Assembly: GCA_030429545.1 (NCBI GenBank) | Contig: JAUIFF010000001.1 | Location: 1,337,599 to 1,401,598 of the forward strand | Length of the DNA: 64,000 nt | Reading direction: 5' to 3' | DNA from: Polyangia bacterium | GTDB taxonomy: Bacteria; Myxococcota_A; Polyangia; Nannocystales; Nannocystaceae | Shown here: one piece after another, positions 1 to 64,000 of the stretch | How positions within the stretch are numbered: the first letter of the stretch is position 1 | How the letters are laid out: every line of letters begins with the position of its first letter | Position numbers and translations under genes: made by a program | The notes under the pieces: generated by a model | Database searches by the model: none | Told to the model about the DNA's origin: nothing | What the model saw: the letters and a program-made list of their open reading frames with translations, nothing else

Positions 1-862
1 TGATACCCACATGCTCGTCGTCGCTATTGCGAATCGTTCTCGACGCGTGTGGACCTGTCACTTTGATGTCTTTGACAAAGTCGACACCTGCAATTTTGTC
101 AATTTCTCGATAGATTGAAGACAGGTAGATGTTGCCGCCAAATGGCCACCCCATGTTGTCCTCACCGCCGGTGTGGGGGTCAAACCACCGGGAGAGGCGC
201 TGGCGAGTTTCTTCGACCACCCCGGTGCGCGAGGCCCCATCTTGGAGGAAGAGTTTGGCTTGAATATTGACCTCGACAAACCGCGGGCCCACGACATGAT
301 GCCGGGTCGTGAGCAACCGGCGAGGTTCATAGAATTGCCATAGCTGGTTACGAAGTGCCGTGCTCGGCTGGTCGGCATGTTTTGGCACGACAATCACGCT
401 GACATGGCCAGGCATCCGCGCAAGCGGCTTGGAGCTTGCGAGGTGTCGCTCGGCCAGGCAGTGCACACGATGGATCTGCCCCGCGGCTCCGAGGGCCTTG
501 GCAGCGTCTGTTTCGGCCCACTGCTCGAGTGCGAGGTGGCAATAATCGGAGCAGGTCACCGCACGATACCGGGTCCACAGCTCTGCGAGCGTGCGATGCA
601 ATGAGTCGCGCAACTCTTCGCCTGAGCGCGCCGACTCTTCGCCCGATAGTAGCTCGAGAAAACTACGGGTAATTGCATCGGTTTGCCGACTCGCACGATA
701 GGTGAGCATCTCAGCAAAACTCGCAACAAGCTCAATCAGCGTGATTCCCGGGTCGGCCGCACCGTGGTGTGTCCACTCAGGGCACAGCTTTGGAATCTCG
801 GCCCGGGCCTGGTCGACAAGCTCCGAGAACTCCAATTGGCGAACGTTGGGCAGGCTCGTCAT
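1..862 (-). CDS. Baseplate J-like wedge protein, Afp12 position (3' end off left edge)
   Basis: This partial gene starts at the ATG complementary to 860-862 and stays open to base 1, so at least 287 residues are visible and the C-terminus is missing. The N-terminus carries the baseplate-J signature of contractile tails: an FSELVDQARAEIP segment, then CPEWTHHGAADPGITLIELV and a helical EMLTYRASR stretch. This family (gp6-like wedge proteins; Afp11/Afp12 in the antifeeding prophage) forms the wedge ring that triggers sheath contraction. It starts 3 nt after the stop of the larger baseplate J gene, so the two are translationally linked and probably form the wedge pair. Assignment to Afp12 rather than Afp11 rests on gene order only. 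Confidence 0.85.
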   Translation of the reverse strand, partial: MTSLPNVRQLEFSELVDQARAEIPKLCPEWTHHGAADPGITLIELVASFAEMLTYRASRQTDAITRSFLELLSGEESARSGEELRDSLHRTLAELWTRYRAVTCSDYCHLALEQWAETDAAKALGAAGQIHRVHCLAERHLASSKPLARMPGHVSVIVVPKHADQPSTALRNQLWQFYEPRRLLTTRHHVVGPRFVEVNIQAKLFLQDGASRTGVVEETRQRLSRWFDPHTGGEDNMGWPFGGNIYLSSIYREIDKIAGVDFVKDIKVTGPHASRTIRNSDDEHVGI

Positions 863-865
863 GTG

Positions 866-3800
866 CTACAGCTCCTCATATGAACCGGGTGCGAGGGAAA
901 TATTGTGCGCCCCTGAGTAGATAAGCGCACCACGAAGTGCCTCCATTTCCTCTGCCGACAACGACTCGCCACCGACTGGTTGGGGCGGGTGGGTTTCGAG
1001 CTTGAGCGACCGGACATGGTGTACACCGGGGAGCGTGTCGATGAGGCGATACAGGTGTGAGCGCTGGGGGGCGCGTCCAAACGACCACCCCTCTCCGGTC
1101 GTGCCACCTGTCAATGGATGGAGGTAGCGCTGAACGGCCTGGTCGACCATCGTTACCAGGGAATCTGGGTCGACGCCCGGCTCCGGGACGATTTGAGCCG
1201 TCACAGCCACTTGAATCCACCGTGGCCCCGACACCTGCAGGTTGACCGTGGGTGCGGCTCGCTCACGCAAATATGTATCCACACGTTCTAGTAGGCCGAG
1301 CGACGGTGCAGGTTGCGGTGCATCACTGTTGGGTACGATGACAACGTGTACGGTCGACGTCCGTTGGCTCATCGCCTCAACATCCTCGGGCACACCGTTG
1401 AGCACAATGCGGCCTACAGCATTGGTCCGAGCTGCCCCTCCCTCGGTGTCGAGATCTTCGAGGTTAATCACGAGGTCGATCGGATTAAAGGGAGTCATCA
1501 GTGCATGTGCACGAATCACCTCGGGAGCGGCTTCGAGTGCGAGGTCTTCGTAGTCGCTTGGGGTCACTGCTCGCTCGCGGTGGCGCAGTTTCATGGGCCC
1601 GCGCTCGCGCACACGCTCCGGACTTTCGCTCGAAGTCCCACCTGAGGCCGCCACGTGATTGGTCACAGAATCGACATAGGGGATCGATGTCTTGAGTTCC
1701 GAGACAGCTCCTTCTGGGCGATTCCCATGTAGCCCGCCACCCGTGCGGTAACGCGTGAGCCGAACATTCCCCTGCCCCCGCGGGAGAAGCATCCCGTAGG
1801 TACCATCGCCAAATGTAATCTGGCCCCGGCTGGAGTCGAGCGTGTAGTGGCGATCGCGTGGGCCCGACTCATGAAAATGCGGAACCGAAAGCCAACGCAC
1901 CCAGACCTCGCTAACCGAGTCAGTGGTATCCCGAATGATGGTCAACCGCTGTGCCCGAACTTCAGACTGAAGGTGGGTGAGCTCCTCCTCCGAGGGCCGG
2001 ACAAGCTCGCGGACATCGAGAATTGTGTCGACCAGCACCGGAGAGCCAGCGCACTCGAACAATTCCCCGGCGACACCACGCCCAGATCCGAGAATTTCAT
2101 CCCGCCGCGTGACACAGTGCGACGCCCAAACCGTATTGAGCAACACCTTGGCCACCCGCGGATCGTGCCGGTAGTTGCCCCGAACCCATTGTACACGCAA
2201 CCAGTAGCCGCGGATGCCAAACTGTGTCGACTCGGTAAAATCGGTCGGGCCGACAAACCGCACGGTCCCACGTTCGCGAAAACTGTTGGTCGTATCGCGC
2301 ACACCAAGCCGCTGCCATCCGTCACCACAAGCATAGTCCCAGCGCAACTCAGGTGTTTGCAGGGGTTGTGCATGGTAGTTGTCGGGGGTCGCCTTATTCG
2401 GGTCAGGTGGGAGGACCTCAACGAAAAAACTTATGGTTTGACGCGTGGGTGGACGGTCGAGGCAAATAAAGAAGCTCGGGTGGCGGCTATTGGCCGGGTT
2501 GACGACAAACGGAGAAAATGCACCAGCGATGGGAGCTTTGTGCTCGCGGGCAAAACCTAGATCGCTGGAGAGACAACGATTGAGTGGGGCATTCACAATA
2601 GAATGCTCGCAGCCGATAACGACTGACTCCACGAGTGGGGGCGCAAGTGTGGCGGGCGTCACCTCATAGCGCTGTGAGTTCGGGTTGAACACAACCTGCT
2701 CAAACCCGCCGTAGCTGCCACGGGCGATTCGTACCCGGAGCCACCGACCCCGGCGTTGGCCAACTTTCTGGCGCTGGACCAGGCGTGGAAGTCGAAATTC
2801 AACCCTTCCGGTTTTTGTCAGGGCAAGCGTTTGGTCGGCAAAGCCATACTGATTTGGTTCCGCTTTCAGCGGGGCAAACGACTGGGTTCCAGAACTTCGG
2901 CCGACACATGTCCAACCCCCCTCGTCGGTCATAACTTCCCAGATCAAACGCAGTTTTTCGGTCGCCTTGGGTGGGCGGTCTGCCGTCGCCTCGCCGAGGG
3001 TAACGAGCAATGAGATCGCCGAGCCGGGCGGCTGGGCAAATGCACTACCGCAATCGAGATAGTAGGTATCGCCGTGTTCCGGAACTTCACCCAACGGGTA
3101 AAAGTCACTCGAAGCGTCGATTGCTCCCGACCCATGTAGCTGCACTGAAGGCACAAGCCCCTCGATTTTACAGGTGCTACTGACCGAAATGTTTTTGACC
3201 GCGGGTAACTCGCGAATCATTCGGTTGGGGTCGGCACGTTCCCAGTTTCCTGGAATGTCCTCAGTTTGAAGGCGGGCCCGAAGCCAGTAGCCTTCGCTGC
3301 CAAACAACGTCGATTGTATCCCAGGCGCGGGGCTTTCAAACTCATAGTTGAGTACCTTACCCTGTTGCTCAACCGTCGCCGACACCGGGCGCCACGCCTG
3401 GCCATCGAACCGGGCCCATTCAAGCGGACAGTGCTCGGGAGAAGTTGCCTTGGTAAACTCAATCCTGATGCGTAGGCTGGTGAGACCCTCGCGCGAAAAC
3501 ACCTCATCGCAGGCAAGGTAGAGCTCGTGGCGTCCTCGTACATGGCCCGAGAACGCTTCGTAGTGCCCACTTTGATGCCCGCGTGCAACCAGCGAGACAT
3601 CGTCGAGTGTATCGGCCTGTGGCTCATGAATCACCACCGAACGAACGCTCGCGCGCGTCACGTTGAGTTCCTCTTCGGTCTCGAAAATCAACTCCTCGGT
3701 GATTCCCGAGTCCGGGTCGGGGGTGGCCCCTACTTGGGTACTGGCCGGCACCAGTGCATCCTTCGGGCTGTTCTCGACAAGGTAAAATGTCAGGGGAACC

Positions 3801-4081
3801 CTGGCCGGCATGGGTGGCGCTGGCCGGGCACCAATCAGATCGAGATATGCAGAAAACCCGGCGTCGGGTATGGCATTGACAGAGTCAATCGTCTGCTTGG
3901 AGATTTCGGAAACGATATGGACAAGTGCACCGAGTCCATCGTGCTGGCCGGTTGCCGAGCGCACCCACCCCTGACCACCAACTTTCGCCGTCAGCCCCTC
4001 AACGAGCCCAGAAAGCTCATCTACGAGCTGGTTGAGGTCGCGGCTATCAATCTGCGGCGTCTTGAGTTCATCCGTCGACAT
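866..4081 (-). CDS. Large baseplate assembly protein J (Afp11-like wedge)
   Basis: The product is 1071 aa and resembles the putative baseplate assembly proteins of eCIS and phage-like tails. The C-terminal third contains the typical block MKLRHRERAVTPSDYEDLA followed by EVIRAHAL, which is the gpJ/gp47 core. The long N-terminal and middle part is beta-rich with repeated YWLRA/YWLRV and WLRVRIAR modules, suggesting serial beta-sandwich insertions. The role inferred from the family is the baseplate wedge linking the central spike to the sheath. The start ATG overlaps the end of the gp25 gene by 14 nt, and the next baseplate gene follows after 3 nt, so this is one polycistronic unit. Confidence 0.9.
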   Translation of the reverse strand: MSTDELKTPQIDSRDLNQLVDELSGLVEGLTAKVGGQGWVRSATGQHDGLGALVHIVSEISKQTIDSVNAIPDAGFSAYLDLIGARPAPPMPARVPLTFYLVENSPKDALVPASTQVGATPDPDSGITEELIFETEEELNVTRASVRSVVIHEPQADTLDDVSLVARGHQSGHYEAFSGHVRGRHELYLACDEVFSREGLTSLRIRIEFTKATSPEHCPLEWARFDGQAWRPVSATVEQQGKVLNYEFESPAPGIQSTLFGSEGYWLRARLQTEDIPGNWERADPNRMIRELPAVKNISVSSTCKIEGLVPSVQLHGSGAIDASSDFYPLGEVPEHGDTYYLDCGSAFAQPPGSAISLLVTLGEATADRPPKATEKLRLIWEVMTDEGGWTCVGRSSGTQSFAPLKAEPNQYGFADQTLALTKTGRVEFRLPRLVQRQKVGQRRGRWLRVRIARGSYGGFEQVVFNPNSQRYEVTPATLAPPLVESVVIGCEHSIVNAPLNRCLSSDLGFAREHKAPIAGAFSPFVVNPANSRHPSFFICLDRPPTRQTISFFVEVLPPDPNKATPDNYHAQPLQTPELRWDYACGDGWQRLGVRDTTNSFRERGTVRFVGPTDFTESTQFGIRGYWLRVQWVRGNYRHDPRVAKVLLNTVWASHCVTRRDEILGSGRGVAGELFECAGSPVLVDTILDVRELVRPSEEELTHLQSEVRAQRLTIIRDTTDSVSEVWVRWLSVPHFHESGPRDRHYTLDSSRGQITFGDGTYGMLLPRGQGNVRLTRYRTGGGLHGNRPEGAVSELKTSIPYVDSVTNHVAASGGTSSESPERVRERGPMKLRHRERAVTPSDYEDLALEAAPEVIRAHALMTPFNPIDLVINLEDLDTEGGAARTNAVGRIVLNGVPEDVEAMSQRTSTVHVVIVPNSDAPQPAPSLGLLERVDTYLRERAAPTVNLQVSGPRWIQVAVTAQIVPEPGVDPDSLVTMVDQAVQRYLHPLTGGTTGEGWSFGRAPQRSHLYRLIDTLPGVHHVRSLKLETHPPQPVGGESLSAEEMEALRGALIYSGAHNISLAPGSYEEL

Positions 4082-4478
4082 TGAGCGCTCCGCTGTCGAG
4101 GTAGAATGGATAGACCAGATTAAACCGACTGTTGACTGTTCGTAGGCGGTAGTCGATCTCGATCTTTAGTAGGTTGATCTGCTGTTCGTCTGCAATCACC
4201 TCAACCCCGAGGACCTCCACACGTGGCTCCCACCGCGAGATTGCCTGGTACACCGCCACGCTTATTTGCCCGATAATCTCCGCCCCGGGGTTCGCAAACA
4301 ACAGGTTATGAATCGCGCACCCAAACTCGGGACGCATCACTCGCTCCCCCGGAGCAGTCTCCAAAATGGCCCACAGCGACTGCTCGACACACTCCTCGTG
4401 GGTTGCGAGCACCAGTCGCCCCGAGTCGTCGAACTTCGTCGGGGAAAACCAACCTGTTCCGAGAAACGAACGTCCCAT
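4068..4478 (-). CDS. gp25/GPW-family baseplate wedge protein (Afp9-like)
   Basis: This is a 136-aa protein of the GPW/gp25 family, the small lysozyme-like-fold wedge subunit that nucleates sheath polymerisation in contractile tails. Diagnostic features are the N-terminal MGRSFLGTGW, the central segment ILETAPGERVMRPEFGC and the following IHNLLFAN, the family core. I chose the ATG at 4478 rather than the in-frame ATG 69 nt upstream, because it lies 2 nt after the PAAR stop codon and begins with the typical family N-terminus. The longer form would run into the PAAR gene. It is co-transcribed with the spike and baseplate genes. Confidence 0.9.
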   Translation of the reverse strand: MGRSFLGTGWFSPTKFDDSGRLVLATHEECVEQSLWAILETAPGERVMRPEFGCAIHNLLFANPGAEIIGQISVAVYQAISRWEPRVEVLGVEVIADEQQINLLKIEIDYRLRTVNSRFNLVYPFYLDSGALNVDG

Positions 4479-4480
4479 TG

Positions 4481-4801
4481 TTAAAGGCCTTTCACCCGCG
4501 TTTGCCCGGCCAGCGAAATCACTGCCGGCCCCCCGGTTGCCGCACACGTTCCCTGGCTAGTTGTCAGCACGACCGGTTTACCCTCGACTTTGACCCGAAG
4601 CGATCCGGTTGAGAAAACGATCGAAGTGTCTGGCGGGCCCGAGGCCGGCGGGTAGGTGCAGCCCTTCACCGACCATGGGCCTCCGAGCGTGACAACAGCC
4701 TTGCCGTCGAGCTTCACGCGTGTGCTAGTCACAGTCGGCGACGCACTGCCTTTGTGTGGGCATTCAACGGTCGCGCCGTCTACTACGATTTCAACGCCCA
4801 T
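4481..4801 (-). CDS. PAAR-like spike tip protein (Afp10 position)
   Basis: This 106-aa protein is beta- and glycine-rich and resembles PAAR-like tip proteins that sharpen the spike of contractile injection machines. It has a CPH near residue 14, further cysteines at about residues 48 and 85, and repeated turns such as VTLGGPWSVKGCTYPP. The cysteines and histidine are candidate metal ligands, as in PAAR proteins; this is an inference. Its start shares one base with the stop of the gpV spike gene (TAATG arrangement), which fits a spike-tip pair. No C-terminal toxin extension is present. Confidence 0.8.
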   Translation of the reverse strand: MGVEIVVDGATVECPHKGSASPTVTSTRVKLDGKAVVTLGGPWSVKGCTYPPASGPPDTSIVFSTGSLRVKVEGKPVVLTTSQGTCAATGGPAVISLAGQTRVKGL

Positions 4802-5487
4802 TACTTCACCTCCAGTGCGCCGTCATTTACAGTCACGCCCGACGGCCCTTTGATGGTGACTGCATCCACAGTTTCAATAGCGATCGCCCCTTGCGAGGAT
4901 ACTGTTGCCGACTCACTGCCAGTAGCCTCGATGGTATTCGCCGTGATTTTTACCGCGCCGTTGGCGGTATCGAGGGTAATCCCCTCGGCAGCCGTAAGTA
5001 CGATATTCTTCTCGGCGGTAATCGTGATTGTCCCTTTGGCCGTGTCGATAGAGAGAAAGTTCTTCTTACTCGAGTCGATAATGTCGATCCGTTCCCCGTC
5101 GGCTGTATCATCGAGACAAATGGTATGCCCACTGCGCGAGACCAGCACACGCTGGTCGGGGCGCTTGGCTTCTTCGACCGGTGGTGGCTGCTTTTTACTC
5201 CATAGCGCCCCGAGCACAAATGCCTGCTCAGGGTAGCCCCCGGCAAACGAAACGAGCACTTCGTCGCCAACTTCGTAGGGAAAGTGAACGCCATGCGAAG
5301 CTCCGGCAGCTGGCCGTAACACCCGCGCCCAATAGGTTTCTGCGGTGTCGGAGAGTTCCGGGAGCTGAACCTTCACGCGGCCGAGCTTTTCCGGATCTTG
5401 GATGTTCGTAACCTTGCCAACAATGACTGTTGGCATCACCCCACCAGCGAGCCGGTCGCTACCTCCTAGTAGGTCATAGTCACTCAT
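4801..5487 (-). CDS. Baseplate spike protein gpV/VgrG-like (Afp8 C-terminal role)
   Basis: The 228-aa product has an N-terminal OB-fold of the gpV/gp5 type (residues about 18-105, containing VGKVTNIQDPEKLGRVKVQL and later VGDEVLVSFAGGYPEQAF). A long C-terminal beta-helix of short Thr/Ile/Ala repeats follows, such as KGTITITAEKNIVLTAAEGI. Proteins of this type trimerise into the membrane-piercing needle. The start codon overlaps the gpD hub stop by 4 nt (ATGA). Together with the upstream gpD-like protein this reproduces a split VgrG: hub and spike are separate genes here rather than one VgrG polypeptide. Confidence 0.9.
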   Translation of the reverse strand: MSDYDLLGGSDRLAGGVMPTVIVGKVTNIQDPEKLGRVKVQLPELSDTAETYWARVLRPAAGASHGVHFPYEVGDEVLVSFAGGYPEQAFVLGALWSKKQPPPVEEAKRPDQRVLVSRSGHTICLDDTADGERIDIIDSSKKNFLSIDTAKGTITITAEKNIVLTAAEGITLDTANGAVKITANTIEATGSESATVSSQGAIAIETVDAVTIKGPSGVTVNDGALEVK

Positions 5488-6557
5488 GCCGCCGACCTCT
5501 TGCCAAAGATTCGGGTTGAGTACTCGCCGTCCTCAAAAATGTGAGAAACCCGCTCTAGGTAGTAAATACCCGAAAGTCGTGTGCCAATTTCCTTGAGCTC
5601 AACGGTCATGCCGGCCCGCAGTGTTGGTGTGCCGACAATGGTTGCCTCACAGGTGATATAATTGAGCACGCCCGACTCGAGTTGTGCACGGGCGATTTGG
5701 TCGGCCACGGCCTGGCTTGTGACCGAACCGGCTGCCGAACCAATCGCGGCCCCAACAGCAGACTCGGCTATCTTCGCACCGAGTGTTGTTCCCCCCATGA
5801 GTGCAGAGACATTGGCAATTGGCGCCTCTGCTTTGATCGGTTTTTGCGTGGTCGGGTCCCACCCTCGAATCGAGACCGCACCAACCTGACCGAGAATGCT
5901 CGTCCGCACATAGAGCTCAACCTTTTCACCGGTTCGGCTGATTTCCATGGTCGGACTGGCCTTGATATTTCGCGGGCGAAACACCAGGTTCTTGTCTTCC
6001 ATTAAAAACTCAAACCCCAAAGCCACGGCGCGGGCCGTTACAAAATCGAGGTCTGACTGTCCAGTTTGTAGCAAGTACTCATGCTGAATTGTTGTGGTCG
6101 AGCCCGAAAATGAGATGCCATTTCGCTTGGCAATGTCCGACACGATGTCGCTATCCCGTTTTTTTGAGTAAACAACCGTGGGGTAGTTGCGCAGCAGTCG
6201 ATGAAGCAGGTCGTGTCCGCGAATTGTCGTCCGAGGCGCGCTCTCAGGCGAGAGTTCAAGTTCGAGTCCTGTCACTTCGCCATAGAAAACCGGTGTCGTC
6301 GAGTTGGCGTAACCCATACTGATTGAGAGCGGCAGCCCTTCTTTTATTTTGCCACCGTCAATCCAATCGAAGTTGCTGTCGTCGACATCCGCACTGCGAA
6401 TAATCGCGGAACTCGGCCGGTCGACCTCGAGCCGTACTTCGACCGAGCGGATTGGAGCTTCCTCCTCTCCTGCCGCACCGGTGATTGTCGTTGTATCAAC
6501 ATCAACCACAACACCCGCAAGTGCGGTTTCTTCGGTGACTTCGCCAAATCCTACCAT
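5484..6557 (-). CDS. Phage late control D / gp27-like hub protein
   Basis: This 357-aa protein belongs to the late control gene D (gpD, gp27-like) hub family, which forms the central ring joining tube and spike. Visible family features are the FYGEVTGLELEL strand pair, the TIRGHDLLHRLLRN segment, and a DLDFVTARAVALGFEFLM helix that matches the gpD core. The C-terminal LERVSHIFEDGEYSTRI is typical of hub proteins. It lies between the LysM tube-initiator gene (1-nt gap) and the spike gene (4-nt overlap). Confidence 0.9.
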   Translation of the reverse strand: MVGFGEVTEETALAGVVVDVDTTTITGAAGEEEAPIRSVEVRLEVDRPSSAIIRSADVDDSNFDWIDGGKIKEGLPLSISMGYANSTTPVFYGEVTGLELELSPESAPRTTIRGHDLLHRLLRNYPTVVYSKKRDSDIVSDIAKRNGISFSGSTTTIQHEYLLQTGQSDLDFVTARAVALGFEFLMEDKNLVFRPRNIKASPTMEISRTGEKVELYVRTSILGQVGAVSIRGWDPTTQKPIKAEAPIANVSALMGGTTLGAKIAESAVGAAIGSAAGSVTSQAVADQIARAQLESGVLNYITCEATIVGTPTLRAGMTVELKEIGTRLSGIYYLERVSHIFEDGEYSTRIFGKRSAA

Positions 6558-6558
6558 G

Positions 6559-7356
6559 TTACTTCAGCTTTGGAATTGTCAAAATCGAACCCGGTTCAAT
6601 CCGCCGTGGGTCGTCGATGTTGTTCGCTAGCGCGATCGCTCGCCACAGGCTCACATCTTCGTAGTATTGGTGGGCAATTAGTTGCAGCGTATCTCCTAGC
6701 TTGACAGTGTGCGTCTTGGTAACATCGGCCGAACGTAGCTCGCGCCCGGCAACGGCCGAAGAAACTGTGAATGTACAATTGAGTTTGGCCCGAACGGGTG
6801 TCCCATCGGGCATAAATCGCGTAAAATTTTGAGTGAGTGAGGTCAGCGGTCCGGTGATCAACAGCACCCGCCCCCACCAAACCTGACAGTGTGGGGGCCG
6901 ATGTAGCTCGCGGTTGATCTGCGTAAGCTCCGCGATCTTCGATGTGTAGGGTAAAACACTCACCCCGCTCGGCGAGGAAAAACCGTGGATCGCCAGCGGG
7001 TTTGGCACGGAGATCAAACTGCCCCACCCCCCGCCTCCGGGCTCACCCTCGTAGGTATCAAACAGCAGTTCGAGTGACAGTGTCGGAGGTTTGACCGAGG
7101 CAGTCGTAAACTTGAGTAGAAACGAACGACCGTCGATCGAAGCTGCGAGGTTGACGGTTCGCCAATCGACGGAGCTGCTCGCTGTCAGCGAATTGGGGTT
7201 AAACAGCACCTTGAGCTGGCCATCGAAATAACCCTTGCGAAAGGTTTCGTAGTGAATCGACAGCTTTGTCGGCGAGCTCGACGAGAGAATACTCGGCAGG
7301 CCGACCGAACTCAGTAGCCCGCCGAGAACTGAACGCCCGTAGTCTTCCATCAGCAT
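6559..7356 (-). CDS. LysM-containing tube initiator (Afp7/Pvc7-like)
   Basis: The 265-aa product combines an N-terminal contractile-injection-system tube-protein domain (residues about 25-215, with KVLFNPNSLTASSSVDWR and FMPDGTPVRAKLNCTF) and a C-terminal LysM (residues about 220-265, beginning THTVKLGDTLQLIAHQYY and ending PGSILTIPKL). In Afp/PVC particles the equivalent protein sits between hub and inner tube and initiates tube assembly. The LysM may dock on baseplate parts or peptidoglycan; which one is not shown by the sequence. The gene starts 35 nt after the disordered 520-aa protein. Confidence 0.9.
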   Translation of the reverse strand: MLMEDYGRSVLGGLLSSVGLPSILSSSSPTKLSIHYETFRKGYFDGQLKVLFNPNSLTASSSVDWRTVNLAASIDGRSFLLKFTTASVKPPTLSLELLFDTYEGEPGGGGWGSLISVPNPLAIHGFSSPSGVSVLPYTSKIAELTQINRELHRPPHCQVWWGRVLLITGPLTSLTQNFTRFMPDGTPVRAKLNCTFTVSSAVAGRELRSADVTKTHTVKLGDTLQLIAHQYYEDVSLWRAIALANNIDDPRRIEPGSILTIPKLK

Positions 7357-7391
7357 GGCAAAAACCTTCCTCCGGTTGCGTTCATAGGCAT

Positions 7392-8954
7392 TTAGCGAAT
7401 ACCCCTTCTGCCCTCACGGTCCCACTTGAGCTCGCGTACGAGTCGTCGTTGAACAGTTGTCACCAGCTTGTCGATGTCGAGCTCTGGGAGCGGTTGTTGC
7501 GTATGTTGTAACGGCAACGGTTGCGGTGTGTGATTTGTTTGAGCCGAAGTATTGAGGGGCATCACCGGCCCAGGAGACACCGTTTGAACACCCCGGGAGG
7601 TATGCTCACGACGAGTTGGGTGCGAGCCGCGACCCTCGGGTACGTGCGCCTGTTCGAGGTGGGGCAGTTGCGACGAACGCCCGCCTGGCGAGTTCGCGTG
7701 CCGAGGGTTCGGCGGCTGCTGGCGTGCTCGCGAAACGTCAGCGTTTCTCGTAGCTGGCCGTTGGGGCGTGACAACGGGCGGCGATTGGCGATGACTGGAC
7801 GGCGCTTGGCTTGTAAAAACCTCAATTGGCTGCGTTTTTTTTGTATGCGGCAGCGTTGCCGAGTTGTCGGTATGCACAAGTCGTGGCTTCACCCGTGGCC
7901 GTGTCGTCTCACGCGGTCGCTGGGCTGGCGGCGAAGTTATAGAGCCCGCCCCCTCGACCTCAGCGCTCCGTTCGTGGGGCATCGACATTTTTGCTTGTAC
8001 ATGTTCTTTGCCGGCCTGCTTCGGCGTCCATACCGATTGGCGTGTAGGTCTGCGAACGGGCTTGCGAACCGGACGAACACTGGAGGATGTTGCGGCCGTA
8101 GGTCCCGTGTATTGCTGGCCCTCAGCGGATGTCGCCGTTTTTGACAATACAGTCTGACTGGCAGTCCTAGCGGTTTGAGGCATGGGCGACTGAACGACGG
8201 CGTGTTCCGTTTTGGGAGGCTCGGCGGTCGAGGCTTGCTGCGGTTTGACGACTCGGTTTGGTATGTGTGGACGAACGGACCCACTCGCCTGTGAAGTAGG
8301 TGGCGTTGGGGCTCGCACAATGGGTTGCTGAACCCGCTGCTTGACCTGCGGCAGTTTTTCCGAGGCATGGGATTCGTTCGCTGTTGGCGTCGTGCTCTCG
8401 GCAGTAGCTGGTGTTTGGGCCTCCCCAACCCTGGCCTTGGGCGCACGCGCAGGAGTCACCTGCGATTGTCCAGTGTTCTGCGTACTCCCATGTCGAATCA
8501 CATGTTTGTGGACAATATTGTCTACTTGTTGGTGGCGCTCAGGTTTTGCCACGTGTGTCTCACGCCTCGTCTGCACGCGCGCACCCGGTGTTGCGTCTCG
8601 TGCTTGGAGTTTGTGATACTCGTGGCGAACTTCGATTTGTGGCGAGCGTGCCTGCACTCGCTGAACTTGGACGACGGGGTACTGCTTGACAGTTGTCTGT
8701 ACATGCACAGCGACCGTCCCTCGCTGTTCGAGAGCATGGACAATAGGCAGTCCGCCCGCCGGCTCATCTTCACCGGCTCCCCAGCGTTGATTCCAGCGTT
8801 CGAGTAGACGCAGGCGGGATTGCAGCAGCTCCCCACGGTCGATGATGTCGGCCACCCAACGTCGTTCAAACCGCTGCTGAAATTGCAGCGGTCGAAGCAA
8901 CCGAGCGACCAACGCACCCGACAGCCGAGAAGGCTGCTGCGAAGGATCCACCAA
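7392..8954 (-). CDS. Low-complexity Pro/Gln/Arg/Thr-rich eCIS protein at the Afp6 position
   Basis: This 520-aa protein starts directly after the stop of the second tube gene and precedes the LysM gene, the place held by the small afp6 gene in Afp clusters. Residues about 1-60 are helical and charged (RLLRPLQFQQRFERRWVADI). Residues about 100-480 are almost free of hydrophobic clusters and rich in Pro, Gln, Thr, Arg and His, so they should be disordered. The last 35 residues return to an ordered helix, LDIDKLVTTVQRRLVRELKW, followed by basic residues. I recognise no enzyme or toxin motif. Structural linker, tether or cargo-loading roles are possible but unsupported. The frame is open throughout and in the operon register, so it is a real gene. 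Confidence 0.8.
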   Translation of the reverse strand: MVDPSQQPSRLSGALVARLLRPLQFQQRFERRWVADIIDRGELLQSRLRLLERWNQRWGAGEDEPAGGLPIVHALEQRGTVAVHVQTTVKQYPVVQVQRVQARSPQIEVRHEYHKLQARDATPGARVQTRRETHVAKPERHQQVDNIVHKHVIRHGSTQNTGQSQVTPARAPKARVGEAQTPATAESTTPTANESHASEKLPQVKQRVQQPIVRAPTPPTSQASGSVRPHIPNRVVKPQQASTAEPPKTEHAVVQSPMPQTARTASQTVLSKTATSAEGQQYTGPTAATSSSVRPVRKPVRRPTRQSVWTPKQAGKEHVQAKMSMPHERSAEVEGAGSITSPPAQRPRETTRPRVKPRLVHTDNSATLPHTKKTQPIEVFTSQAPSSHRQSPPVVTPQRPATRNADVSRARQQPPNPRHANSPGGRSSQLPHLEQAHVPEGRGSHPTRREHTSRGVQTVSPGPVMPLNTSAQTNHTPQPLPLQHTQQPLPELDIDKLVTTVQRRLVRELKWDREGRRGIR

Positions 8955-9491
8955 CTAGAGCCCTTCCTTTCCCGTAATCAGTCGTGCGGTCATTCGCGCA
9001 AATCCGGCGGCCTGCATCCAACTTGGCTTTTCGAGTCCACGGTGTGCGAGCTCGAGCGACTCCACTGCAATCTCACTCGAAGAACCATCAAACGCGGGAC
9101 CCGTCCATTGTACGGGCAGCGCATCGCGAAATGTCCACATCGTCACCGGGTATTGCTTGCGGTCCAACATAATAATTGTCCCGTTTTTGCGTTTGATAAC
9201 ACCGCGAGCCGTCGCTTTATACCAATTCCACAGCGTATCGATTTCGGCCACGCCGTGGGAGAATTTGAGGTTGGTCCATTGGGTTGGACCGACGAGGTGC
9301 CGAGCCCCCACGAGGTCCCCACCTTCGTGGAATTCTTCAACCTGAACCGAGCTTGACAAGCCATCCACACGGGAAAAACCGCCGGTCAACAAACCATCGA
9401 TTTCGACCAGGAAATTATATCCGTGGTAGGGGTCGAGGCGCCGCCCTAGGGCCGCCCCGCCAAAGGCAAAAAGTGCGTTGAGTCCGAACAT
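8955..9491 (-). CDS. Inner tube protein (Afp5-like)
   Basis: The 178-aa product is a contractile-tail tube protein. The core begins with GYNFLVEIDGLLTGGFSRVD, matching the tube family pattern (F-x-V-E-I-x-G-x3-GF-x2-V-x-G), and continues with QVEEFHEGGD and NLKFSHGVAEIDTLWNWY. Compared with the other tube protein in this operon it has about 20 extra N-terminal residues, an altered C-terminus and LVGPTQWTNLKF. This suggests specialisation, perhaps at the baseplate-proximal ring as for Afp5; that is an inference. Confidence 0.9.
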   Translation of the reverse strand: MFGLNALFAFGGAALGRRLDPYHGYNFLVEIDGLLTGGFSRVDGLSSSVQVEEFHEGGDLVGARHLVGPTQWTNLKFSHGVAEIDTLWNWYKATARGVIKRKNGTIIMLDRKQYPVTMWTFRDALPVQWTGPAFDGSSSEIAVESLELAHRGLEKPSWMQAAGFARMTARLITGKEGL

Positions 9492-9506
9492 CAGCTGTGC
9501 TCCCGG

Positions 9507-9686
9507 CTATCCTCCAGTGAGTGCTTCATTTTGAGCATTTCGCTCGAGATTTATCTTTGCTACCTGCTCGACCCAGCGCCGCCGCTCGTGGTGTTCGAGG
9601 CTCATGACCTGGTCGTAGGGCCAGTGAAAATAATAGGCGAGATACGCTACCTCCTCGTGCAGGCGGTCCATGGGGTAGCGCATCAT
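9507..9686 (-). CDS. Small GpE/DUF6760-like tail assembly protein
   Basis: This 59-aa gene is easily missed. It begins at the ATG complementary to 9684-9686, overlapping the stop of the preceding gene (ATGA), and ends with a TAG at 9507-9509. The product contains DRLHEEVAYLAYYFHWPYD followed by EHHERRRWVEQVAKIN. This matches the compact helical GpE/DUF6760 type found beside tube genes in phage and eCIS clusters, with its W-P and ERRRW-V-E pattern. An excellent frame and position support translation. The inferred role is tube or tail-length assembly, together with the 128-aa protein upstream. Confidence 0.8.
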   Translation of the reverse strand: MMRYPMDRLHEEVAYLAYYFHWPYDQVMSLEHHERRRWVEQVAKINLERNAQNEALTGG

Positions 9687-10069
9687 TTTCCCGGCACAGA
9701 CCCCTCAACCTCAAACTCGCCGTCGCAGTGTGGGCACGCCACGAGCAGGCGATTGTGTCCGCTGTGGTTTAGGCGCTGGTAAAGGTCTTGAAGGTACGCG
9801 AGGTCACACGCGAACATGTTCTCAATGACCTTTGGATTGATGAAGTCGAGCCCCCCTAGTTTTGTAATCACTCGCGAGAGCAAGATAATTACGATGTATC
9901 CCGGATTTGACTGAACCCGAGGGTCCTTGAGGGGGGCGATTTCATCAAATGCTGTCGCCATACGCATAACCCCCTCACGGTGGACATCACCGTTGCCATC
10001 GACAACTCCGTGGGGGAGCGTAAACGGAAATGAGGTCACAGGTGCTGACGAGCGAGCAGCCTCTACCAT
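9683..10069 (-). CDS. Putative tail assembly chaperone-like protein with CxxC motif
   Basis: The 128-aa product lies between the first tube gene (7-nt overlap) and the 59-aa GpE-like gene (4-nt overlap). This order is typical of tail assembly chaperone pairs. It has an N-terminal beta segment with TLPHGVVDGNGDVHREGVMR, a central helical region and a C-terminal CPHCDGEFEVEG zinc-knuckle-like motif. The TLP-x-G-x4-DG style N-terminus resembles proteins seen in many eCIS operons. The chaperone role is inferred from position and overlap; no enzymatic motif is visible. Confidence 0.75.
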   Translation of the reverse strand: MVEAARSSAPVTSFPFTLPHGVVDGNGDVHREGVMRMATAFDEIAPLKDPRVQSNPGYIVIILLSRVITKLGGLDFINPKVIENMFACDLAYLQDLYQRLNHSGHNRLLVACPHCDGEFEVEGSVPGK

Positions 10070-10503
10070 TTTTGTACCTCAATGCCCTCATGGACAAGTT
10101 CGATCGACTCAATCGCAACATCCGAGCCCCCGGCGTCGAGCGACGGTCCGTTCCAACTCGTTGGCCAGGCATTCTTAACATTCCAGCGAATCTGCTCGCG
10201 ACCGGTTTCATCACGCAGGATGATCGAAATGGTATGACGCTCGACATTCCCGCTTGCGGCTTTATTGTGCCAATCCCAGAGGGCACGATCGTTGGTGATA
10301 CCGCGGCGGAGGGTAATGTTGGAGGCTTGGCGTTGACCCGGGAGTTTGCGCGAGATGTTGCCAGGGTCGGTGCCTTCCCGGTAGTCGCTCACTTGGACTG
10401 TCGAATCCAGGCCGGAGCACTCCTTGAAGCCGGCGCGGGTCAAACTATCGAGTTCGACCATGAAGTTAAATCCGCCAAAGGGGTCTTTGCGTTTATCGGA
10501 CAT
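10063..10503 (-). CDS. Inner tube protein (Afp1-like, main tube subunit)
   Basis: This is a 146-aa canonical tube protein with DPFGGFNFMVELDSLTRAGF, ECSGLDSTVQVSDYREGTD, NITLRRGITNDRALWDWH and a C-terminal VAIESIELVHEGIE. These segments match the tail tube family of about 145-150 aa, which stacks as hexameric rings through which cargo passes. It is probably the main tube component because it lacks extensions. It follows the second sheath gene by 36 nt and overlaps the next gene by 7 nt. Confidence 0.95.
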   Translation of the reverse strand: MSDKRKDPFGGFNFMVELDSLTRAGFKECSGLDSTVQVSDYREGTDPGNISRKLPGQRQASNITLRRGITNDRALWDWHNKAASGNVERHTISIILRDETGREQIRWNVKNAWPTSWNGPSLDAGGSDVAIESIELVHEGIEVQKW

Positions 10504-10539
10504 GTTGTGTTCTCCTCGATGTGTCTCTTGGTTGAGGTA

Positions 10540-11769
10540 TTAATTCGCTGTTGCCTCGGTGAGGCTCAGTCCTTCACTGCGCTGGACAAGACGGACCGCG
10601 ATGAATTCTTGGGGGGCCAGTGGGGCAATTCCGATCTCGGCGATCATCATGCCTGCATCACGAACCTCCGGTGGGTTTGTTTCCTCGTCGCACTTGACAA
10701 AGAATGCCTCGGTTGGGACCGAGCCCTTGAGTGCACCTTGACTATGGAGGTCGGTTAAGTACGCGCTAATTTCACGGTTGACGCGATTCCACAAAAGTGG
10801 GTTGTTGGGTTCGAGGGCAATGTCGGCAAGTCGAAGTTCAATCCATCGTGCCACCGTGTGGAACAATCGCCGGACACTTACAAACCGCCACGGGTCCTGT
10901 TGACTGAGTGTCCGTGCTCCCCACAAACGAATTCCGCGACCGCGAAATGCCCGAATACTATTGATTCCCAACTCCATTAACTTGGCCTGGGCCTGCCCGT
11001 CGAGGTTGGTCGCTAGGTCACAAATATCCTCCATCCCCATACCCGCCGGTGCCCGGAAAACTCCGTGCTGGAAGTCTGTCCGTGCATATACACCCGCGAT
11101 ATGGCCAGAGCTGGGGATAAAGCGCGACCGCATGCGGGAGCGTGTCGTTCGAATCCACGGGAAGTAGACAGCGACATCGCGCAGCCAATCCGCATTGGCA
11201 TTGGTAAGCGCGTCTCGAAGTTCGGTGCAATATGCTTGGGCACGTGCCAGCAGGTCAGTTGCCCGCACGGCCGAGAAGTTGGGAAGGTCAAGGATTGAGA
11301 AGTGGTAGCCAGTGCGGTGGGCCTGACGGACAAGCTCGACCTGAAAATCGACCAGAGTTGCGAGTGAATCTTCCTGCGCTGCGAGCATAAGGTCGGGGGT
11401 ACAAACGAGGTCGGTCTCGTCGATATCCTCGATCGAGGGAAGCAGCCCGCGCAGACAGTCAACAATTTGCTCGCCCGAGGTCTGCTCTAGCGATTGGGCT
11501 GCGACCCGCCCGGGAACAACGATACAGTGACGCCCCCCGTTGTTGAAGAAGCCTCGTACCGCATCGGCGAGATACCCCCCTTCAAGGGGAGCGTCGATCA
11601 ACTGTTGAAATTGCGTCCAGCGAAACAGGTGAATCGGTGACCCGTCGAGCTTTGAGTGATTGGCGACAACCCCCAAAAAAACAGGACTACCGGTGCGGAG
11701 GACCGCATCGGGAACTTCTCGAACAAGTTCCCGATAAATTCCGGGGGTCATCTGATTCCAGCTTGGCAT
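10540..11769 (-). CDS. Contractile tail sheath protein, divergent second copy
   Basis: The 409-aa product has the tail sheath architecture: an N-terminal arm (MTPGIYRELV), a variable middle domain and the conserved C-terminal domain with LLWNRVNREISAYLTDLHSQG and FVKCDEETNPPEVRDAGMM. It is clearly paralogous to the other sheath gene but much diverged in the N-terminal two thirds. In Afp-type particles distinct sheath isoforms occupy baseplate-proximal and general positions, so the two copies are likely not interchangeable. It lies 25 nt downstream of the first sheath gene. Confidence 0.9.
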   Translation of the reverse strand: MPSWNQMTPGIYRELVREVPDAVLRTGSPVFLGVVANHSKLDGSPIHLFRWTQFQQLIDAPLEGGYLADAVRGFFNNGGRHCIVVPGRVAAQSLEQTSGEQIVDCLRGLLPSIEDIDETDLVCTPDLMLAAQEDSLATLVDFQVELVRQAHRTGYHFSILDLPNFSAVRATDLLARAQAYCTELRDALTNANADWLRDVAVYFPWIRTTRSRMRSRFIPSSGHIAGVYARTDFQHGVFRAPAGMGMEDICDLATNLDGQAQAKLMELGINSIRAFRGRGIRLWGARTLSQQDPWRFVSVRRLFHTVARWIELRLADIALEPNNPLLWNRVNREISAYLTDLHSQGALKGSVPTEAFFVKCDEETNPPEVRDAGMMIAEIGIAPLAPQEFIAVRLVQRSEGLSLTEATAN

Positions 11770-11794
11770 CGTACGTCTTTGGTCTGACTACGTG

Positions 11795-12964
11795 CTAGCC
11801 CGACTGGGTCTTTTGGCTCAGGCGGAAAATAACGAATTCGGCCGGTTTGGTGACCGCAACACCGATCTCGGTGACGACCTGACCAAGGTCGCGGACTTCG
11901 GGTGGGTTGGTTTCATCGTCGCACTTGACGAAATATGCCTCTTCGGGGTTATTGCCAAAAAACGCCCCTGAAGTCCAAACATTGTTGAGGAAAGCACCCA
12001 CATTGCGAGAGATTTTTGCCCACAGGTCTGTGTCGTTGGGCTCAAACACTGCCCACTGCAGACCTTCCTCAATCGACTCGCGTAGGAAGTTAAACAACCG
12101 GCGGATATTGATATAGGTAAACTCGTCGTTCTTCTTGAGGGTACGTGCCCCCCAAACTTTGACGGTGTTACCAAACATCCGTAGGGCGTTGACTCCTTCG
12201 GGGTTGAGGCCATCTTGGATGGGTTTACCCACGCGGTACTTGAGGTTGAGCGCGCCCCGGATAACTTCGTTGGCCGGCGCCTTGTGGACACCGCGGGTAG
12301 CATCGACGCGAGCGTACATCCCGGCAATGTGCCCAGATGGTGGGACAAACGTGCCCTTGCCCGAAACATCGATCCATGGAAAGTAGAGCGCTCCGTAGGT
12401 CGACTCGCGGGTTGTGTTGATATTTTCAGCTGTGAGGCCTGCAACTTCCTCGGCGGAGTCGAGCAGCGCGAAGCGGTCTTGGAGTTTCTCGCAGTGACTC
12501 AAAAGCTTCTCGCGGATGGCGTTCATCCGCACGGCATCGATGCCCTCTGGCGGCTTAATCGGTGCTGTTACAAGTGCGATTTCGTCGACCCCTTCAAAGC
12601 CATTGAGCGCCTCGTCGATTGGGTCGCTGTTTTCCCCGGCTGCAAGAGTGTTGACGCGGGTGACCCAGCAGCGGGTGCCCCCGTTGAGGAAAAACCCACG
12701 CACCGCGTGTCCAAGGACACTGTTGGCGTCGGCACGACTGCTGACCTCGCCGAATTTTCGGGTGAACTCGCCAAAGCTGGTTACGAGCTGGGGCTCACCG
12801 GTCGGGGCTAACTCATATGCTGTTCCATCGGGCAGTTTGGGCATTGAGGCGTCATCGGGTACAAGCCCGATAAAACCTGCCGTGCTGGTGCCGACTCCGG
12901 CGATTGGTGCAGAACCGGATGGAACCTCCTCGACGTAAACTCCGGGTGAAAAGTACGATGGCAT
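11795..12964 (-). CDS. Contractile tail sheath protein (main copy)
   Basis: This 389-aa protein is a canonical sheath subunit. It starts with YFSPGVYVEEVPSGSAPIAG, the usual eCIS/phage sheath N-terminus, and contains FPWIDVSGKGTFVPPSGHIA. It ends with FVKCDDETNPPEVRDLGQVV and a terminal IFRLSQ strand used for the handshake between subunits. It polymerises around the tube and contracts to drive injection. It follows the DUF4255 gene by 75 nt, the largest gap in the operon; a ribosome-binding GAGGAGAG precedes the ATG. Confidence 0.95.
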   Translation of the reverse strand: MPSYFSPGVYVEEVPSGSAPIAGVGTSTAGFIGLVPDDASMPKLPDGTAYELAPTGEPQLVTSFGEFTRKFGEVSSRADANSVLGHAVRGFFLNGGTRCWVTRVNTLAAGENSDPIDEALNGFEGVDEIALVTAPIKPPEGIDAVRMNAIREKLLSHCEKLQDRFALLDSAEEVAGLTAENINTTRESTYGALYFPWIDVSGKGTFVPPSGHIAGMYARVDATRGVHKAPANEVIRGALNLKYRVGKPIQDGLNPEGVNALRMFGNTVKVWGARTLKKNDEFTYINIRRLFNFLRESIEEGLQWAVFEPNDTDLWAKISRNVGAFLNNVWTSGAFFGNNPEEAYFVKCDDETNPPEVRDLGQVVTEIGVAVTKPAEFVIFRLSQKTQSG

Positions 12965-13039
12965 GACTAGCTCTCCTCTTGGGAATGTGTGCGTGTTTGG
13001 CCCCTTGGAAGACCGCAGTTTTTGAACAGATGAGAAGGG

Positions 13040-13663
13040 TTATTCACCCGACTTTCGTTCGAGAATTTCCTCTGGCGTTGTCCGTCCAACATTGACTTCG
13101 ATACCACTCACCCCTTGCGTCGAAACCTCGGGGGCAAACAGTTCGGTCGAAATGCTGACTTCGTAATTGAAAAATGGCCTCGGTTTTCCACCTAAGGCCT
13201 GCCAAAATTCGCCCGGGCTCCCCAACCGCCCTGGTTCGAGGGGACGCGCACGAATGACATGCTCATTCGAGGCTAGAGCACCGCGCAAAATCGATGTTGG
13301 CAGGATGCGATGCCGACAAAGGGCGAGCAAAGCCGCCCCCAGAATCCGATGTTCGTCCTGCTCGGGATTGGGAGCCTCATCGCGTGCCCAGGCCGTCACC
13401 AGATAGTGACAGCTGACAAAAATCGGCTCGAAACGACGCACAAACCGCGAGTCGCCAGCGGGCACCCAACCACGGGTACTTTCGCGTAACTCTCTGTTTT
13501 CGACAACGTCATACAAAAACAGGTTAATCGCGGGCAGCGTGACCGACGAAGGCGGAAATTGGTTGTCGGGAGTTGCGAAGGTAATGCTCGTTTGGGCACG
13601 AAGATCCGATGGAAGTTCGGACTCCAACAGCGCTCTTAGTGTCTGATCGAGATCATGTAACAT
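13040..13663 (-). CDS. DUF4255 / Pvc16-type cap or tail terminator protein
   Basis: This 207-aa protein is the first gene of the eCIS operon. It has the DUF4255 pattern: an N-terminal helix (LDQTLRALLESELP), VTLPAINLFLYDVVENRELR, and a later HYLVTAWARDEAPNPEQDEH then LLALCRHRILP. DUF4255 proteins such as Afp16/Pvc16 cap the distal end of sheath and tube and set particle length. In Afp and PVC this gene is last in the cluster; here it is first, beside the probable promoter. The ATG at 13663 has only a weak GGGCG ribosome-binding sequence. Confidence 0.9.
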   Translation of the reverse strand: MLHDLDQTLRALLESELPSDLRAQTSITFATPDNQFPPSSVTLPAINLFLYDVVENRELRESTRGWVPAGDSRFVRRFEPIFVSCHYLVTAWARDEAPNPEQDEHRILGAALLALCRHRILPTSILRGALASNEHVIRARPLEPGRLGSPGEFWQALGGKPRPFFNYEVSISTELFAPEVSTQGVSGIEVNVGRTTPEEILERKSGE

Positions 13664-13730
13664 ACACGCCCATATGCAGGACGCGGCCCAAGCTCGCGCA
13701 CGTACCTGCCGCTGAAAATCAGCACAGAGG

Positions 13731-13759
13731 GGGATATCCCATGGTTCTTAAATTGTCAA
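13731..13759 (-). promoter_or_regulatory. Candidate sigma70-like promoter of the eCIS operon
   Basis: On the minus strand TTGACA (13759-13754) is followed after 17 nt by TATCCC (13736-13731), about 70 nt upstream of the DUF4255 start codon. The -35 box is perfect but the -10 box matches consensus at only three positions, so activator help would be expected. This is a sequence-only prediction. Confidence 0.4.
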
Positions 13760-13768
13760 TGCAAATTA

Positions 13769-13786
13769 CATGTCTGTTGGGACATG
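13769..13786. promoter_or_regulatory. Inverted repeat upstream of the eCIS -35 box
   Basis: CATGTC and GACATG flank a 6-nt spacer (TGTTGG). The palindrome lies 10 bp upstream of the candidate eCIS -35 element, a usual place for an activator or repressor dimer. No regulator gene is adjacent, so the binder is unknown. Confidence 0.35.
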
Positions 13787-13817
13787 AACAAAGTGCGCGG
13801 TGCGGTGGTGACCAATC

Positions 13818-13847
13818 GTATTTTCGCACTCGCTCGCGCGAAAATAC
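13818..13847. promoter_or_regulatory. Perfect 10-bp inverted repeat in the eCIS/coiled-coil divergent region
   Basis: GTATTTTCGC (13818-13827) and GCGAAAATAC (13838-13847) form perfect arms around a 10-nt spacer. The site lies between two divergent transcription units, the eCIS operon (left) and the small coiled-coil gene (right). One helical turn separates the arm starts by 20 bp, as expected for an operator bound by a dimer. A U-tract is absent, which argues against a terminator. Confidence 0.5.
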
Positions 13848-13879
13848 TTGCTCGTGCATCTTCTTTAAGAGGGGTAACT

Positions 13880-13912
13880 ATGGTAGAGAAACAACCCGTT
13901 TCACTGAGGTAG
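13880..13912 (+). CDS. Possible 10-codon leader peptide before the coiled-coil gene
   Basis: An AAGAGGGG ribosome-binding sequence at 13868-13874 is followed by ATG at 13880 and a 10-residue frame, MVEKQPVSLR, ending at TAG 13910-13912. The stop is 6 nt before the ATG of the coiled-coil gene, whose own GAGG at 13906-13909 lies inside this mini-frame. The ribosome-binding sequence here is better than that of the downstream gene, so translational coupling is plausible but unproven. Confidence 0.3.
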   Translation: MVEKQPVSLR

Positions 13913-13918
13913 AAGTCA

Positions 13919-14101
13919 ATGAAAGACCAGGTTCAAGAACGCTTAGAGAATCTCAAGAATGAGCTCGAATCGGGCAAGAAGCTGCTCGCAGACCTCGAAG
14001 CACGCAAGGCCGATGTTCAAACGACAGTTCTGCGGATTTCCGGTGCAATCCAAGTTCTCGAAGAGCTGCTGGCAGTTTCCCAGCCTGACGCGGCGGAATA
14101 G
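13919..14101 (+). CDS. Small coiled-coil protein (60 aa)
   Basis: The 60-aa product is almost entirely one amphipathic helix: KDQVQERLENLKNELESGKK, then LADLEARKADVQ and RISGAIQVLEELLA. The heptad pattern predicts a coiled coil. Short proteins of this type, ending in GAIQxLEELL, occur in phages and bacterial genomes without a defined role. It is transcribed away from the eCIS operon and ends before a strong hairpin. A link to eCIS regulation is suggested only by position. Confidence 0.65.
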   Translation: MKDQVQERLENLKNELESGKKLLADLEARKADVQTTVLRISGAIQVLEELLAVSQPDAAE

Positions 14102-14119
14102 TCTTCGCCCCACCCATAC

Positions 14120-14150
14120 AAAAATGCGGTGGTCAATAACTGACCACCGC
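14120..14150 (-). terminator. Intrinsic terminator of the SpoIID/MYXO-CTERM gene
   Basis: GCGGTGGTCA (14126-14135) and TGACCACCGC (14141-14150) form a perfect 10-bp stem with a 5-nt loop. On the minus strand the stem is followed by ATTTTTG. It serves the leftward gene and may also stop the rightward coiled-coil transcript. Confidence 0.8.
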
Positions 14151-14170
14151 GCGCGAATGCTGAAGCGGCG

Positions 14171-15943
14171 CTATGCTCGCCTGCGTCGTCGTACGAGTGT
14201 TCCTGCAAGTACAAGTAACGCGAACCCGTATGGCGGCACATTCTGGTTGGAGCTGCATCCACAACCCCCCTCCCCCTCGGCACCGGTGGAAGCGCTCTCG
14301 GAGTAGTCGGGTGGCAATGCACCCGTCGTGTCGCCGGTTGTCGACGGCCCCGCGCTCGTCGTTGTCAGCTCAGGTCCGTCGGTGACGTCTACGGTCGTTC
14401 CCGTGTCCTCACCTGTGGTCGTTGTTGTTGGGTCGGTCGTGTCCGACCCGGTAGTCGTCGGCTCGTCCTCCATCCAGGCATCATCGATGAGATAGACAGC
14501 GCCCGAGAGATCATCACGGACGGTCACTGGGCGGGTCCGAACCTTGGGGCCTGTCGGCACTTCTTCAACCTGTTCCAGTGGCCAGATCTCGATCGCGTCC
14601 CAATCAAAACCCCAATTCTCCATCGCGTTCGGACCGGGCACATGCCTTCGCACACCACTATCAATCAGCCAAACAGTGGTATCGCCATCACCACGAACAA
14701 GCCACGGCTCTGCTGGCAAATCGAGCCCCTGCTCGATTGCGAGGACTTCCTCGCTCGAAAGTGGCAACATCGACCAGAAGTCAGAAAATGCCCAACTGGC
14801 GAAGCTCTCGGGTGAGGTTACGTGTCGCCTAACCCCCTCGGGGATGGTTGGTGCACATGTGAGCTCAATCGGGCTGGCACTCAACTGCGGATTTTGCCCA
14901 CCTTCGGTATCGATGCCATAGGCGTAGATCGGGTGTAATTGCCCATCGTGAAGGCTCAGGGGTGATAACAGGGAAAACCCGTGTTCACAGGACATGAGTT
15001 GCTGGCAAAGGTCGTCGCGGTACTCGTCGGCTGTGAGCGCGAGAGAAAAGGCATCTGGGTCGCCGGCTGGCCCGTCGAAATACAGATGGACATCGATGGG
15101 AGTATCTGGCGCATCGGGATCCTGGGCCCATCCTTCAATCACATCACAATTGACACCATCGAGTGAGCCTACTGGCTTTGTGTTGGCTTCTGGTACGCAC
15201 TCGCCGGGCGCCGTCACCAGAATAATGTCATCGCCATAAAAGAATTTGAGAATGTCTTCATAGGTATAACCATTGTTGTTCTCGAGACACCTCGCCGCCC
15301 ATTGCCCCATACACCCACGATTTTGCCCGTAGCCAAAGTCGTTGGGGTCGAAGATAAAGCCTAGGGTTGTTTGGGTGACATCGGTTCCCGATTTCCCCTC
15401 GTTGTACGTCACAAACTTCTCAGTGCCCGCGTTGTTGTCGTTTCCAACGCATTGCGGGGGCTGAACTCCCGGATCTCCCGCGACATAAAACCCGTAGGTC
15501 AGGGTGTCGTTGTACATCAAATAAATCCCGGCGGTTTCTTCGACAGCTTGTTTTTGCAGGGCATTTGGCGTGGCGTTGCAGCTATAGACTTGGCACCCTT
15601 GGCTGTCACAGATTTCACCGTTTGTTTCCATTGCGTAATACAGCACCGAGCGAGCGGCAATCGCCTGGGCTTTGAGCGCTTCGAGGTTTGCGCCGCCGTT
15701 TTCGCATTGGACGACGTGGGGCAAGTAGTCGGTTTCCGTCGGCACCCACTTGTCAACGCCAACATCAACAATATGGGCATCGCAGTGAGCGGCAGGGAGC
15801 GGGGCGACGACTTCGAGCGGAGGCTGTCCGGGCACGCCGAGTACGGACGGATAGGTTGCGTCCTGGCCCGGCGCACTTGCCCAACTCATTTCGGGGGCAA
15901 GGTTCATGTAGAGACACGTAAACGCAATTTGCGCGAGCTGCAT
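14171..15943 (-). CDS. SpoIID/LytB-domain surface protein with MYXO-CTERM tail
   Basis: The 590-aa product has a hydrophobic N-terminal stretch consistent with export. A SpoIID/LytB-like domain covers residues about 55-250, with DYLPHVVQCENGGANLEALK, QAIAARSVLYYAM and GMG-like MGQWAARCLENNNGYTYEDI near its end. SpoIID relatives act on peptidoglycan. A middle region follows with Trp-rich VWLIDSGVRRHVPGP-type repeats (residues about 365-475). A Thr/Asp-rich linker and a C-terminal GCGC, hydrophobic helix and RRRRR tail then resemble the MYXO-CTERM sorting signal that anchors myxobacterial proteins at the outer surface. No clear SpoIID catalytic glutamate was assigned by eye. Confidence 0.85.
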   Translation of the reverse strand: MQLAQIAFTCLYMNLAPEMSWASAPGQDATYPSVLGVPGQPPLEVVAPLPAAHCDAHIVDVGVDKWVPTETDYLPHVVQCENGGANLEALKAQAIAARSVLYYAMETNGEICDSQGCQVYSCNATPNALQKQAVEETAGIYLMYNDTLTYGFYVAGDPGVQPPQCVGNDNNAGTEKFVTYNEGKSGTDVTQTTLGFIFDPNDFGYGQNRGCMGQWAARCLENNNGYTYEDILKFFYGDDIILVTAPGECVPEANTKPVGSLDGVNCDVIEGWAQDPDAPDTPIDVHLYFDGPAGDPDAFSLALTADEYRDDLCQQLMSCEHGFSLLSPLSLHDGQLHPIYAYGIDTEGGQNPQLSASPIELTCAPTIPEGVRRHVTSPESFASWAFSDFWSMLPLSSEEVLAIEQGLDLPAEPWLVRGDGDTTVWLIDSGVRRHVPGPNAMENWGFDWDAIEIWPLEQVEEVPTGPKVRTRPVTVRDDLSGAVYLIDDAWMEDEPTTTGSDTTDPTTTTTGEDTGTTVDVTDGPELTTTSAGPSTTGDTTGALPPDYSESASTGAEGEGGCGCSSNQNVPPYGFALLVLAGTLVRRRRRA

Positions 15944-16091
15944 AGCCAGACCGTAGTTCGAAAATCCAAGGTTGTCAGTAGTGAACGGTGTTGATTGGCC
16001 TCAGATGTAGTTTTAATGCGAATCCTACGCAACTTCATATGAAGATACATCGACATAGCGCAGTGCCCGACCACCCTGCTACAGTGCCGCC

Positions 16092-16880
16092 GTGTCCGAC
16101 TTGCTCACCGCTCAACAACGCCGAATCATTGCCGAAGACTATCGCCGACGGCTTGGTCAGTGTGTCCCGTGGTCACCCGCGATGAAGTGGGAGCGACAGC
16201 TCAACATCCAGGCCGCTACCTATGAGGTTCGCCCATTATTTCCCGCAATCGCAGCAAGCGACCAGCCAGTCGATACCCTCGAACCTGGCCAATTCATCGA
16301 TTCTCCGACTGCCCAGTTCCGCTATTGTGTGCGCCTACAACGACGCGGTACGCCGCTCCTCACCTGGTGGGGTTCGCAAACGGGAACCGTTATTTTTGAT
16401 GGAGATGTGGGAATCCCTGCACTCTTTCAGAAGGTGACAGCGGCCGACGGGCAACGCCGCTGGGGGGCAAGTCCGTGGATGTCGCTCACACCAGCAGAGC
16501 TGCTCACGCTGCGTCCAGGCACCCGGATGGCGCGGGGGCACGTGGTTGTTGCCGGCTTGGGCCTAGGTCACCAACTCATCGAAGTTTCGCGCCGGCTCCA
16601 AGTGAAGCGCATCACGCTAGTCGAGGTCAACCAAGAGCTTGTCGATTGGCTACTGCCGACAATCCGCCGTCACATGAAGAAGCCGGTCAAGGTAATTGTT
16701 GATGATGCATATAAAGCGATCCCAAAACTCAAGGCGGATATCGCCCTCATTGATATCTTTCCGGGGTATGGCGGGGCTCAGGCAAAAATCGATGCCCTCG
16801 CCCGTCGCTCGCCGAAGATCAAAAAGTTTTGGGGTTGGGGAACTTCGGAAATGAGTGGCCGGATGTTGACAGACCGGTAG
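16092..16880 (+). CDS. Rossmann-fold methyltransferase-like protein (spermidine-synthase-like)
   Basis: This 262-aa protein starts at GTG. Residues about 155-195 contain VVVAGLGLGHQLIEVSRRL and then ITLVEVNQELVDWL. This is the glycine-rich loop and acidic strand-2 end of an S-adenosylmethionine-binding Rossmann fold, closest in style to spermidine synthase-like enzymes. A later ADIALIDIFPGYGG is the expected strand 4 to 5 segment. The N-terminal 130 residues are not recognisable. The aspartates of aminopropyl transfer are not evident, so the substrate is unknown. Confidence 0.7.
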   Translation: MSDLLTAQQRRIIAEDYRRRLGQCVPWSPAMKWERQLNIQAATYEVRPLFPAIAASDQPVDTLEPGQFIDSPTAQFRYCVRLQRRGTPLLTWWGSQTGTVIFDGDVGIPALFQKVTAADGQRRWGASPWMSLTPAELLTLRPGTRMARGHVVVAGLGLGHQLIEVSRRLQVKRITLVEVNQELVDWLLPTIRRHMKKPVKVIVDDAYKAIPKLKADIALIDIFPGYGGAQAKIDALARRSPKIKKFWGWGTSEMSGRMLTDR

Positions 16881-16914
16881 CGAGTCGGGCGGCAGATTGT
16901 GGTAGGTTGCCGCC

Positions 16915-18549
16915 GTGCCCGACACCCACGACGTGTTCAACCAACCCCCCCCTCTCGTCGACTACAACCTGTTTCGCAGCGATCCGGTCATGCAGGAGGC
17001 GGTTGCCCGAAGTGGTGGAACATGGGCTGAGGGACATCTCGAGGCGTTTGGCCAGGAGATTGGGAGCGCTCACTTCTTCGAGCTCGGTCGGCTGGCAAAC
17101 CGGCACGCGCCAACTTTGCATACACACGATCGTTACGGCCACCGGATCGACGAGGTTGAGTTTCACCCGGCGTGGCACGAAATCATCTGCGCTGGGATGC
17201 GGGCTGGAGTCCATGCCCTGCCCTGGCGCGAGGGGGCCCAAAAAGGTGCCCACGTGGCCCGTGCTGCCGCCCACTACATGCTTACGCAGGTCGAGGCGGG
17301 TGTGGGGTGCCCGCTGACCATGACGTTTGCGGGCGTCCCTGCCCTGCGCCAGCAACCAGAGATCGCCGCGCAGTGGGTGCCACGGCTGACCTCGCTGACG
17401 TACGACCAGCGCTTTATCCCGGCATCGCAAAAGCGCGGCTGTCTCATCGGCATGGCGATGACCGAAAAACAGGGGGGATCTGATGTTCGTGCAAATACAA
17501 CAAAAGCACGGGCACTCTCGGCGGCGGGGCCAGGCGAAGCCTATTTGCTCACGGGTCACAAATGGTTTTGCTCAGCGCCGATGTGCGATGCTTTTTTAAC
17601 CCTTGCCCATACAAAAAAAGGGCTCTCGTGTTTTTTGGTGCCGCGGTTCTTGCCAGACGGCAGCCGCAATCGGTTTCGCCTGCAACGACTCAAGGACAAG
17701 CTCGGGAACCGCTCAAATGCCTCGAGCGAAGTCGAATACGACGAGACCTGGGGGCAAATGGTCGGCCCCGAAGGGCGTGGCATCCCCACGATTATCGAGA
17801 TGGTCAACCACACACGGCTCGACTGCATCGTTGGTTCGGCCAGCGTGATGCGGCAGGCATTTGTGCAAGCCGCCCACCACACCAAGTATCGGCGGGCGTT
17901 TGGCAAACTTTTGGTCGAGCAACCCCTCATGCAAAATGTGCTTGCCGACCTAGCCCTCGAGTCTGAGGCCGCAGGCCTCACCGCGTTTGCCCTCGCGGCG
18001 GCCTATGACGGTCCCAGCCGGCGTGTATTTGCAAGAATCGCCACGGCGATCGCCAAGTACTGGGTTTGCAAACGCGCGCCCGTGATGATTGTCGAGGCCC
18101 TAGAGTGCCACGGCGGAGCTGGCTACGTCGAAGAGTCCAACCTACCGCGACTGTATCGAGAGGCTCCCCTGAGCTCGATTTGGGAGGGTTCAGGCAACGT
18201 CATGTGCCTCGATGTGTTGCGTGCTGCCGCCCGCGAGCCGGACTCACTACCAGCGTTTTTGCAGGAACTCGAGCAGGCTCGGGGTACCAACACCACGTTC
18301 GACGGCTTTGTCGACGGGCTCAAGCAACAACTCGCCGACCGGGAAAATCTCGAGTCACGGGCGCGGATAATCGTTGAGCAGCTGGCGCTCGCCTATCAAG
18401 CCAGCCTGATGCTTCGGTTTGCTCCGAATTTCGTTGCAGATGCATTTTGTTCGGGACGGCTCGGTCAACATGGGCACGCGTTTGGTACGCTCTCCGCAAG
18501 GTTTGACCACGCCAAAATCCTCGAACGGACGGCGGTCAACCTCAACTAG
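16915..18549 (+). CDS. aidB: AidB-like acyl-CoA dehydrogenase
   Basis: This 544-aa flavoprotein matches AidB/isovaleryl-CoA dehydrogenase-type proteins in length (about 540 aa). Visible signatures include GMAMTEKQGGSDVRANTT (the FAD-binding acyl-CoA dehydrogenase signature as found in AidB), KWFCSAPMCDAFLTLA and the C-terminal ECHGGAGYVEESNLPRLYRE and PLSSIWEGSGNV. E. coli AidB is induced by alkylation stress and binds DNA. The DNA-binding C-terminus cannot be confirmed by eye. An AlkB homologue is encoded 25 kb away. Translation starts at GTG. Confidence 0.85.
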   Translation: MPDTHDVFNQPPPLVDYNLFRSDPVMQEAVARSGGTWAEGHLEAFGQEIGSAHFFELGRLANRHAPTLHTHDRYGHRIDEVEFHPAWHEIICAGMRAGVHALPWREGAQKGAHVARAAAHYMLTQVEAGVGCPLTMTFAGVPALRQQPEIAAQWVPRLTSLTYDQRFIPASQKRGCLIGMAMTEKQGGSDVRANTTKARALSAAGPGEAYLLTGHKWFCSAPMCDAFLTLAHTKKGLSCFLVPRFLPDGSRNRFRLQRLKDKLGNRSNASSEVEYDETWGQMVGPEGRGIPTIIEMVNHTRLDCIVGSASVMRQAFVQAAHHTKYRRAFGKLLVEQPLMQNVLADLALESEAAGLTAFALAAAYDGPSRRVFARIATAIAKYWVCKRAPVMIVEALECHGGAGYVEESNLPRLYREAPLSSIWEGSGNVMCLDVLRAAAREPDSLPAFLQELEQARGTNTTFDGFVDGLKQQLADRENLESRARIIVEQLALAYQASLMLRFAPNFVADAFCSGRLGQHGHAFGTLSARFDHAKILERTAVNLN

Positions 18550-18558
18550 CCCCGGCTC

Positions 18559-19278
18559 CTATTTCGGCGGGCTCGCAGTTCCTTGCAGCGTCATCGGGAT
18601 GGTCGCGGTTGCTGTGCCCGACCCCCGCGGCTTGGGAAACTTTATTTTGGAGACGACCTTGCGGAAACAGGCTTCTAACGCCTTGTCATATACGCCATCA
18701 CCCTTGGCGGTGAGCTTCGACATGCGTCCATTCCACTTGATCGAAATCTTGACTGGCAAGGTTCCGGTTAAAGCTTTGGCCGAGGCTGTCTCGGTATGAC
18801 ACTTTTCAAACTCGGGCTTGACCTTGTCGAGGCGCTCGACCACCGACGACTTTGTGATCCGACCCGAGACCTCGATTTCGCCAATCGAAAAACTCGGAGG
18901 AGGTTCTGCTGCCTGCGTGTCTGAATCGGTATCTCCGGCGGTTGTCGTCCCATCCTCGCCTGGCCCAGTCGTCCCGTCGGTATCTGTGGCACTGGTACCA
19001 CCCGTGGTGCCGCCCTCGGTTTCCTCTTCATCCTCGCTCAGCCACGGAAGTTCACGGTCGAAGTTGTCGCCGAGCCACACATTTATTTCTTGATCATACA
19101 TGTAGATGCCCCCACCCACAAACGCGAGGGTACCGGCGATCAAAAACAAAAAAATCCACAGGGTGCCATAGCGCGAGCCGAGCCCGGTGACCTCTGGGCG
19201 GGCCTCTTGTTCGGCCCGCGAGGCTCCCATGAACTCGGAGACAATCGTCTTCTGCGGTTTCTTTCGTCGTCGCGCCAT
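18559..19278 (-). CDS. AgmX/PglI C-terminal domain (TonB-like) membrane protein
   Basis: The 239-aa product has a basic N-terminus, one transmembrane helix (about residues 38-60, LWIFLFLIAGTLAFVGGGIY), an acidic then Thr/Gly/Asp-rich periplasmic linker (about 75-125) and a C-terminal domain. That domain runs through IEVSGRITKSSVVERLDKVK, a conserved Cys-containing helix, and DKALEACFRKVVSKIKFPKP. This C-terminal pattern is that of the AgmX/PglI family in myxobacteria, related to TonB/TolA C-termini and linked to gliding motility or envelope energy coupling. The motility role here is inference only. It is convergent with the AidB-like gene (9-nt gap). Confidence 0.8.
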   Translation of the reverse strand: MARRRKKPQKTIVSEFMGASRAEQEARPEVTGLGSRYGTLWIFLFLIAGTLAFVGGGIYMYDQEINVWLGDNFDRELPWLSEDEEETEGGTTGGTSATDTDGTTGPGEDGTTTAGDTDSDTQAAEPPPSFSIGEIEVSGRITKSSVVERLDKVKPEFEKCHTETASAKALTGTLPVKISIKWNGRMSKLTAKGDGVYDKALEACFRKVVSKIKFPKPRGSGTATATIPMTLQGTASPPK

Positions 19279-19415
19279 ATCGTCGCGCCATTGTCGAGCC
19301 CCGCACCGACGCCGTCAAATCGCCTGTCCGGCCGTGAGCTGTCACGCTCGAGCGCTCTCTCGGCTGCCCAACATTCCTAGGCGGTACCAACCCTAGAGGT
19401 GTTAGATCGCGGCAG

Positions 19416-21479
19416 GTGCCCATTATCACGCGTTCGCGGCAATCCTCCATATGTGGAGCCGTCGCCCAGTCTCTTGTACTCGCAGCTTTTGCCTGTGCGC
19501 CACTCGCAGGCGAAGTCGACCCGCCAGTGCGCCGCCCCAGCGCCGGTTTGTTGGTTGCCGGCGCTGCCAAGCTCGACATCACCCCGGTTCCGGGTTTTTC
19601 ACTTGGTGGGCACTCGATCGACGCCGGCACTGGGCTCGGCACCTGGCTACGTTTATATGCACGTACAATTTATTTTGAGGATGCCCAGGGCACACCGTTG
19701 GTCCTGGTTGCATGTGAACTTTGGGCCATGCCGTCGGGGCTTGCCGACCGCGTCGCCGAGCTTGTCCAGACCGATCCTGCGTTGCAGCACATCGGCCGCG
19801 AGGACCTGCTTATCGCCGCCACCCACACGCACCACAGCCCCGCGAACTTTAGCTCAAACCTCTTCTACAACCGCTTTGCTGGCTCCCACGGTGGATTCGA
19901 CCCGATCCTTCATGAGTTTTTGGCACACCGGATCGCTGCCAGCATCGCCCTGGCCCACAAAAAACGACGGCCCGCCTCGGTCGCCTGGCGGCAAACATTT
20001 GTCGATGGTCTCGCCCGCAATCGCAGCTTTGAGCCGTTTTTAGCCAATGCTGAGGCTCAAGCCGTCCTCCAACAAAATCGCCAACTCGGGCTACAACCAT
20101 GTCCGGAGTTTGCCGTACCGCCCGCAGGCCACAACCCCGACCCCGAACGCTGTCGTGCCGTCTACCCACAGGTCGGGCTGTTATCGGCGGTCGACTCCCG
20201 TGGCCAACTCATTGCAGATGCAGCGTTTGTTGCGGTGCATCCAACCGTGATGCCAAACGATATCAATCTCTACCACAGCGACCTTTTCGGGGTTGCCGCG
20301 AACCGGGCCGAACAACACTTCGACACTACAAGCGGCCCGGTTGTTGCGATCTTTAACGGTGCTGAGGGCGATATCTCGCCGGCGTGGCTGCGCCATGATG
20401 TGGGCGAAACCCTACGGCTCGGGGATAAACTTGCCGATGCAATCATCTCGGCACACACAACCCAACCCCGCGAACTAGGTTCGAGAATTGACAATCGCAT
20501 GCGACGGGTCGCTGTTGCTGGGGTGACAACTTCAAGCGGCAAGACTTCGGATCGACCGCTGCCTGGCAAGGGCCAGCTCGGGGGGGCCGAGGATCACCGC
20601 ACGGTCTGGCACCGACGCGGCTACCACGAGGGCGTGAGGGCCAGGCGCGAGCGCTATCCAGGCCAGGGGCATAAACAGCCGGCACTTCCAGTCCCGCTTG
20701 TGGCCCTCGGTGTGCCCAAAAACTCCTTACCCCGTCAGGCCCCAGTGGCTGTGCATCACCTCGGAAATCTTGTACTTGCAGGTATTCCGGGCGAAGCCAC
20801 AACGGTACTTGGGATGCGGCTTCGTCGGCAAATTTCACGGGTCCACCCCACCAAACAGGTGGCGCTTGTCGGCCTCGCCAATGAGTACCTCGCATACTTC
20901 ACAACCCCGCAGGAATATGCGCTACAGCACTACGAGGGGGCTTCTATGATGTTTGGACCCCATGTCGCCGAGGTCCTGCTGCGGTCGGTTTATGCCCTCG
21001 CCACCCCTGGGTTCACGTTTCCCAGCCAAGCGCCCTACAGGTTTATCCACCACCCGGGGCCGCGTAGGCACGGTGCGCTGCGCCATGGCCCGTCCCAACG
21101 AAAACGCCGACGGACCCACCAACGTATACTGGATGTATTTGCAAGCAAAATAGCGGCCCTCACCCTCGATTTCCACGCGCGAGCACCCCAGTGGTCGCTG
21201 ACGGTGACGGATGATCCCATGATTCCCGAGCCCTTTCTCGAGCAACTTGTCGATGGCGTTTGGACCATACATCCGCAAAACTCGCGGGGTTGGGTTGTCA
21301 CGCTGCAACGCGCCCGCCCTCGTACCTGGTCGTGGCGAGCTGAGTGGTTTGGTCAACCTCCCCCACCCGGGCAATGGCGAGTACGGGTAAAGACCGGGCC
21401 AACCTCAAAAGTGACCGTTGCATTCACGGTCGACCGGGATTTTCAGCCGACAACGCTACATATAGAACCCGAGGTTTAG
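19416..21479 (+). CDS. Neutral/alkaline ceramidase family protein
   Basis: The 687-aa product starts at GTG with an N-terminal export signal ending near a cysteine (LVLAAFACAP), so it could be a lipoprotein or a secreted protein. Residues about 48-65 show the ceramidase N-terminus GAAKLDITPVPGFSLGG. Residues 135-142 ATHTHHSP supply zinc-binding histidines. Near residue 310, FNGAEGDISPAWL matches the G-D-[VI]-S-P nucleophile segment. A C-terminal beta-sandwich ends in VTVAFTVDRDF. Neutral ceramidases release sphingoid base from ceramide. The bacterial substrate may be host, prey or own sphingolipid. It overlaps the convergent porin gene by 24 nt. Confidence 0.85.
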   Translation: MPIITRSRQSSICGAVAQSLVLAAFACAPLAGEVDPPVRRPSAGLLVAGAAKLDITPVPGFSLGGHSIDAGTGLGTWLRLYARTIYFEDAQGTPLVLVACELWAMPSGLADRVAELVQTDPALQHIGREDLLIAATHTHHSPANFSSNLFYNRFAGSHGGFDPILHEFLAHRIAASIALAHKKRRPASVAWRQTFVDGLARNRSFEPFLANAEAQAVLQQNRQLGLQPCPEFAVPPAGHNPDPERCRAVYPQVGLLSAVDSRGQLIADAAFVAVHPTVMPNDINLYHSDLFGVAANRAEQHFDTTSGPVVAIFNGAEGDISPAWLRHDVGETLRLGDKLADAIISAHTTQPRELGSRIDNRMRRVAVAGVTTSSGKTSDRPLPGKGQLGGAEDHRTVWHRRGYHEGVRARRERYPGQGHKQPALPVPLVALGVPKNSLPRQAPVAVHHLGNLVLAGIPGEATTVLGMRLRRQISRVHPTKQVALVGLANEYLAYFTTPQEYALQHYEGASMMFGPHVAEVLLRSVYALATPGFTFPSQAPYRFIHHPGPRRHGALRHGPSQRKRRRTHQRILDVFASKIAALTLDFHARAPQWSLTVTDDPMIPEPFLEQLVDGVWTIHPQNSRGWVVTLQRARPRTWSWRAEWFGQPPPPGQWRVRVKTGPTSKVTVAFTVDRDFQPTTLHIEPEV

Positions 21480-23012
21480 ATTAACCCAAACCCAAAAACT
21501 GGGGTCGGTTTCTCCCTCAGCCAAGGCATTGCCATACTCAGGACTAAACCATGGATGATTGCGCCCGGTGGCGGTATCGAGGTAGATGTAAATGTATCGA
21601 TTTGCCAGCAACATCCCAGTGACATTCATGTGCGTGTTGGCAAAACCACCATCGGGCTTCCACAGAAAACTATAGTCGTTGTAGATCATGAGCCACTCAA
21701 AAGCCTTACCCTTGAGCGGAAAACGATAGGCAATGTTGCCAACCGCAGCCAGACCCCTGCGGGCCACCCGATAGGGTGCGTCCCAGGCCCCAAGGGTTAG
21801 CCACATGCGCGACTGCCCGGCTGGGTTACGCGGGCGATTATCGTAGTAGACCCCTTCAAGCTGCAAGTTGAGACCACGGTAGGTACCGGTAAAGTGGGCG
21901 GCGGTGGCCCAGCGGTAACCAAACCGTTGGGCCTCCCGATTGTAGATACCACCGCCCAATCCCGACGCGCCGATCTCACTGAAATTATTGTCGCCACGGT
22001 GGTCCCAACGATAGGCGAGTCGTACCACGCCTGTGTGTTTTTCTTCGTTTGTCTGTGCACTGTCCACACCCGAGCTACCGAGCTCAGTCATATCGGTTTG
22101 GACGATATCGTAGCTGTACCGCGCACTGTCACGGGTGCTACCAAACTGCGACGGCTCTGCCTGGACATAGTAGGCAAATTGGAAGTCCACACCCGACTTC
22201 TCGACAATCCACTTGAGCCCTAGGTCGTAGTCATCGGCGAGTCCGATGTAGTATGGGATGGTTTCAAACCAGTTGTGTGAGGCATAGGGCAGGATGCCAA
22301 ACGGGACCCGGTGCACACCGACATCGAACTCGAAGATGTCACCGTGGCGATAGCCGATGTAGCCGTGATGGAGCGTCCCGTATTTGTTGTAAAAACGGTA
22401 GTCGGTCGAAACGATAAAGCCCTTGTAGGTGCCGTCTAAGCCCAGTGACACCCGCTCGAATGCAAACCCGAAGCCCTCGATACCCGAGCCATCGTCATCG
22501 GGCCAGGTTTTGACACTCGAGCTCATACTCAACGAGCCCGAAATCCGGATATCCAGCTCCTTGATTTTTTTTGTGGGTACAAGTTTTGGTCGCGGCGATG
22601 GCGGAGCCTCGGCACGCACGGGAGGCTGGCGCTGCACAACCTCGGTAGACTCGCTGTCTTCCTTGTCTTCGTCGGATGTCTGCGCTTGTGTATCCGCTTC
22701 TGCTTCGTCCTCGGTGGCGGTTGAGGGCGTTTGTGGGGGCTCTTGCTCGTCCTCCAACTCGTCGCCGAGCTCATCGTGCTTCGCTTCTTCGCTGGTTTGC
22801 GTGTCCTCGCCGTCCTTGGGTTCTTGCGGCCCTTCGGGGTTGTTCTCACCGTCGGGCTTTGAGATCTCGCCTGCCACCCCCTCTTCTCCTGGGAGCGACT
22901 TGCCGGGACGCGCCAAAACCTGCGCGGACCAGCACACCAAAGTCAGTGTCGCGGCGAGGCTCACGATACCGGAGAAGGGCCAACGCGGGCGGCGTTTGTT
23001 AAACCAAACCAT
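21456..23012 (-). CDS. Outer-membrane beta-barrel porin-like protein
   Basis: I chose the ATG at 23012, giving 518 aa; an in-frame ATG 48 nt upstream is possible but gives an unusually long n-region. The signal peptide ends around VCWSAQVLA. Residues about 45-130 are highly acidic and Pro/Thr-rich, a disordered segment. The remainder has alternating hydrophobic strands typical of a barrel, such as GFGFAFERVSLGLDGTYKGF and FEFDVGVHRVPFGILPY. It finishes at an aromatic-rich C-terminal strand, WVWVNLNLGFYM, which is the usual BAM recognition end. It resembles phosphate-selective or OprO-type porins in general style; the transported substrate is unknown. Confidence 0.8.
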   Translation of the reverse strand: MVWFNKRRPRWPFSGIVSLAATLTLVCWSAQVLARPGKSLPGEEGVAGEISKPDGENNPEGPQEPKDGEDTQTSEEAKHDELGDELEDEQEPPQTPSTATEDEAEADTQAQTSDEDKEDSESTEVVQRQPPVRAEAPPSPRPKLVPTKKIKELDIRISGSLSMSSSVKTWPDDDGSGIEGFGFAFERVSLGLDGTYKGFIVSTDYRFYNKYGTLHHGYIGYRHGDIFEFDVGVHRVPFGILPYASHNWFETIPYYIGLADDYDLGLKWIVEKSGVDFQFAYYVQAEPSQFGSTRDSARYSYDIVQTDMTELGSSGVDSAQTNEEKHTGVVRLAYRWDHRGDNNFSEIGASGLGGGIYNREAQRFGYRWATAAHFTGTYRGLNLQLEGVYYDNRPRNPAGQSRMWLTLGAWDAPYRVARRGLAAVGNIAYRFPLKGKAFEWLMIYNDYSFLWKPDGGFANTHMNVTGMLLANRYIYIYLDTATGRNHPWFSPEYGNALAEGETDPSFWVWVNLNLGFYM

Positions 23013-23244
23013 CGGCGGACATATGCACTCGGCCCATGCGCGTAGATGCAACTTTCTCAACAGCGAGCGGTGTCAGTACGAAGGTTGTTCTACCACGGAA
23101 ACATCTGACACAAGCAGGTGTACCTGCCAGGAGTTCGCAAAAAACCAGGTGCGTGCATGCCCACAACCTGCTCAATAGGTCATCTAAAAGCGCGCGTGTG
23201 TTGGCGGGCCACAGGTGACCAATTTTTTCGTATAACCATGCCCG

Positions 23245-23961
23245 ATGCTGCGTCTCAAACACATCCTATCCACCCTACTGATGGTTATCGTCCTGCTTGC
23301 GGCAGCCTGCTCGAAGAGTGTCGAAGGCGAGTCGAAAAAGTGGGCAGCAAACCAAACCACGGTCACGACCCTGGCCGCACAGTACCCGGGCTTCAAAGAT
23401 GCAATCGAGGCGCGGAAGCAGCGGGCGCAAAAACTGTTCGATGAGGCAGCAAACCTCGACGGTGAGCAAAAGATTGAGAAACTTTCGTCGGCCAACACGA
23501 CCCTGATGCAGGGGTTTGTCGGTGACCTCAACCGGATCGACAGCAAACTCAAGAAACTGCGTGAGAGTCGGGTCGAGGCGGCTTCGCAGGCGGGCGACAA
23601 GTCCAGTCGCCTCGGTGCGAAGGTGGCAGCCCAAGACGCACAGAAAACCGTCGAACGGGTTGAGAAGCTCCTCAAAACCGGTGCCAAGGATGAGGCCAGT
23701 GCCGATGCGATCCTCAAGAAGGCCAATAGCGACATCAAGACAGCTCAAGCCGCTGTCGACAAGGTGATGGCTGTCGACAAGAAGAAGCAGGACCAAAAAG
23801 CGGCCGATAAGAAGGCGGCGACCGACACCAAAGCGAAGGAGAAAGCCGATGCAGATGCAAAGACTGCTCCGTGGACCTGCGAGTACTGCAAGGGCAGTAA
23901 CCCCCACACCGAAAACAAGTGCACATCGTGTGGTGCTCCGCGACCCAAAGCCGCCAAGTAA
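23245..23961 (+). CDS. Lipoprotein with long coiled coil and C-terminal zinc ribbon
   Basis: The 238-aa product has a lipoprotein signal with lipobox LAAAC (cysteine at about residue 22). It is followed by a long Lys/Ala/Glu-rich helical stretch (about 50-205) and a C-terminal segment (about 210-238) with C-x2-C, then C-x2-C in WTCEYCKGSNPHTENKCTSC-G. This arrangement matches RanBP2-type zinc fingers, including the following GAPRP. A zinc ribbon on a predicted periplasmic lipoprotein is unusual. The gene is followed by a strong terminator. Confidence 0.8.
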   Translation: MLRLKHILSTLLMVIVLLAAACSKSVEGESKKWAANQTTVTTLAAQYPGFKDAIEARKQRAQKLFDEAANLDGEQKIEKLSSANTTLMQGFVGDLNRIDSKLKKLRESRVEAASQAGDKSSRLGAKVAAQDAQKTVERVEKLLKTGAKDEASADAILKKANSDIKTAQAAVDKVMAVDKKKQDQKAADKKAATDTKAKEKADADAKTAPWTCEYCKGSNPHTENKCTSCGAPRPKAAK

Positions 23962-23979
23962 CAGCAGCTGCAGCCTGCG

Positions 23980-24012
23980 AAAAAAAGCCCGCGCTAGCCC
24001 GCGGGTTTTTTC
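23980..24012 (+). terminator. Intrinsic terminator after the zinc-ribbon lipoprotein
   Basis: CCCGCG (23988-23993) and CGCGGG (24000-24005) form a stem preceded by an A-tract and followed by TTTTTT. The A-tract and T-tract can extend the stem, so the element could work in both directions. Confidence 0.9.
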
Positions 24013-24162
24013 GTGTCGCTATCGGCTCGCAACATCCCGGCCACGGAGCATGTGCGATTGCGGCTTGTCCCTCTGCGTCGGTGGACGATTTTGCTCGACC
24101 GTGATGTCACTCCGGTTGCGATCCTCCACCCCTCGCTGACAGTGTGATAAGCAACTTCGGCC

Positions 24163-25206
24163 ATGTCCTTGAGCTTGCCCGTTGTTAAACCCTCAGACAT
24201 TACGCCCTATCCCAACGGTTGGTATGTGGTTGCCTTTTCCCACCAGCTGCGACCCGGCGATGTCCAACCCCTCAAAGCCTTTGGTCGTGAGCTCGTGTTG
24301 TTTCGCGACACCGACGGGGTTGTCCACATGGCCGACGGTCACTGCCCGCACTTCGGCGCACACCTAGGGCACGGCGGGCGAGTCGAGGGCAACTGTATCC
24401 GCTGTCCGTTTCACGGCTGGCAGTTCGCGGCAGAGTCGGGAGAGTGCGTGCACATCCCCAATGGAGATCGGCCACCCAAGCTCGCTCGCCTGCGCAAGTG
24501 GGATGTCACCGAAAAATGCAACATGGTGCTTGTTTGGTACCACGACCGTGGAGCGGCCCCAACCTGGGAAGTCGATCAACTTCCCGAATTCGACGAACCT
24601 GGCTGGTCGGACTGGTCGACCGACGAGTGGGTTGTTAAAGCCAAGCTCCAAGACCTCGCTGAGAACGATGCCGACGTCGCCCACTCGCCGGCCATGCACT
24701 CGTTGACCAACGAGTTGCCGCGGGCAAGTGAGCCCGAAATCGACGGCGCCATCTTTAGCTGGAACCTCAAGATCACCCCCAGCCTCCAGCAATTTGGCCT
24801 CCCAGCCTCGCTCAAGGTACCTAGCGGTGTTGCGATTAGTGTGACGACGCGACGCTACGGGCTCGCGTTTGCCTGGATCCGGGCAACCCTCCCGTTGGTC
24901 TCGAGCCTGCGCTACCGTGCCCAAACGATTGCATGTACACTCCCGATCGACGAAGACTCAGTTTACCTGAGGCTGGCCCATAGAACACGTAGGACACCAT
25001 TTCGGCCGTTCACCAAACAGATGCTCAAGTTCTACCATCAGCAGTTCCATCAAACTGTCGATGAGGACATCCCGGTGTGGGAGAACAAGATCTACCTCGA
25101 CCGGCCGGCAGCGTCGCGCTCAGATGCTGGCGTGCTGCGGTTTCGCAAGTGGGCCCGACAATTCTACAGCAACCCCGTTCCCGAAAAGCGGGCCTCCGGC
25201 TCCTGA
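24163..25206 (+). CDS. Rieske [2Fe-2S] oxygenase, KshA/DAF-36-like
   Basis: The 347-aa product has an N-terminal Rieske domain with Cys61-x-His63 and Cys81-x2-His84 (RCPFHGW). It also has the mononuclear iron site in ENDADVAHSPAMHS, where Asp171, His174 and His179 fit D-x2-H-x4-H. Length and layout match the alpha subunit of single-component-type Rieske oxygenases, including bacterial ketosteroid hydroxylase KshA and the DAF-36/Neverland cholesterol desaturases. No reductase is adjacent. A sterol substrate is plausible because some myxobacteria make sterols, but the sequence does not prove it. Confidence 0.85.
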   Translation: MSLSLPVVKPSDITPYPNGWYVVAFSHQLRPGDVQPLKAFGRELVLFRDTDGVVHMADGHCPHFGAHLGHGGRVEGNCIRCPFHGWQFAAESGECVHIPNGDRPPKLARLRKWDVTEKCNMVLVWYHDRGAAPTWEVDQLPEFDEPGWSDWSTDEWVVKAKLQDLAENDADVAHSPAMHSLTNELPRASEPEIDGAIFSWNLKITPSLQQFGLPASLKVPSGVAISVTTRRYGLAFAWIRATLPLVSSLRYRAQTIACTLPIDEDSVYLRLAHRTRRTPFRPFTKQMLKFYHQQFHQTVDEDIPVWENKIYLDRPAASRSDAGVLRFRKWARQFYSNPVPEKRASGS

Positions 25207-25220
25207 GCCGGGGCAACAGT

Positions 25221-25247
25221 GGGCTAGCGGCGAGTTGCGGCTAGCCC
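25221..25247. terminator. Hairpin between convergent Rieske and methyltransferase genes
   Basis: GGGCTAGC (25221-25228) and GCTAGCCC (25240-25247) are perfect 8-bp arms around an 11-nt loop. The hairpin overlaps the methyltransferase stop codon and lies 14 nt after the Rieske stop. No T-tract follows, so terminator activity is uncertain. Confidence 0.35.
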
Positions 25248-26060
25248 ATACATCAGCGGCAACTGGGCAATACCAGGCGGCCAGACCCAACGGCGCCCCG
25301 GTGCCGCAACGAGTTGAGGATTTAGCCGGCAACCGTTGGAGAACGGATACTCATGTAAAACTTGTATCTGCAAGCCAGCGGCGACCGCCAACGTGACGAT
25401 CTCGCCCAAGGTGTACTGCCAACTATATGCCGGAAGCTCGTTGGTGGCATCGACCTCGGCGACGCTTTGCAGCGAAGTTCCCGACTCCCCGACATAGTCG
25501 CCCACGGGCTCGACAAACGGACCGCGCTTGAAGTAGTCGTCTCCTGTTGGCCGTAGGTCGGGACCAAACGACCACACCAGCGGATGGAACTCGACACAGA
25601 CAAATCGCCCCTGCGGACGTAGGATTCGCTGGACGCCGGCAAACCATTTGTCGAGCTCGGCGATCCATGGGGTCGCACCGTAGCTTGCAAATACAACATC
25701 AAATCGCTCTGGGGTCTGGTGCATCCACTCGACAACCTCGGCCTCGATGAACGAAGCGGCGAGCCCTGTGTCGGTAGCTAATTTTTGGGCGAAACCGATC
25801 GCTTCGTCGCTGAGGTCGACACCTGTGACCCGTGCACCGCGACGGGCGAGTGACAAGGTGTCTTGCCCCGAGTTGCACTGAAGGTGCACGACATCTAGCG
25901 AGTCGATAGAACCAAGTAGTTCGCACTCCTCAGGAAACAGGACATCGCCACCATCCCGAAAAAATTGGGCTTGGTCGCTCTTGTGGAGGTTGTGGATTCG
26001 GGTGGCCGCGTTCCAGCTCTTGCGCGTTGCCTGAAGTTGCTCGTGTCGAGAGTCCGTCAT
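25224..26060 (-). CDS. Class I SAM-dependent methyltransferase
   Basis: The 278-aa protein has the class I methyltransferase order: motif I as VVHLQCNSGQDTLSLAR (about residues 57-73), acidic motif II in ARVTGVDLSDEAI, and motif IV/post I in FDVVFASYGATPWI. QCNSGQDTL in place of a DxGxGxG loop is typical of a subgroup of small-molecule methyltransferases. The C-terminal half contains VEFHPLVWSFGPDLR and a YSWQYTLGEIV helix used for substrate binding in relatives. It is 9 nt downstream of a cupin gene, so the two form an operon. The substrate is unknown. Confidence 0.85.
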   Translation of the reverse strand: MTDSRHEQLQATRKSWNAATRIHNLHKSDQAQFFRDGGDVLFPEECELLGSIDSLDVVHLQCNSGQDTLSLARRGARVTGVDLSDEAIGFAQKLATDTGLAASFIEAEVVEWMHQTPERFDVVFASYGATPWIAELDKWFAGVQRILRPQGRFVCVEFHPLVWSFGPDLRPTGDDYFKRGPFVEPVGDYVGESGTSLQSVAEVDATNELPAYSWQYTLGEIVTLAVAAGLQIQVLHEYPFSNGCRLNPQLVAAPGRRWVWPPGIAQLPLMYGLAATRR

Positions 26061-26069
26061 GCTTGTGTC

Positions 26070-26435
26070 CTAGAGTCGCTCGAGGTGTTCGGGTTCGATT
26101 GTATATTCATGGTCTACCTCACCCGTGCTGCGCACCGAGGCCGGCTCAAACAAAACACAGGCAACCAGGTTTGGGGCAACAGGTCGGTGTTCAACCCCGC
26201 GTGGGACAACAAAGAACTCGCCAGGACCGAGCTGAACACTCGACCCGCGTAACTCGATCGTGAGCTCTCCTGAGATAACCCAGAACATCTCGTCGGCGTG
26301 CTCGTGTGCATGCCACACATATTCGCCGATAAGCTTCACAAGCTTCACCATTTGGCCATTGAGCTCGGCGACCACGCGGGGTACCCAGACGTCGTCAAAG
26401 CTGGCGAACTTTTGCTGGAGATTGACGACTTTCAT
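26070..26435 (-). CDS. Cupin-domain protein
   Basis: This 121-aa single-domain cupin carries the metal-binding motif WHAHEHADEMFWVISGEL (His42, His44 or His46, Glu49) and the second motif LGPGEFFVVPRGVEHRP with its histidine. This is the standard double-stranded beta-helix of small cupins, which bind a metal and act as isomerases, dioxygenases or sensors. It is the first gene of a two-gene operon with the class I methyltransferase. No specific reaction can be assigned. Confidence 0.9.
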   Translation of the reverse strand: MKVVNLQQKFASFDDVWVPRVVAELNGQMVKLVKLIGEYVWHAHEHADEMFWVISGELTIELRGSSVQLGPGEFFVVPRGVEHRPVAPNLVACVLFEPASVRSTGEVDHEYTIEPEHLERL

Positions 26436-26554
26436 GTGCGCCTAACTAAGCGCGGATGTGCCCGATAGTCAAACCCCGATGAGGAACGATTCTGCGCGCA
26501 GGCATACCGAAATTGAGCACTGTCCCGGATGACGGTTTCTCCTACAATCGAAGC

Positions 26555-27922
26555 ATGGCAGCGCCGCCGGGAGACGACCTGTTTGGCCTACTGGGGGCGG
26601 AGATGTTGCGTATTCAACAACTCACGGGGATCGCCCCGGTCGAGCCGGAAAATCCCGTGTATCCGCAACATCATACGCCGCGGATCGAGCAGGCTCAGCG
26701 TCAGCTCACAGCACTGGGCTACCGGGCTAGCGTCGACCTCGAGGCCACGGTGCGCAAGTTTGAGGTTGAAGCGGGCTTGCCCCCACTCGGGCGTCTACAC
26801 CAGCGTGTATGGGATGCACTGCAGGAGTTGGGCAGCGATGAAGCCCCGGTCCACCCAGAAAAATGGCGAACGTCCACGGGGTGGAAACCTGCAATGCGCC
26901 GGGCCATCCGCACCAAAAGTCAACGCCTAGGGCTCGCTTCGCCGGTGCCACTGATGTTCTCTGACTCCGAAAGTGATGACCCTCCAAGCCCGGAGGAGTC
27001 GCGTAGCGAGCTCCATGAGTTTTCCTTGTATACACATAGGAATCAGGCTAGCGAAGACGAGCTTGTGCGGGCGCTGCTCGACACACCCGAACGCTCCCAC
27101 AGCGAGGAGCTCGCGCTCCTAGGTGTCGACCCAGAACTCGATGACGATGGCGAAGATACGGTCGACACCGATTCCGACATGCCGCTTTCATTTGGCCTCC
27201 TCGACCGTATACGAAGCCTCAAGCAGCTGTTTCACTCGGTGATCCAAAAACCCATCTACCACTGCCCGCCAACGCCCGAACACGACGCGCGACTGCTGCC
27301 GCAGCTCGCAAACCTGTTTGAAAACAAAACGTCAAACCTCGAAGGGCGGTGGCAGGCATTTGTCGGCCGGTCCGCTGATGTTTGGCAACATCTCGAGCGG
27401 TCCCGTGGCTGGCTACACGGCTCGGTCGAGTGCCTAGAGGATGTCGGCGACGACCTCGAACATGGACTTGCCCGGCTAATTGGCAAGGGGGCCGGGATCA
27501 TAAGACGGGTCGGCCGCTATGGCCATGCCGCACTTACCAACCTGTTTCGCGTCACCTACCATCAACTCGCGGGGGTGTTTGCCGAGATACACAATGCCAC
27601 GGCATTTGTTGTTGATACACTCAAAACGGGAGCCGGCCTACCCCACCCCTACATTGAGTTTCGGCGGCGATACGGGCAACTCACATGTTTTGTCGATAGT
27701 CAGTTCTCGGCGTTCGATACCCCGAGCTTTGTCGCCAACAGCCGCACGCGAAATCAACGCTTTGAGCTCGCGTGTGAAGTTGTCGGTGCCGTGCTAAACA
27801 TTTTCGTTAAGGCGGGTTTTGGCGTACTTACAGCGGGTCCAGCGATCGTCGCGCTAACGCGTGCGGCCCCGAAAATACTTGGGCTCACACGAGAACTACG
27901 CGCATTGAGACCGCCCACCTAG
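26555..27922 (+). CDS. Uncharacterised protein with N-terminal peptidoglycan-binding-like domain
   Basis: The preferred start is ATG 26555 (455 aa); an upstream TTG at 26513 would add 14 residues. Residues about 40-90 contain IEQAQRQLTALGYRASVDLE and VRKFEVEAGLPPLGRLHQRV, resembling the three-helix PG_binding_1 fold. An acidic disordered section follows (about 135-205, LDDDGEDTVDTDSDMP). The C-terminal 240 residues are helical, with GFGVLTAGPAIVALTRAAP near the end that could be membrane-active or buried. There is no signal peptide, which is odd for a cell-wall-binding domain. The function is unknown; a secreted or particle-delivered role is speculation. Confidence 0.65.
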   Translation: MAAPPGDDLFGLLGAEMLRIQQLTGIAPVEPENPVYPQHHTPRIEQAQRQLTALGYRASVDLEATVRKFEVEAGLPPLGRLHQRVWDALQELGSDEAPVHPEKWRTSTGWKPAMRRAIRTKSQRLGLASPVPLMFSDSESDDPPSPEESRSELHEFSLYTHRNQASEDELVRALLDTPERSHSEELALLGVDPELDDDGEDTVDTDSDMPLSFGLLDRIRSLKQLFHSVIQKPIYHCPPTPEHDARLLPQLANLFENKTSNLEGRWQAFVGRSADVWQHLERSRGWLHGSVECLEDVGDDLEHGLARLIGKGAGIIRRVGRYGHAALTNLFRVTYHQLAGVFAEIHNATAFVVDTLKTGAGLPHPYIEFRRRYGQLTCFVDSQFSAFDTPSFVANSRTRNQRFELACEVVGAVLNIFVKAGFGVLTAGPAIVALTRAAPKILGLTRELRALRPPT

Positions 27923-27971
27923 CGGGACTCAAGCGAACATATGAGCCCCACAAGTGTGTCGTTCGCACGAC

Positions 27972-29042
27972 CTATTGTGGCACCTTGACGACAATCCACA
28001 CTGGCCCGGCAATCTCGCTTATCGGTTTGCCGACAAAGCCCGACTTGAGTTTCTCGGGGGTTGGATGGACACCGTCAATTGCGACCTTCTTGATGGTCGA
28101 CTCCTTGATCTGCATGACCACCCGTACTGTACTCGGCAGGTTGGGATGGGCTTTCACTGCATCTGCAACGATTGCACGCAATAAGGATTGCTGATTGCGC
28201 AACACCGCTGGCAGCGGGCCCTTGGGTGTTTTGTCACCACCCGAGTGAATACTCCAGGTGATGGGACCGGCCTTTTTGGGCTTGTCGGCGGGCTCTGTCT
28301 TCTCGGGTTTTTCAGCCTTTTCCGGCTTGTCCGAGGTTGCCTTCTTCTTGGTTTTCTTCGGTTCCTTGGGCTGCTTTTTGGTGTCCTCGGGGGGGTCTTT
28401 TACCTCGGGCTGTTCCCCGGTATCGTTCGCTGGCTCAGCGGGTTTTTCGGGCTTGTCGGCTTTGGTCTCCTCGGGCGAGGCAACCGGGGGAGTGTCGGAG
28501 ATTTCCGGCACCGCAACGGCTGGTGGGGGCTTGTTCCCACCAGTCAGCGTCTTTTGATAACCGGCAACTTTGGCCGCAAAGTCATCGCCGGCCTGCTTGC
28601 GTTCATCGCCAGACATCACATCCGATATCTGCTCGGGAATCGACCGCGTGGCCGGTGAAGGGTGCGTGAGCTCAAAGTCGGAGACGACGACGAACAGTCG
28701 ATCGGGGTCGACCCGAACGAGGTGACCGTTGCGCAGCAGGATTAAGACGAACGCCCCCTCGGGAGCCTTGACAACATCGTCACCGGTCAGCGGGTGCCCG
28801 GGTAGCGCAACGAATTCCTGGCCCTTGGCCCCACGGATCTTGGCTTCGCCGGCGAGTGCCACAACCACGGCGGCCGCCCCATCACCGGTGACACCATCGG
28901 GACGTTCGGCAAATCCCATATCGAGGGATTCCACAACTCCACCAGTTGGCGAGCCTCCGGCAGCGTCATCCTTGCAGCCAGTCGCCAAACAGACTGCCAC
29001 AAACAGTGCTTTCGTCCACGTCTTTGCTCGTCCGTTCGCCAT
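27972..29042 (-). CDS. FecR-like lipoprotein with Lys/Pro-rich linker
   Basis: The 356-aa product is preceded by a good GGGAG ribosome-binding sequence. The signal peptide has a lipobox LATGC (Cys at about residue 23). Residues about 55-130 resemble a FecR domain: ALAGEAKIRGAKGQEFVALP, then TGDDVVKAPEGAFVLILLRN. Residues about 165-265 are Lys/Glu/Pro-rich repeats such as KPEKAEKPEKTEPADKPKK, a likely flexible spacer. The C-terminal 90 residues have VRVVMQIKESTIKKVAIDGV and a second beta domain similar to TonB/AgmX C-termini. FecR-like domains sense or bind extracellular ligands. No sigma factor is adjacent. Confidence 0.75.
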   Translation of the reverse strand: MANGRAKTWTKALFVAVCLATGCKDDAAGGSPTGGVVESLDMGFAERPDGVTGDGAAAVVVALAGEAKIRGAKGQEFVALPGHPLTGDDVVKAPEGAFVLILLRNGHLVRVDPDRLFVVVSDFELTHPSPATRSIPEQISDVMSGDERKQAGDDFAAKVAGYQKTLTGGNKPPPAVAVPEISDTPPVASPEETKADKPEKPAEPANDTGEQPEVKDPPEDTKKQPKEPKKTKKKATSDKPEKAEKPEKTEPADKPKKAGPITWSIHSGGDKTPKGPLPAVLRNQQSLLRAIVADAVKAHPNLPSTVRVVMQIKESTIKKVAIDGVHPTPEKLKSGFVGKPISEIAGPVWIVVKVPQ

Positions 29043-29242
29043 GCTTCTCTCCCTCGATCGTTGGCCCTTCGATGATTACCACGGACTCACCCCAACAACC
29101 TACCTTCGGTCGCTCTTGGCGTCCGGTTGCGAGCATCAAGTGTGTCCACAACCGGCGAACTCGCGCACGGCCTCAAAATACTGAACATTCAGCACGGCTA
29201 CGCACATGTGGTCGCTCGTTGCAACCGATGCAGTTACAACCC

Positions 29243-30619
29243 CTACCCTGCTGGCTGCCCGAGTTGCGACTCTAGGTTGGCAACCTGTTCGCGCCCGAGC
29301 CGATAGCGGCGCAACAGCAGCGCCGACAGCAGCATCATACATGCAGGTACAAATGAACTTGCCAGGGCAATACCTGTACGTGCAAGTTGTGGTTGGTCGA
29401 TGAGCTGGCCGGCACCGCTTTCGATGAACCCCGTGAGTGCCAACAGGCCGGAGGCAACACCCACACCCAGGGCCTGCCCGCCCTTGTCCCCTGCGGTCCA
29501 GACCCCGCTATAAACACCCTCGCGCCGCATCCCCGAACGTACCTGATCCAGTAGGATCGTGTCGGGCAACATGGCGTAGGGAAATAGCTGCGTCCCGGCA
29601 AATCCCACGCCGATGACGGCGGTGTTGATTGCAACTGCCCAAATAGACAGCTGGGCAGTCCACCACAGCCCACAGGCCCCAAGCGCAAAGGTTGCCTGCG
29701 AACACAACAGTGCCGAGCGCTTGCCAACCCGTTTGGAAAACGCAGTCCACGGCGCCATCGTGAGTACCGTGGGGACCACAAGGCACAAAAACAAAATCGT
29801 GACCAAGTCTTCGCTGGCAAACCCGGAGGCAACAACCACGTACTTGGCAAAAAACGGGACGGAAGTGAGAATGCACCCCACGCTGACAAGCTGGGTGACG
29901 TAGGCGACCAGCAGGGTCGCAAACGGTTTGTTGCGACGCGCGATGGCCAGCTGTTCACGCCACTTGGGCGGGTCTTGTTGTGCGCGCGCCTGGGGGGCGT
30001 TTCGTGTGCCAATGAATGCCCCGAGCAACCCAAGCATCATCACCCCGCCGATACACAGGCCCATCAGTCGATAGCCCCCTGCCCCCCCTCCGGCTGCTTT
30101 CACGAGCATGGGCGCGGTGCCACCGAGCAAGATCCCAACTGTCATCAACGCCATGCGGGCCGACATCAGCGACGTACCACCGTGATAGTCGCGTGTCATC
30201 TCGGCTGGCATCGCGGTGTAGGGCACGGCGTAAATCGTAAAAGCTGTTGCGCATGCAACATACATAGCGAGCACATAGGCAAACATGGCCGCGGGTGAAC
30301 TCAAGCTCGGCGTTGCAAACAGCGCGGCGAAGGCCAACGGCAGGAGGATGCCGCCCAGCAGCAGGTAGGGGCGACGACGACCCATTGTCGAGCGGGTGCG
30401 ATCGCTGATCATGCCCATCAGCGGGTCCGTGACGACATCCCACACTCGGGGAATGACGGCGGCTAACCCAGCCAAACCGGCCGCGATCGCCAGGGTGTCG
30501 GTCATGTAGTAGACCAGCAACAGCCCGGGAACTGTCGAGTACACGCCAGTTCCGAGGGCACCAAGACCGTAGCCAAAAATCTGCCCCCGGGTGAGCGGGC
30601 GTGACTCGCTTGGGTCCAC
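29243..30619 (-). CDS. MelB-type (GPH family) MFS transporter
   Basis: This 458-aa protein has about 12 hydrophobic segments and the GPH sugar:cation symporter layout. It includes VIPRVWDVVTDPLMGMISDR in loop 2-3 (the DPxMGxxSDRT signature) followed by STMGRRRPYLL. A second half repeat contains FPYAMLPDTILLDQVRSGM. The GTG start shares one base with the stop of the aldehyde dehydrogenase, so the two are co-translated. The partner enzyme suggests a small organic acid rather than a sugar, but the substrate is not determined by sequence. Confidence 0.85.
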   Translation of the reverse strand: MDPSESRPLTRGQIFGYGLGALGTGVYSTVPGLLLVYYMTDTLAIAAGLAGLAAVIPRVWDVVTDPLMGMISDRTRSTMGRRRPYLLLGGILLPLAFAALFATPSLSSPAAMFAYVLAMYVACATAFTIYAVPYTAMPAEMTRDYHGGTSLMSARMALMTVGILLGGTAPMLVKAAGGGAGGYRLMGLCIGGVMMLGLLGAFIGTRNAPQARAQQDPPKWREQLAIARRNKPFATLLVAYVTQLVSVGCILTSVPFFAKYVVVASGFASEDLVTILFLCLVVPTVLTMAPWTAFSKRVGKRSALLCSQATFALGACGLWWTAQLSIWAVAINTAVIGVGFAGTQLFPYAMLPDTILLDQVRSGMRREGVYSGVWTAGDKGGQALGVGVASGLLALTGFIESGAGQLIDQPQLARTGIALASSFVPACMMLLSALLLRRYRLGREQVANLESQLGQPAG

Positions 30620-32088
30620 TAGATGCCTCCCATCATCACGTACTTGACCTCGAGAAACTCATCGAGACCAAAATGCGAGCCTTCGCGCCCGAGCCCCGAT
30701 TGCTTGACCCCACCAAACGGCGCCACCGGGGTTGAAATCATGCCCTGGTTGACCCCCACCATGCCGTACTCGAGGGCCTCAGACATGCGAAATGCCCGTC
30801 CCAAGTCCCGTGTATATACATAGGCTGCAAGCCCGTATTCCGTTGCATTTGCAAGCTCGATGACCTCGTCTTCGCTGTCGAACGCGATCAGTGGGGCAAC
30901 CGGTCCAAATGTCTCGTCCCGGGCGATTTGCATGTCGGGACGGACGTTGGTCAACACAGTTGGCTGAAAGAAGCTTCCCCCCAGCGAATGTCGGGCGCCA
31001 CCGCACCGCAGCGTGGCACCAGCGGCAAGCGCTTGGGCGAGATGCTCCTCAACTTTTTCGACTGCGCGCTGGTGGATGAGTGGCCCCTGTTCGCTGCCCT
31101 CGTCGGTCCCCGCCCCAACCCTCAGCGCCTGCACGCGTTCAATCAGGGCCGCCGCAAACGGCTCGTACACGGACCGGTGTATAAAAATTCTATTTGCACA
31201 CACACATGTTTGGCCCGCGTTGCGGAATTTTGAGGCCATCAGCCCGTCGAGGGCGGCTGTCATATCGCTGTCGTCAAACACAATAAACGGGGCGTTGCCG
31301 CCGAGCTCGAGTGACACACGTTTGACGGTTGCTGCCGATTGTTGCATCAACAACTTGCCCACAGCTGTCGAGCCGGTAAACGATATCTTGCGAACCTCCG
31401 GACTGTCGGTGAGGACCTTGCCGATCATTGCGGACTCCCCGGTAACCACGTTGACGACCCCCCTGGGAAAACCTGCACGTCGGGTCAGCTCGGCGAGTGC
31501 GAGGGCAGATAGGGGCGTTTCGGGTGCTGGTTTGACGATGACCGTACAGCCAGCCGCGAGTGCCGGCGCGAGTTTTCGGGCGATCATCGCTAGGGGAAAG
31601 TTCCATGGCGTAATCGCGGCGACAACCCCAACGGCTTGCTTCATCACCAGGATCCGCGCCCCCGGTTTGGGGCTTGGGATCGTCTCGCCGTAGACCCGAA
31701 GGGCCTGTTCGGCAAACCACCGGACAAAGCCGGCTGCATACCGTATCTCGCCGCGGGCTTCGGTCAGGGGTTTACCCTGCTCTCGCGTCATGATGTGGGC
31801 GAGGTCCTCGGCATGCTCGAGCATCAAGTCGTGAAGCCGATGCAGCATGTCTGAACGTTCATGTGCAAGCTTCGCGCGCCACCCTGGCCCGGCCTTGGAA
31901 GCCGCAGCCACGGCCCGGGTCACCTCACGCTTATCGACCTGATCGACGTTGGCAATCACCCGTTCGCTTGCTGGGTCGACAACCTCCTCGGTGGTAGTCG
32001 TCGAGACCCACGCGCCATCGATCCATGCTGCCTCACGCAAGAGGTTGGGGTCGGTAAGGCTCGCTCGGAGTTCGCTCGTGGCTGCCAT
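30619..32088 (-). CDS. gabD: NAD(P)-dependent succinate-semialdehyde dehydrogenase
   Basis: The 489-aa enzyme (ATG at 32088; six extra residues are possible upstream) has the aldehyde dehydrogenase hallmarks: ITPWNFPLAMIARKLAPALA, the FTGSTAVGKLLM nucleotide loop, the catalytic glutamate in VSLELGGNAPFIV and the nucleophile in NAGQTCVCANRI. Length and these motifs match GabD-type succinate-semialdehyde dehydrogenases. The stop overlaps the MFS gene start by one base, suggesting coupled uptake and oxidation of a semialdehyde precursor. GABA transaminase is not nearby. Confidence 0.85.
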   Translation of the reverse strand: MAATSELRASLTDPNLLREAAWIDGAWVSTTTTEEVVDPASERVIANVDQVDKREVTRAVAAASKAGPGWRAKLAHERSDMLHRLHDLMLEHAEDLAHIMTREQGKPLTEARGEIRYAAGFVRWFAEQALRVYGETIPSPKPGARILVMKQAVGVVAAITPWNFPLAMIARKLAPALAAGCTVIVKPAPETPLSALALAELTRRAGFPRGVVNVVTGESAMIGKVLTDSPEVRKISFTGSTAVGKLLMQQSAATVKRVSLELGGNAPFIVFDDSDMTAALDGLMASKFRNAGQTCVCANRIFIHRSVYEPFAAALIERVQALRVGAGTDEGSEQGPLIHQRAVEKVEEHLAQALAAGATLRCGGARHSLGGSFFQPTVLTNVRPDMQIARDETFGPVAPLIAFDSEDEVIELANATEYGLAAYVYTRDLGRAFRMSEALEYGMVGVNQGMISTPVAPFGGVKQSGLGREGSHFGLDEFLEVKYVMMGGI

Positions 32089-32195
32089 GGACCGGGATGC
32101 TACCAACTACCCAACCCCGGGCCGCCCGTGGGAGATCTATGCAATTGCAACTTCTCGCCAGCGATACGAGAGGCGAAAATGCCCTTACCTCCGAG

Positions 32196-32212
32196 ATCGG
32201 AGCTTCTCCGAT
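32196..32212. promoter_or_regulatory. Hairpin/operator between gabD and the Cys-rich lipoprotein
   Basis: ATCGGAG (32196-32202) and CTCCGAT (32206-32212) are perfect 7-bp arms with a 3-nt centre. It lies between divergent genes, directly before a candidate -35 box. A regulator-binding role is inferred. Confidence 0.35.
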
Positions 32213-32213
32213 G

Positions 32214-32243
32214 TTGAGTCTTCAGTCAGAGACATGATATTAA
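32214..32243 (+). promoter_or_regulatory. Candidate promoter for the Cys-rich lipoprotein
   Basis: TTGAGT (32214-32219) and TATTAA (32238-32243) are separated by 18 nt, in an AT-rich patch 27 nt upstream of the start codon. Four of six bases in the -35 box match sigma70 consensus. This is a weak prediction. Confidence 0.35.
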
Positions 32244-32269
32244 AGTTAGTTATGCGGAGACCAAAAATT

Positions 32270-33196
32270 ATGAATATCATCCCAGTTTGGGTCGTAGCCA
32301 TCCCACTTGTCGTTGGATGTGACCCCAAACCTGGGGGCACGGGAGAGTCGACCGCAGGCACGGGCGAAACCAGCACCTCAACAGGTAGCACGAGCACCGG
32401 TGAACCCACGAGCAGCTCGGGGACCACAACGTCGACGGGAGATCCAACAACGTCGACAACAACAACGACAACTGGTGAACCCACGACTTCAACAACAGAC
32501 TCGCCGTTTGTCGAAGATCCGGACATGGGCCCGCAGCCCAATGCCTGCGACTACCACCTCGAGGGCTGCTCGCCCGATCATAAATGCAATGTATATGCAC
32601 CCCAGGGAGAGTCGAACGTTCTCGGTAACCTCGGGTGTTTTCCCCTCGATCCCAATCCCAAGCAAATCGGTGAGCCGTGTTCAACGGGCGAGCTCCCGAA
32701 CGATGGCATCGATAATTGTGTTGCGGGCGCGGTCTGCTGGAATGTCGATGACAACGGCAATGGCACATGCCACGGGCTGTGCTACCCAGAGCCAGGAACG
32801 GAGGATTTCATGTGCCACGGACAGGCCGCGAGCTGCTCGCTATGCCAAGAGTGTGCGGTGGGACTGTGCCTTCCCTTCTGCGACCCGCTTCAACCTGATT
32901 GCGGTGACGGACTCATTTGTGTGGCCCACTACGATGGGTTTGTATGTGCACCGGATGCGAGCAATGGCGAGGCCGGTGACGGTGTCGCCTGCGAGTTTAT
33001 CAACGCTTGCAACGCCGGCCTGATGTGCGGGGACGGCAGTCGCCAGGAGGGCTGCGAAACCAATGGCTGTTGCACACCGTATTGTGACATGAACAACCCG
33101 GATGCCTGCCCCGAACCCTCAGAGATGTGTGCTGCGGTCTACGAGCAGCCTCCTGAGGGATATGAGCATATCGGGGCCTGTCTACAACCCGAGTAG
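32270..33196 (+). CDS. Cys-rich lipoprotein with Thr/Ser/Gly linker
   Basis: The frame is open from 31949, but the real start is most likely ATG 32270 (308 aa). A GGAG ribosome-binding sequence lies 9 nt upstream and the product then begins with a lipoprotein signal, MNIIPVWVVAIPLVVGC. A linker of about 60 residues of Thr, Ser, Gly and Pro follows. The C-terminal 230 residues contain about 30 cysteines in short spacings (CSLCQECAVGLCLPFCD), indicating a disulphide-rich surface domain. Such lipoproteins are common in Nannocystis-like myxobacteria and have no known function. Confidence 0.8.
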   Translation: MNIIPVWVVAIPLVVGCDPKPGGTGESTAGTGETSTSTGSTSTGEPTSSSGTTTSTGDPTTSTTTTTTGEPTTSTTDSPFVEDPDMGPQPNACDYHLEGCSPDHKCNVYAPQGESNVLGNLGCFPLDPNPKQIGEPCSTGELPNDGIDNCVAGAVCWNVDDNGNGTCHGLCYPEPGTEDFMCHGQAASCSLCQECAVGLCLPFCDPLQPDCGDGLICVAHYDGFVCAPDASNGEAGDGVACEFINACNAGLMCGDGSRQEGCETNGCCTPYCDMNNPDACPEPSEMCAAVYEQPPEGYEHIGACLQPE

Positions 33197-33209
33197 TCGG
33201 GTGCCTCGC

Positions 33210-33248
33210 AAAAAAGTGCTGGTACAGATGAATCACATGTACCAGCAC
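33210..33248 (-). terminator. Intrinsic terminator of acs
   Basis: GTGCTGGTACA (33216-33226) and TGTACCAGCAC (33238-33248) form a perfect 11-bp stem with an 11-nt loop. On the minus strand the stem is followed by six T residues (complement of 33210-33215). It lies between convergent genes. Confidence 0.85.
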
Positions 33249-33263
33249 ATAAACTTCAGCGAA

Positions 33264-35198
33264 CTAACTGGCAGCGTCGCCTAGCAACGCATCGACCACG
33301 CTTGGATCCGCGAGCGTGGAAATGTCTCCCAGGTCGGCGCGATCCGTACTCCCGGCGGCGATTTTCCGCAGGATTCTCCGCATGATTTTCCCCGACCGGG
33401 TTTTGGGCAAACCATCGACGATTTGCACACGATCGGGCGTGGCAATTGGGCTAATACAGGTGCGGACCTGTTGTTTGAGGGCCTTCTCAAGCCCTGCCCT
33501 ATCGCTCACATCATCGGTCGCAATCACAAATGCGTAAATCCCTACGCCTTTGAGCTCGTGGGGAAAACCGACCACCGCCGCCTCGCAGACGCTTTGGTGG
33601 GCGACGAGGGCACTCTCGATTTCGGCGGTGCCCAGGCGATGCCCCGATACATTGAGAACATCGTCGACACGACCGGTAATCCAGTAGTAGCCATCCTCGT
33701 CGCGTCGACAGCCATCGCCGGTAAAGTAGTAGCCGGGGAATTTTGTGAAGTAGGTGGCGACAAACCGCTCGTGATCGCCGTAGACCGTGCGGGCCATCCC
33801 CGGCCACGGTTGCTTGATACACAGGTTTCCGCTCACACCGTTGTCGTGGAGCTCGTTGCCCTCGTCGTCGACCAAAATCGGTGCGATGCCAAACAGCGGA
33901 AGCGTGGCCGATCCTGGCTTTTGTGGGGTTGCCCCGGGCAAGGGCGCAATCATGATGCCACCGGTCTCGGTCTGCCACCAAGTGTCGACCACCGCACATT
34001 GCCCCTTGCCAACCTTGTCGTGGTACCAGGTCCAAACCTCGGGATTGATCGGCTCGCCCACCGTCCCCAACACCCGCAGGCTGTCACGCGATGAGCTGGC
34101 GAGGATATCCTCGCCTTCGCGCATTAAGGCACGAATCGCCGTGGGGGCCGTGTAGAAAATGGTTGCTTGTACATCGTCGACAACCTGCCAGTAGCGGCCG
34201 GCGTTGGGATAGGTCGGTACCGACTCAAACATCACCGTGGTCGTGCCGTTACACAACGGGCCGTAGACAATGTAACTGTGCCCGGTGATCCATCCCGCGT
34301 CGGCGGCACAGAAGTAAACATCATCGTCGTGGAGGTTAAACACGTAGCGGTGGGTGACCGACGTATAGAGCAGGTAGCCAGCGGTGGTGTGGACAACGCC
34401 CTTGGGTTTACCCGTGGAACCCGAGGTATAGAGGATAAACAGCGGATCTTCGCTGTCCATCCACTCCACCGGGCAGGTCGGCCGCTGCTTGGCGCAGGCC
34501 TCGGCGAGCCATGTGTCGCGGCCTTCTTGCATATTCACGGAGTCGTCGGTGCGCTTGGCAACCAAGACAGTTTCGACACAGTCCACGCCATCGAGCGCCT
34601 CGTCGACAATGGACTTGAGGGGGATCACCTTGGCCCCTCGCAGCCCGACGTTGGCCGTGACCACGAGCTTGCAGTTGGCATCGAGCACCCGGTCGCGCAG
34701 GGCGTTGGCCGAAAAACCTGCAAATACAACAGAGTGAATCGCACCGATCCGCGCGCAGGCAAGCATGGTGTAGGCCAACTCGGGGATCATGGGCAGGTAG
34801 ATGCAAACCCGGTCCCCGCGACCAACCCCGTTGGCTTTGAGTACGTTGGCAAGCCGCCCAACCTCGGCGAGCAGCTGTTGATAGGAGATATGCTCGTAAC
34901 GCCCCGGCTCGTTGGCGGCCCAGATAATCGCGGTCCGCTCGGGAGAGGCGAGCGCATGTCGGTCGACGCAGTTGAAGCAGGCATTGAGCCGCCCGCCACT
35001 CATCCAGCGAAAATCCCCGGTTGCCATCTCGGCATGTACGGTTGGCCCCGGTGGGTGAAACCACGCCAACCCCTCGGCTTTTGCCCGCCAAAATTGCCCG
35101 GGTTGTTCAATGCTTTGGCGGTAGAGCTCGTGATAGGCGTCGAGACTTGGAACGTGGGCTGTGGCGCTGATACGGGGTTTGGGCGGGACTGCTGTCAT
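33264..35198 (-). CDS. acs: Acetyl-CoA synthetase
   Basis: The 644-aa enzyme converts acetate, ATP and CoA to acetyl-CoA through acetyl-AMP. ATG 35198 is preferred because GGAGAG lies a few bases upstream; a TTG 15 nt earlier is in frame. The P-loop-like ILYTSGSTGKPKGVVHT (residues about 265-281), WWQTETGG and the hinge region ITGRVDDVLNVSGHRLGTAE are typical of Acs. Near the C-terminus PKTRSGKIMRRILRKIA contains the lysine that is acetylated in regulated Acs proteins. Length matches the family (about 650 aa). Confidence 0.95.
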   Translation of the reverse strand: MTAVPPKPRISATAHVPSLDAYHELYRQSIEQPGQFWRAKAEGLAWFHPPGPTVHAEMATGDFRWMSGGRLNACFNCVDRHALASPERTAIIWAANEPGRYEHISYQQLLAEVGRLANVLKANGVGRGDRVCIYLPMIPELAYTMLACARIGAIHSVVFAGFSANALRDRVLDANCKLVVTANVGLRGAKVIPLKSIVDEALDGVDCVETVLVAKRTDDSVNMQEGRDTWLAEACAKQRPTCPVEWMDSEDPLFILYTSGSTGKPKGVVHTTAGYLLYTSVTHRYVFNLHDDDVYFCAADAGWITGHSYIVYGPLCNGTTTVMFESVPTYPNAGRYWQVVDDVQATIFYTAPTAIRALMREGEDILASSSRDSLRVLGTVGEPINPEVWTWYHDKVGKGQCAVVDTWWQTETGGIMIAPLPGATPQKPGSATLPLFGIAPILVDDEGNELHDNGVSGNLCIKQPWPGMARTVYGDHERFVATYFTKFPGYYFTGDGCRRDEDGYYWITGRVDDVLNVSGHRLGTAEIESALVAHQSVCEAAVVGFPHELKGVGIYAFVIATDDVSDRAGLEKALKQQVRTCISPIATPDRVQIVDGLPKTRSGKIMRRILRKIAAGSTDRADLGDISTLADPSVVDALLGDAAS

Positions 35199-35251
35199 GG
35201 TCTCTCCGGGCAATTGGTTTGATACACATGTTTTACCCGGGCCCTACCCCA

Positions 35252-35266
35252 CCCACAAGTTGTGGG
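35252..35266. promoter_or_regulatory. Small palindrome in the acs leader
   Basis: CCCACAA and TTGTGGG flank a single G in the 54-118 nt leader between the lyase and acs genes. It could be an operator or an mRNA hairpin; no further support is visible. Confidence 0.25.
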
Positions 35267-35316
35267 GCGAGGCAGGCCCGCTCCGTAAAAATTGCGGCGG
35301 CCAGCGAAGTAAGGAA

Positions 35317-36777
35317 TCAGCTCGCTTGGCCTTCGCTCGGCGGCGTAAACAGGTCGCTCATAAACTCGAGCAGCAGCCGCTCCTTGAACGCGGGCGGCAG
35401 CAAGTTGAGCAATTCGTTGATGTCTGCCTTGCGCTCGGGCAGCCCACCACCTGAAATACCTGCCATAGCTAAAAGTTGCTTGAGCATCGATCCGTCGATG
35501 GCGTTCGGGTCGGGAATCGCCGCGAGAGCCTGTTGGGCCATGGCGACAAGCGGACCAGTTTTGGCCCCTCGGACCTTGTCGACGCACTCTCGCAGGTCCT
35601 TGAGCAACGCTTCGACCCAACGCGTGTTCGACGGAGCGATTGTCAGGTGGACGTTGGGCGGCGAATCGGCGTGGCCGAGCTGGGGTTGAATGTACCAACC
35701 TCGCGAATTCATCTCGTCGATCAGGTGAAACACGTTGATCTCATCGGATGCAAATGCAACGAGATTCATGTCGGGCTCACCGAGAACCCGCAGGCCGTCG
35801 ATTTCCCGGATACCGCCAACAATCTTCCGGGTGGCGTCGAGTAGCTGGCGGGCAAACTCGAGGTAGCCCTCATCCCCCACGTAATTGAGCACAGCCCAGG
35901 CAGCAGCGAGGGGCCCAACCGACTTGCTGCTTTGGACCGTCGCGTTGATCATGGTGTACCCGGCCCAGCTCGCGCAGGTAAAGAACTGGTGTTTGCGCAG
36001 TTCGCTGTCGCGGTACAGCACCACCGATGCACCCTTGGCCGCATAGGCAAATTTGTGTAGGTCCATCGAAATTGATGTAACCCCGGGTACGCTCAAATCA
36101 AAGGCTGGAACATCCGCACCGAGACGGCGGAAATACGGGAGGACAAACCCTCCCATGCATCCGTCGACGTGGCACAAAATGCCACGCTCCGCTGCCAGGG
36201 CGGCAATTTCTTCGACTGGGTCGACCACACCGTGCGGGTACGAGACGGCCGAAGCGACCAGCATGACGGTGTTGTCGGTGATGGCCTCGCGCATGGCCGC
36301 GACATCCGCCTTAAAGGTTGTATGATCAACCGGGGTGACAACGGCCTTCATCCCGAGGTAGTGGACGGCCTTGTGAAACGCTGCATGAGCCGTTGATGGT
36401 ACAACGATTTCCGGCACCCCGAGGTTTGGCTTGTGTTTACGGGCGTGGTCTCGCGCCGTTTTGACTGCCAAAATGATGCTTTCGGTCCCCCCGCTGGTGA
36501 AGTTTCCGACTGTTTTTGGCCCGCCACCGAGGTGGCTTGCACACATCGCCACAACTTCGTTCTCCAGGCGAAGGGCGCTGCGAAATTCGGTTGGGTCGAG
36601 TGCGTTGTCCGACAGGAACATCGTGTACGCCTGTTTGATGACCGAAGCGACATCTTCGCCCGGGTCAAACACGTAGGCCCAAGTACGGCCGTCTTGCCAA
36701 GAGTTATCGCCCTTGCGGTAGTCCGTGAGGGTGGAGAAAAGGTCGTCGCGGTTTTTACCCTTGGCCGGAATTTTCAT
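35317..36777 (-). CDS. Sphingosine-1-phosphate lyase-like PLP enzyme
   Basis: The 486-aa PLP enzyme belongs to the group II decarboxylase fold and is closest by eye to sphingosine-1-phosphate lyases. It has an N-terminal region with FDPGEDVASVIKQAYTMF, the VGNFTSGGTESIILAVK phosphate-binding motif (about 90-107), CHVDGCMGGF with Asp205, and the PLP lysine in MDLHKFAYAAKG (Lys242). It lacks the eukaryotic transmembrane anchor, as bacterial homologues do. The last 90 residues are helical and not part of the core. The family cleaves sphingoid-base phosphates to a fatty aldehyde and phosphoethanolamine. It lies upstream of acs on the same strand (118-nt gap). Confidence 0.8.
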   Translation of the reverse strand: MKIPAKGKNRDDLFSTLTDYRKGDNSWQDGRTWAYVFDPGEDVASVIKQAYTMFLSDNALDPTEFRSALRLENEVVAMCASHLGGGPKTVGNFTSGGTESIILAVKTARDHARKHKPNLGVPEIVVPSTAHAAFHKAVHYLGMKAVVTPVDHTTFKADVAAMREAITDNTVMLVASAVSYPHGVVDPVEEIAALAAERGILCHVDGCMGGFVLPYFRRLGADVPAFDLSVPGVTSISMDLHKFAYAAKGASVVLYRDSELRKHQFFTCASWAGYTMINATVQSSKSVGPLAAAWAVLNYVGDEGYLEFARQLLDATRKIVGGIREIDGLRVLGEPDMNLVAFASDEINVFHLIDEMNSRGWYIQPQLGHADSPPNVHLTIAPSNTRWVEALLKDLRECVDKVRGAKTGPLVAMAQQALAAIPDPNAIDGSMLKQLLAMAGISGGGLPERKADINELLNLLPPAFKERLLLEFMSDLFTPPSEGQAS

Positions 36778-36870
36778 GGGCGGACGATCTCGAAATCGCC
36801 GCGTTGTGTCAACGACTCACCAGGTCGAAATACGCCGCAAAAACTCACCCTGGGCATATTTCAGTGGAAT

Positions 36871-38052
36871 CTATTGCCCTCGAGCATCGCGCCACGCTCG
36901 AGTGAGCGCCCGCGTGATGGGCCCGATATGAAATCCACGGGTCATTCGCCCAAGGCTCAGTCGCAGTGCGCCACGGGCATCGCTCGCCGACAGGCCCATC
37001 GCCCCCAACACCCCAGAGGCTGCCCCTGTTTGTGCGTGGCAGGCCGAGCCGGTGGAGGCTGCGAGCTCGGGGGCGTTGGCCAGGACGGTTGCGCCACGGC
37101 AATCGGGTAGTCGTATATGCAAGGTATTTGGCAAGACCTCGGTCCCCTCACCCGAACGCACGATACCGGGGATGTGTTCGCGCAACCGCTCCCACAGCAG
37201 GTCGCGTAGGCCCTGTACACGCGCTCCCTCTTCTTCGAGGTCGCGGTTGGCCACCGCACATGCCCGGCCAAACCCGACGATCAGTGCAACCGGCTCAGTC
37301 CCGGGGCAGACCTCGCGTTCTTGGCCACCGCCCACACGCAGCGACCTGGGCAGGGAAACCCCGCGGCGGACGTAGAGCGCACCGATGCCCTTGGGGCCGT
37401 AGAGTTTGTGGCTGACAACCGTCAGCATATCGACATCAAGTTCTTGTACATTCACCGGAATCTTGCCAACGGCCTGGGCAGCATCGCTGTGAATGACGGC
37501 CGATTTGCAGTACCTACGGGTCAAAGCGGCAATCTCCTTGACCGGCTGGATGACCCCGGTTTCGTTTTGCGCGAGGATCAAACTCACCAGGTTGACAGGG
37601 TGCGGCGCAGGGTCGGCAATTCGAGAACCTGCCCGTTTGACCATCACGCGGCCGTTGCCCGCGACCGGCAGTGAGCTAAAAAACCATTCGCGCTCGTGGG
37701 TCAGCACCGCGGTCGCCAGGGCCACTGCGGGGTGTTCAACGGTCGAGGTCAGCAGCCGACCCGCGAGGTAGGGCCCGCTCCCCAACACCGCCAGGTTGTC
37801 GGCCTCGGTCCCGCCACTTGTAAAAATGATCTCGTCGGGCTCGGCTCCGATAAGGTCGGCAACCTGGGTCCGTGCAAGTGCAACTGCCTGGGCCGCTGTT
37901 TGCCCATAGGCATGGGCACTCGAGGGATTCCCCCACAGCTCGCCCAACCACGGCAACATGGCCTCTCGAGCTTCTGGGTGGATCGGCGTGGTGGCGTTGT
38001 GGTCGAGGTAGATCGGGCGCGTCGACACGGTATCCGCGACCCTACCACTCAT
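36871..38052 (-). CDS. Cysteine desulfurase (NifS/IscS-like)
   Basis: The start is set at ATG 38052 (393 aa), where the protein begins MSGRVADTVSTRPIYLDHNA; a longer frame upstream would add 33 residues of unlikely sequence. The PLP fold is shown by IFTSGGTEADNLAVLGSG, the HSDAAQAVGKI segment and the Schiff-base lysine in VVSHKLYGPKGIGALYV. The active-site cysteine loop is ASTGSACHAQTGAASGVL. It resembles cysteine desulfurases that mobilise sulfur for Fe-S clusters or tRNA. No iscU or other partner is adjacent. Confidence 0.85.
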   Translation of the reverse strand: MSGRVADTVSTRPIYLDHNATTPIHPEAREAMLPWLGELWGNPSSAHAYGQTAAQAVALARTQVADLIGAEPDEIIFTSGGTEADNLAVLGSGPYLAGRLLTSTVEHPAVALATAVLTHEREWFFSSLPVAGNGRVMVKRAGSRIADPAPHPVNLVSLILAQNETGVIQPVKEIAALTRRYCKSAVIHSDAAQAVGKIPVNVQELDVDMLTVVSHKLYGPKGIGALYVRRGVSLPRSLRVGGGQEREVCPGTEPVALIVGFGRACAVANRDLEEEGARVQGLRDLLWERLREHIPGIVRSGEGTEVLPNTLHIRLPDCRGATVLANAPELAASTGSACHAQTGAASGVLGAMGLSASDARGALRLSLGRMTRGFHIGPITRALTRAWRDARGQ

Positions 38053-38110
38053 CTGCCGAGGCTGCCTTGATACCGTTGCAGCTGCACGTGGTACGCTGCC
38101 AAACCTGCAA

Positions 38111-38695
38111 TCAGCGGTGTTTGGCGGCAAGCCGGGTGAGAATGAGTGCACAGACGGCCAGCGAGATGTCGATTGCCGGGCCGCTCACGCCCCCGTCGAG
38201 TGTTTGTAGGCGCAACCACAGGCAAAAACCGGTGATCAGCATGGCGCCCCAGCGAGCTTGCCGACGCAGGTTGGGCACCTGGTCGGTGTCGCTGGCGTAG
38301 CGGGCATACTCCCACAGGTAGATCACGGTTGTGACCGCGACAAAACCGGTAAACGGCAGCCAAGCGACAAACTCTCGCAGCGATGCCGCAAGCAGTCCAA
38401 CGACGACAAGTTGCGTCTGCATGAGCACGACACAGGTCGACACCCAGCGGCTGATCCCGTCGGTGTTGCGGACAAACGGGACCGCAGCCAGCAACGCGCC
38501 AAACAAAAATGGCGAGCCGATTGCCAGCAACGTCGGTACTGCACCGAGACCGGCAATTTTGAGGAGCTCCCAGGCGAAGTCGAGGAAACTCTCACTCGAC
38601 CCGTAGGTCAGCGGCAGCGCGCTGCACCCTGCGAGGAGTACCCCGAGGTTGGCGACACCGCGGGGCAGTGCCGGAGCTGTTGTTGCCTGGGCCAC
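38111..38695 (-). CDS. Predicted multi-pass membrane protein, unknown function
   Basis: The 194-aa product has about five hydrophobic helices, for example LLAIGSPFLFGALLAAVPFV and FTGFVAVTTVIYLWEYA, with a short basic C-terminus. I recognise no domain. It is encoded 58 nt upstream of the cysteine desulfurase start on the same strand, so it may share a transcript. Coding evidence is the long open frame and the regular hydrophobic spacing. Confidence 0.65.
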   Translation of the reverse strand: MAQATTAPALPRGVANLGVLLAGCSALPLTYGSSESFLDFAWELLKIAGLGAVPTLLAIGSPFLFGALLAAVPFVRNTDGISRWVSTCVVLMQTQLVVVGLLAASLREFVAWLPFTGFVAVTTVIYLWEYARYASDTDQVPNLRRQARWGAMLITGFCLWLRLQTLDGGVSGPAIDISLAVCALILTRLAAKHR

Positions 38696-38839
38696 GAGCT
38701 ATAGTCTAGCCGCCTGCTTGGGGCGTGTCGCTGGATTTTCTCGCCACTGCGAGCGCTTCATGTGCGTGGCGTGGCGCGAGAAAAACCACGGAGTACTGCC
38801 CTTGTCGGTCTACGCAGTTTATGGCGCAATCGCCCGGTC

Positions 38840-39133
38840 ATGGCAGAAGTTCGCGTCACCGAGTCCCACTCCCTCCAACCGGCCGAAGCGATTGAAAAGA
38901 TCAAAAGCTTTGAAGAGATGATCAAGAAGTACGGCGTCAAGGCCAACTGGAAAGGTAACGCGGCCAAGCTCAAGGGCACTGGTGTCTCCGGTTCGATCGA
39001 CGTGACCAACCGCGATGTCACTGTTGTCGTCAAGCTGGGCATGCTCGCCCGTGCGGCCGGGGTCAAACCCGACAAGCTCGAAAACTCGATTCGCAAGCGG
39101 CTGCGCGCGGCCTTCGACGGTACGGCCGATTAG
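38840..39133 (+). CDS. Polyhydroxyalkanoic acid system family protein
   Basis: The real start is probably ATG 38840 (97 aa), giving MAEVRVTESHSLQPAEAIEK; the frame is open 78 nt upstream without homologous sequence. The pattern of an N-terminal V-x2-SHSL-x3-EA, a middle AKLKGTGVSGSIDVTNRDVT and a C-terminal helix matches the short PHA-granule-associated family (about 95 aa). Relatives bind hydrophobic granules or act as small START/SRPBCC-like proteins. A terminator follows. A storage-polymer role is inferred from family naming only. Confidence 0.75.
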   Translation: MAEVRVTESHSLQPAEAIEKIKSFEEMIKKYGVKANWKGNAAKLKGTGVSGSIDVTNRDVTVVVKLGMLARAAGVKPDKLENSIRKRLRAAFDGTAD

Positions 39134-39143
39134 CTGGGCGAAG

Positions 39144-39180
39144 GCGGGCAATGGCGCGAAGGCTGCCCTGCCCGCTTTTT
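39144..39180 (+). terminator. Intrinsic terminator after the PHA-type gene
   Basis: GCGGGCA (39144-39150) pairs with TGCCCGC (39169-39175) and is followed by TTTTT at 39176-39180. The loop is 18 nt and GC-rich. Confidence 0.75.
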
Positions 39181-39205
39181 GTGTTGATACAAGTTAATTC
39201 CCGGT

Positions 39206-39550
39206 TTAGCGGCAGGAGTGGCGCTTAAACGCGGTGATGACCCGGTTGGTACAGGTTCGCGTTTGCTCGGCAAATTGCTTGGAGACCTTGGCAGCGTCGC
39301 ACGGGGCCTTGGCGTCGCCCTCACTCACGCGAGCCTTGAGGCGCTGCCATGTCTTTGATGTGTACGCCTGCTCGGACCAACTATCGAGCTCTCCCGCGCC
39401 AATACGTGCACATACACTCTCCACATCGTGGACGATTTTTGTCTCGGGATCCTCGGGGTGAATTGGCGGTTTACAAGCCACAAGTGCCAGGCTGACGACG
39501 AGCATGGTTGGGGCGAGGTATCCACCTAGGGTTTGCACAGCACGGGACAC
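39206..39550 (-). CDS. Small lipoprotein, unknown function
   Basis: The 114-aa product has a signal peptide ending in the lipobox LALVAC (cysteine at about residue 26). A mature part of about 88 residues with three further cysteines and a helical, charged sequence follows (DSWSEQAYTSKTWQRLKARV). No family is recognised. It is convergent with the PHA-type gene and shares the terminator region. Confidence 0.65.
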   Translation of the reverse strand: MSRAVQTLGGYLAPTMLVVSLALVACKPPIHPEDPETKIVHDVESVCARIGAGELDSWSEQAYTSKTWQRLKARVSEGDAKAPCDAAKVSKQFAEQTRTCTNRVITAFKRHSCR

Positions 39551-39602
39551 GACCGCTGGATACCACAGCGTCGCTCACCGAGGCTAGCCGGCCTAATTGC
39601 AC

Positions 39603-40106
39603 CTACACGACTTTTCGCACAACAGCGTAGAGGACGGCGATGATCACCAGGATAAACATGATGAAGCCGAAGATGTTCGACCAGATAATCATGTGCATGT
39701 TCAAGTGACTCAGGATGAAGTAGAGCACCCCGAGCACGATCACGACCAGGAGTCCGCCGCGCAGCTGTTTGCGGATGCCAGCCTGTTTGCCAGGGTGGAC
39801 CAGATGCTCGGCAAAAAACGCGACTGCCGTAATATATGCAGGTGCAAATAAAAGCGAGATTGGCACCTCGTCGAGCGGATGGACATCGAGGTGGTCGACG
39901 GCATACATCAACGCAAGGATCTCAATGCCGAACATCGCCAGCCCCAGGGCAATACCAAAATTGGCGATGGCCTGGGATAGCGGCAGCTTGCCAATGGCCT
40001 TGAACATCCACGCCACAACGCCGATCGCGATGGGAAACAGGGCTATCCCCGCGAGGGTGGCAGTCCCACCTCCCTCGAGTTGTCGGTAGAGTTCTGCAAC
40101 GGTCAT
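39603..40106 (-). CDS. Four-helix membrane protein, unknown function
   Basis: The start is ATG 40106 (167 aa), beginning MTVAELYRQLEGGGTATLAG; the longer frame upstream would overlap the divergent aminotransferase. About four transmembrane helices are visible, including LAGIALFPIAIGVVAWMF and IIWSNIFGFIMFILVIIAVL. The loop DHLDVHPLDEVP is hydrophilic and conserved in appearance. The gene is divergent from the aminotransferase with a 25-nt gap between start codons, so they probably share a control region. Confidence 0.65.
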   Translation of the reverse strand: MTVAELYRQLEGGGTATLAGIALFPIAIGVVAWMFKAIGKLPLSQAIANFGIALGLAMFGIEILALMYAVDHLDVHPLDEVPISLLFAPAYITAVAFFAEHLVHPGKQAGIRKQLRGGLLVVIVLGVLYFILSHLNMHMIIWSNIFGFIMFILVIIAVLYAVVRKVV

Positions 40107-40131
40107 GCGCGGCCGATGGTACCATCCGCCG

Positions 40132-41385
40132 ATGCACAGCTTCGCGCATTTGCCCGCACTCGACATCGATGCCGTGCGCCAACAGTTCCCCGCGCTGGCG
40201 ACTTCTTGGGCTCTGTTTGACAACGCGGGCGGTTCGGTACCACCGCGGTCGGTGATCGAACGGATCACTCGCTACATGTCGACATCGCAGGTGCAAACCG
40301 GAGCTAGCTACCCGCTATCCCAGGCTGCAACGGCACAGGTCGCGCAGGGTCATCGAGCCGCCGAAACACTTGTCGGGGCCGCTGCTGGTGAGGTCGTGCT
40401 CGGGCCGTCGTCGACCATGCTTCTGCGCCTGCTTGCCGATGGACTTGGCGCGCGGCTGCAGCCCGGCGATGAAGTTGTTGTGACCGACCTCGACCACGAG
40501 GCCAATATCGGTGCGTGGCTGCGTTTGCAGCGACTCGGTGTTGTGGTTCGTACCTGGAAGCTCGACCCCGAAACGGCGAGCCTCAACCCGGCCGACCTCG
40601 CGCAGTTGCTGTCGTCGCGTACCAAGCTCGTTGCCGTGACCCACTGCGCCAATGTGGTTGGTGAACTCATCGAACTCGATCCAATCGTCCGCATGGTTCA
40701 CGCCGCGGGGGCGCGGATCTGTATCGACGGAGTTGCATATGCACCCCACCGGCGGGTCGACGTGAAGGCGCTCGATGCCGATTTTTATGTCTTGAGTTTG
40801 TACAAAGTCTACGGGCCACACCTCGGGTTGCTGTATGGCAAGCGCGAGGCCCTGCTGGAGGTTGCCGGGCAAAACCATCACTTTATCGACGAGAGCAACC
40901 TCCCCTACAAGCTCGAACCCGGCAACGTCACCCATGAGCTAGCTGCCGGTTTGCCGGGGATTTTGGACTACTTTGAGTGGGTCGAACGCCACCATTTTGG
41001 TGAGGCAGCGGCGACCTGGGCCGACCGCCTCGATCGCGTGTTTGCCCTGTTTGAAGCCCACGAAAATGTCCTGATGGCTCCCCTACTCGACTTCTTCGCC
41101 AACTCCGGGGGGCAGTTTCGACTGCTCGGGCCTACGCGTGCTTCGGGCCGGGTGCCAACCCTGGCATTTACCGCCGAGGGGACGAGACCACAACAAGTTG
41201 CACATGCACTCGAAGCCCGGGAAGTCGCCATTCGCCACGGAGATTTCTATGCACGCCGCGCAATCGAGGCCTTCGGGTTACGTGAGCAAGGTGGCGTCGC
41301 GCGGGTGAGTATGGTGCACTACAACCACCCAGACGAAGTTGCTCGACTCGTTGACGGGTTGGCGGAGTTTGCCCAACGTAAATAA
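40132..41385 (+). CDS. Class V aminotransferase, cysteine-desulfurase-like
   Basis: The 417-aa product starts at ATG 40132. It has the class V fold: FDNAGGSVPPRSVIERI at the N-terminus, LGPSSTMLLRLLADGLG, the DLDHEANIGAW segment, ICIDGVAYAPHRRVDVKALD with the PLP-binding aspartate, and the probable Schiff-base lysine in FYVLSLYKVYGPHLGLLYG. The pattern is close to the cysteine desulfurase-like family (TIGR01976 type). No canonical catalytic cysteine loop is evident, so the reaction may differ from sulfur transfer. Confidence 0.8.
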   Translation: MHSFAHLPALDIDAVRQQFPALATSWALFDNAGGSVPPRSVIERITRYMSTSQVQTGASYPLSQAATAQVAQGHRAAETLVGAAAGEVVLGPSSTMLLRLLADGLGARLQPGDEVVVTDLDHEANIGAWLRLQRLGVVVRTWKLDPETASLNPADLAQLLSSRTKLVAVTHCANVVGELIELDPIVRMVHAAGARICIDGVAYAPHRRVDVKALDADFYVLSLYKVYGPHLGLLYGKREALLEVAGQNHHFIDESNLPYKLEPGNVTHELAAGLPGILDYFEWVERHHFGEAAATWADRLDRVFALFEAHENVLMAPLLDFFANSGGQFRLLGPTRASGRVPTLAFTAEGTRPQQVAHALEAREVAIRHGDFYARRAIEAFGLREQGGVARVSMVHYNHPDEVARLVDGLAEFAQRK

Positions 41386-41393
41386 AGCTGTAC

Positions 41394-41636
41394 CTACAAC
41401 TGCTCGACACCGACGTCGAGGTCGACCCCCTTGGCCCGGCAGGCTTCCATAATTTCCCGGGTGAGCTCGTCGGGTTCGAGAACCTGGCCCGGTGGCAGTT
41501 GAAGCATTACGTTGGGGCGTTGAGCCTCCAGCGCGGCCATTCGCTCGCGGTGAACGAGCAGACGGTGGATGATAGCGTAGGCGGTTGCTCCGAGGATGGC
41601 GAGGATGAAAATGGGCATTGGTCGACGCCCCAGCAT
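41394..41636 (-). CDS. Small single-helix membrane protein
   Basis: The 80-aa product has one N-terminal transmembrane helix (PIFILAILGATAYAIIHRLL) and a soluble tail with the helix PDELTREIMEACRAKGVD. An in-frame ATG at 41618 is an alternative start. No family is recognised. It is convergent with the aminotransferase with an 8-nt gap. Confidence 0.55.
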   Translation of the reverse strand: MLGRRPMPIFILAILGATAYAIIHRLLVHRERMAALEAQRPNVMLQLPPGQVLEPDELTREIMEACRAKGVDLDVGVEQL

Positions 41637-41847
41637 ATCACTGCGACGCGCCGTTGCGATCCTGTTTGTCTCGCCTGTCGAGCAAATTTAGCCCGACAGG
41701 GTCCGCGGGTAGGCAAACCGAAGCGATGGTTTCACAGCCATGCTCGAGCCGATGCTGCTCGCCGCTGAGCGTTGTCTTTTGCTGGGTGTGGCATGAATTT
41801 GCACATGCACGTTCATGCCTGGCGACCGGCGGGTATGCCAGCGCCGC

Positions 41848-43434
41848 TCAGTCGCTGGATTTGGGCTTGCCGAACAGCCGCGCCAGCTGGCTTGCACCAC
41901 CCTGGATGGCTGTTCGTTGCATGTACAGTTCGAGCCCGAGGCGGCCACCTAGCTCGGCACCGCACCCTGCCCTACCCGGACCGCCGTGCTGGGCCTGTGG
42001 GAACACGCAACCCGGGGCGAACGAGCCTCCTGCAGACTTTTCGTCGGCGACGACGAGCCGCCCGAGGTAGGGGCCGAGCTCGGCGACGGTGCCCGCCACA
42101 AACTTGCGGTCGTCGCTGTATACGGTGGTCACCAGACTCCCGCCGCCGTAGCCGATGATCTCGCGGGCCTGTGCGAGACTCCCGTCGTAGGGCAACAGCG
42201 TCGAAACCGGGCCAAACACTTCGGTTTGGTGAAACTGGGCATTGGGGTTGCGAGCGGCCTCGGGCGTGGCCCGCAGCAAAATCGGCTCGAGAAAGTAGCC
42301 CTTGCCATCTTCGACATCGATGAACTCACCGCGCTCGGGGTTGCCGCGGATGATCGGTGCGTCCTTGGCCAATTTTTTGAGACCTTCGCGGGCATCTTGC
42401 AGCTGGCGTTTGGTCGCCAGTGGGCCCATCCGTACACCTTTGGTGGCCGGGTTCCCTGTTTGATTGGCCTTTTCGTCGAGGCGCTCAACAAGTTCTTCTT
42501 GGACCTCGTCGAGGATCTTGCTCGGTACCAGGATCCGCCGGGTCGCCGTACACTTTTGGCCGGCCTTTTGCGTGATCTCGGTGACGCAGTCGCGAATGAA
42601 CAGGTCGAACAGTTCGCTGTCGGACTCGAGGTCGGGACCCGCCACCACGGCGTTGACACTGTCAGCCTCGATGTTGACGCGCACATTCTCGGCGACGACT
42701 TTTTGGTGCCCGCGGATAAGCGCACCTGTGTAGGCAGAGCCGGTAAAGGCAATGACATCCTGCGGACCGACGTGGTCGAGGAGGTCGCCGGCCGAACCCA
42801 TGAGCAGCGAAAAGGCCCCCTCGGGCAGGAGCTTGGCCTCGACAATCAGTTCGGCGATTCGATGGGCCAGCAGCGACGTGCTTGTACCCGGCTTCGACAG
42901 CACCGGCATGCCAGCTAACAGCGAAACCGCAGCCTTGCCAATCATGCCCCAGGCCGGGAAGTTAAACGCGTTGATGTGGATCGCTAGCCCGTGACGTGGC
43001 ACCAACACGTGCTGCGCCCGGATTTTACTTGTACGAACAAGTGCCGCGGGCTCGTCGAGCACAACCCAGGGTTTGTCGCCGAGGTCCCTGGCCAACCGCG
43101 CGTAGGTTGCAAGTACACCCGTTGCCCCATCGATATCGAACTTGGCGTCGCCACGGGTGGTCCCACCACTGGCGATCGAGACGGCAATGAGTTCCTCCCG
43201 GTGCTCATGCAGCAGGCCGGCCATTTGCTTCAAAATCGCCCCTCGCTCGCCAAAGCTGAGGGCGCGCAGGGCTGGGCCGCCAACATTTCGTGCATAGGCA
43301 ACTGCTTTGTCGAGGTCTGTCGCCCGCCCGACTTGGGCGAGCGGCTCCTCGGTCGCGGGGTTGTACAAGACGGTTGTGCGATCGGTGGAGCCGGGTTGCC
43401 AGGTGCCAGAGAGGAAGCTTGAAAGCGTGCGCAT
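41848..43434 (-). CDS. PaaZ/BoxD-type aldehyde dehydrogenase
   Basis: The 528-aa enzyme (ATG 43434, beginning MRTLSSFLSGTW) is an aldehyde dehydrogenase of the PaaZ type without the C-terminal hydratase domain. Signatures are the N-terminal LSGTWQPGS, HINAFNFPAWGMIGKAAVSL, the glutamate in VRVNIEADSVNAVV and the nucleophile in QKAGQKCTATRRI. Stand-alone forms act as semialdehyde dehydrogenases of aerobic benzoyl-CoA (BoxD) or phenylacetyl-CoA degradation. No other genes of those pathways are nearby, so the substrate cannot be fixed. Confidence 0.85.
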   Translation of the reverse strand: MRTLSSFLSGTWQPGSTDRTTVLYNPATEEPLAQVGRATDLDKAVAYARNVGGPALRALSFGERGAILKQMAGLLHEHREELIAVSIASGGTTRGDAKFDIDGATGVLATYARLARDLGDKPWVVLDEPAALVRTSKIRAQHVLVPRHGLAIHINAFNFPAWGMIGKAAVSLLAGMPVLSKPGTSTSLLAHRIAELIVEAKLLPEGAFSLLMGSAGDLLDHVGPQDVIAFTGSAYTGALIRGHQKVVAENVRVNIEADSVNAVVAGPDLESDSELFDLFIRDCVTEITQKAGQKCTATRRILVPSKILDEVQEELVERLDEKANQTGNPATKGVRMGPLATKRQLQDAREGLKKLAKDAPIIRGNPERGEFIDVEDGKGYFLEPILLRATPEAARNPNAQFHQTEVFGPVSTLLPYDGSLAQAREIIGYGGGSLVTTVYSDDRKFVAGTVAELGPYLGRLVVADEKSAGGSFAPGCVFPQAQHGGPGRAGCGAELGGRLGLELYMQRTAIQGGASQLARLFGKPKSSD

Positions 43435-43584
43435 GACTGGGCCAAAACCTACTACAGCTGGGTTTGACAGGTAGCAACGCAACAATCGTGACGACGTGAG
43501 CCGTCCCGCAAGACCTGCGGGGCAACGACACTGCGTATCATCTAAAGGGCTGGAAAACTCCTGCCCCGCAGCAGGATAGACAAC

Positions 43585-44115
43585 TCACGCGCCCGGGCAA
43601 ACGCTGCGAAACGTCAAGCTGATCCGCGGACCGGTTTCGGGCTCCCGGCGCACGCCGTGCTTCCACTGCCGCTGAACTGCAGGCGGCATGTACAACAGCG
43701 ACCCTCCCTCTAGCGGTTGGGCAAACGTCTGCTCGGGCTGGGCGAAGCTGCGAAACCACAAAGTTCGGCAGGCGCCCAGCGACACGATCGCCACACCGGT
43801 TTTTGGCGTGAGGCCCTCGAGACTATCGGCGTGAAACCCCATGCGTGAGCGGCCGTCGATGTAATAGTTGATTAGGCAATTATTTGGCCGAAACCCGATG
43901 TGTGGAGCAACGGTTTGGCAAATATCGGCGAGCGTGGGTAAAAACGGCTGCTCGCGGTAGGTCATCTCCGAATAGTTGTAGGGCCGACCAAACGAGGCGG
44001 TGTGCCGCGCCTGCATACGTTTATCCCACGCAACCCGGTGTATGAGCTCGCGCAGGACGTCCCGGTGGTTTGCCACCACATCGGGAATATAGGCGATTGC
44101 CGGTGTCGTCGACAT
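43585..44115 (-). CDS. alkB: AlkB-family 2-oxoglutarate/Fe(II) dioxygenase
   Basis: The 176-aa protein has the AlkB fold and all iron ligands: His95-x-Asp97 in MGFHADSL and His153 in WKHGVRRE, plus the 2-oxoglutarate arginines in RISLTFR (Arg164, Arg170). The nucleotide-recognition region NYSEMTYREQPFLP is typical of the family. AlkB enzymes remove alkyl groups from DNA or RNA bases. Sequence alone does not separate a repair enzyme from an RNA demethylase. It is an isolated single gene. Confidence 0.85.
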   Translation of the reverse strand: MSTTPAIAYIPDVVANHRDVLRELIHRVAWDKRMQARHTASFGRPYNYSEMTYREQPFLPTLADICQTVAPHIGFRPNNCLINYYIDGRSRMGFHADSLEGLTPKTGVAIVSLGACRTLWFRSFAQPEQTFAQPLEGGSLLYMPPAVQRQWKHGVRREPETGPRISLTFRSVCPGA

Positions 44116-44151
44116 CTCGCGGCGATTGTACGTAATGCCCCAATGGACAGG

Positions 44152-44946
44152 TCAGTTTTCGTTGCGCACGTGGGGTGGTACCTGCAGCAGCGATGGAATC
44201 ACCACCTTGACGTCGGTTTGCGTCAAAACGACCTGGACACTCGATCGCGAGGTCTCGCCGATCGCCCGCCGGATGAGTGGAAGCCCGCGGCCGAGTTGCT
44301 CGACCAATCCCAGGCTGCGTGCGATCGAGGCAATTAACGGATTGCGTGGCAGCGACACGCCACCGTGCTGCGCCTGTTCCTCGAGCAAGACCGCGGCCGA
44401 CATCCCGCCCGGATTCCAAATTTCGATGCGACCGTCAAACATCCGCACGGCGATCTTTCCGGGGATCCGCAGGTCGCGGTGCACAAGTGCATTGGCGATC
44501 GCTTCACGCACCGCAACTTCGGCATATTCGCCCGTAGACTGCGATGGCTGCAGGGCATCCGGGACCTGTTGGGTATGCTCGCGGACAAACTCCAGCGCCT
44601 GGCGATGTAGCGCCGCAAGCCCACCTTCGAGGTCGGCGCGCGCGAGGATTGGGTCGGTGAGTACGCGGCCGTCCACGCGGACAGCCGTCACCCCCCAGTC
44701 GGGTCGCAACAGCTGGGAAAACCGGCCAAACAGGTACAGCCCTGCAATTGTCGGTGTGATCCGTGAGCCGGACTGGGCCACCAGGCCGAAGCGCAACGAC
44801 AGGTGCTCGACCGATGTGTTGTCAACCATATTTGGTGTGCGTCGTCGAAACAGTTCGCGCAGGGCCTCGTGGTCGAGGTCGTCAAATGTTGTTCCAGGAA
44901 CTGGGCTGCGTTCGTAGCCGATCGGAGCGGGAGCTATCATCGTCAT
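44152..44946 (-). CDS. GHKL ATP-binding protein (RecG-like COG2865 type) lacking its N-terminal AlbA_2 domain
   Basis: The 264-aa protein starts at ATG 44946; the frame is open further upstream, but that part overlaps the divergent barrel gene and has no homology-like sequence. The centre carries the HATPase_c_4 N-box EVAVREAIANALVHRDL and the following RIEIWNPGGM loop. A linker-like LDHEALRELFRRRTPNMV at the N-terminus normally follows an AlbA_2 DNA-binding domain in this family. Here that domain is absent. Relatives are putative transcriptional regulators, often in defence islands. The role here is unknown. Confidence 0.75.
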   Translation of the reverse strand: MTMIAPAPIGYERSPVPGTTFDDLDHEALRELFRRRTPNMVDNTSVEHLSLRFGLVAQSGSRITPTIAGLYLFGRFSQLLRPDWGVTAVRVDGRVLTDPILARADLEGGLAALHRQALEFVREHTQQVPDALQPSQSTGEYAEVAVREAIANALVHRDLRIPGKIAVRMFDGRIEIWNPGGMSAAVLLEEQAQHGGVSLPRNPLIASIARSLGLVEQLGRGLPLIRRAIGETSRSSVQVVLTQTDVKVVIPSLLQVPPHVRNEN

Positions 44947-45097
44947 GTCTTCGTTTCGCCTGGCCGTGCTGGCAACCCGCACAGACTCAGCGCGGGAGCA
45001 AGGGTACACCACGGGTCGTACATCTGGTTTTGTCACAGAAATTATCCACCAGCTCCCCACGCCGGGTGAGCCGGCGGGCTGATACGATGATCGGGCG

Positions 45098-46753
45098 ATG
45101 GCTCGCAGGCCACCATTGGGACCGACAAAGGCGTGGCAGACCACGTCCGGATCGGCATTGACTTGCCCGCCACAACTGGGCCGATGGGAGCGTGCGGGTG
45201 CGCCCAAACAACATGCTGTTACAAGTATTTTAGCAGGACGTTGGTCGTTCCCGTGGATGGTAGCAGCGGCATTGACAACGGCCATAAGCGTGCCCACGAG
45301 CGCCCGGGCGGACAACAGTGATTCGCTGTTTTTGGGCAACGAGGCAGCCCTCACAGCCGGTGCAGTGACGGCTTCGATCGGCGATGGCAGTGCTGCTTGG
45401 TACAACCCCGGGGGCCTGGCAAAGATCGAGCGCACAAGCCTCGACCTTGCGATCAACGCCTACGGACTGCGGGTGCGCAACATCCCGGGCGGGCACGTCA
45501 TCAAGCACCCCGATCGCACAATCCCGCTCACGATGAGCGACCTAGAGCTGTATGTTGTTCCGACCGCGGTTGTCTACGGCCGTCGGTTTCGCCCGGGGTT
45601 GGTCGGGGCCGTCACCGTGTTTGTCACCGACCAACGCGAGTACGACTTACAAACTGAACTTCGGGACACAGAGGCACCGATTGCCAACGACGGCGAGTTG
45701 TGGAGTAGCGATCAAACCATGCGCGTGGGCGTGAGTGTTTCGCAGTACATGATCGGGCCGTCGATCGGCTACGCCGTCAACGACAAGTTTCGCTTTGGTG
45801 CCTCGCTGTTTTTTATTTACCGCTCCGTCACCCGCAACCTTCAGCTGTGGACGCACAGCTCACAGCTCGAACAGGACCAGATGGGGCAGATAAACGGCGA
45901 CTTAGTTGAGCAGCTCAACGAGAGCAACCTCGACCGCCGGTTTGGTACCCAGCTCACCCTCGGCTTTCAGTACAACCCCACGCCGCGACTCGACCTTGGT
46001 CTGACCCTGCGTAGTCCCTCGTTTTTGTTTGTGCAATACGCCTACCGCACCCGGACCGAGTCCTCGAGCAAGACCTACCCGGGCGTCGATCCGGAGGTTC
46101 GCACGAACTTTCCTGAGTTCGACAACGGGGTCAATGCCAAGTTCGATTTGCTGTCCAATCTTCGTGTACATGCAGGTGTTGCCTACAACTGGGACAAGGC
46201 CAGCTTGCAGGCTGACTTCAACCTGCGGCCACGCAACCCCAAGAGCTTTCCCAACCAGCAATTTGTCCGTAGTGTGCTCAACATCCATGTCGGCTCACGG
46301 TTTCAGGTCGGCAAGTACGTCACCATGGGTACGGGTCTCTACACCGATTTTTCGGCGGCCGGTCCCGGTCCGTTCGTCGAAGATGTCGACTTCTACGGGC
46401 TGACGTTGGGTATGCGGATCGAACGACGACTGCTGCGTCGAATCATGATGGGACCCAAGGAGTGGAAGCAGCTCTCGGCTGAAGAAAAGCGCCGTCGTCA
46501 GGGAAAAAACCCCAAGCGGCGCGATCCTGGCGAGGATGCCTATACCAAAAAAGTCTCGTTTGCCACGACAATCGCCCTGCGCTACGGGCTCGGCTACGGC
46601 CAGGCTGCAGTGACCAATTATGAGTATGGGCGGGCGATCAACTCCATCCCGCAGGAGGACCGCCTGTCGGAGCTATTACCGGTCTACAGCAGCACGACCT
46701 CGGTGTTTAGCCACGATATGAGCATCTATCTCGGTTCGCAGATCAAGTTTTAG
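45098..46753 (+). CDS. FadL/OMPP1-like outer-membrane transport protein
   Basis: The frame from 45098 gives 551 aa. The signal peptide is best read around WMVAAALTTAISVPTSARA, so translation may really start at 45257 (498 aa). The mature start NSDSLFLGNEAALTAGAVTA, then GDGSAAWYNPGGLAKIERTS, is the N-terminal hatch signature of FadL/OmpP1 long-chain fatty acid transporters. The remainder is a barrel with long loops, ending in an aromatic strand (MSIYLGSQIKF). A short basic cytosol-like insert (EKRRRQGKNPKRRDP) lies near residue 460 and is unusual. The transported hydrophobic ligand is unknown. Confidence 0.8.
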   Translation: MARRPPLGPTKAWQTTSGSALTCPPQLGRWERAGAPKQHAVTSILAGRWSFPWMVAAALTTAISVPTSARADNSDSLFLGNEAALTAGAVTASIGDGSAAWYNPGGLAKIERTSLDLAINAYGLRVRNIPGGHVIKHPDRTIPLTMSDLELYVVPTAVVYGRRFRPGLVGAVTVFVTDQREYDLQTELRDTEAPIANDGELWSSDQTMRVGVSVSQYMIGPSIGYAVNDKFRFGASLFFIYRSVTRNLQLWTHSSQLEQDQMGQINGDLVEQLNESNLDRRFGTQLTLGFQYNPTPRLDLGLTLRSPSFLFVQYAYRTRTESSSKTYPGVDPEVRTNFPEFDNGVNAKFDLLSNLRVHAGVAYNWDKASLQADFNLRPRNPKSFPNQQFVRSVLNIHVGSRFQVGKYVTMGTGLYTDFSAAGPGPFVEDVDFYGLTLGMRIERRLLRRIMMGPKEWKQLSAEEKRRRQGKNPKRRDPGEDAYTKKVSFATTIALRYGLGYGQAAVTNYEYGRAINSIPQEDRLSELLPVYSSTTSVFSHDMSIYLGSQIKF

Positions 46754-46852
46754 TGTAGGTACATTGAGCGCGGGGGGAGATCTGGCCCCAACCGCACACA
46801 ATACCTCGCCAGAAGGATTTGCATTCCCGCTGATTCCCGGCACAATCCGGGG

Positions 46853-47389
46853 GTGCGACTCGGTCTCTTGTTGTTTGTCGTTTGCCTAGGTGGCTGTGCC
46901 AACAACCATTCCGCCGTGTACCCGCGTGCGGTTGCCGGTGGCACCCCTTCGACCTGTCCAACCTCGCGGTTTCCCGCGCTGGGCGAGTCGATGAATCCGG
47001 ATGCAGCTCGTTGCTCGTACAACGATGCTCTCGGTGCGAGCGTGTTGCGACTGACTGGCAAGGTTCTCGCCGAGGGTGAACCGGGTCATCCGGGGCGCGG
47101 ACTCGATAACATTTTGGTTACCGTGCACGTGCTTGATGGGCCTGTTCGCCTGGCATCACCCGGCAAGATCGTGGCCCACGCACGCACAACACCGCAGGGT
47201 GACTACAGCCTGTCCGCTCCACTCAAACCCGGCGACTATCTGCTACTCGCTAAGGACCAAGCCTCCGATACCCTACTCGGATACCGCCAACTAACGGTCG
47301 GCCAAGACGCAATCGGTACGCTTTCGAGCATCGACATCATTGTTCCACTCGACGAGAGGCTCAAAAATGCTACCGGACCAATGCCATAG
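46853..47389 (+). CDS. Lipoprotein with carboxypeptidase-regulatory-like domain
   Basis: The 178-aa product starts at GTG and has a lipobox CLGGC (cysteine at residue 15). The mature part has a beta-sandwich of the carboxypeptidase regulatory type: LTGKVLAEGEPGHPGRGLDN, TTPQGDYSLSAPLKPGDYLL and a final VGQDAIGTLSSIDIIVPL. Such domains are surface-exposed and structural. It lies between the FadL-like and aconitase-family genes on the same strand. Confidence 0.75.
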   Translation: MRLGLLLFVVCLGGCANNHSAVYPRAVAGGTPSTCPTSRFPALGESMNPDAARCSYNDALGASVLRLTGKVLAEGEPGHPGRGLDNILVTVHVLDGPVRLASPGKIVAHARTTPQGDYSLSAPLKPGDYLLLAKDQASDTLLGYRQLTVGQDAIGTLSSIDIIVPLDERLKNATGPMP

Positions 47390-47458
47390 ATGTGAGCATT
47401 TTGTGCTTGAAATATGACCATCTTGTAGTCATTAGGTCCCGGTGCTATCCCAGGGTTA

Positions 47459-49405
47459 ATGAAGCTCAACGGTCGAATTCTGTGGCTCTCTGACGATCCT
47501 TCCCAAATCGCCGAACAACTTTCCGGCACCGATCTCAACCTCGGCCACGACGCGCCCCTGCACTTCGCGGTCAACACCGACGCGATGATCAGTGGGGCCG
47601 CTTGCACACTCGGCTACACCGGGGAAATTCTCGGCCCGTACTTCCTCGAGAACTTCAAAGAAACTGTCCAAAAAGACAGTGTCCGTACGGGCAACTTTCA
47701 GGTGGTTGTCGGCGGAGATGCCTATGGTTCGGGGTCGAGTCGCGAGGTTGCGGTTGTCGCTCACCAGGGGGCGGGTATCGAGCTTGTGGTGGCGCGGTCG
47801 TTCCAACGGATCTTCCAGGAAAATATGGTCTACAGCGGGCTGCCGTTTACAACCGACTTTCGCGTTGTCGACCGCCTGCAACGCGGTGAGGATGTCGACT
47901 TAGGTGTACTTGCAAAGGAGTTGCCCCCGTTTTTCCGCGCGGTTGCGGAAAACGGTGGATTGCTGCGCTACGGCACCAAGCTCCTAGCCGGCGAAATCTC
48001 CCCGAGCTACGCGACGGATGTCGCCGGCCGGCCGATGAACTGTGTTGAAAAAATTATTGCCGCACGCACCTGGAAGGGTAACGAAGTCGATACCGGGATC
48101 GCAGCGGTCAAGCCCGGCGACCAGGTGCTTTGTGAGGCTGGCTTTCGCGGCATGCACGAATACACAGGTGGCATGGTGATGGCGCTGTATGCCCAGGAGT
48201 GGAACAAGGCCCCGGTGAAAAACCCCGAGCTCGTCGCGGCATTCGAGGATCACTTTGTTTTGATCAACAGCGATACGGTCCCGCTGCGGGTCAAAAACCA
48301 ACGCCTCAAGCCCGCCCGGCGGTTGCGTGACGAAATGGTCGAGGTTTGCGAGCGCAACGGTATTCGGCTTCACGGCCCCGGTCGTGCATTGCAAGAAGGC
48401 GTTTGCCATCGCATTGTCGTCGAGGAATACGCCGAGCCAGGGACAATTATCGTCCTCACCGACTCGCACACGCCGACGGCCGGGGTGCTCAACGCATTCG
48501 CATTTGGAGTGGGTTCGACGGCAATGTCGTTTGCCCTGCGGACCGGGCTTATCCCGGTAACGGTGCCCAAAACCATTCGCGTGGTGGTCGAGGGTGATGC
48601 CCGCGGGGTGATTTCGCCGAAGGATCTCATTCTCCACCTGATTGGCGACCCCTACTTCCGTGAGGAACACTGGCGCGAGTCTCCAACCGATACCGCGGTG
48701 ATCCAGCTTGGCGGGCCAGGCCTCGACCAGTGGAATGTCGACGAGCTCAGTGTACTGACAAATATGACAGTCGAGGGTGGATTGATGACCGGGATTGTCG
48801 AACCCTGCGCGCCGATTCGTGAGTTTCTCAAGGAGCGCCGCGGCGACGGCAAGGATTTTGACGCGATGATGGTCGAGCCCGACCCGGGTGCCGAGTACGT
48901 CCGGACCATCCGGGTCAACCTTTCGGAGGTCCCGTTGACGGTTGCCACCCCCGGTGATTCGCGCAATCGCAAGCCGCTCGGAGAGGTCTCGGACATCGAT
49001 ATTCACAACGTGGTGATCGCTTCGTGTACCGGCGGGTCGTTGGCCGATTTACGTGCAGCTGCACAGGTCCTGCGCGGGCGGACGATCAAACAGGGCGTGC
49101 GCGTCACCGTGACGCCGTCGAGTGCCGAGGTGAGCAAGGCCGCCGACAAGGAAGGGCTGCTCGACCTGTTTCGCGAGTTGGGCGCGGTTGTGTCGGCGCC
49201 AGGTTGCGGGTCGTGCATTGGCAACGGGCCCGGTATCCCACTTGAGGGCGAAACCACTGCAAGTACAACAAACCGTAACTTCGACCGGCGTATGGGCGCA
49301 CCTGGGCCAGTCTATCTGGTTTCGCCGGCAGTCGCGGCTGCCTCGGCTGTAACAGGCAAACTCACCGACCCTCGCACCCTAGAGGTTGTTTCGGCAGCTA
49401 GCTAA
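47459..49405 (+). CDS. Aconitase-family dehydratase with swivel domain at the N-terminus
   Basis: The 648-aa protein joins both parts of an aconitase/isopropylmalate-type dehydratase in reversed order. Residues about 1-170 form the small, LeuD-like swivel domain (GGDAYGSGSSREVAVVAHQG, then VVARSFQRIFQENMVYSGLP). Residues about 185-648 form the large, LeuC-like domain with three cluster cysteines (Cys523 in ASCTGG, Cys583 and Cys586 in PGCGSCIGN) and DSHTPTAGVLNAFAFGVGST. Usual fused aconitases have the swivel at the C-terminus. Substrate is undetermined: aconitate, homoaconitate or isopropylmalate types are all possible. An AGGG ribosome-binding sequence precedes ATG 47459. Confidence 0.85.
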   Translation: MKLNGRILWLSDDPSQIAEQLSGTDLNLGHDAPLHFAVNTDAMISGAACTLGYTGEILGPYFLENFKETVQKDSVRTGNFQVVVGGDAYGSGSSREVAVVAHQGAGIELVVARSFQRIFQENMVYSGLPFTTDFRVVDRLQRGEDVDLGVLAKELPPFFRAVAENGGLLRYGTKLLAGEISPSYATDVAGRPMNCVEKIIAARTWKGNEVDTGIAAVKPGDQVLCEAGFRGMHEYTGGMVMALYAQEWNKAPVKNPELVAAFEDHFVLINSDTVPLRVKNQRLKPARRLRDEMVEVCERNGIRLHGPGRALQEGVCHRIVVEEYAEPGTIIVLTDSHTPTAGVLNAFAFGVGSTAMSFALRTGLIPVTVPKTIRVVVEGDARGVISPKDLILHLIGDPYFREEHWRESPTDTAVIQLGGPGLDQWNVDELSVLTNMTVEGGLMTGIVEPCAPIREFLKERRGDGKDFDAMMVEPDPGAEYVRTIRVNLSEVPLTVATPGDSRNRKPLGEVSDIDIHNVVIASCTGGSLADLRAAAQVLRGRTIKQGVRVTVTPSSAEVSKAADKEGLLDLFRELGAVVSAPGCGSCIGNGPGIPLEGETTASTTNRNFDRRMGAPGPVYLVSPAVAAASAVTGKLTDPRTLEVVSAAS

Positions 49406-49423
49406 CCGCCGAGGGGTCACGAC

Positions 49424-49450
49424 AAGCCGCCTGTCTTCGGACGGCGGCTT
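49424..49450 (+). terminator. Hairpin after the aconitase-family gene
   Basis: AAGCCGCC (49424-49431) and GGCGGCTT (49443-49450) form a perfect 8-bp stem with an 11-nt loop. The following TGTTG is only partly T-rich. Confidence 0.55.
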
Positions 49451-49625
49451 TGTTGTACGAGCAAGTTGATTTGATCGCCCTACGGCTTGTCGCCTACCCG
49501 GGTTTTTCCGTCGACCCACGTATTTGGTTTAGCTGCCTACCGACGGCTTGGTACCGCCACATCACCTCAGCGACCGACTTGCGGGACTTCACCTCCCAGT
49601 CGACGCCCATGTTAGGCGCATCAAT

Positions 49626-49650
49626 GAAAAACCCGGCCAATGGCCGGGTT
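49626..49650 (-). terminator. Intrinsic terminator of cysDN
   Basis: AACCCGGCC (49630-49638) and GGCCGGGTT (49642-49650) are perfect 9-bp arms with a 3-nt loop. On the minus strand the hairpin continues into TTTTTC, 25 nt after the cysN stop. Confidence 0.85.
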
Positions 49651-49674
49651 CGTAGCTCGACTCGCTTTCGAGTT

Positions 49675-51312
49675 TTATACTCGCAGTCGACCCGCAGTAG
49701 CGAGCCGGTCGATGATTTGCTGAACACGAATATCGCGACGGGCCTCGCCGACTGTAAACTGCACAGCCGTTGTACCTGCAACTTCTTTGAGGTTGCCCAC
49801 GGTCAAGACAATTACGCCAGCTTCGAGTAGAGCCTCGATGACCGGTTCATCGTCGTTGCGGGCAAAAAACGCGTGGTGACCAGTCTCGACAAGCGCTCGC
49901 TCGAGGTCGCTGACGAGGGCATCTGCACCGTTTCCATCGATCGCCACCAGGCAGGCGCGGTGGCCAAAATGGTTGGCACGAATCGCTTCGAGCGAGTTCT
50001 CCTCGGCCTCGGCCCGGTGGGTCGCACCAAACTGCACAACTTCGCTCACGATGCCTCCGCCCGCGATGTCAAAGCCGTCGACAATGACAAAGCGGCCGGT
50101 GGTTTCGTTTTCGCTTGCACAATCAAGTGCGATCGGCCGGCGCAACCGCAGGTCTAAATCGGCGACGTCGTGGCGGCCAACTGCTTTGCCCTCGGTGGTC
50201 GCATCCAAGTCGCTGGCGTCGAGCACCCGGTGAATTCGATCGATCGAAACATCGACCTGGGCCGTCGCTAGTTTGAGTTTGTAGTTGCGTCCGCGCTCCA
50301 TGGCCCGGCGCCCGAGCCAAAACAGTTTGACCCGAATGACCCGGGCAACTGACGGCGGGCGTTCTGCGTGGCTCATAATTTCGCCGCGGCCGACAAACAA
50401 CTGCTCGCGCAACGTCAGCCCAGTGGAACGCCCGGCGATGGCCGTGGTTGGCTCTTCGGGCAGGTTAAAGCCTTCGATCCGCTGGATCACCGAGCGCTTG
50501 CCCGAGGGCAAAAACAGCACTTCGTCGCCAACATGGAATTGACCAGACTCGACCCGACCCGCAAGGATGCGTTTGTCGTCGCCGGTGTGGCCCCACTTGT
50601 AGACATCTTGGACCGGCATGCGCAACGGCCTGCCCTCGGGCGCTGGGGCTTTGGTAAAGCGGTCCATCGCATCGAGCACACAGGGCCCGTCGTACCAGGG
50701 CATTTCCTCGGAACCGGCCTCGGAAATGAGTTCGCCTTCACGGGCGCTTACCGGAATGAAACACGCCGGGGTGACCCCAACTTCGCCGAGGAAATTGCGG
50801 TACTCCTCAACGATTTGCTCGTAGACCTCGCGGCGGTAGTCGACCAAATCCATCTTGTTGACGACCACGACAACCTGCGAAATACCGAGCATCGCCAACA
50901 GGTAGCCGTGGCGGCGGCTGTTCTCCTGCACGCCCTCTCCCGCGTCGATCAGCAAAATAGCCGATTCGGCCCGGGCTGCCCCGGTGACCATGTTTTTGAG
51001 GAACTCGATATGTCCGGGCGCGTCGATAATGATGTAGTCGCGCTGGGCGGTGCGAAAGAATACCCGCGCGGCATCGATGGTGATGCCCTGGTCCTGCTCG
51101 GCTTCGAGAGCGTCGAGCAAGAATGCATATTCAAATGCTTTGCCAGAGCGTTCGCAGGTGCTCCTGACCTTTTCGAGCTTGCCCTCGGGCAGGGTTTGGG
51201 TATCGGCGAGCAGCCGCCCAACCAGGGTTGACTTGCCATGATCGACATGGCCGACGATGACGATGTGCATCGTCTCGCGCAACTCGTCAACGATCTGTGT
51301 AGCTGCATCCAT
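49675..51312 (-). CDS. cysN: Sulfate adenylyltransferase subunit 1 with vestigial APS-kinase-like tail
   Basis: The start is ATG 51312 (545 aa), 2 nt after cysD. The GTPase motifs are intact: GHVDHGKS (21-28), DAPGH near residue 100 and NKMD near 155. EF-Tu-like beta-barrel domains follow. With CysD it drives ATP sulfurylase activity by GTP hydrolysis. Residues about 440-545 begin [20 protein letters not shown], a position where CysNC fusions carry APS kinase. Here the P-loop GLSGxGKST is replaced by IDGNGADAL, so the tail looks like a dead APS-kinase domain. APS must therefore be used directly or by a separate kinase. Confidence 0.9.
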
Positions 51313-51314
51313 TC

Positions 51315-52175
<861 letters not shown>

Positions 52176-52272
52176 ATTTTCTCTCTTGCTGCCGTGTTTA
52201 TTTAAGGCGTTGGTGCCGCGGTTCCGGTTTGAAGAAAATAGCGTTTCTAAGGATTAGGTAGCACATTTTTGA

Positions 52273-52288
52273 GGTCTCTGACGAGACC
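52273..52288. promoter_or_regulatory. Small hairpin in the cysD leader
   Basis: GGTCTC (52273-52278) and GAGACC (52283-52288) flank TGAC. On the minus strand it lies about 100 nt before the cysD start, between the possible attenuator and the gene. It could be an operator or an mRNA stem. Confidence 0.3.
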
Positions 52289-52303
52289 GAGCTCACTCAT
52301 TGT

Positions 52304-52339
52304 AAAAAAATGGGACGTGAGGGAAATAATAATCCCATT
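52304..52339 (-). promoter_or_regulatory. Possible transcription attenuator upstream of cysD
   Basis: On the minus strand AATGGGA (52339-52333) pairs with TCCCATT (52315-52309), and the stem runs into seven T residues (complement of 52304-52310). There is no upstream gene on this strand for it to terminate, because plsX is divergent. A hairpin plus U-tract inside the cysD leader suggests regulated early termination. No known riboswitch consensus was recognised. Confidence 0.45.
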
Positions 52340-52425
52340 ATGAACTGTAATTAATTCGGCGCGGATACGGCGGGTCGTAGCTGCGGCACCAGCGACCGGT
52401 TGTCGGCCGATGACGAGCGAGCGCC

Positions 52426-53523
52426 GTGGATATATTCGGACGGGCGATTGTCGGCTACCCTGCGGCCCGTACCGTGACCACGATCGTCGTCGATACCTGT
52501 GCCGGCCAGGCGGGCCAAGCGCTCGAAGCCGCTGCGATCGCCAGCCTCGAACTCGATGTGCAGGTCGTGGTTGTCGGCGACGAGTCCGACATCACCGATC
52601 AGCTCAACAAAATTGCTCACGACGCGGAGCGGCTGTCGGTCCTGCATGCGCCACATGTACTGCCTGATGGGGTCTCAGCGCAAACAGTTGACGAGGTTGC
52701 ACCCCGGTCGAGCCTCGCGGTTGGGCTCGCCTACACCGCCACTCAACCGGATGCCGTGTTTATCTCGGCTGGGCGCCCCTCGATTCTGATCCACTACGCG
52801 ACGCAATCACTCCAGCGTATCCCGTCGGTCGGTCGGCTCGCGTTGGCAGCGGTCTACCCCACCCTGCACCACCGCGGTCCCAACGACGACCCGTTTGCCC
52901 TGTTGCTCGATGTTGGCGCGACGGCGCAGTGCACCGGCGACCATCTGGTGACGTTTGCCGCCATGGGTGCTGCATATGCATCTAAAATTTCCGGGGTCGT
53001 GCGCCCGCGTGTGGCTTTGTTGAGCAACGGCCGCTCAGTTAGTGCAGCTCCGCTGTCGGTCCAAGATGCCGACTTGAGGTTGCAACGCCACGAGCTAGCG
53101 TTCGACTACATCGGCACGATTCGCGGCGATCAAATCACCGTGGGCGAGGCCGATGTGATCGTTACCAACGGTTTTACCGGCGATGTTGTTGTACGTACAC
53201 TTGAAGGAGTGGCTGCGACCGCCGAGGCCCTGCTCGTGAAGGCCCAAGACCGGTTTCAGTGGCGGCTCGGTATGTCGATTTTGGGTGGTGGTATCGACCG
53301 CCTACGCGAATTTACCAACTGGGAAAACTACGGCGGCGCGCCACTTTTGGGTGTGCAACACCCGGTGATTGTCACGCAGTCAAACTCGGGACTGCGGGCG
53401 TTTTTGAATGCCATCCGGCTCGGCGCTAAAATTGTCCGGCTCGAGGTCATCGGTTCGATCGGTGCGGGGGTTGAGGCCCTGCGAAACCTCGAGCGCGCGT
53501 TTCATCAGGACCAGAGCACGTGA
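52426..53523 (+). CDS. plsX: Phosphate acyltransferase PlsX
   Basis: The 365-aa enzyme starts at GTG and catalyses acyl-ACP plus phosphate to acyl-phosphate, the first step of glycerolipid synthesis with PlsY. Family signatures include ALEAAAIASLELDVQVVVVG, SAGRPSILIHYATQSLQRIP (variant of the SAGNTGA block), DVGATAQCTGDHLVTFAAMG and VTNGFTGDVVVRTLEG. The variable replacement of SAGNTGALM by SAGRPSILI is unusual. It overlaps the next gene by 4 nt. Usual partners rpmF and fabH are absent. Confidence 0.85.
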   Translation: MDIFGRAIVGYPAARTVTTIVVDTCAGQAGQALEAAAIASLELDVQVVVVGDESDITDQLNKIAHDAERLSVLHAPHVLPDGVSAQTVDEVAPRSSLAVGLAYTATQPDAVFISAGRPSILIHYATQSLQRIPSVGRLALAAVYPTLHHRGPNDDPFALLLDVGATAQCTGDHLVTFAAMGAAYASKISGVVRPRVALLSNGRSVSAAPLSVQDADLRLQRHELAFDYIGTIRGDQITVGEADVIVTNGFTGDVVVRTLEGVAATAEALLVKAQDRFQWRLGMSILGGGIDRLREFTNWENYGGAPLLGVQHPVIVTQSNSGLRAFLNAIRLGAKIVRLEVIGSIGAGVEALRNLERAFHQDQST

Positions 53524-54719
53524 TGTCCGACGACAACCACGACCAAGCCCAGGCTGACGCTGCCGATGTATCTGCACGCGAAACCGAGCCCGGCACGGCC
53601 AATGTATCTACAAGTGAATCCGCGGCAAAAGCCGAGCTAGAGGTCACCGAGCCGTCGGATGTTGCCCCCCAACCTGAGCCTCCGGACCGGGTGCTCCACC
53701 TGCGCTGGGACCTCGACAAAACCTACCTTCGAACCGAGTTCGACACCCTCAAGGACCTCTACAAAACCTTTCGCCAACGGGCCGAGGACAAGGTTTCGAT
53801 CGCCGGGGCACGCACCCTGCTTCGCGCCCTTGTCGAGCCCCGCGACGATGTCCTGCGCCGGGTGACATTTATCAGCGGGTCGCCCAACCAGATGCGCAAG
53901 GTGCTGACCCGCAAGCTCGCACTCGACGGCATCGAGCCCGATGTTTTTATTCTCAAGCCCAACCTCTCCAACCTACTTCGGGGTAGGTTTCGCGCACTTC
54001 GGGGACAGGTTGGCTACAAACTCAAGGCGCTGCTGCACAGCCATATGGCGGCGCGCCAGGTCGACGAGTACCTGTTTGGCGACGACGCTGAGCAGGACGC
54101 GTTTATCTACAGTCTCTACGGGGATATGATCGCCGGGCGGGTCGACGGTACGGCCCTCGCTGCGATCCTCAATACCGCCCGGGTGTATCGCCGTGATGTC
54201 GACGAAATCATGGCGCTGCACAGCAAGCTGTATGACTCAGGCGACGACGTGCGGCGGATCTTGATCCACCTCGAAGCACGCTCACCCCTCGACCGGTTTA
54301 TCCCCTACGGCGGGCGAGTTGTTCCCATCTACAACTATTTTCAGGCAGCGTTGGTACTGGCCGAAGCTGGACTTATCGACATGTTGGCAACGCGCCAGGT
54401 CATCGATGCGATGGGGGCCGCAGGGTATACGCCCGCGCGCTTGGCCAGCAGTGTGCAAGACCTGTTGCGTCGGGGCGTCCTGCGCCAGCAAACTGTGAAG
54501 ACCCTCGAGCACGAACTCTCGGGTGTCGACTCGGTCTCGGGCCGACCACCGTCACTGTTCATCCGTAAATTCGAGGATGTGATTTCGGGGATGGAGACGC
54601 TCGCCCGCCCGCCGCCGCCCGACAACCACGAGATCAACTACATCGGTCTGTTTCACGCGGCGCGATTTCGCCGAAAGCGGCATCGCCTCCTCGGTACAGG
54701 GATTCGAATTCTCGACTGA
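53520..54719 (+). CDS. HAD-superfamily phosphatase, phosphatidate phosphatase App1-like
   Basis: The frame gives 399 aa from a GTG, or 398 aa from the adjacent ATG at 53523; the start overlaps the plsX stop. The first 55 residues are acidic, Ala/Ser-rich and likely disordered. At about residue 61 LHLRWDLDKTYLRTEF supplies the D-x-D-x-T nucleophile motif, and VTFISGSPNQMRKVLTRKL fits HAD motif II. The pattern resembles the APP1/LNS2 catalytic domain, in which fungal App1 is a phosphatidate phosphatase. With PlsX in the same operon a glycerolipid role is plausible, not proven. Confidence 0.75.
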   Translation: MMSDDNHDQAQADAADVSARETEPGTANVSTSESAAKAELEVTEPSDVAPQPEPPDRVLHLRWDLDKTYLRTEFDTLKDLYKTFRQRAEDKVSIAGARTLLRALVEPRDDVLRRVTFISGSPNQMRKVLTRKLALDGIEPDVFILKPNLSNLLRGRFRALRGQVGYKLKALLHSHMAARQVDEYLFGDDAEQDAFIYSLYGDMIAGRVDGTALAAILNTARVYRRDVDEIMALHSKLYDSGDDVRRILIHLEARSPLDRFIPYGGRVVPIYNYFQAALVLAEAGLIDMLATRQVIDAMGAAGYTPARLASSVQDLLRRGVLRQQTVKTLEHELSGVDSVSGRPPSLFIRKFEDVISGMETLARPPPPDNHEINYIGLFHAARFRRKRHRLLGTGIRILD

Positions 54720-54825
54720 TTGGCGCCGCGGAGCTCACATTTGCCGGCACAGCGCGCCACGTTTGCAGGAGGGCCTAACCACAGCAAACGACGGAGTCGA
54801 TGGGCAGCGGCCCAAGCCATTGGCT

Positions 54826-57800
54826 ATGCTCGGGTCGCCTGTGAGTCTGTTGAGCCATAAGCCTGATGATCGAGCGCGGTTTCATCTACGCCGCCGGCTC
54901 GGGGCCGGGAGTATGGGCGTTGTCTACGAGGCCTACGACCGCGAGCGCGACGAGGTTGTGGCACTCAAGCGCTTGATCCATGCGCAGGCCGATGACCTCT
55001 ACCACTTCAAACGCGAGTTTCGTGCATTAGCAGATATTGTGCATCCCAACCTCGTGACCCTACACGAGTTGTTTTTTGACGATGGGCGCTGCTTTTTTAC
55101 CATGGAGCTTGTCGATGGCGTGCGGTTTTTGGAGCACGTCCGACCCCATGCTCCGGGACAAAATGCACATACAATTGGAACGCGGGCCGGCGACACCCTA
55201 CCCGATGAGCCGCCTACTGCCCAGCGCCCCAAACCAGCTCCCGAGGTGCCGACCGACCACCAACCAGAGTCGAGCGAGGAGACAATCGAGGGGGTCGCGC
55301 ACAAACTCAGTGCCTACGAGGCCCGCCCCGTGCCCGCGACTCCGACCCTCGAAAAGTTGTCGATACAACGACTCCGTGAAGCCCTTGCCGGGCTCGCCAG
55401 CGGGGTGTTTGCCCTGCACGGTGCCGGCAAGATTCACCGCGACCTCAAGCCCTCAAACATCCTCGTTGAGCAAACCGGCAGGGTTGTGATTCTCGACTTT
55501 GGCCTGGCTGCAGATATCCCACGCGGTGGCATTAGCGAATCTAAACCCGAACAATTCCTCACCGGAACGGCCGCCTATATGGCCCCCGAACAGGCGGCGC
55601 TACGCGAAATTACGCCGGCGAGCGACTGGTACGCGTTTGGTGTGATTCTCTACGAGGCACTGGCCGGGGAGCGGCCGTTTGTCGGCTCGGTGACCGACAT
55701 CATCGGCGATAAACAACACAAGCCCGCACCGCGGGTCCACGACCTCGTCCCCGACTTGCCACAGGACCTCTGTGACCTGGCGATGGCCCTGCTAGCGACC
55801 GATCCGGAGCAGCGACCAACCGGCGAGCAGGTCCTTGCCCATTTTGGCCTGCGACCCCAGGCGCAGGTCGAGCCCGTGATGGCGCGACACCACGCGATCA
55901 CAGCCGGCGCGCCGGCAGCTGTTGCCGTGCCAATTGGTCGCGAGGAGGCATTTGAGCAGCTACGTGAGGGACTCAGGGTCACCCAGTCGGGGCAACCAAT
56001 GCTCATGTGTGTACATGGATATTCGGGGGTCGGCAAGAGCACGCTCATCCAGCACTTTTTTGCCACCCTCCAACACCAACGCAGCACCACCTTGGTTGTG
56101 CGTGGCCGCTGCCATGTGCGTGAATCGGTTCCTTACAAAGCGTTCGACGAAATTATCGACCAACTCGGGCAATTTCTTGTCTCGCTCCCAGACACCGAAG
56201 CCCGCGCCTACATCCCCCGCGACCTGTGGGCCCTGGCCCGGCTGTTTCCCGTGTTGCAAACGGTGGTCGAGCACCTCGGTTTGATGTCGTTTGGTCGGTC
56301 GTCGCAAAGTCGTGTCGCGGCAACTCTGGACGACGTCGAACTACGACGTCGCGCGGTCCGGGCCCTGCGGGACCTACTTGCACGGCTGGCCGATAGGTTT
56401 TTGGTGATCCTCCATATCGACGATCTTCAATGGTCCGATGCCGACGGTTTTCGCCTACTTACCGACCTCCTCAGTGGTACCGGTGCTCCAGCGATCTTGA
56501 TGCTGGTGAGCTTTCGCAGCGAAGCTCTGAGCCACGGGCCAGTCCTGCGAGAGTTGCTCGAACACCCCCCTACCAGCCATCACGCGACGATTGCCCTCGA
56601 TCCGCTTTCAGATGTACATGCAAAAAAAATGGCGATTGAGTTATTGGCCGCGGGCAGCTCGACAACAGATCGCGATGCCAACCTGCGGCATGTCGATGCC
56701 ATTGTTGCCGAGGCCCGCGGAAGCCCGTTTTTGATCGAGCAGCTCGTCGACTACGTGCGGATCGAAGAGGACCCCACGATTTCACTCGGCCTAGGCGAGA
56801 TGCTCGAAGCCCGGTTGCAACGTCACAGTGACCAGGCCCGGGCGCTGCTCGATGTGCTTGCGGTTGCGGCCCGGCCCACCCACATCGCGGTGGCCTGCCA
56901 GGCTGCCGGGCTCAAACTCGAGACCTCGGAACTACGGGCGATGATCCGGCGGCTGCAAGCGGCAGGGTTTGTTCGCTGGGGTGGCGGGGCACAGGAGATC
57001 GAGCTCTACCACGATCGTTTGCAAGAAGCTCTGCAGGCCAAACTGTTGGCGGATAACCCCGACGGCGTGCGGGCCAATCACCGCCGACTTGCCCGGGCAC
57101 TGTCGCGCTCGGGTTCGGATGACCTCGAACGTTTGTATATTCACTATTTGGGAGCCGGCGACGGATCCAAAGCTGCGAATTATGCCGCCCGTGCAGCCGC
57201 CCGCGCCTCGGCAGCCCTCGCCTTCGACCAGGCAGCAACGTTTTATATGCAAGCGATTGCCCTGGCTCCTGTCAAAGATTCGGAGGTTCTCGACCACCGG
57301 GCCCTGCAGGTTGGTTTGGGCGATGCGCTCGCCAACGCTGGCCGCTGTCGCGAAGCAGCCGAGGCCTACCTCAAGGCGGCGCAACTCGTGCGTCCACAGC
57401 AAGCCTTGCGGCTGCGTCGGACCGCGGCCGAACAACTATTGAGCTCTGGCCATATCGACGACGGTCTCGATGTCCTCGCCGATGTCCTGCGGGAGGTCGG
57501 GCTCAAACTCGCGGCCTCCCCACGGCGTGCCCTGATTTCGCTGATTGCCCTGCAGTTGCGGCTACGACTACGCGGTGTCGACTTTGTCGAGGCCGACGAG
57601 TCGGATTTGCCGACCGACGAACTGTTTCGCATCGACGTGTGTTGGGCTGTTGCCTCGGGCCTTGGGATGGTCGATAGCGTGCGCGCAGCCGTGTTTCAAG
57701 CCCGTGGCACCTTGCTTGCCCTCGAGGCAGGTGAACCCAAACGCGTGGCCACAGCCCTGAGTATGCAGGCCGCGTTCGCGGCCAGTGACGGCTCGGCTGC

Positions 57801-58770
57801 CCACGAACGGGCGCTTCGCCAGGCCCAGCAAGCCCTGGCAATAGCCCACGCCCAGGGCCACCCGCGGGCGATTGCCCTGGCAACCATGGCCCAGGGAGTT
57901 TGCACATACATGATTGGTGATTGGCAACGGGCAGCGGGCCAATGTGAGGCCGCCGAAATCATGCATATGCAATGTACCGGGGCCGTTTGGGAGCGCATCA
58001 CCTCACGGCGATTTCACCTCAGTTCACGCCTGTACATGGGTGAATACAATCGTTTGACCGCGGTGTTGCCGGGGCTTGTGGCCGATGCGACCGAGCGCGG
58101 CAACCTCTATGCCGCCACAGATCTGCGGCTTCGTCTCAACCTTTTGTGGCTTGTGGCCGACGACCCCGTTCGCGCCCGCGCCGAAGTCGACCTGGCAATG
58201 GAGCAATGGACCACGGGCGGTTGGCATTTGCAGCACCTCAATGCTCTACTCGCCCGCGCAGCCGCAGATCTTTACCAGAGCCGACCGGTCGAAGCATTTT
58301 GCCGCCTCGACGACGCCTGGGGTTCGATCAACCGTTCGGTACTGTTGCGGATCGAGGTTTTGCGCGTGAACAGCCACGAGCTGCGGGCTCGAGCCGCGGT
58401 CGCGGCATTGTGGCGAGATAGCCTGCCGTCACGGTTGCGGCGCCGAATCGAACGGGTGCTGCACCAAGACCTCGCGGTCCTTTCGCGGATCGAGCTCCCC
58501 TGGGTTCGGCCCCAGGTCGCCGCGATTCGGGCCTGTTTGGCGGCCCAAGTCGACGACCGGCAAACCGCAGTGCAACACCTTCGACTCGCAAGCGAGGGAT
58601 TTGCCCAGGCCAACATGCACGGATGGGCAGACTGTGCAAAACACCAGCTTGTCCACTTGGCTCCATCGACGACAGCTGATGGTCCGCCACCCGAACTGCT
58701 GGCGGCCAAAGGCGTCCGCGATTCGCAGCGATTTGCCAACCTGTTCGTGCCAATTCGCCAAACCAGCTGA
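54826..58770 (+). CDS. Ser/Thr protein kinase fused to AAA ATPase and TPR region
   Basis: The preferred start is ATG 54826 (1314 aa); the open frame begins 63 nt earlier with a TTG. Residues 25-48 carry the LGAGSMGVVYEA loop and Lys48, 204-211 HRDLKPSN and 224-226 DFG, so the kinase looks active. About 70 residues of Pro/Glu-rich insert (107-177) split the C-lobe start. Walker A GYSGVGKST is near residue 400 and Walker B LHIDDLQWSD near 530. The last 650 residues are Ala/Leu-rich TPR-like repeats (RALLDVLAVAARPTHIAVAC onwards). This layout resembles myxobacterial kinases with a STAND-type ATPase; the input and targets are unknown. Confidence 0.9.
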   Translation: MLGSPVSLLSHKPDDRARFHLRRRLGAGSMGVVYEAYDRERDEVVALKRLIHAQADDLYHFKREFRALADIVHPNLVTLHELFFDDGRCFFTMELVDGVRFLEHVRPHAPGQNAHTIGTRAGDTLPDEPPTAQRPKPAPEVPTDHQPESSEETIEGVAHKLSAYEARPVPATPTLEKLSIQRLREALAGLASGVFALHGAGKIHRDLKPSNILVEQTGRVVILDFGLAADIPRGGISESKPEQFLTGTAAYMAPEQAALREITPASDWYAFGVILYEALAGERPFVGSVTDIIGDKQHKPAPRVHDLVPDLPQDLCDLAMALLATDPEQRPTGEQVLAHFGLRPQAQVEPVMARHHAITAGAPAAVAVPIGREEAFEQLREGLRVTQSGQPMLMCVHGYSGVGKSTLIQHFFATLQHQRSTTLVVRGRCHVRESVPYKAFDEIIDQLGQFLVSLPDTEARAYIPRDLWALARLFPVLQTVVEHLGLMSFGRSSQSRVAATLDDVELRRRAVRALRDLLARLADRFLVILHIDDLQWSDADGFRLLTDLLSGTGAPAILMLVSFRSEALSHGPVLRELLEHPPTSHHATIALDPLSDVHAKKMAIELLAAGSSTTDRDANLRHVDAIVAEARGSPFLIEQLVDYVRIEEDPTISLGLGEMLEARLQRHSDQARALLDVLAVAARPTHIAVACQAAGLKLETSELRAMIRRLQAAGFVRWGGGAQEIELYHDRLQEALQAKLLADNPDGVRANHRRLARALSRSGSDDLERLYIHYLGAGDGSKAANYAARAAARASAALAFDQAATFYMQAIALAPVKDSEVLDHRALQVGLGDALANAGRCREAAEAYLKAAQLVRPQQALRLRRTAAEQLLSSGHIDDGLDVLADVLREVGLKLAASPRRALISLIALQLRLRLRGVDFVEADESDLPTDELFRIDVCWAVASGLGMVDSVRAAVFQARGTLLALEAGEPKRVATALSMQAAFAASDGSAAHERALRQAQQALAIAHAQGHPRAIALATMAQGVCTYMIGDWQRAAGQCEAAEIMHMQCTGAVWERITSRRFHLSSRLYMGEYNRLTAVLPGLVADATERGNLYAATDLRLRLNLLWLVADDPVRARAEVDLAMEQWTTGGWHLQHLNALLARAAADLYQSRPVEAFCRLDDAWGSINRSVLLRIEVLRVNSHELRARAAVAALWRDSLPSRLRRRIERVLHQDLAVLSRIELPWVRPQVAAIRACLAAQVDDRQTAVQHLRLASEGFAQANMHGWADCAKHQLVHLAPSTTADGPPPELLAAKGVRDSQRFANLFVPIRQTS

Positions 58771-58931
58771 GATGTCGCCAATGGTTTGCAGATGCAAAAA
58801 TCCGACGTGCGCTTTCATCGCTGTGAGCCACAACTGGAGGGCGTTCGCAAGTCAAGTCATTTCCGCCCGCTCGGCCGGCAAAATTGCCGTAGGTTTGACA
58901 GCAAGGTGCGAAACGTTGGACGCTTCTCACC

Positions 58932-61250
58932 ATGCTTCGTATTTCGTTGGGCTTTGTTCTCGCTAGCCTCGGGATCTCCGGGACCGCCCTAGCGGCTGCT
59001 GCCCAACCAAGCTTGCCGCCGGAAGATCCCAACGCTGGGGCGCTGGCCGAAGAAGAAGAAGCAGGTGCGCCCGCCCCCGGAGAGACGCCTGATCCGGGAG
59101 CCCCACCAGCACTCGGCGAAGACCCGTCGGGGGCACTCGAAGATCCCGCTGACGAGGGTGCTCCCGCAGATGCCGAGGCCACCGAAGCCACCGACCTTGG
59201 TGAGACTGCCCCCGAGGACAGCAGCGAAACCGAGGATCTTGCAGATACACCTGAAGGTCCCGAGGCATCTGCCTCACTCGATGTCGATGCCAGTTTAGGT
59301 GCGGATACAGAGACCGAGCCAGAGCCTGTCCTAGACGACAGCCCAGATATGGTTCGTGGGCGGCGAGAACCCGCGGTCAACAGTTTGCGCGGCGGCCTTG
59401 GCCTCTACCACACGACCCTCGCGGATGTCGGTGGCCGACACTCTGTCCGCTTTCGGTTGCACACCGACTTTTTTAGCAAAAGCGGGTTTATCTACGACAG
59501 TAGCGAGTTTGGCCCCGACAAAAACACAAGGTTTCGCGGCGCCATCAACCTCGGTTACAGCCCGTTCAAATGGGGCGAAGTTTTCTTTACTGTCGAAAGT
59601 GCGGTCAATAAGAACGCCCGCGACCAACCCGACCGCCAGGACCCGGTGACCAACTTTGCCCTCGGCGACATGACCCTCGGCCTCAAGGGTGCCCACCGAT
59701 TTTACAAGGGTGGCGCCATCGGGCTCGGCGGCCAAATGGCCCTCGGGTTGCTGGCCGGTGCCGATCGGCTGGCCGCCAGTGGTGTGAACTTTAATATCGA
59801 TGCGCTGTTTACCCTCGATATTCGCCATCTCACCGCCAGCAAGTTTCCGTTTCGGTTTACGACCAACATTGGTTGGATGCTCGACAACTCGACCAAGCTG
59901 CAAGACTGGGCCCAGCAGTTGGAGCCCACCAGCCGCGAGATTATGCGGTTTGGCCTGGGTGTGAACCACAGTCGGGTGCGCATGCGTTACGCCGTCGACT
60001 TTCCGTTTCGCCTCGGTAAGGAGCGGCAGTTTGGGCTCAATCCAATTGTTGAGCTCGGGTGGGATGTCTCGACCCAGGAAGAACTCGAAGTGTTTGGCCA
60101 ACCCGGTGCCCAGGCTTCGCCCCTACCCCGATCGAGTTTGTGGACCACAATCGGCCTGCGAGCCAATGTCGTATCGGGGCTGCACCTCGACGCCGCCATC
60201 GATATTGGCATGGTGTCACCAAACTTTGAGTTTGGCCCGCCGGTTGCCCCCTACCAGGTGATTTTGGGCCTGGGCTGGTCGATCGATCCCAAGCCGCCCG
60301 TACGCAAAATCAAGGTGCCGGCCCCGGCCGAATCCACCGCCCCAGCCGTGCTCGACGGTCGTCTCACTGGGCGGGTGACCGACGCCAACGGCAATCCGCT
60401 TGTAGGTGCAAAGGTTTCGTTCCCCGGCCTGGCCGCCAACCCCATCCTGACCGACGAGAATGGTTACTATACAAGTTTCCGGTTCCCCGAAGGTGAGGTC
60501 AGTGTTCGGGTTGAGTCGGCCGACGGCCAAGTTGCGGAGGAACTCGCCGAAGTCCGCGAGGGCGAGGATACAACGCTCGACATTACCGTTGCCGAGGCCT
60601 CGGCTGAGACTGCAGCAGCCGGAACAACCGGCATTATGAGCGGCACCTTTGTCGACGACGCTGGCAATCCGGTGAAGGTCTCGATGATGGTCGTGGGCCA
60701 AGGAGTGCAGGAGCCGTTCGATTCGTCCGAAGACGGTCAGATTGTCCTCGAACTCCCCACGGGGAGCTACGAAGGCACCATCACCGCAGCTGGCTTTAGC
60801 GAAAAGAAGATTACCTTTGAGGTTGCCGAGGGTGATCAGGGGGCGACGGTTCAGGAAACCCTGACCAAGTTAGCGCCGGTCGACACTCCCAACATCAAGG
60901 GCAACAAACGCCGGATCTCGGTCAAGAAGAAAATCCGCTACAAGGGCAACGCGGTGAGCGACAAGAGCCACGCAATTCTCGACGAACTCGCGGCGTTTTT
61001 GAATGGGCACCCCGAGTATGCCCAGGTTGAGATTGCGGTGTATTCCGACGATCGCGGCAACCCGAAAAAGAAAACCTCAGAGCGTGCGGATGCCGTGCGG
61101 ACCTACCTCGTGGACAAGGGGGTATCGCCCGATCGGGTCGAGGCCAAGGGATACGGCGACAAAAACCCCGTCGCCGTCAACATGACCGCCAGTGGTCGGG
61201 CCAAGAACAATCGCACGGTTCTCAAGGTCACCAAGTACACTGGCGAGTAG
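58932..61250 (+). CDS. Hybrid outer-membrane protein: acidic linker, barrel, carboxypeptidase-regulatory repeats, OmpA domain
   Basis: The 772-aa product has a signal peptide (MLRISLGFVLASLGISGTAL), a 110-residue Glu/Ala/Pro-rich acidic linker, and a beta-barrel region (about residues 155-455, including RFGLGVNHSRVRMRYAVDF). Two carboxypeptidase-regulatory-like modules follow (about 475-560, RLTGRVTDANGNPLVGAKVS; about 570-645). A C-terminal OmpA domain (about 660-772) has AILDELAAFLNGHPEYAQVE, SERADAVRTYLVDKGVSPDR and VEAKGYGDKNPV, the peptidoglycan-binding pattern. It should span the outer membrane and hold peptidoglycan. The 3' end is the source of the repeats downstream. Confidence 0.85.
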   Translation: MLRISLGFVLASLGISGTALAAAAQPSLPPEDPNAGALAEEEEAGAPAPGETPDPGAPPALGEDPSGALEDPADEGAPADAEATEATDLGETAPEDSSETEDLADTPEGPEASASLDVDASLGADTETEPEPVLDDSPDMVRGRREPAVNSLRGGLGLYHTTLADVGGRHSVRFRLHTDFFSKSGFIYDSSEFGPDKNTRFRGAINLGYSPFKWGEVFFTVESAVNKNARDQPDRQDPVTNFALGDMTLGLKGAHRFYKGGAIGLGGQMALGLLAGADRLAASGVNFNIDALFTLDIRHLTASKFPFRFTTNIGWMLDNSTKLQDWAQQLEPTSREIMRFGLGVNHSRVRMRYAVDFPFRLGKERQFGLNPIVELGWDVSTQEELEVFGQPGAQASPLPRSSLWTTIGLRANVVSGLHLDAAIDIGMVSPNFEFGPPVAPYQVILGLGWSIDPKPPVRKIKVPAPAESTAPAVLDGRLTGRVTDANGNPLVGAKVSFPGLAANPILTDENGYYTSFRFPEGEVSVRVESADGQVAEELAEVREGEDTTLDITVAEASAETAAAGTTGIMSGTFVDDAGNPVKVSMMVVGQGVQEPFDSSEDGQIVLELPTGSYEGTITAAGFSEKKITFEVAEGDQGATVQETLTKLAPVDTPNIKGNKRRISVKKKIRYKGNAVSDKSHAILDELAAFLNGHPEYAQVEIAVYSDDRGNPKKKTSERADAVRTYLVDKGVSPDRVEAKGYGDKNPVAVNMTASGRAKNNRTVLKVTKYTGE

Positions 61251-61294
61251 CTAAGGCTACACACTTGTATATGCATCCGGGTCGCTGCGTTACC

Positions 61295-61369
61295 TCGCCA
61301 TCGCGTGAACCGTCGTCAACCCGCACGGTTCTCCTGGCGAGTAGCGATCGCTACGTACTTGTATAGGCA
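61295..61369 (+). repeat. 75-bp direct repeat, copy A
   Basis: It begins TCGCCATCGCGTGAACCG and ends GTATAGGCA. It carries a GTAGCGATCGCTAC palindrome. It differs from copy B at about five positions. Confidence 0.85.
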
Positions 61370-61499
61370 GCAGGGTTGCTGTGAAAGGGACCCGACCCTT
61401 CGCCTCCCCTCCCGTGGTCGGACACCGCCATGTACAGCGAGGACGGCCAGTTCCTGTTTGAGCGCTCGCGTCCGCCGTTGCTCCTTTGCTTACGCAGGC

Positions 61500-61574
61500 T
61501 CGCCACCGCGTGAACCGTCGTCAACCCGCGCGGTTCTCCTGGCGAGTAGCGATCGCTACGTACTTGTACACGCA
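61500..61574 (+). repeat. 75-bp direct repeat, copy B
   Basis: It begins TCGCCACCGCGTGAACCG and ends GTACACGCA. The starts of the two copies are 205 bp apart. Confidence 0.85.
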
Positions 61575-61659
61575 ACTGGGGGCGTTGCCTCGCCACGATG
61601 CCTCGCCACGGCGTGGTCCGTCGTTGCCTCGCCACGCGTGGCCCGTCGTCAACCTTAGC

Positions 61660-62448
61660 TTAGGGGCCGCCGTAGGCGTCGCTAAACTCGGCGATCGTCG
61701 ACATCAATCCCTTGGGCACCGGCTGGCCATCGCGTGACAACTCGCGTAACCGGCGTTCGTAGTCGCCAAGACCTGTGCCAGGGATTCGTGTGATCTGGTT
61801 GAGCGCCGAGCGTAGGCTCTTGATCACGTCGTCCGACATCAACCAACCGTGGACGGCGTGGAGCCGGAACACGCGGTCGAGCCAGATGCCCGAGGATGAT
61901 TTGGTTGCCAATGCAATCAAACAGTTCACACAGCTGCGGGCAGTTGGGTGGTCTTCGGGAACTTTCGCCCCCATCAGCTGGTTGGTGAGTGCCAGGGCGT
62001 AGCGCTCCGCCTCTTTGATCTTGCCGACCTTGAGGCTTTTTTCGACCAACTGGCTAATCAGCTGGGGAAACGCAGTTTCTTCGTTGGGCCCCATGGTCTT
62101 GCGCAAGCTGTCCATCGGGTCATCAACAGGCGTCAGGCTGGCGTCGCTGATGATCGAGATAACCTCGCGACCGACGCGGAGCGTGTCTTTGTGGTGGACT
62201 TGGACCTTGGTCCGCTTGGTCAGGCGCTCGCCGTTGAGAAAGGTGCCGTTGCTGCTGTCGAGATCTTCGACGTGCAAACCGGCCTCGGAGACGTGTAACC
62301 GGGCGTGATACCGGGAGATCAGGTCGTCGTCACAGACGAGCCAGCAGTCGCTCATTCTGCCCACTAGGTGCGTTCCAAGCGGTAGGGGCAGCGTCCGTCC
62401 GCCGAATTTGATTTTGAACTGCGGCACTGCGGAAGAACAATACCGCAA
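61660..62448 (-). CDS. FHA-domain protein with helical C-terminus
   Basis: The 262-aa product has an N-terminal FHA domain (about residues 18-95), with GTHLVGRMSDCWLVCDDDLI, ISRYHARL and LDSSNGTFLNGERL. It contains the Gly-Arg, Ser-x2-His and Asn-Gly residues that read phosphothreonine. The C-terminal 150 residues are helical (LISQLVEKSLKVGKIKEAER) and resemble tetratricopeptide-like repeats. A natural partner is a Ser/Thr kinase, and one is encoded 3 kb away, but a direct link is not shown. Translation likely starts at ATG 62448. Confidence 0.85.
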   Translation of the reverse strand: MRYCSSAVPQFKIKFGGRTLPLPLGTHLVGRMSDCWLVCDDDLISRYHARLHVSEAGLHVEDLDSSNGTFLNGERLTKRTKVQVHHKDTLRVGREVISIISDASLTPVDDPMDSLRKTMGPNEETAFPQLISQLVEKSLKVGKIKEAERYALALTNQLMGAKVPEDHPTARSCVNCLIALATKSSSGIWLDRVFRLHAVHGWLMSDDVIKSLRSALNQITRIPGTGLGDYERRLRELSRDGQPVPKGLMSTIAEFSDAYGGP

Positions 62449-62671
62449 GACTGCGGTCCGGCACAGTCTTAGGCGACACCCAAGCCCGCGAGTTGGGCCC
62501 TATCTACCCCTGGATTTCTCACCACAAACAAACTTACGCGCGTTGAAAGTTGTGACTTGAGCTCGCGAGGCGCGTGCGCGTTTTCGTGAGGACTTCACAC
62601 ATGTCCGTTTGGGTCGGCAACACGCGACTGCGCGTACCAACCCAGGATCGGTTGTGGCGATGTCGACGACC

Positions 62672-64000
62672 TCAGCGAACTTCGAATGTGTCGTCGGGCA
62701 GCACCTGCCCGTCTTGAATCAGCACCCGCAAAACCTGCCCGCGCGTGCCCTGGGTACTCCCACGACCGCTCGAATCGACCACGTACACAACCCGCGCCTC
62801 GGGGGCATTGATGACCCTGACCGGGCTTGTCAGCGGCACGTTGAGCAGCTGCACTGGGAAGTTGTAGGGCGAGTACCCTGCCTGGGTTGTGAACCGCTGA
62901 CTGTAGTTTCGCGGGATGCGTGAGCGTTTGAACTCGGTAAACGACGCGGGCCAAAACACGTTGTCTCGCCCGGGGATCTCTGCGGTGAGGCCTTCGAGGG
63001 AGGTCAGATCGAGCACGAGCGACATCATCGGGTTGCTAAACCGCAGTGCTGTTACTGGCGTGTCCTCGTAGGACATGTAGTGGAACAGTGACTTGCCGTT
63101 TTCGGAAGCGCTGCCGCCATCGGGAAGCCGTGGCAGGGTCACGACACAGGGATTGGGATCGCTACCCGACGGGATTTCATCGTTGGGGCAATCAGGGATC
63201 GGCCACAGCGAGTTTTCGTTGTCGGCGAATGTCTCCTCGAGCCGAATCCGGCTGGTGAGCAACTCCGACATCGTGGCGTCCTCGTAGCACATGCCGTTTT
63301 CGTCGGCTTTGACCCGCTCGTCGATAAATGCGTATTGCCCGGGACCGCTCAGGGTGAAGCTGTTGCGGGTGTGCACCTGGTAGGTCATCAACTCGCTGTA
63401 GCAGTAAGGACCGGGAAGATGGCGAAGTGCGCAGTCTTCGGTCTCCTCGTCACACTTGCGGCGACACAGCCCATCGATGCAGTACGGGAACGCGATCTCT
63501 TCGCCCTCGGGGCCCTCTTCGACAATTCCCTCGCAGTCGATGTGCTCGACACAACCGGTCTCGGGTTGAACCTCGGCGCACAACATCCTGCCCTCGTCTT
63601 CGATTGGGATCGAGACCATCGAGCCATCCTCGCCCTCGACCTCGGTCCACTCGGCGATGAAAGACGTTTTGGGGATGTCCATCACTTGTAAGTGCAAGCG
63701 ATCCTGAAACGCCTTGGTGATCAAGAACTCGCGAATCGGGGTGCCGCACGGATCGCTGATAAACTCGTCGCAGGCATCGAGGAGCTTGGCGTAGTCGGCG
63801 TCGTAGCGGCTTTGCGAGACACAGATGCCGGTTGTCGAGCCCCCGTCTGGGTCGAGCAGGCAGACCTGCCCTGCCCCACAATCGCCATCGTCACCGCAGC
63901 CGTAGACAAACACCTTGTCACCCGGGAGCACGCCGTCGTCGCAGAAGTTTGCGCGACTGTCGATGATCATCGAGTCGCCATCTTCCTGCGGAGCACAGTA
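62672..64000 (-). CDS. Cys-rich secreted protein (5' end off right edge)
   Basis: The reading frame remains open to base 64000, so the N-terminus is outside the window and at least 442 residues are visible. An internal ATG at 63970 is not the start because upstream codons continue in frame (YCAPQEDGDS). Clusters of cysteines appear near VYGCGDDGDCGAGQVC, CVEHIDCEGI and CIDGLCRRKCDEETEDC. The C-terminal half is beta-rich without cysteines. The composition is like Nannocystis-type extracellular proteins. The function is unknown. Confidence 0.75.
   Translation of the reverse strand, partial: YCAPQEDGDSMIIDSRANFCDDGVLPGDKVFVYGCGDDGDCGAGQVCLLDPDGGSTTGICVSQSRYDADYAKLLDACDEFISDPCGTPIREFLITKAFQDRLHLQVMDIPKTSFIAEWTEVEGEDGSMVSIPIEDEGRMLCAEVQPETGCVEHIDCEGIVEEGPEGEEIAFPYCIDGLCRRKCDEETEDCALRHLPGPYCYSELMTYQVHTRNSFTLSGPGQYAFIDERVKADENGMCYEDATMSELLTSRIRLEETFADNENSLWPIPDCPNDEIPSGSDPNPCVVTLPRLPDGGSASENGKSLFHYMSYEDTPVTALRFSNPMMSLVLDLTSLEGLTAEIPGRDNVFWPASFTEFKRSRIPRNYSQRFTTQAGYSPYNFPVQLLNVPLTSPVRVINAPEARVVYVVDSSGRGSTQGTRGQVLRVLIQDGQVLPDDTFEVR

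Follow-up and report, generated by a model that had tools for sequence, protein, structure and literature searches.

The repeat array that lies behind an OmpA-hybrid gene in the DNA stretch analyzed (64,000 nucleotides, referred to as the window) is probably a decayed, locus-specific tandem duplication, namely, an ordinary short duplication that was tolerated at convergent 3' ends and has decayed since. The OmpA-hybrid gene and an FHA-domain gene form a convergent pair at the end of the window, and the array comprises the 409-bp spacer between them and the terminal 39 bases of the former. The array is one of many private arrays in this genome, which are commonest at convergent gene ends, and it would reflect a commonplace process in a genome that is unusually rich in such arrays.

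Downstream of the gene, the segments 61294-61375 and 61499-61580, which are 205 bp apart, were found to be 93% identical over 82 nt (E = 2e-28, whole 8.6-Mb genome). The gene end itself (61240-61287) matched the segment 61334-61381 with 81% identity over 48 nt without gaps (E = 6e-6, whole 8.6-Mb genome). Furthermore, the gene block CGCACGGTTCTC (61212-61223) is found again at 61322 and, apart from a single change, at 61527, and the order of the blocks is kept. The two gene blocks are parted by the 16 bases AAGGTCACCAAGTACA, which are absent from the downstream copies. The alignment of the gene end (61212-61287) with the downstream spacer gave a score of 30.5, which was reached by none of 2,000 dinucleotide shuffles (maximum of 13.5) and by none of the 321 other spacers of 150 to 1,000 bp in the surveyed part of the genome (maximum of 11.5). 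The similarity between the gene end and the array is thus not due to chance, and these controls bear out the original prediction, made from the sequence of the window, that the last OmpA-hybrid codons, the stop codon, and the bases beyond recur twice downstream with the same block order. That prediction had also described two 75-bp copies with a spacing of 205 bp; the spacing was accurate, but the unit is longer than 75 bp and has a natural period of ~94 bp. Similarly, the palindrome that it had assigned to each copy is present in both downstream copies as GTAGCGATCGCTAC, but the gene's own copy carries only the imperfect version GTAGC-taag-GCTAC. A TGCCTCGCCACG triple had been reported to follow the copies, and we located it at 61583-61636. 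The segment 61622-61654 matches 61288-61321 with 88% identity (E = 5e-4, genome-wide), and the triple is therefore a partial re-expansion of the other half of the unit and part of the same array.

The features of the locus are compiled in Table 1. From head to tail, the array has the order A0-B1-A1-(insert)-B2-A2-B3 and a basic period of 94 bp. The A piece corresponds to CGCACGGTTCTC-CTGGCGAGTAGC-(4 bases)-GCTAC-..-ACTTGTA...GGG..GCTG, and the B piece to CTCGCCA.CGCGTGaaCCGTCGTCAACC; CTCGCCA and GAACCGT of B1 are the inverse of TGGCGAG and ACGGTTC of the A half. The offset from A0 to A1 is 94 bp from CTGGCGAG onward but, owing to the 16 gene bases missing from the copies, 110 bp for CGCACGGTTCTC, and the offset of 205 bp from A1 to A2 corresponds to 94 bp plus ~111 bp of unmatched DNA. 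This unmatched stretch had no significant relative elsewhere in its own genome (best other match, E = 0.04), a result that lends no support to its interpretation as captured DNA. The array copies are 71 to 93% identical. The duplication junctions are not visible, since the copies are too diverged, and the automatic alignment of the three units sets the B halves poorly. TRF reported only the 13- and 25-bp sub-repeats, given the strong divergence of the 94-bp units and the interruption of one of them. A 117-aa ORF spanning the array (61305-61658) had no Pfam match and was treated as a chance ORF.

Table 1. Genes and repeat-array features at the end of the OmpA-hybrid gene (positions are those of the window)
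Feature	Position	Strand	Basis or remark
OmpA-hybrid gene	58932..61250	+	ORF; 772 aa; carboxypeptidase-regulatory-like domain and C-terminal OmpA domain; Pfam PF13620, PF00691
Unit copy A0	61212..61287	+	Gene end CGCACGGTTCTC + 16 bases + CTGGCGAGTAG, then 37 bases past the stop (stop codon 61248-61250)
Imperfect palindrome GTAGC-taag-GCTAC of A0	61247..61260	.	Overlaps the stop codon; read directly
TGTATATGCA in A0	61266..61275	.	Exact instance of TGYANNTRCA
Half-unit B1 (CGTTACCTCGCCATCGCGTGAACCGTCGTCAACC)	61288..61321	+	No direct-orientation forerunner seen in the gene
Unit copy A1	61322..61381	+	Alignment; lacks the 16 gene bases
Perfect palindrome GTAGCGATCGCTAC in A1	61341..61354	.	Read at that position, 14 bp
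Unmatched stretch inside unit 1	61382..61498	.	Net excess of ~111 bp
Half-unit B2	61499..61526	+	Direct-repeat family D2
Unit copy A2	61527..61586	+	Direct-repeat families D1, D2, D6
Perfect palindrome GTAGCGATCGCTAC in A2	61546..61559	.	Read at that position, 14 bp
Partial re-expansion of half-unit B (TGCCTCGCCACG triple; 13-bp and 25-bp sub-repeats)	61583..61654	+	Direct-repeat families D3-D5, TRF
FHA-domain gene	61660..62448	-	ORF; 262 aa; Pfam PF00498; converges on the OmpA-hybrid gene

The direction of the duplication was established by comparison with related species. A second genome of the species was not found, the best match of the OmpA-hybrid protein in any other genome being 60% identical; the best matches in genomes of the family were 43 to 60% identical, except for one genome (G013) with an E value of only 8e-15, and the best full-length matches outside the family were 26 to 35% identical. 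We compared 17 of the 29 relatives' loci, the source locus being counted apart. Of the 12 remaining loci, four are truncated by a contig boundary at the gene end (L063, L064, L077, and L079), two had no FHA hit (L060 and L076), and six are distant (L080-L085). A convergent FHA partner was present in 13 of the 17 loci compared, and the FHA hit was absent from the other four (L058, L059, L061, and L070). The spacer between the OmpA homologue and the FHA gene was ~20 to 102 bp long in 9 of the 13 loci with this partner and 199 to 1,249 bp in the others, these lengths being approximate since they were measured from the stop codon to the last aligned FHA base. In L057, of the same genus, and L058, of the same family, the gene end reads TACACCGGCGAGTAG, compared with TACACTGGCGAGTAG in the source genome, and CCGGCGAGTAG is found at the end of the OmpA homologue of both. 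The last codons and the stop codon are thus kept in these two loci, but the array unit is absent behind the gene, which demonstrates that the gene copy is ancestral and that the downstream copies are derived. In L057, the spacer is ~102 bp long, as compared with 409 bp in the source genome, and contains no direct repeat. Local direct repeats were observed behind the OmpA homologue in 3 of the 17 loci, namely, L071 (three copies of ~172 bp, 82 to 96% identical), L058 (69 nt, 83% identical, 86 bp apart), and L061 (60 nt, 90% identical, 68 bp apart). By eye, these repeats are unrelated in sequence, which indicates that arrays arise there independently.

To place the array in its genomic context, we surveyed three stretches of ~400 kb, corresponding to 1.2 of the 8.6 Mb (14%), using mechanical gene calls (longest ORF first) instead of the annotation and excluding spacers longer than 1,000 bp and ORFs shorter than 120 aa. 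The last 40 bases of each gene and the next 40 bases were sought within the next 600 bp, and a downstream copy with a score of at least 18 was found for 37 of 875 gene ends, a number that counts both ends of one convergent spacer separately and includes tRNA clusters, as compared to 0 of 875 shuffled controls. The OmpA-hybrid gene ranked only 27th among the gene ends with downstream copies. An upstream copy of the gene start was seen in 13 of 874 cases. The private arrays at numerous further gene ends of the source genome had escaped the original prediction. After two tRNA-containing intervals (one convergent and one divergent) had been dropped, a count per spacer placed local direct repeats in 20 of the 182 convergent spacers, compared to 20 of 508 co-directional and 4 of 182 divergent ones (Fisher P = 0.001 for convergent versus co-directional as well as for convergent versus divergent). 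Among the 20 convergent spacers with repeats, the best repeat pair itself covers a stop codon in 10; the OmpA array is not one of these 10, as its best pair is A1/A2, although A0 covers the stop codon. A mutual comparison of 32 array units and the OmpA unit showed that almost all are unrelated; the exceptions were one tRNA cluster and a small number of weakly similar units. We found no description of such repeats in spacers or at convergent ends among the matches listed for the open-access literature searched.

These arrays include younger examples of the same kind, such as a two-unit array at C39:212200-212602 with units that are 99% alike. The identities of the best pairs across the 20 convergent repeat spacers ranged from 75 to 100%, as expected of an ongoing process with decay. 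Among the 16 arrays, intergenic and coding, with 93 to 100% identity and about two copies, 13 had a length of two periods within 4 bp, whereas the other three deviated from two periods by +7, -17, and -27. Most of these arrays thus needed no long pre-existing repeat. The periods of coding arrays were divisible by three in 32 of 35 cases, compared to 13 of 34 arrays that touch non-coding DNA (one tRNA cluster was skipped in this frame count), and we conclude that selection filters what arises. In 400 kb each of three other genomes of the family, repeats were detected in 1 of 262 (G001), 9 of 263 (G009), and 15 of 231 (G020) spacers, and in 250 kb of Escherichia coli K-12 in 2 of 191 spacers. 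In the three relatives alone, repeats were significantly more frequent in convergent spacers (12/170) than in co-directional ones (8/417; P = 0.004), whereas their excess over divergent ones (5/169) was not significant (P = 0.13). Repeat spacers made up 20 of 182, 5 of 57, and 6 of 51 convergent spacers in three of the four family genomes sampled and 1 of 62 in the fourth. Since G001, with its single repeat spacer, is of the same genus as the source genome, tolerance at convergent ends is not the whole story, and the rates must differ between species.

Taken together, these data are consistent with the following scenario. A segment of ~94 to 110 bp, comprising the final 39 bases of the OmpA-hybrid gene and adjoining spacer DNA, would have been duplicated head to tail more than once. 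The duplication step may have been slippage or template switching during replication, which we infer because the A/B unit holds inverted pieces able to pair. The first copy would have left the gene end intact, so that the duplication would have been harmless. Sixteen bases were then presumably lost from one copy, and a later duplication would have spread the shortened version; ~111 bp of unmatched DNA may have entered unit 1 or survived in it, and the last half-unit probably re-expanded in steps of 13 and 25 bp. Decay, along with these later events (the 16-base loss, the unmatched stretch, and the re-expansion), would have blurred the original unit. Duplications of this type appear to require little or no pre-existing repeat, which would fit replication slippage or template switching. 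However, a single simple duplication fails to explain the whole unit, because nothing upstream of A0 in the gene corresponds to half-unit B. The inverse pieces of the B half may reflect a template switch to the other strand, which is a guess. Most likely, the array has no dedicated function and would be neutral, and its survival is attributed to the fact that a spacer between two gene ends has no promoter to protect. Repeated slippage or recombination at the gene end, one of the two origins initially suggested, is thus the best-supported reading, considering the head-to-tail units, the ancestral gene copy, and the other arrays that, being still 93 to 100% identical, are simple tandem duplications. 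The other suggestion, namely, an element that expands through copies made of the gene terminus, is not supported, given that only ~23 of the 94 bases of a downstream unit match the coding end of the gene, that there is no dispersed family, and that the unit is absent from the other genomes of the family.

The excess of arrays at convergent ends might also reflect the origin of duplications and not their survival, if these ends were mutational hot spots at which colliding transcription or replication stalls cause duplications. We consider this unlikely. The frequency of 0.41 repeats per kb in convergent spacers, as compared to 0.15 in co-directional and 0.08 in divergent ones (with the two tRNA-containing intervals still included), agrees with such hot spots, but promoter constraint on divergent spacers yields the same gradient. 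Moreover, the same 1.2 Mb contain 35 coding arrays, so duplications are not confined to gene ends. The repeats of other sequence that follow the OmpA homologue at 3 of the 17 loci compared agree with a hot spot, and their recurrence in other species may be due to this rather than to tolerance. Nevertheless, a duplication that starts from inside the gene end spares the gene, and a convergent spacer has no promoter, which is enough to account for the convergent excess.

It is quite unlikely that the array is a functional 3'-end element, in which hairpins (GTAGC...GCTAC and CTCGCCA...GAACCGT...ACGGTTC...TGGCGAG) terminate or stabilize the convergent transcripts and the copies are kept for that purpose. 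The GTAGC/GCTAC stem is the same in all three copies, with three of the four loop bases changed; however, given that A0 and A1 differ by 19%, the preservation of ten stem bases is unsurprising (probability of ~0.12, an estimate). The fold of the minus strand of unit 1 is slightly more stable than those of shuffled sequences (z = -2.1; 5 of 200 as good), whereas the plus strands of units 1 and 2 are little above chance (z = -1.6 and -0.6), and the gene end and the last part of the array show no folding excess (z = -0.04 and -0.22). Intrinsic terminators, defined as a G+C-rich stem followed by a T run, were not found in the segment 61000-62000 (0 sites, with 0.7 expected), no promoter consensus was found in the array, and Rfam models had no match to 60900-62700 up to an E value of 1. 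In addition, relatives manage with spacers of ~20 to 102 bp in 9 of the 13 loci with an FHA partner.

While seeking shared motifs in spacers, we noted that the palindrome TGYANNTRCA, of which A0 contains an exact instance and A1 and A2 versions with one mismatch each (by eye), is abundant in the source genome, with 4,915 copies (~570 per million bases) compared to 412 for the backwards-read control pattern. None of the other 28 genomes of the family, with 50 to 450 copies each, exceeded its own control. Across 116 genomes sampled from the class, of which 17 (the source genome included) belong to the family, the next highest number was 833, with a control of 109 (G096), and some others showed mild excesses, such as G058 (519 versus 120) and G030 (230 versus 66). 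Both counts together cover 128 different genomes, and none of the 127 besides the source exceeded 833 copies. The excess depends on the length of the gap: in 1.2 Mb, a gap of 2 gave 725 copies (control, 64), whereas gaps of 1 and 3 gave 26 and 23, no more than the control, and a gap of 0 a smaller excess (99 versus 17). Genes contained 607 copies, 443 of them in one frame, while a third-order Markov simulation gave 59 and codon shuffling 36; spacers had 106, compared to ~11. The density peaked within 50 bp after stop codons (1.85 per kb versus ~0.5). This species-specific excess is a more surprising feature than the array. TGYANNTRCA resembles the highly iterated palindromes (HIPs) known from cyanobacteria, which have been linked to DNA methyltransferases and mostly reach 1,000 to 2,000 per million bases (PMC4390886); among the matches listed for the literature searched, no such palindrome was named for myxobacteria. 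TGYANNTRCA was rejected as a cause of the arrays, as the site occurred in 7 of 21 convergent repeat spacers and in 35 of 161 without repeats, which shows no clear link. It is very unlikely that convergent ends in this species are true duplication hot spots and that TGYANNTRCA marks the template-switch sites, in replication or repair, that seed arrays.

The repeat unit is restricted to a single place. The 14-bp palindrome has exactly two copies in 8.6 Mb, both in the array, and there are three more places with one mismatch. The unit was not found elsewhere in the 8.6-Mb genome (next match, E = 0.07), nor was the array in the 28 other genomes of the family, which gave only two matches of 27 to 31 bp (E = 0.002 to 0.003). 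The exact A-half pattern was absent from genome-contig and viral-contig collections, which may leave out records of the source genome, and distant searches of phages and plasmids gave nothing. The genome search for the unit and its palindrome, as advised in the original prediction, thus returned one locus and not many copies unrelated to OmpA, and the unit is private to this locus and not a dispersed element. In view of this lack of dispersed copies, REP/MITE, phage, or plasmid origins were discarded, and it is extremely improbable that a REP/BIME- or MITE-like mobile palindromic element inserted beside the gene, with the gene-end likeness due to target choice: the A-B unit is a quasi-palindrome and its copies are located in a spacer, but this idea is already contradicted for the source genome, and the gene copy is ancestral. 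HIP1 (GCGATCGC, contained within the 14-bp palindrome) was likewise dropped as an explanation, since its enrichment (118 copies versus ~94 expected in 1.2 Mb) is too small.

In enterobacteria, the REP/BIME consist of palindromic units that are clustered behind genes and form one dispersed family, and MIRU are direct repeats in spacers with the same sequence at many loci. The OmpA array resembles the former in its palindromic units clustered behind a gene, units of this type being mentioned in passages of PMC2884548, but differs in that its unit is unique to one locus. STAR-type interspersed repeats are also direct repeats in spacers with the same sequence at many loci (PMC3532100); the array shares with MIRU and STAR-type repeats the direct repeats in a spacer, but its sequence is not present at many loci. 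A likeness to HIP1 and the alternate HIPs of cyanobacteria (PMC4390886) consists in the one site of the genome's own TGYANNTRCA in A0, but the array is not made of HIP sites, and both phenomena are separate as far as tested. Another likeness is to bacterial minisatellites or VNTR, small tandem repeats that serve strain typing (PMC2884548), which have head-to-tail units of tens to hundreds of bp, are locus-private with few copies, and sit in spacers as well as in-frame in genes, as do the arrays found here. The OmpA array is head to tail and locus-private, as are tandem arrays of the minisatellite kind; unlike these, it is old and diverged (71 to 93% identity) and includes a gene end.

On its own, the OmpA array is a small scar. 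For annotators, it is a caution that such palindromic repeats are not to be taken for mobile elements. However, about 1 in 10 convergent spacers in three of the four family genomes sampled carry a private local direct repeat, which often includes the stop codon, and such arrays, which range from young to old, provide natural material in which the rise and decay of short tandem duplications can be followed.

Over its whole genome, the Polyangia bacterium contains 4,915 copies of TGYANNTRCA, versus 412 for the control, in which the same pattern is read backwards. The sequence is a highly iterated palindrome of this genome, of the same kind as HIP1 of cyanobacteria, although its sequence differs, and its density is highest within 50 bp behind stop codons. 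There was no excess over the control in any of the 28 other family genomes counted, and the highly iterated palindrome TGYANNTRCA is species-specific. A class relative from another family, G096 (4.1 Mb), has 833 copies (control, 109), a weaker excess that is perhaps of independent origin. The spacers of the family member G020, such as locus L061, carry an inverted motif around GGACATGTCC / ACATGTCC that is both strong and dispersed; this palindrome is not the one of the Polyangia bacterium.

Coordinates of the palindrome site, tRNAs and repeats
Feature	Sequence	Positions
TGYANNTRCA site inside the array	Window	61266-61275
Tandem array of tRNA-like genes (periods, 78 and 192 bp)	Contig C39, same genome	~202335-203070
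Intervals containing tRNAs (ARAGORN)	Contig C39, same genome	201869-202399; 202879-203191
Three ~172-bp repeat copies	L071 (G010)	953-1471
Two repeat copies, 34-69 nt	L058 (G009)	1294-1413

The spacers behind the OmpA homologue in two relatives, G010 and G009, also contain repeats, which are other than those of the window array; these are independent arrays at a place orthologous to it.
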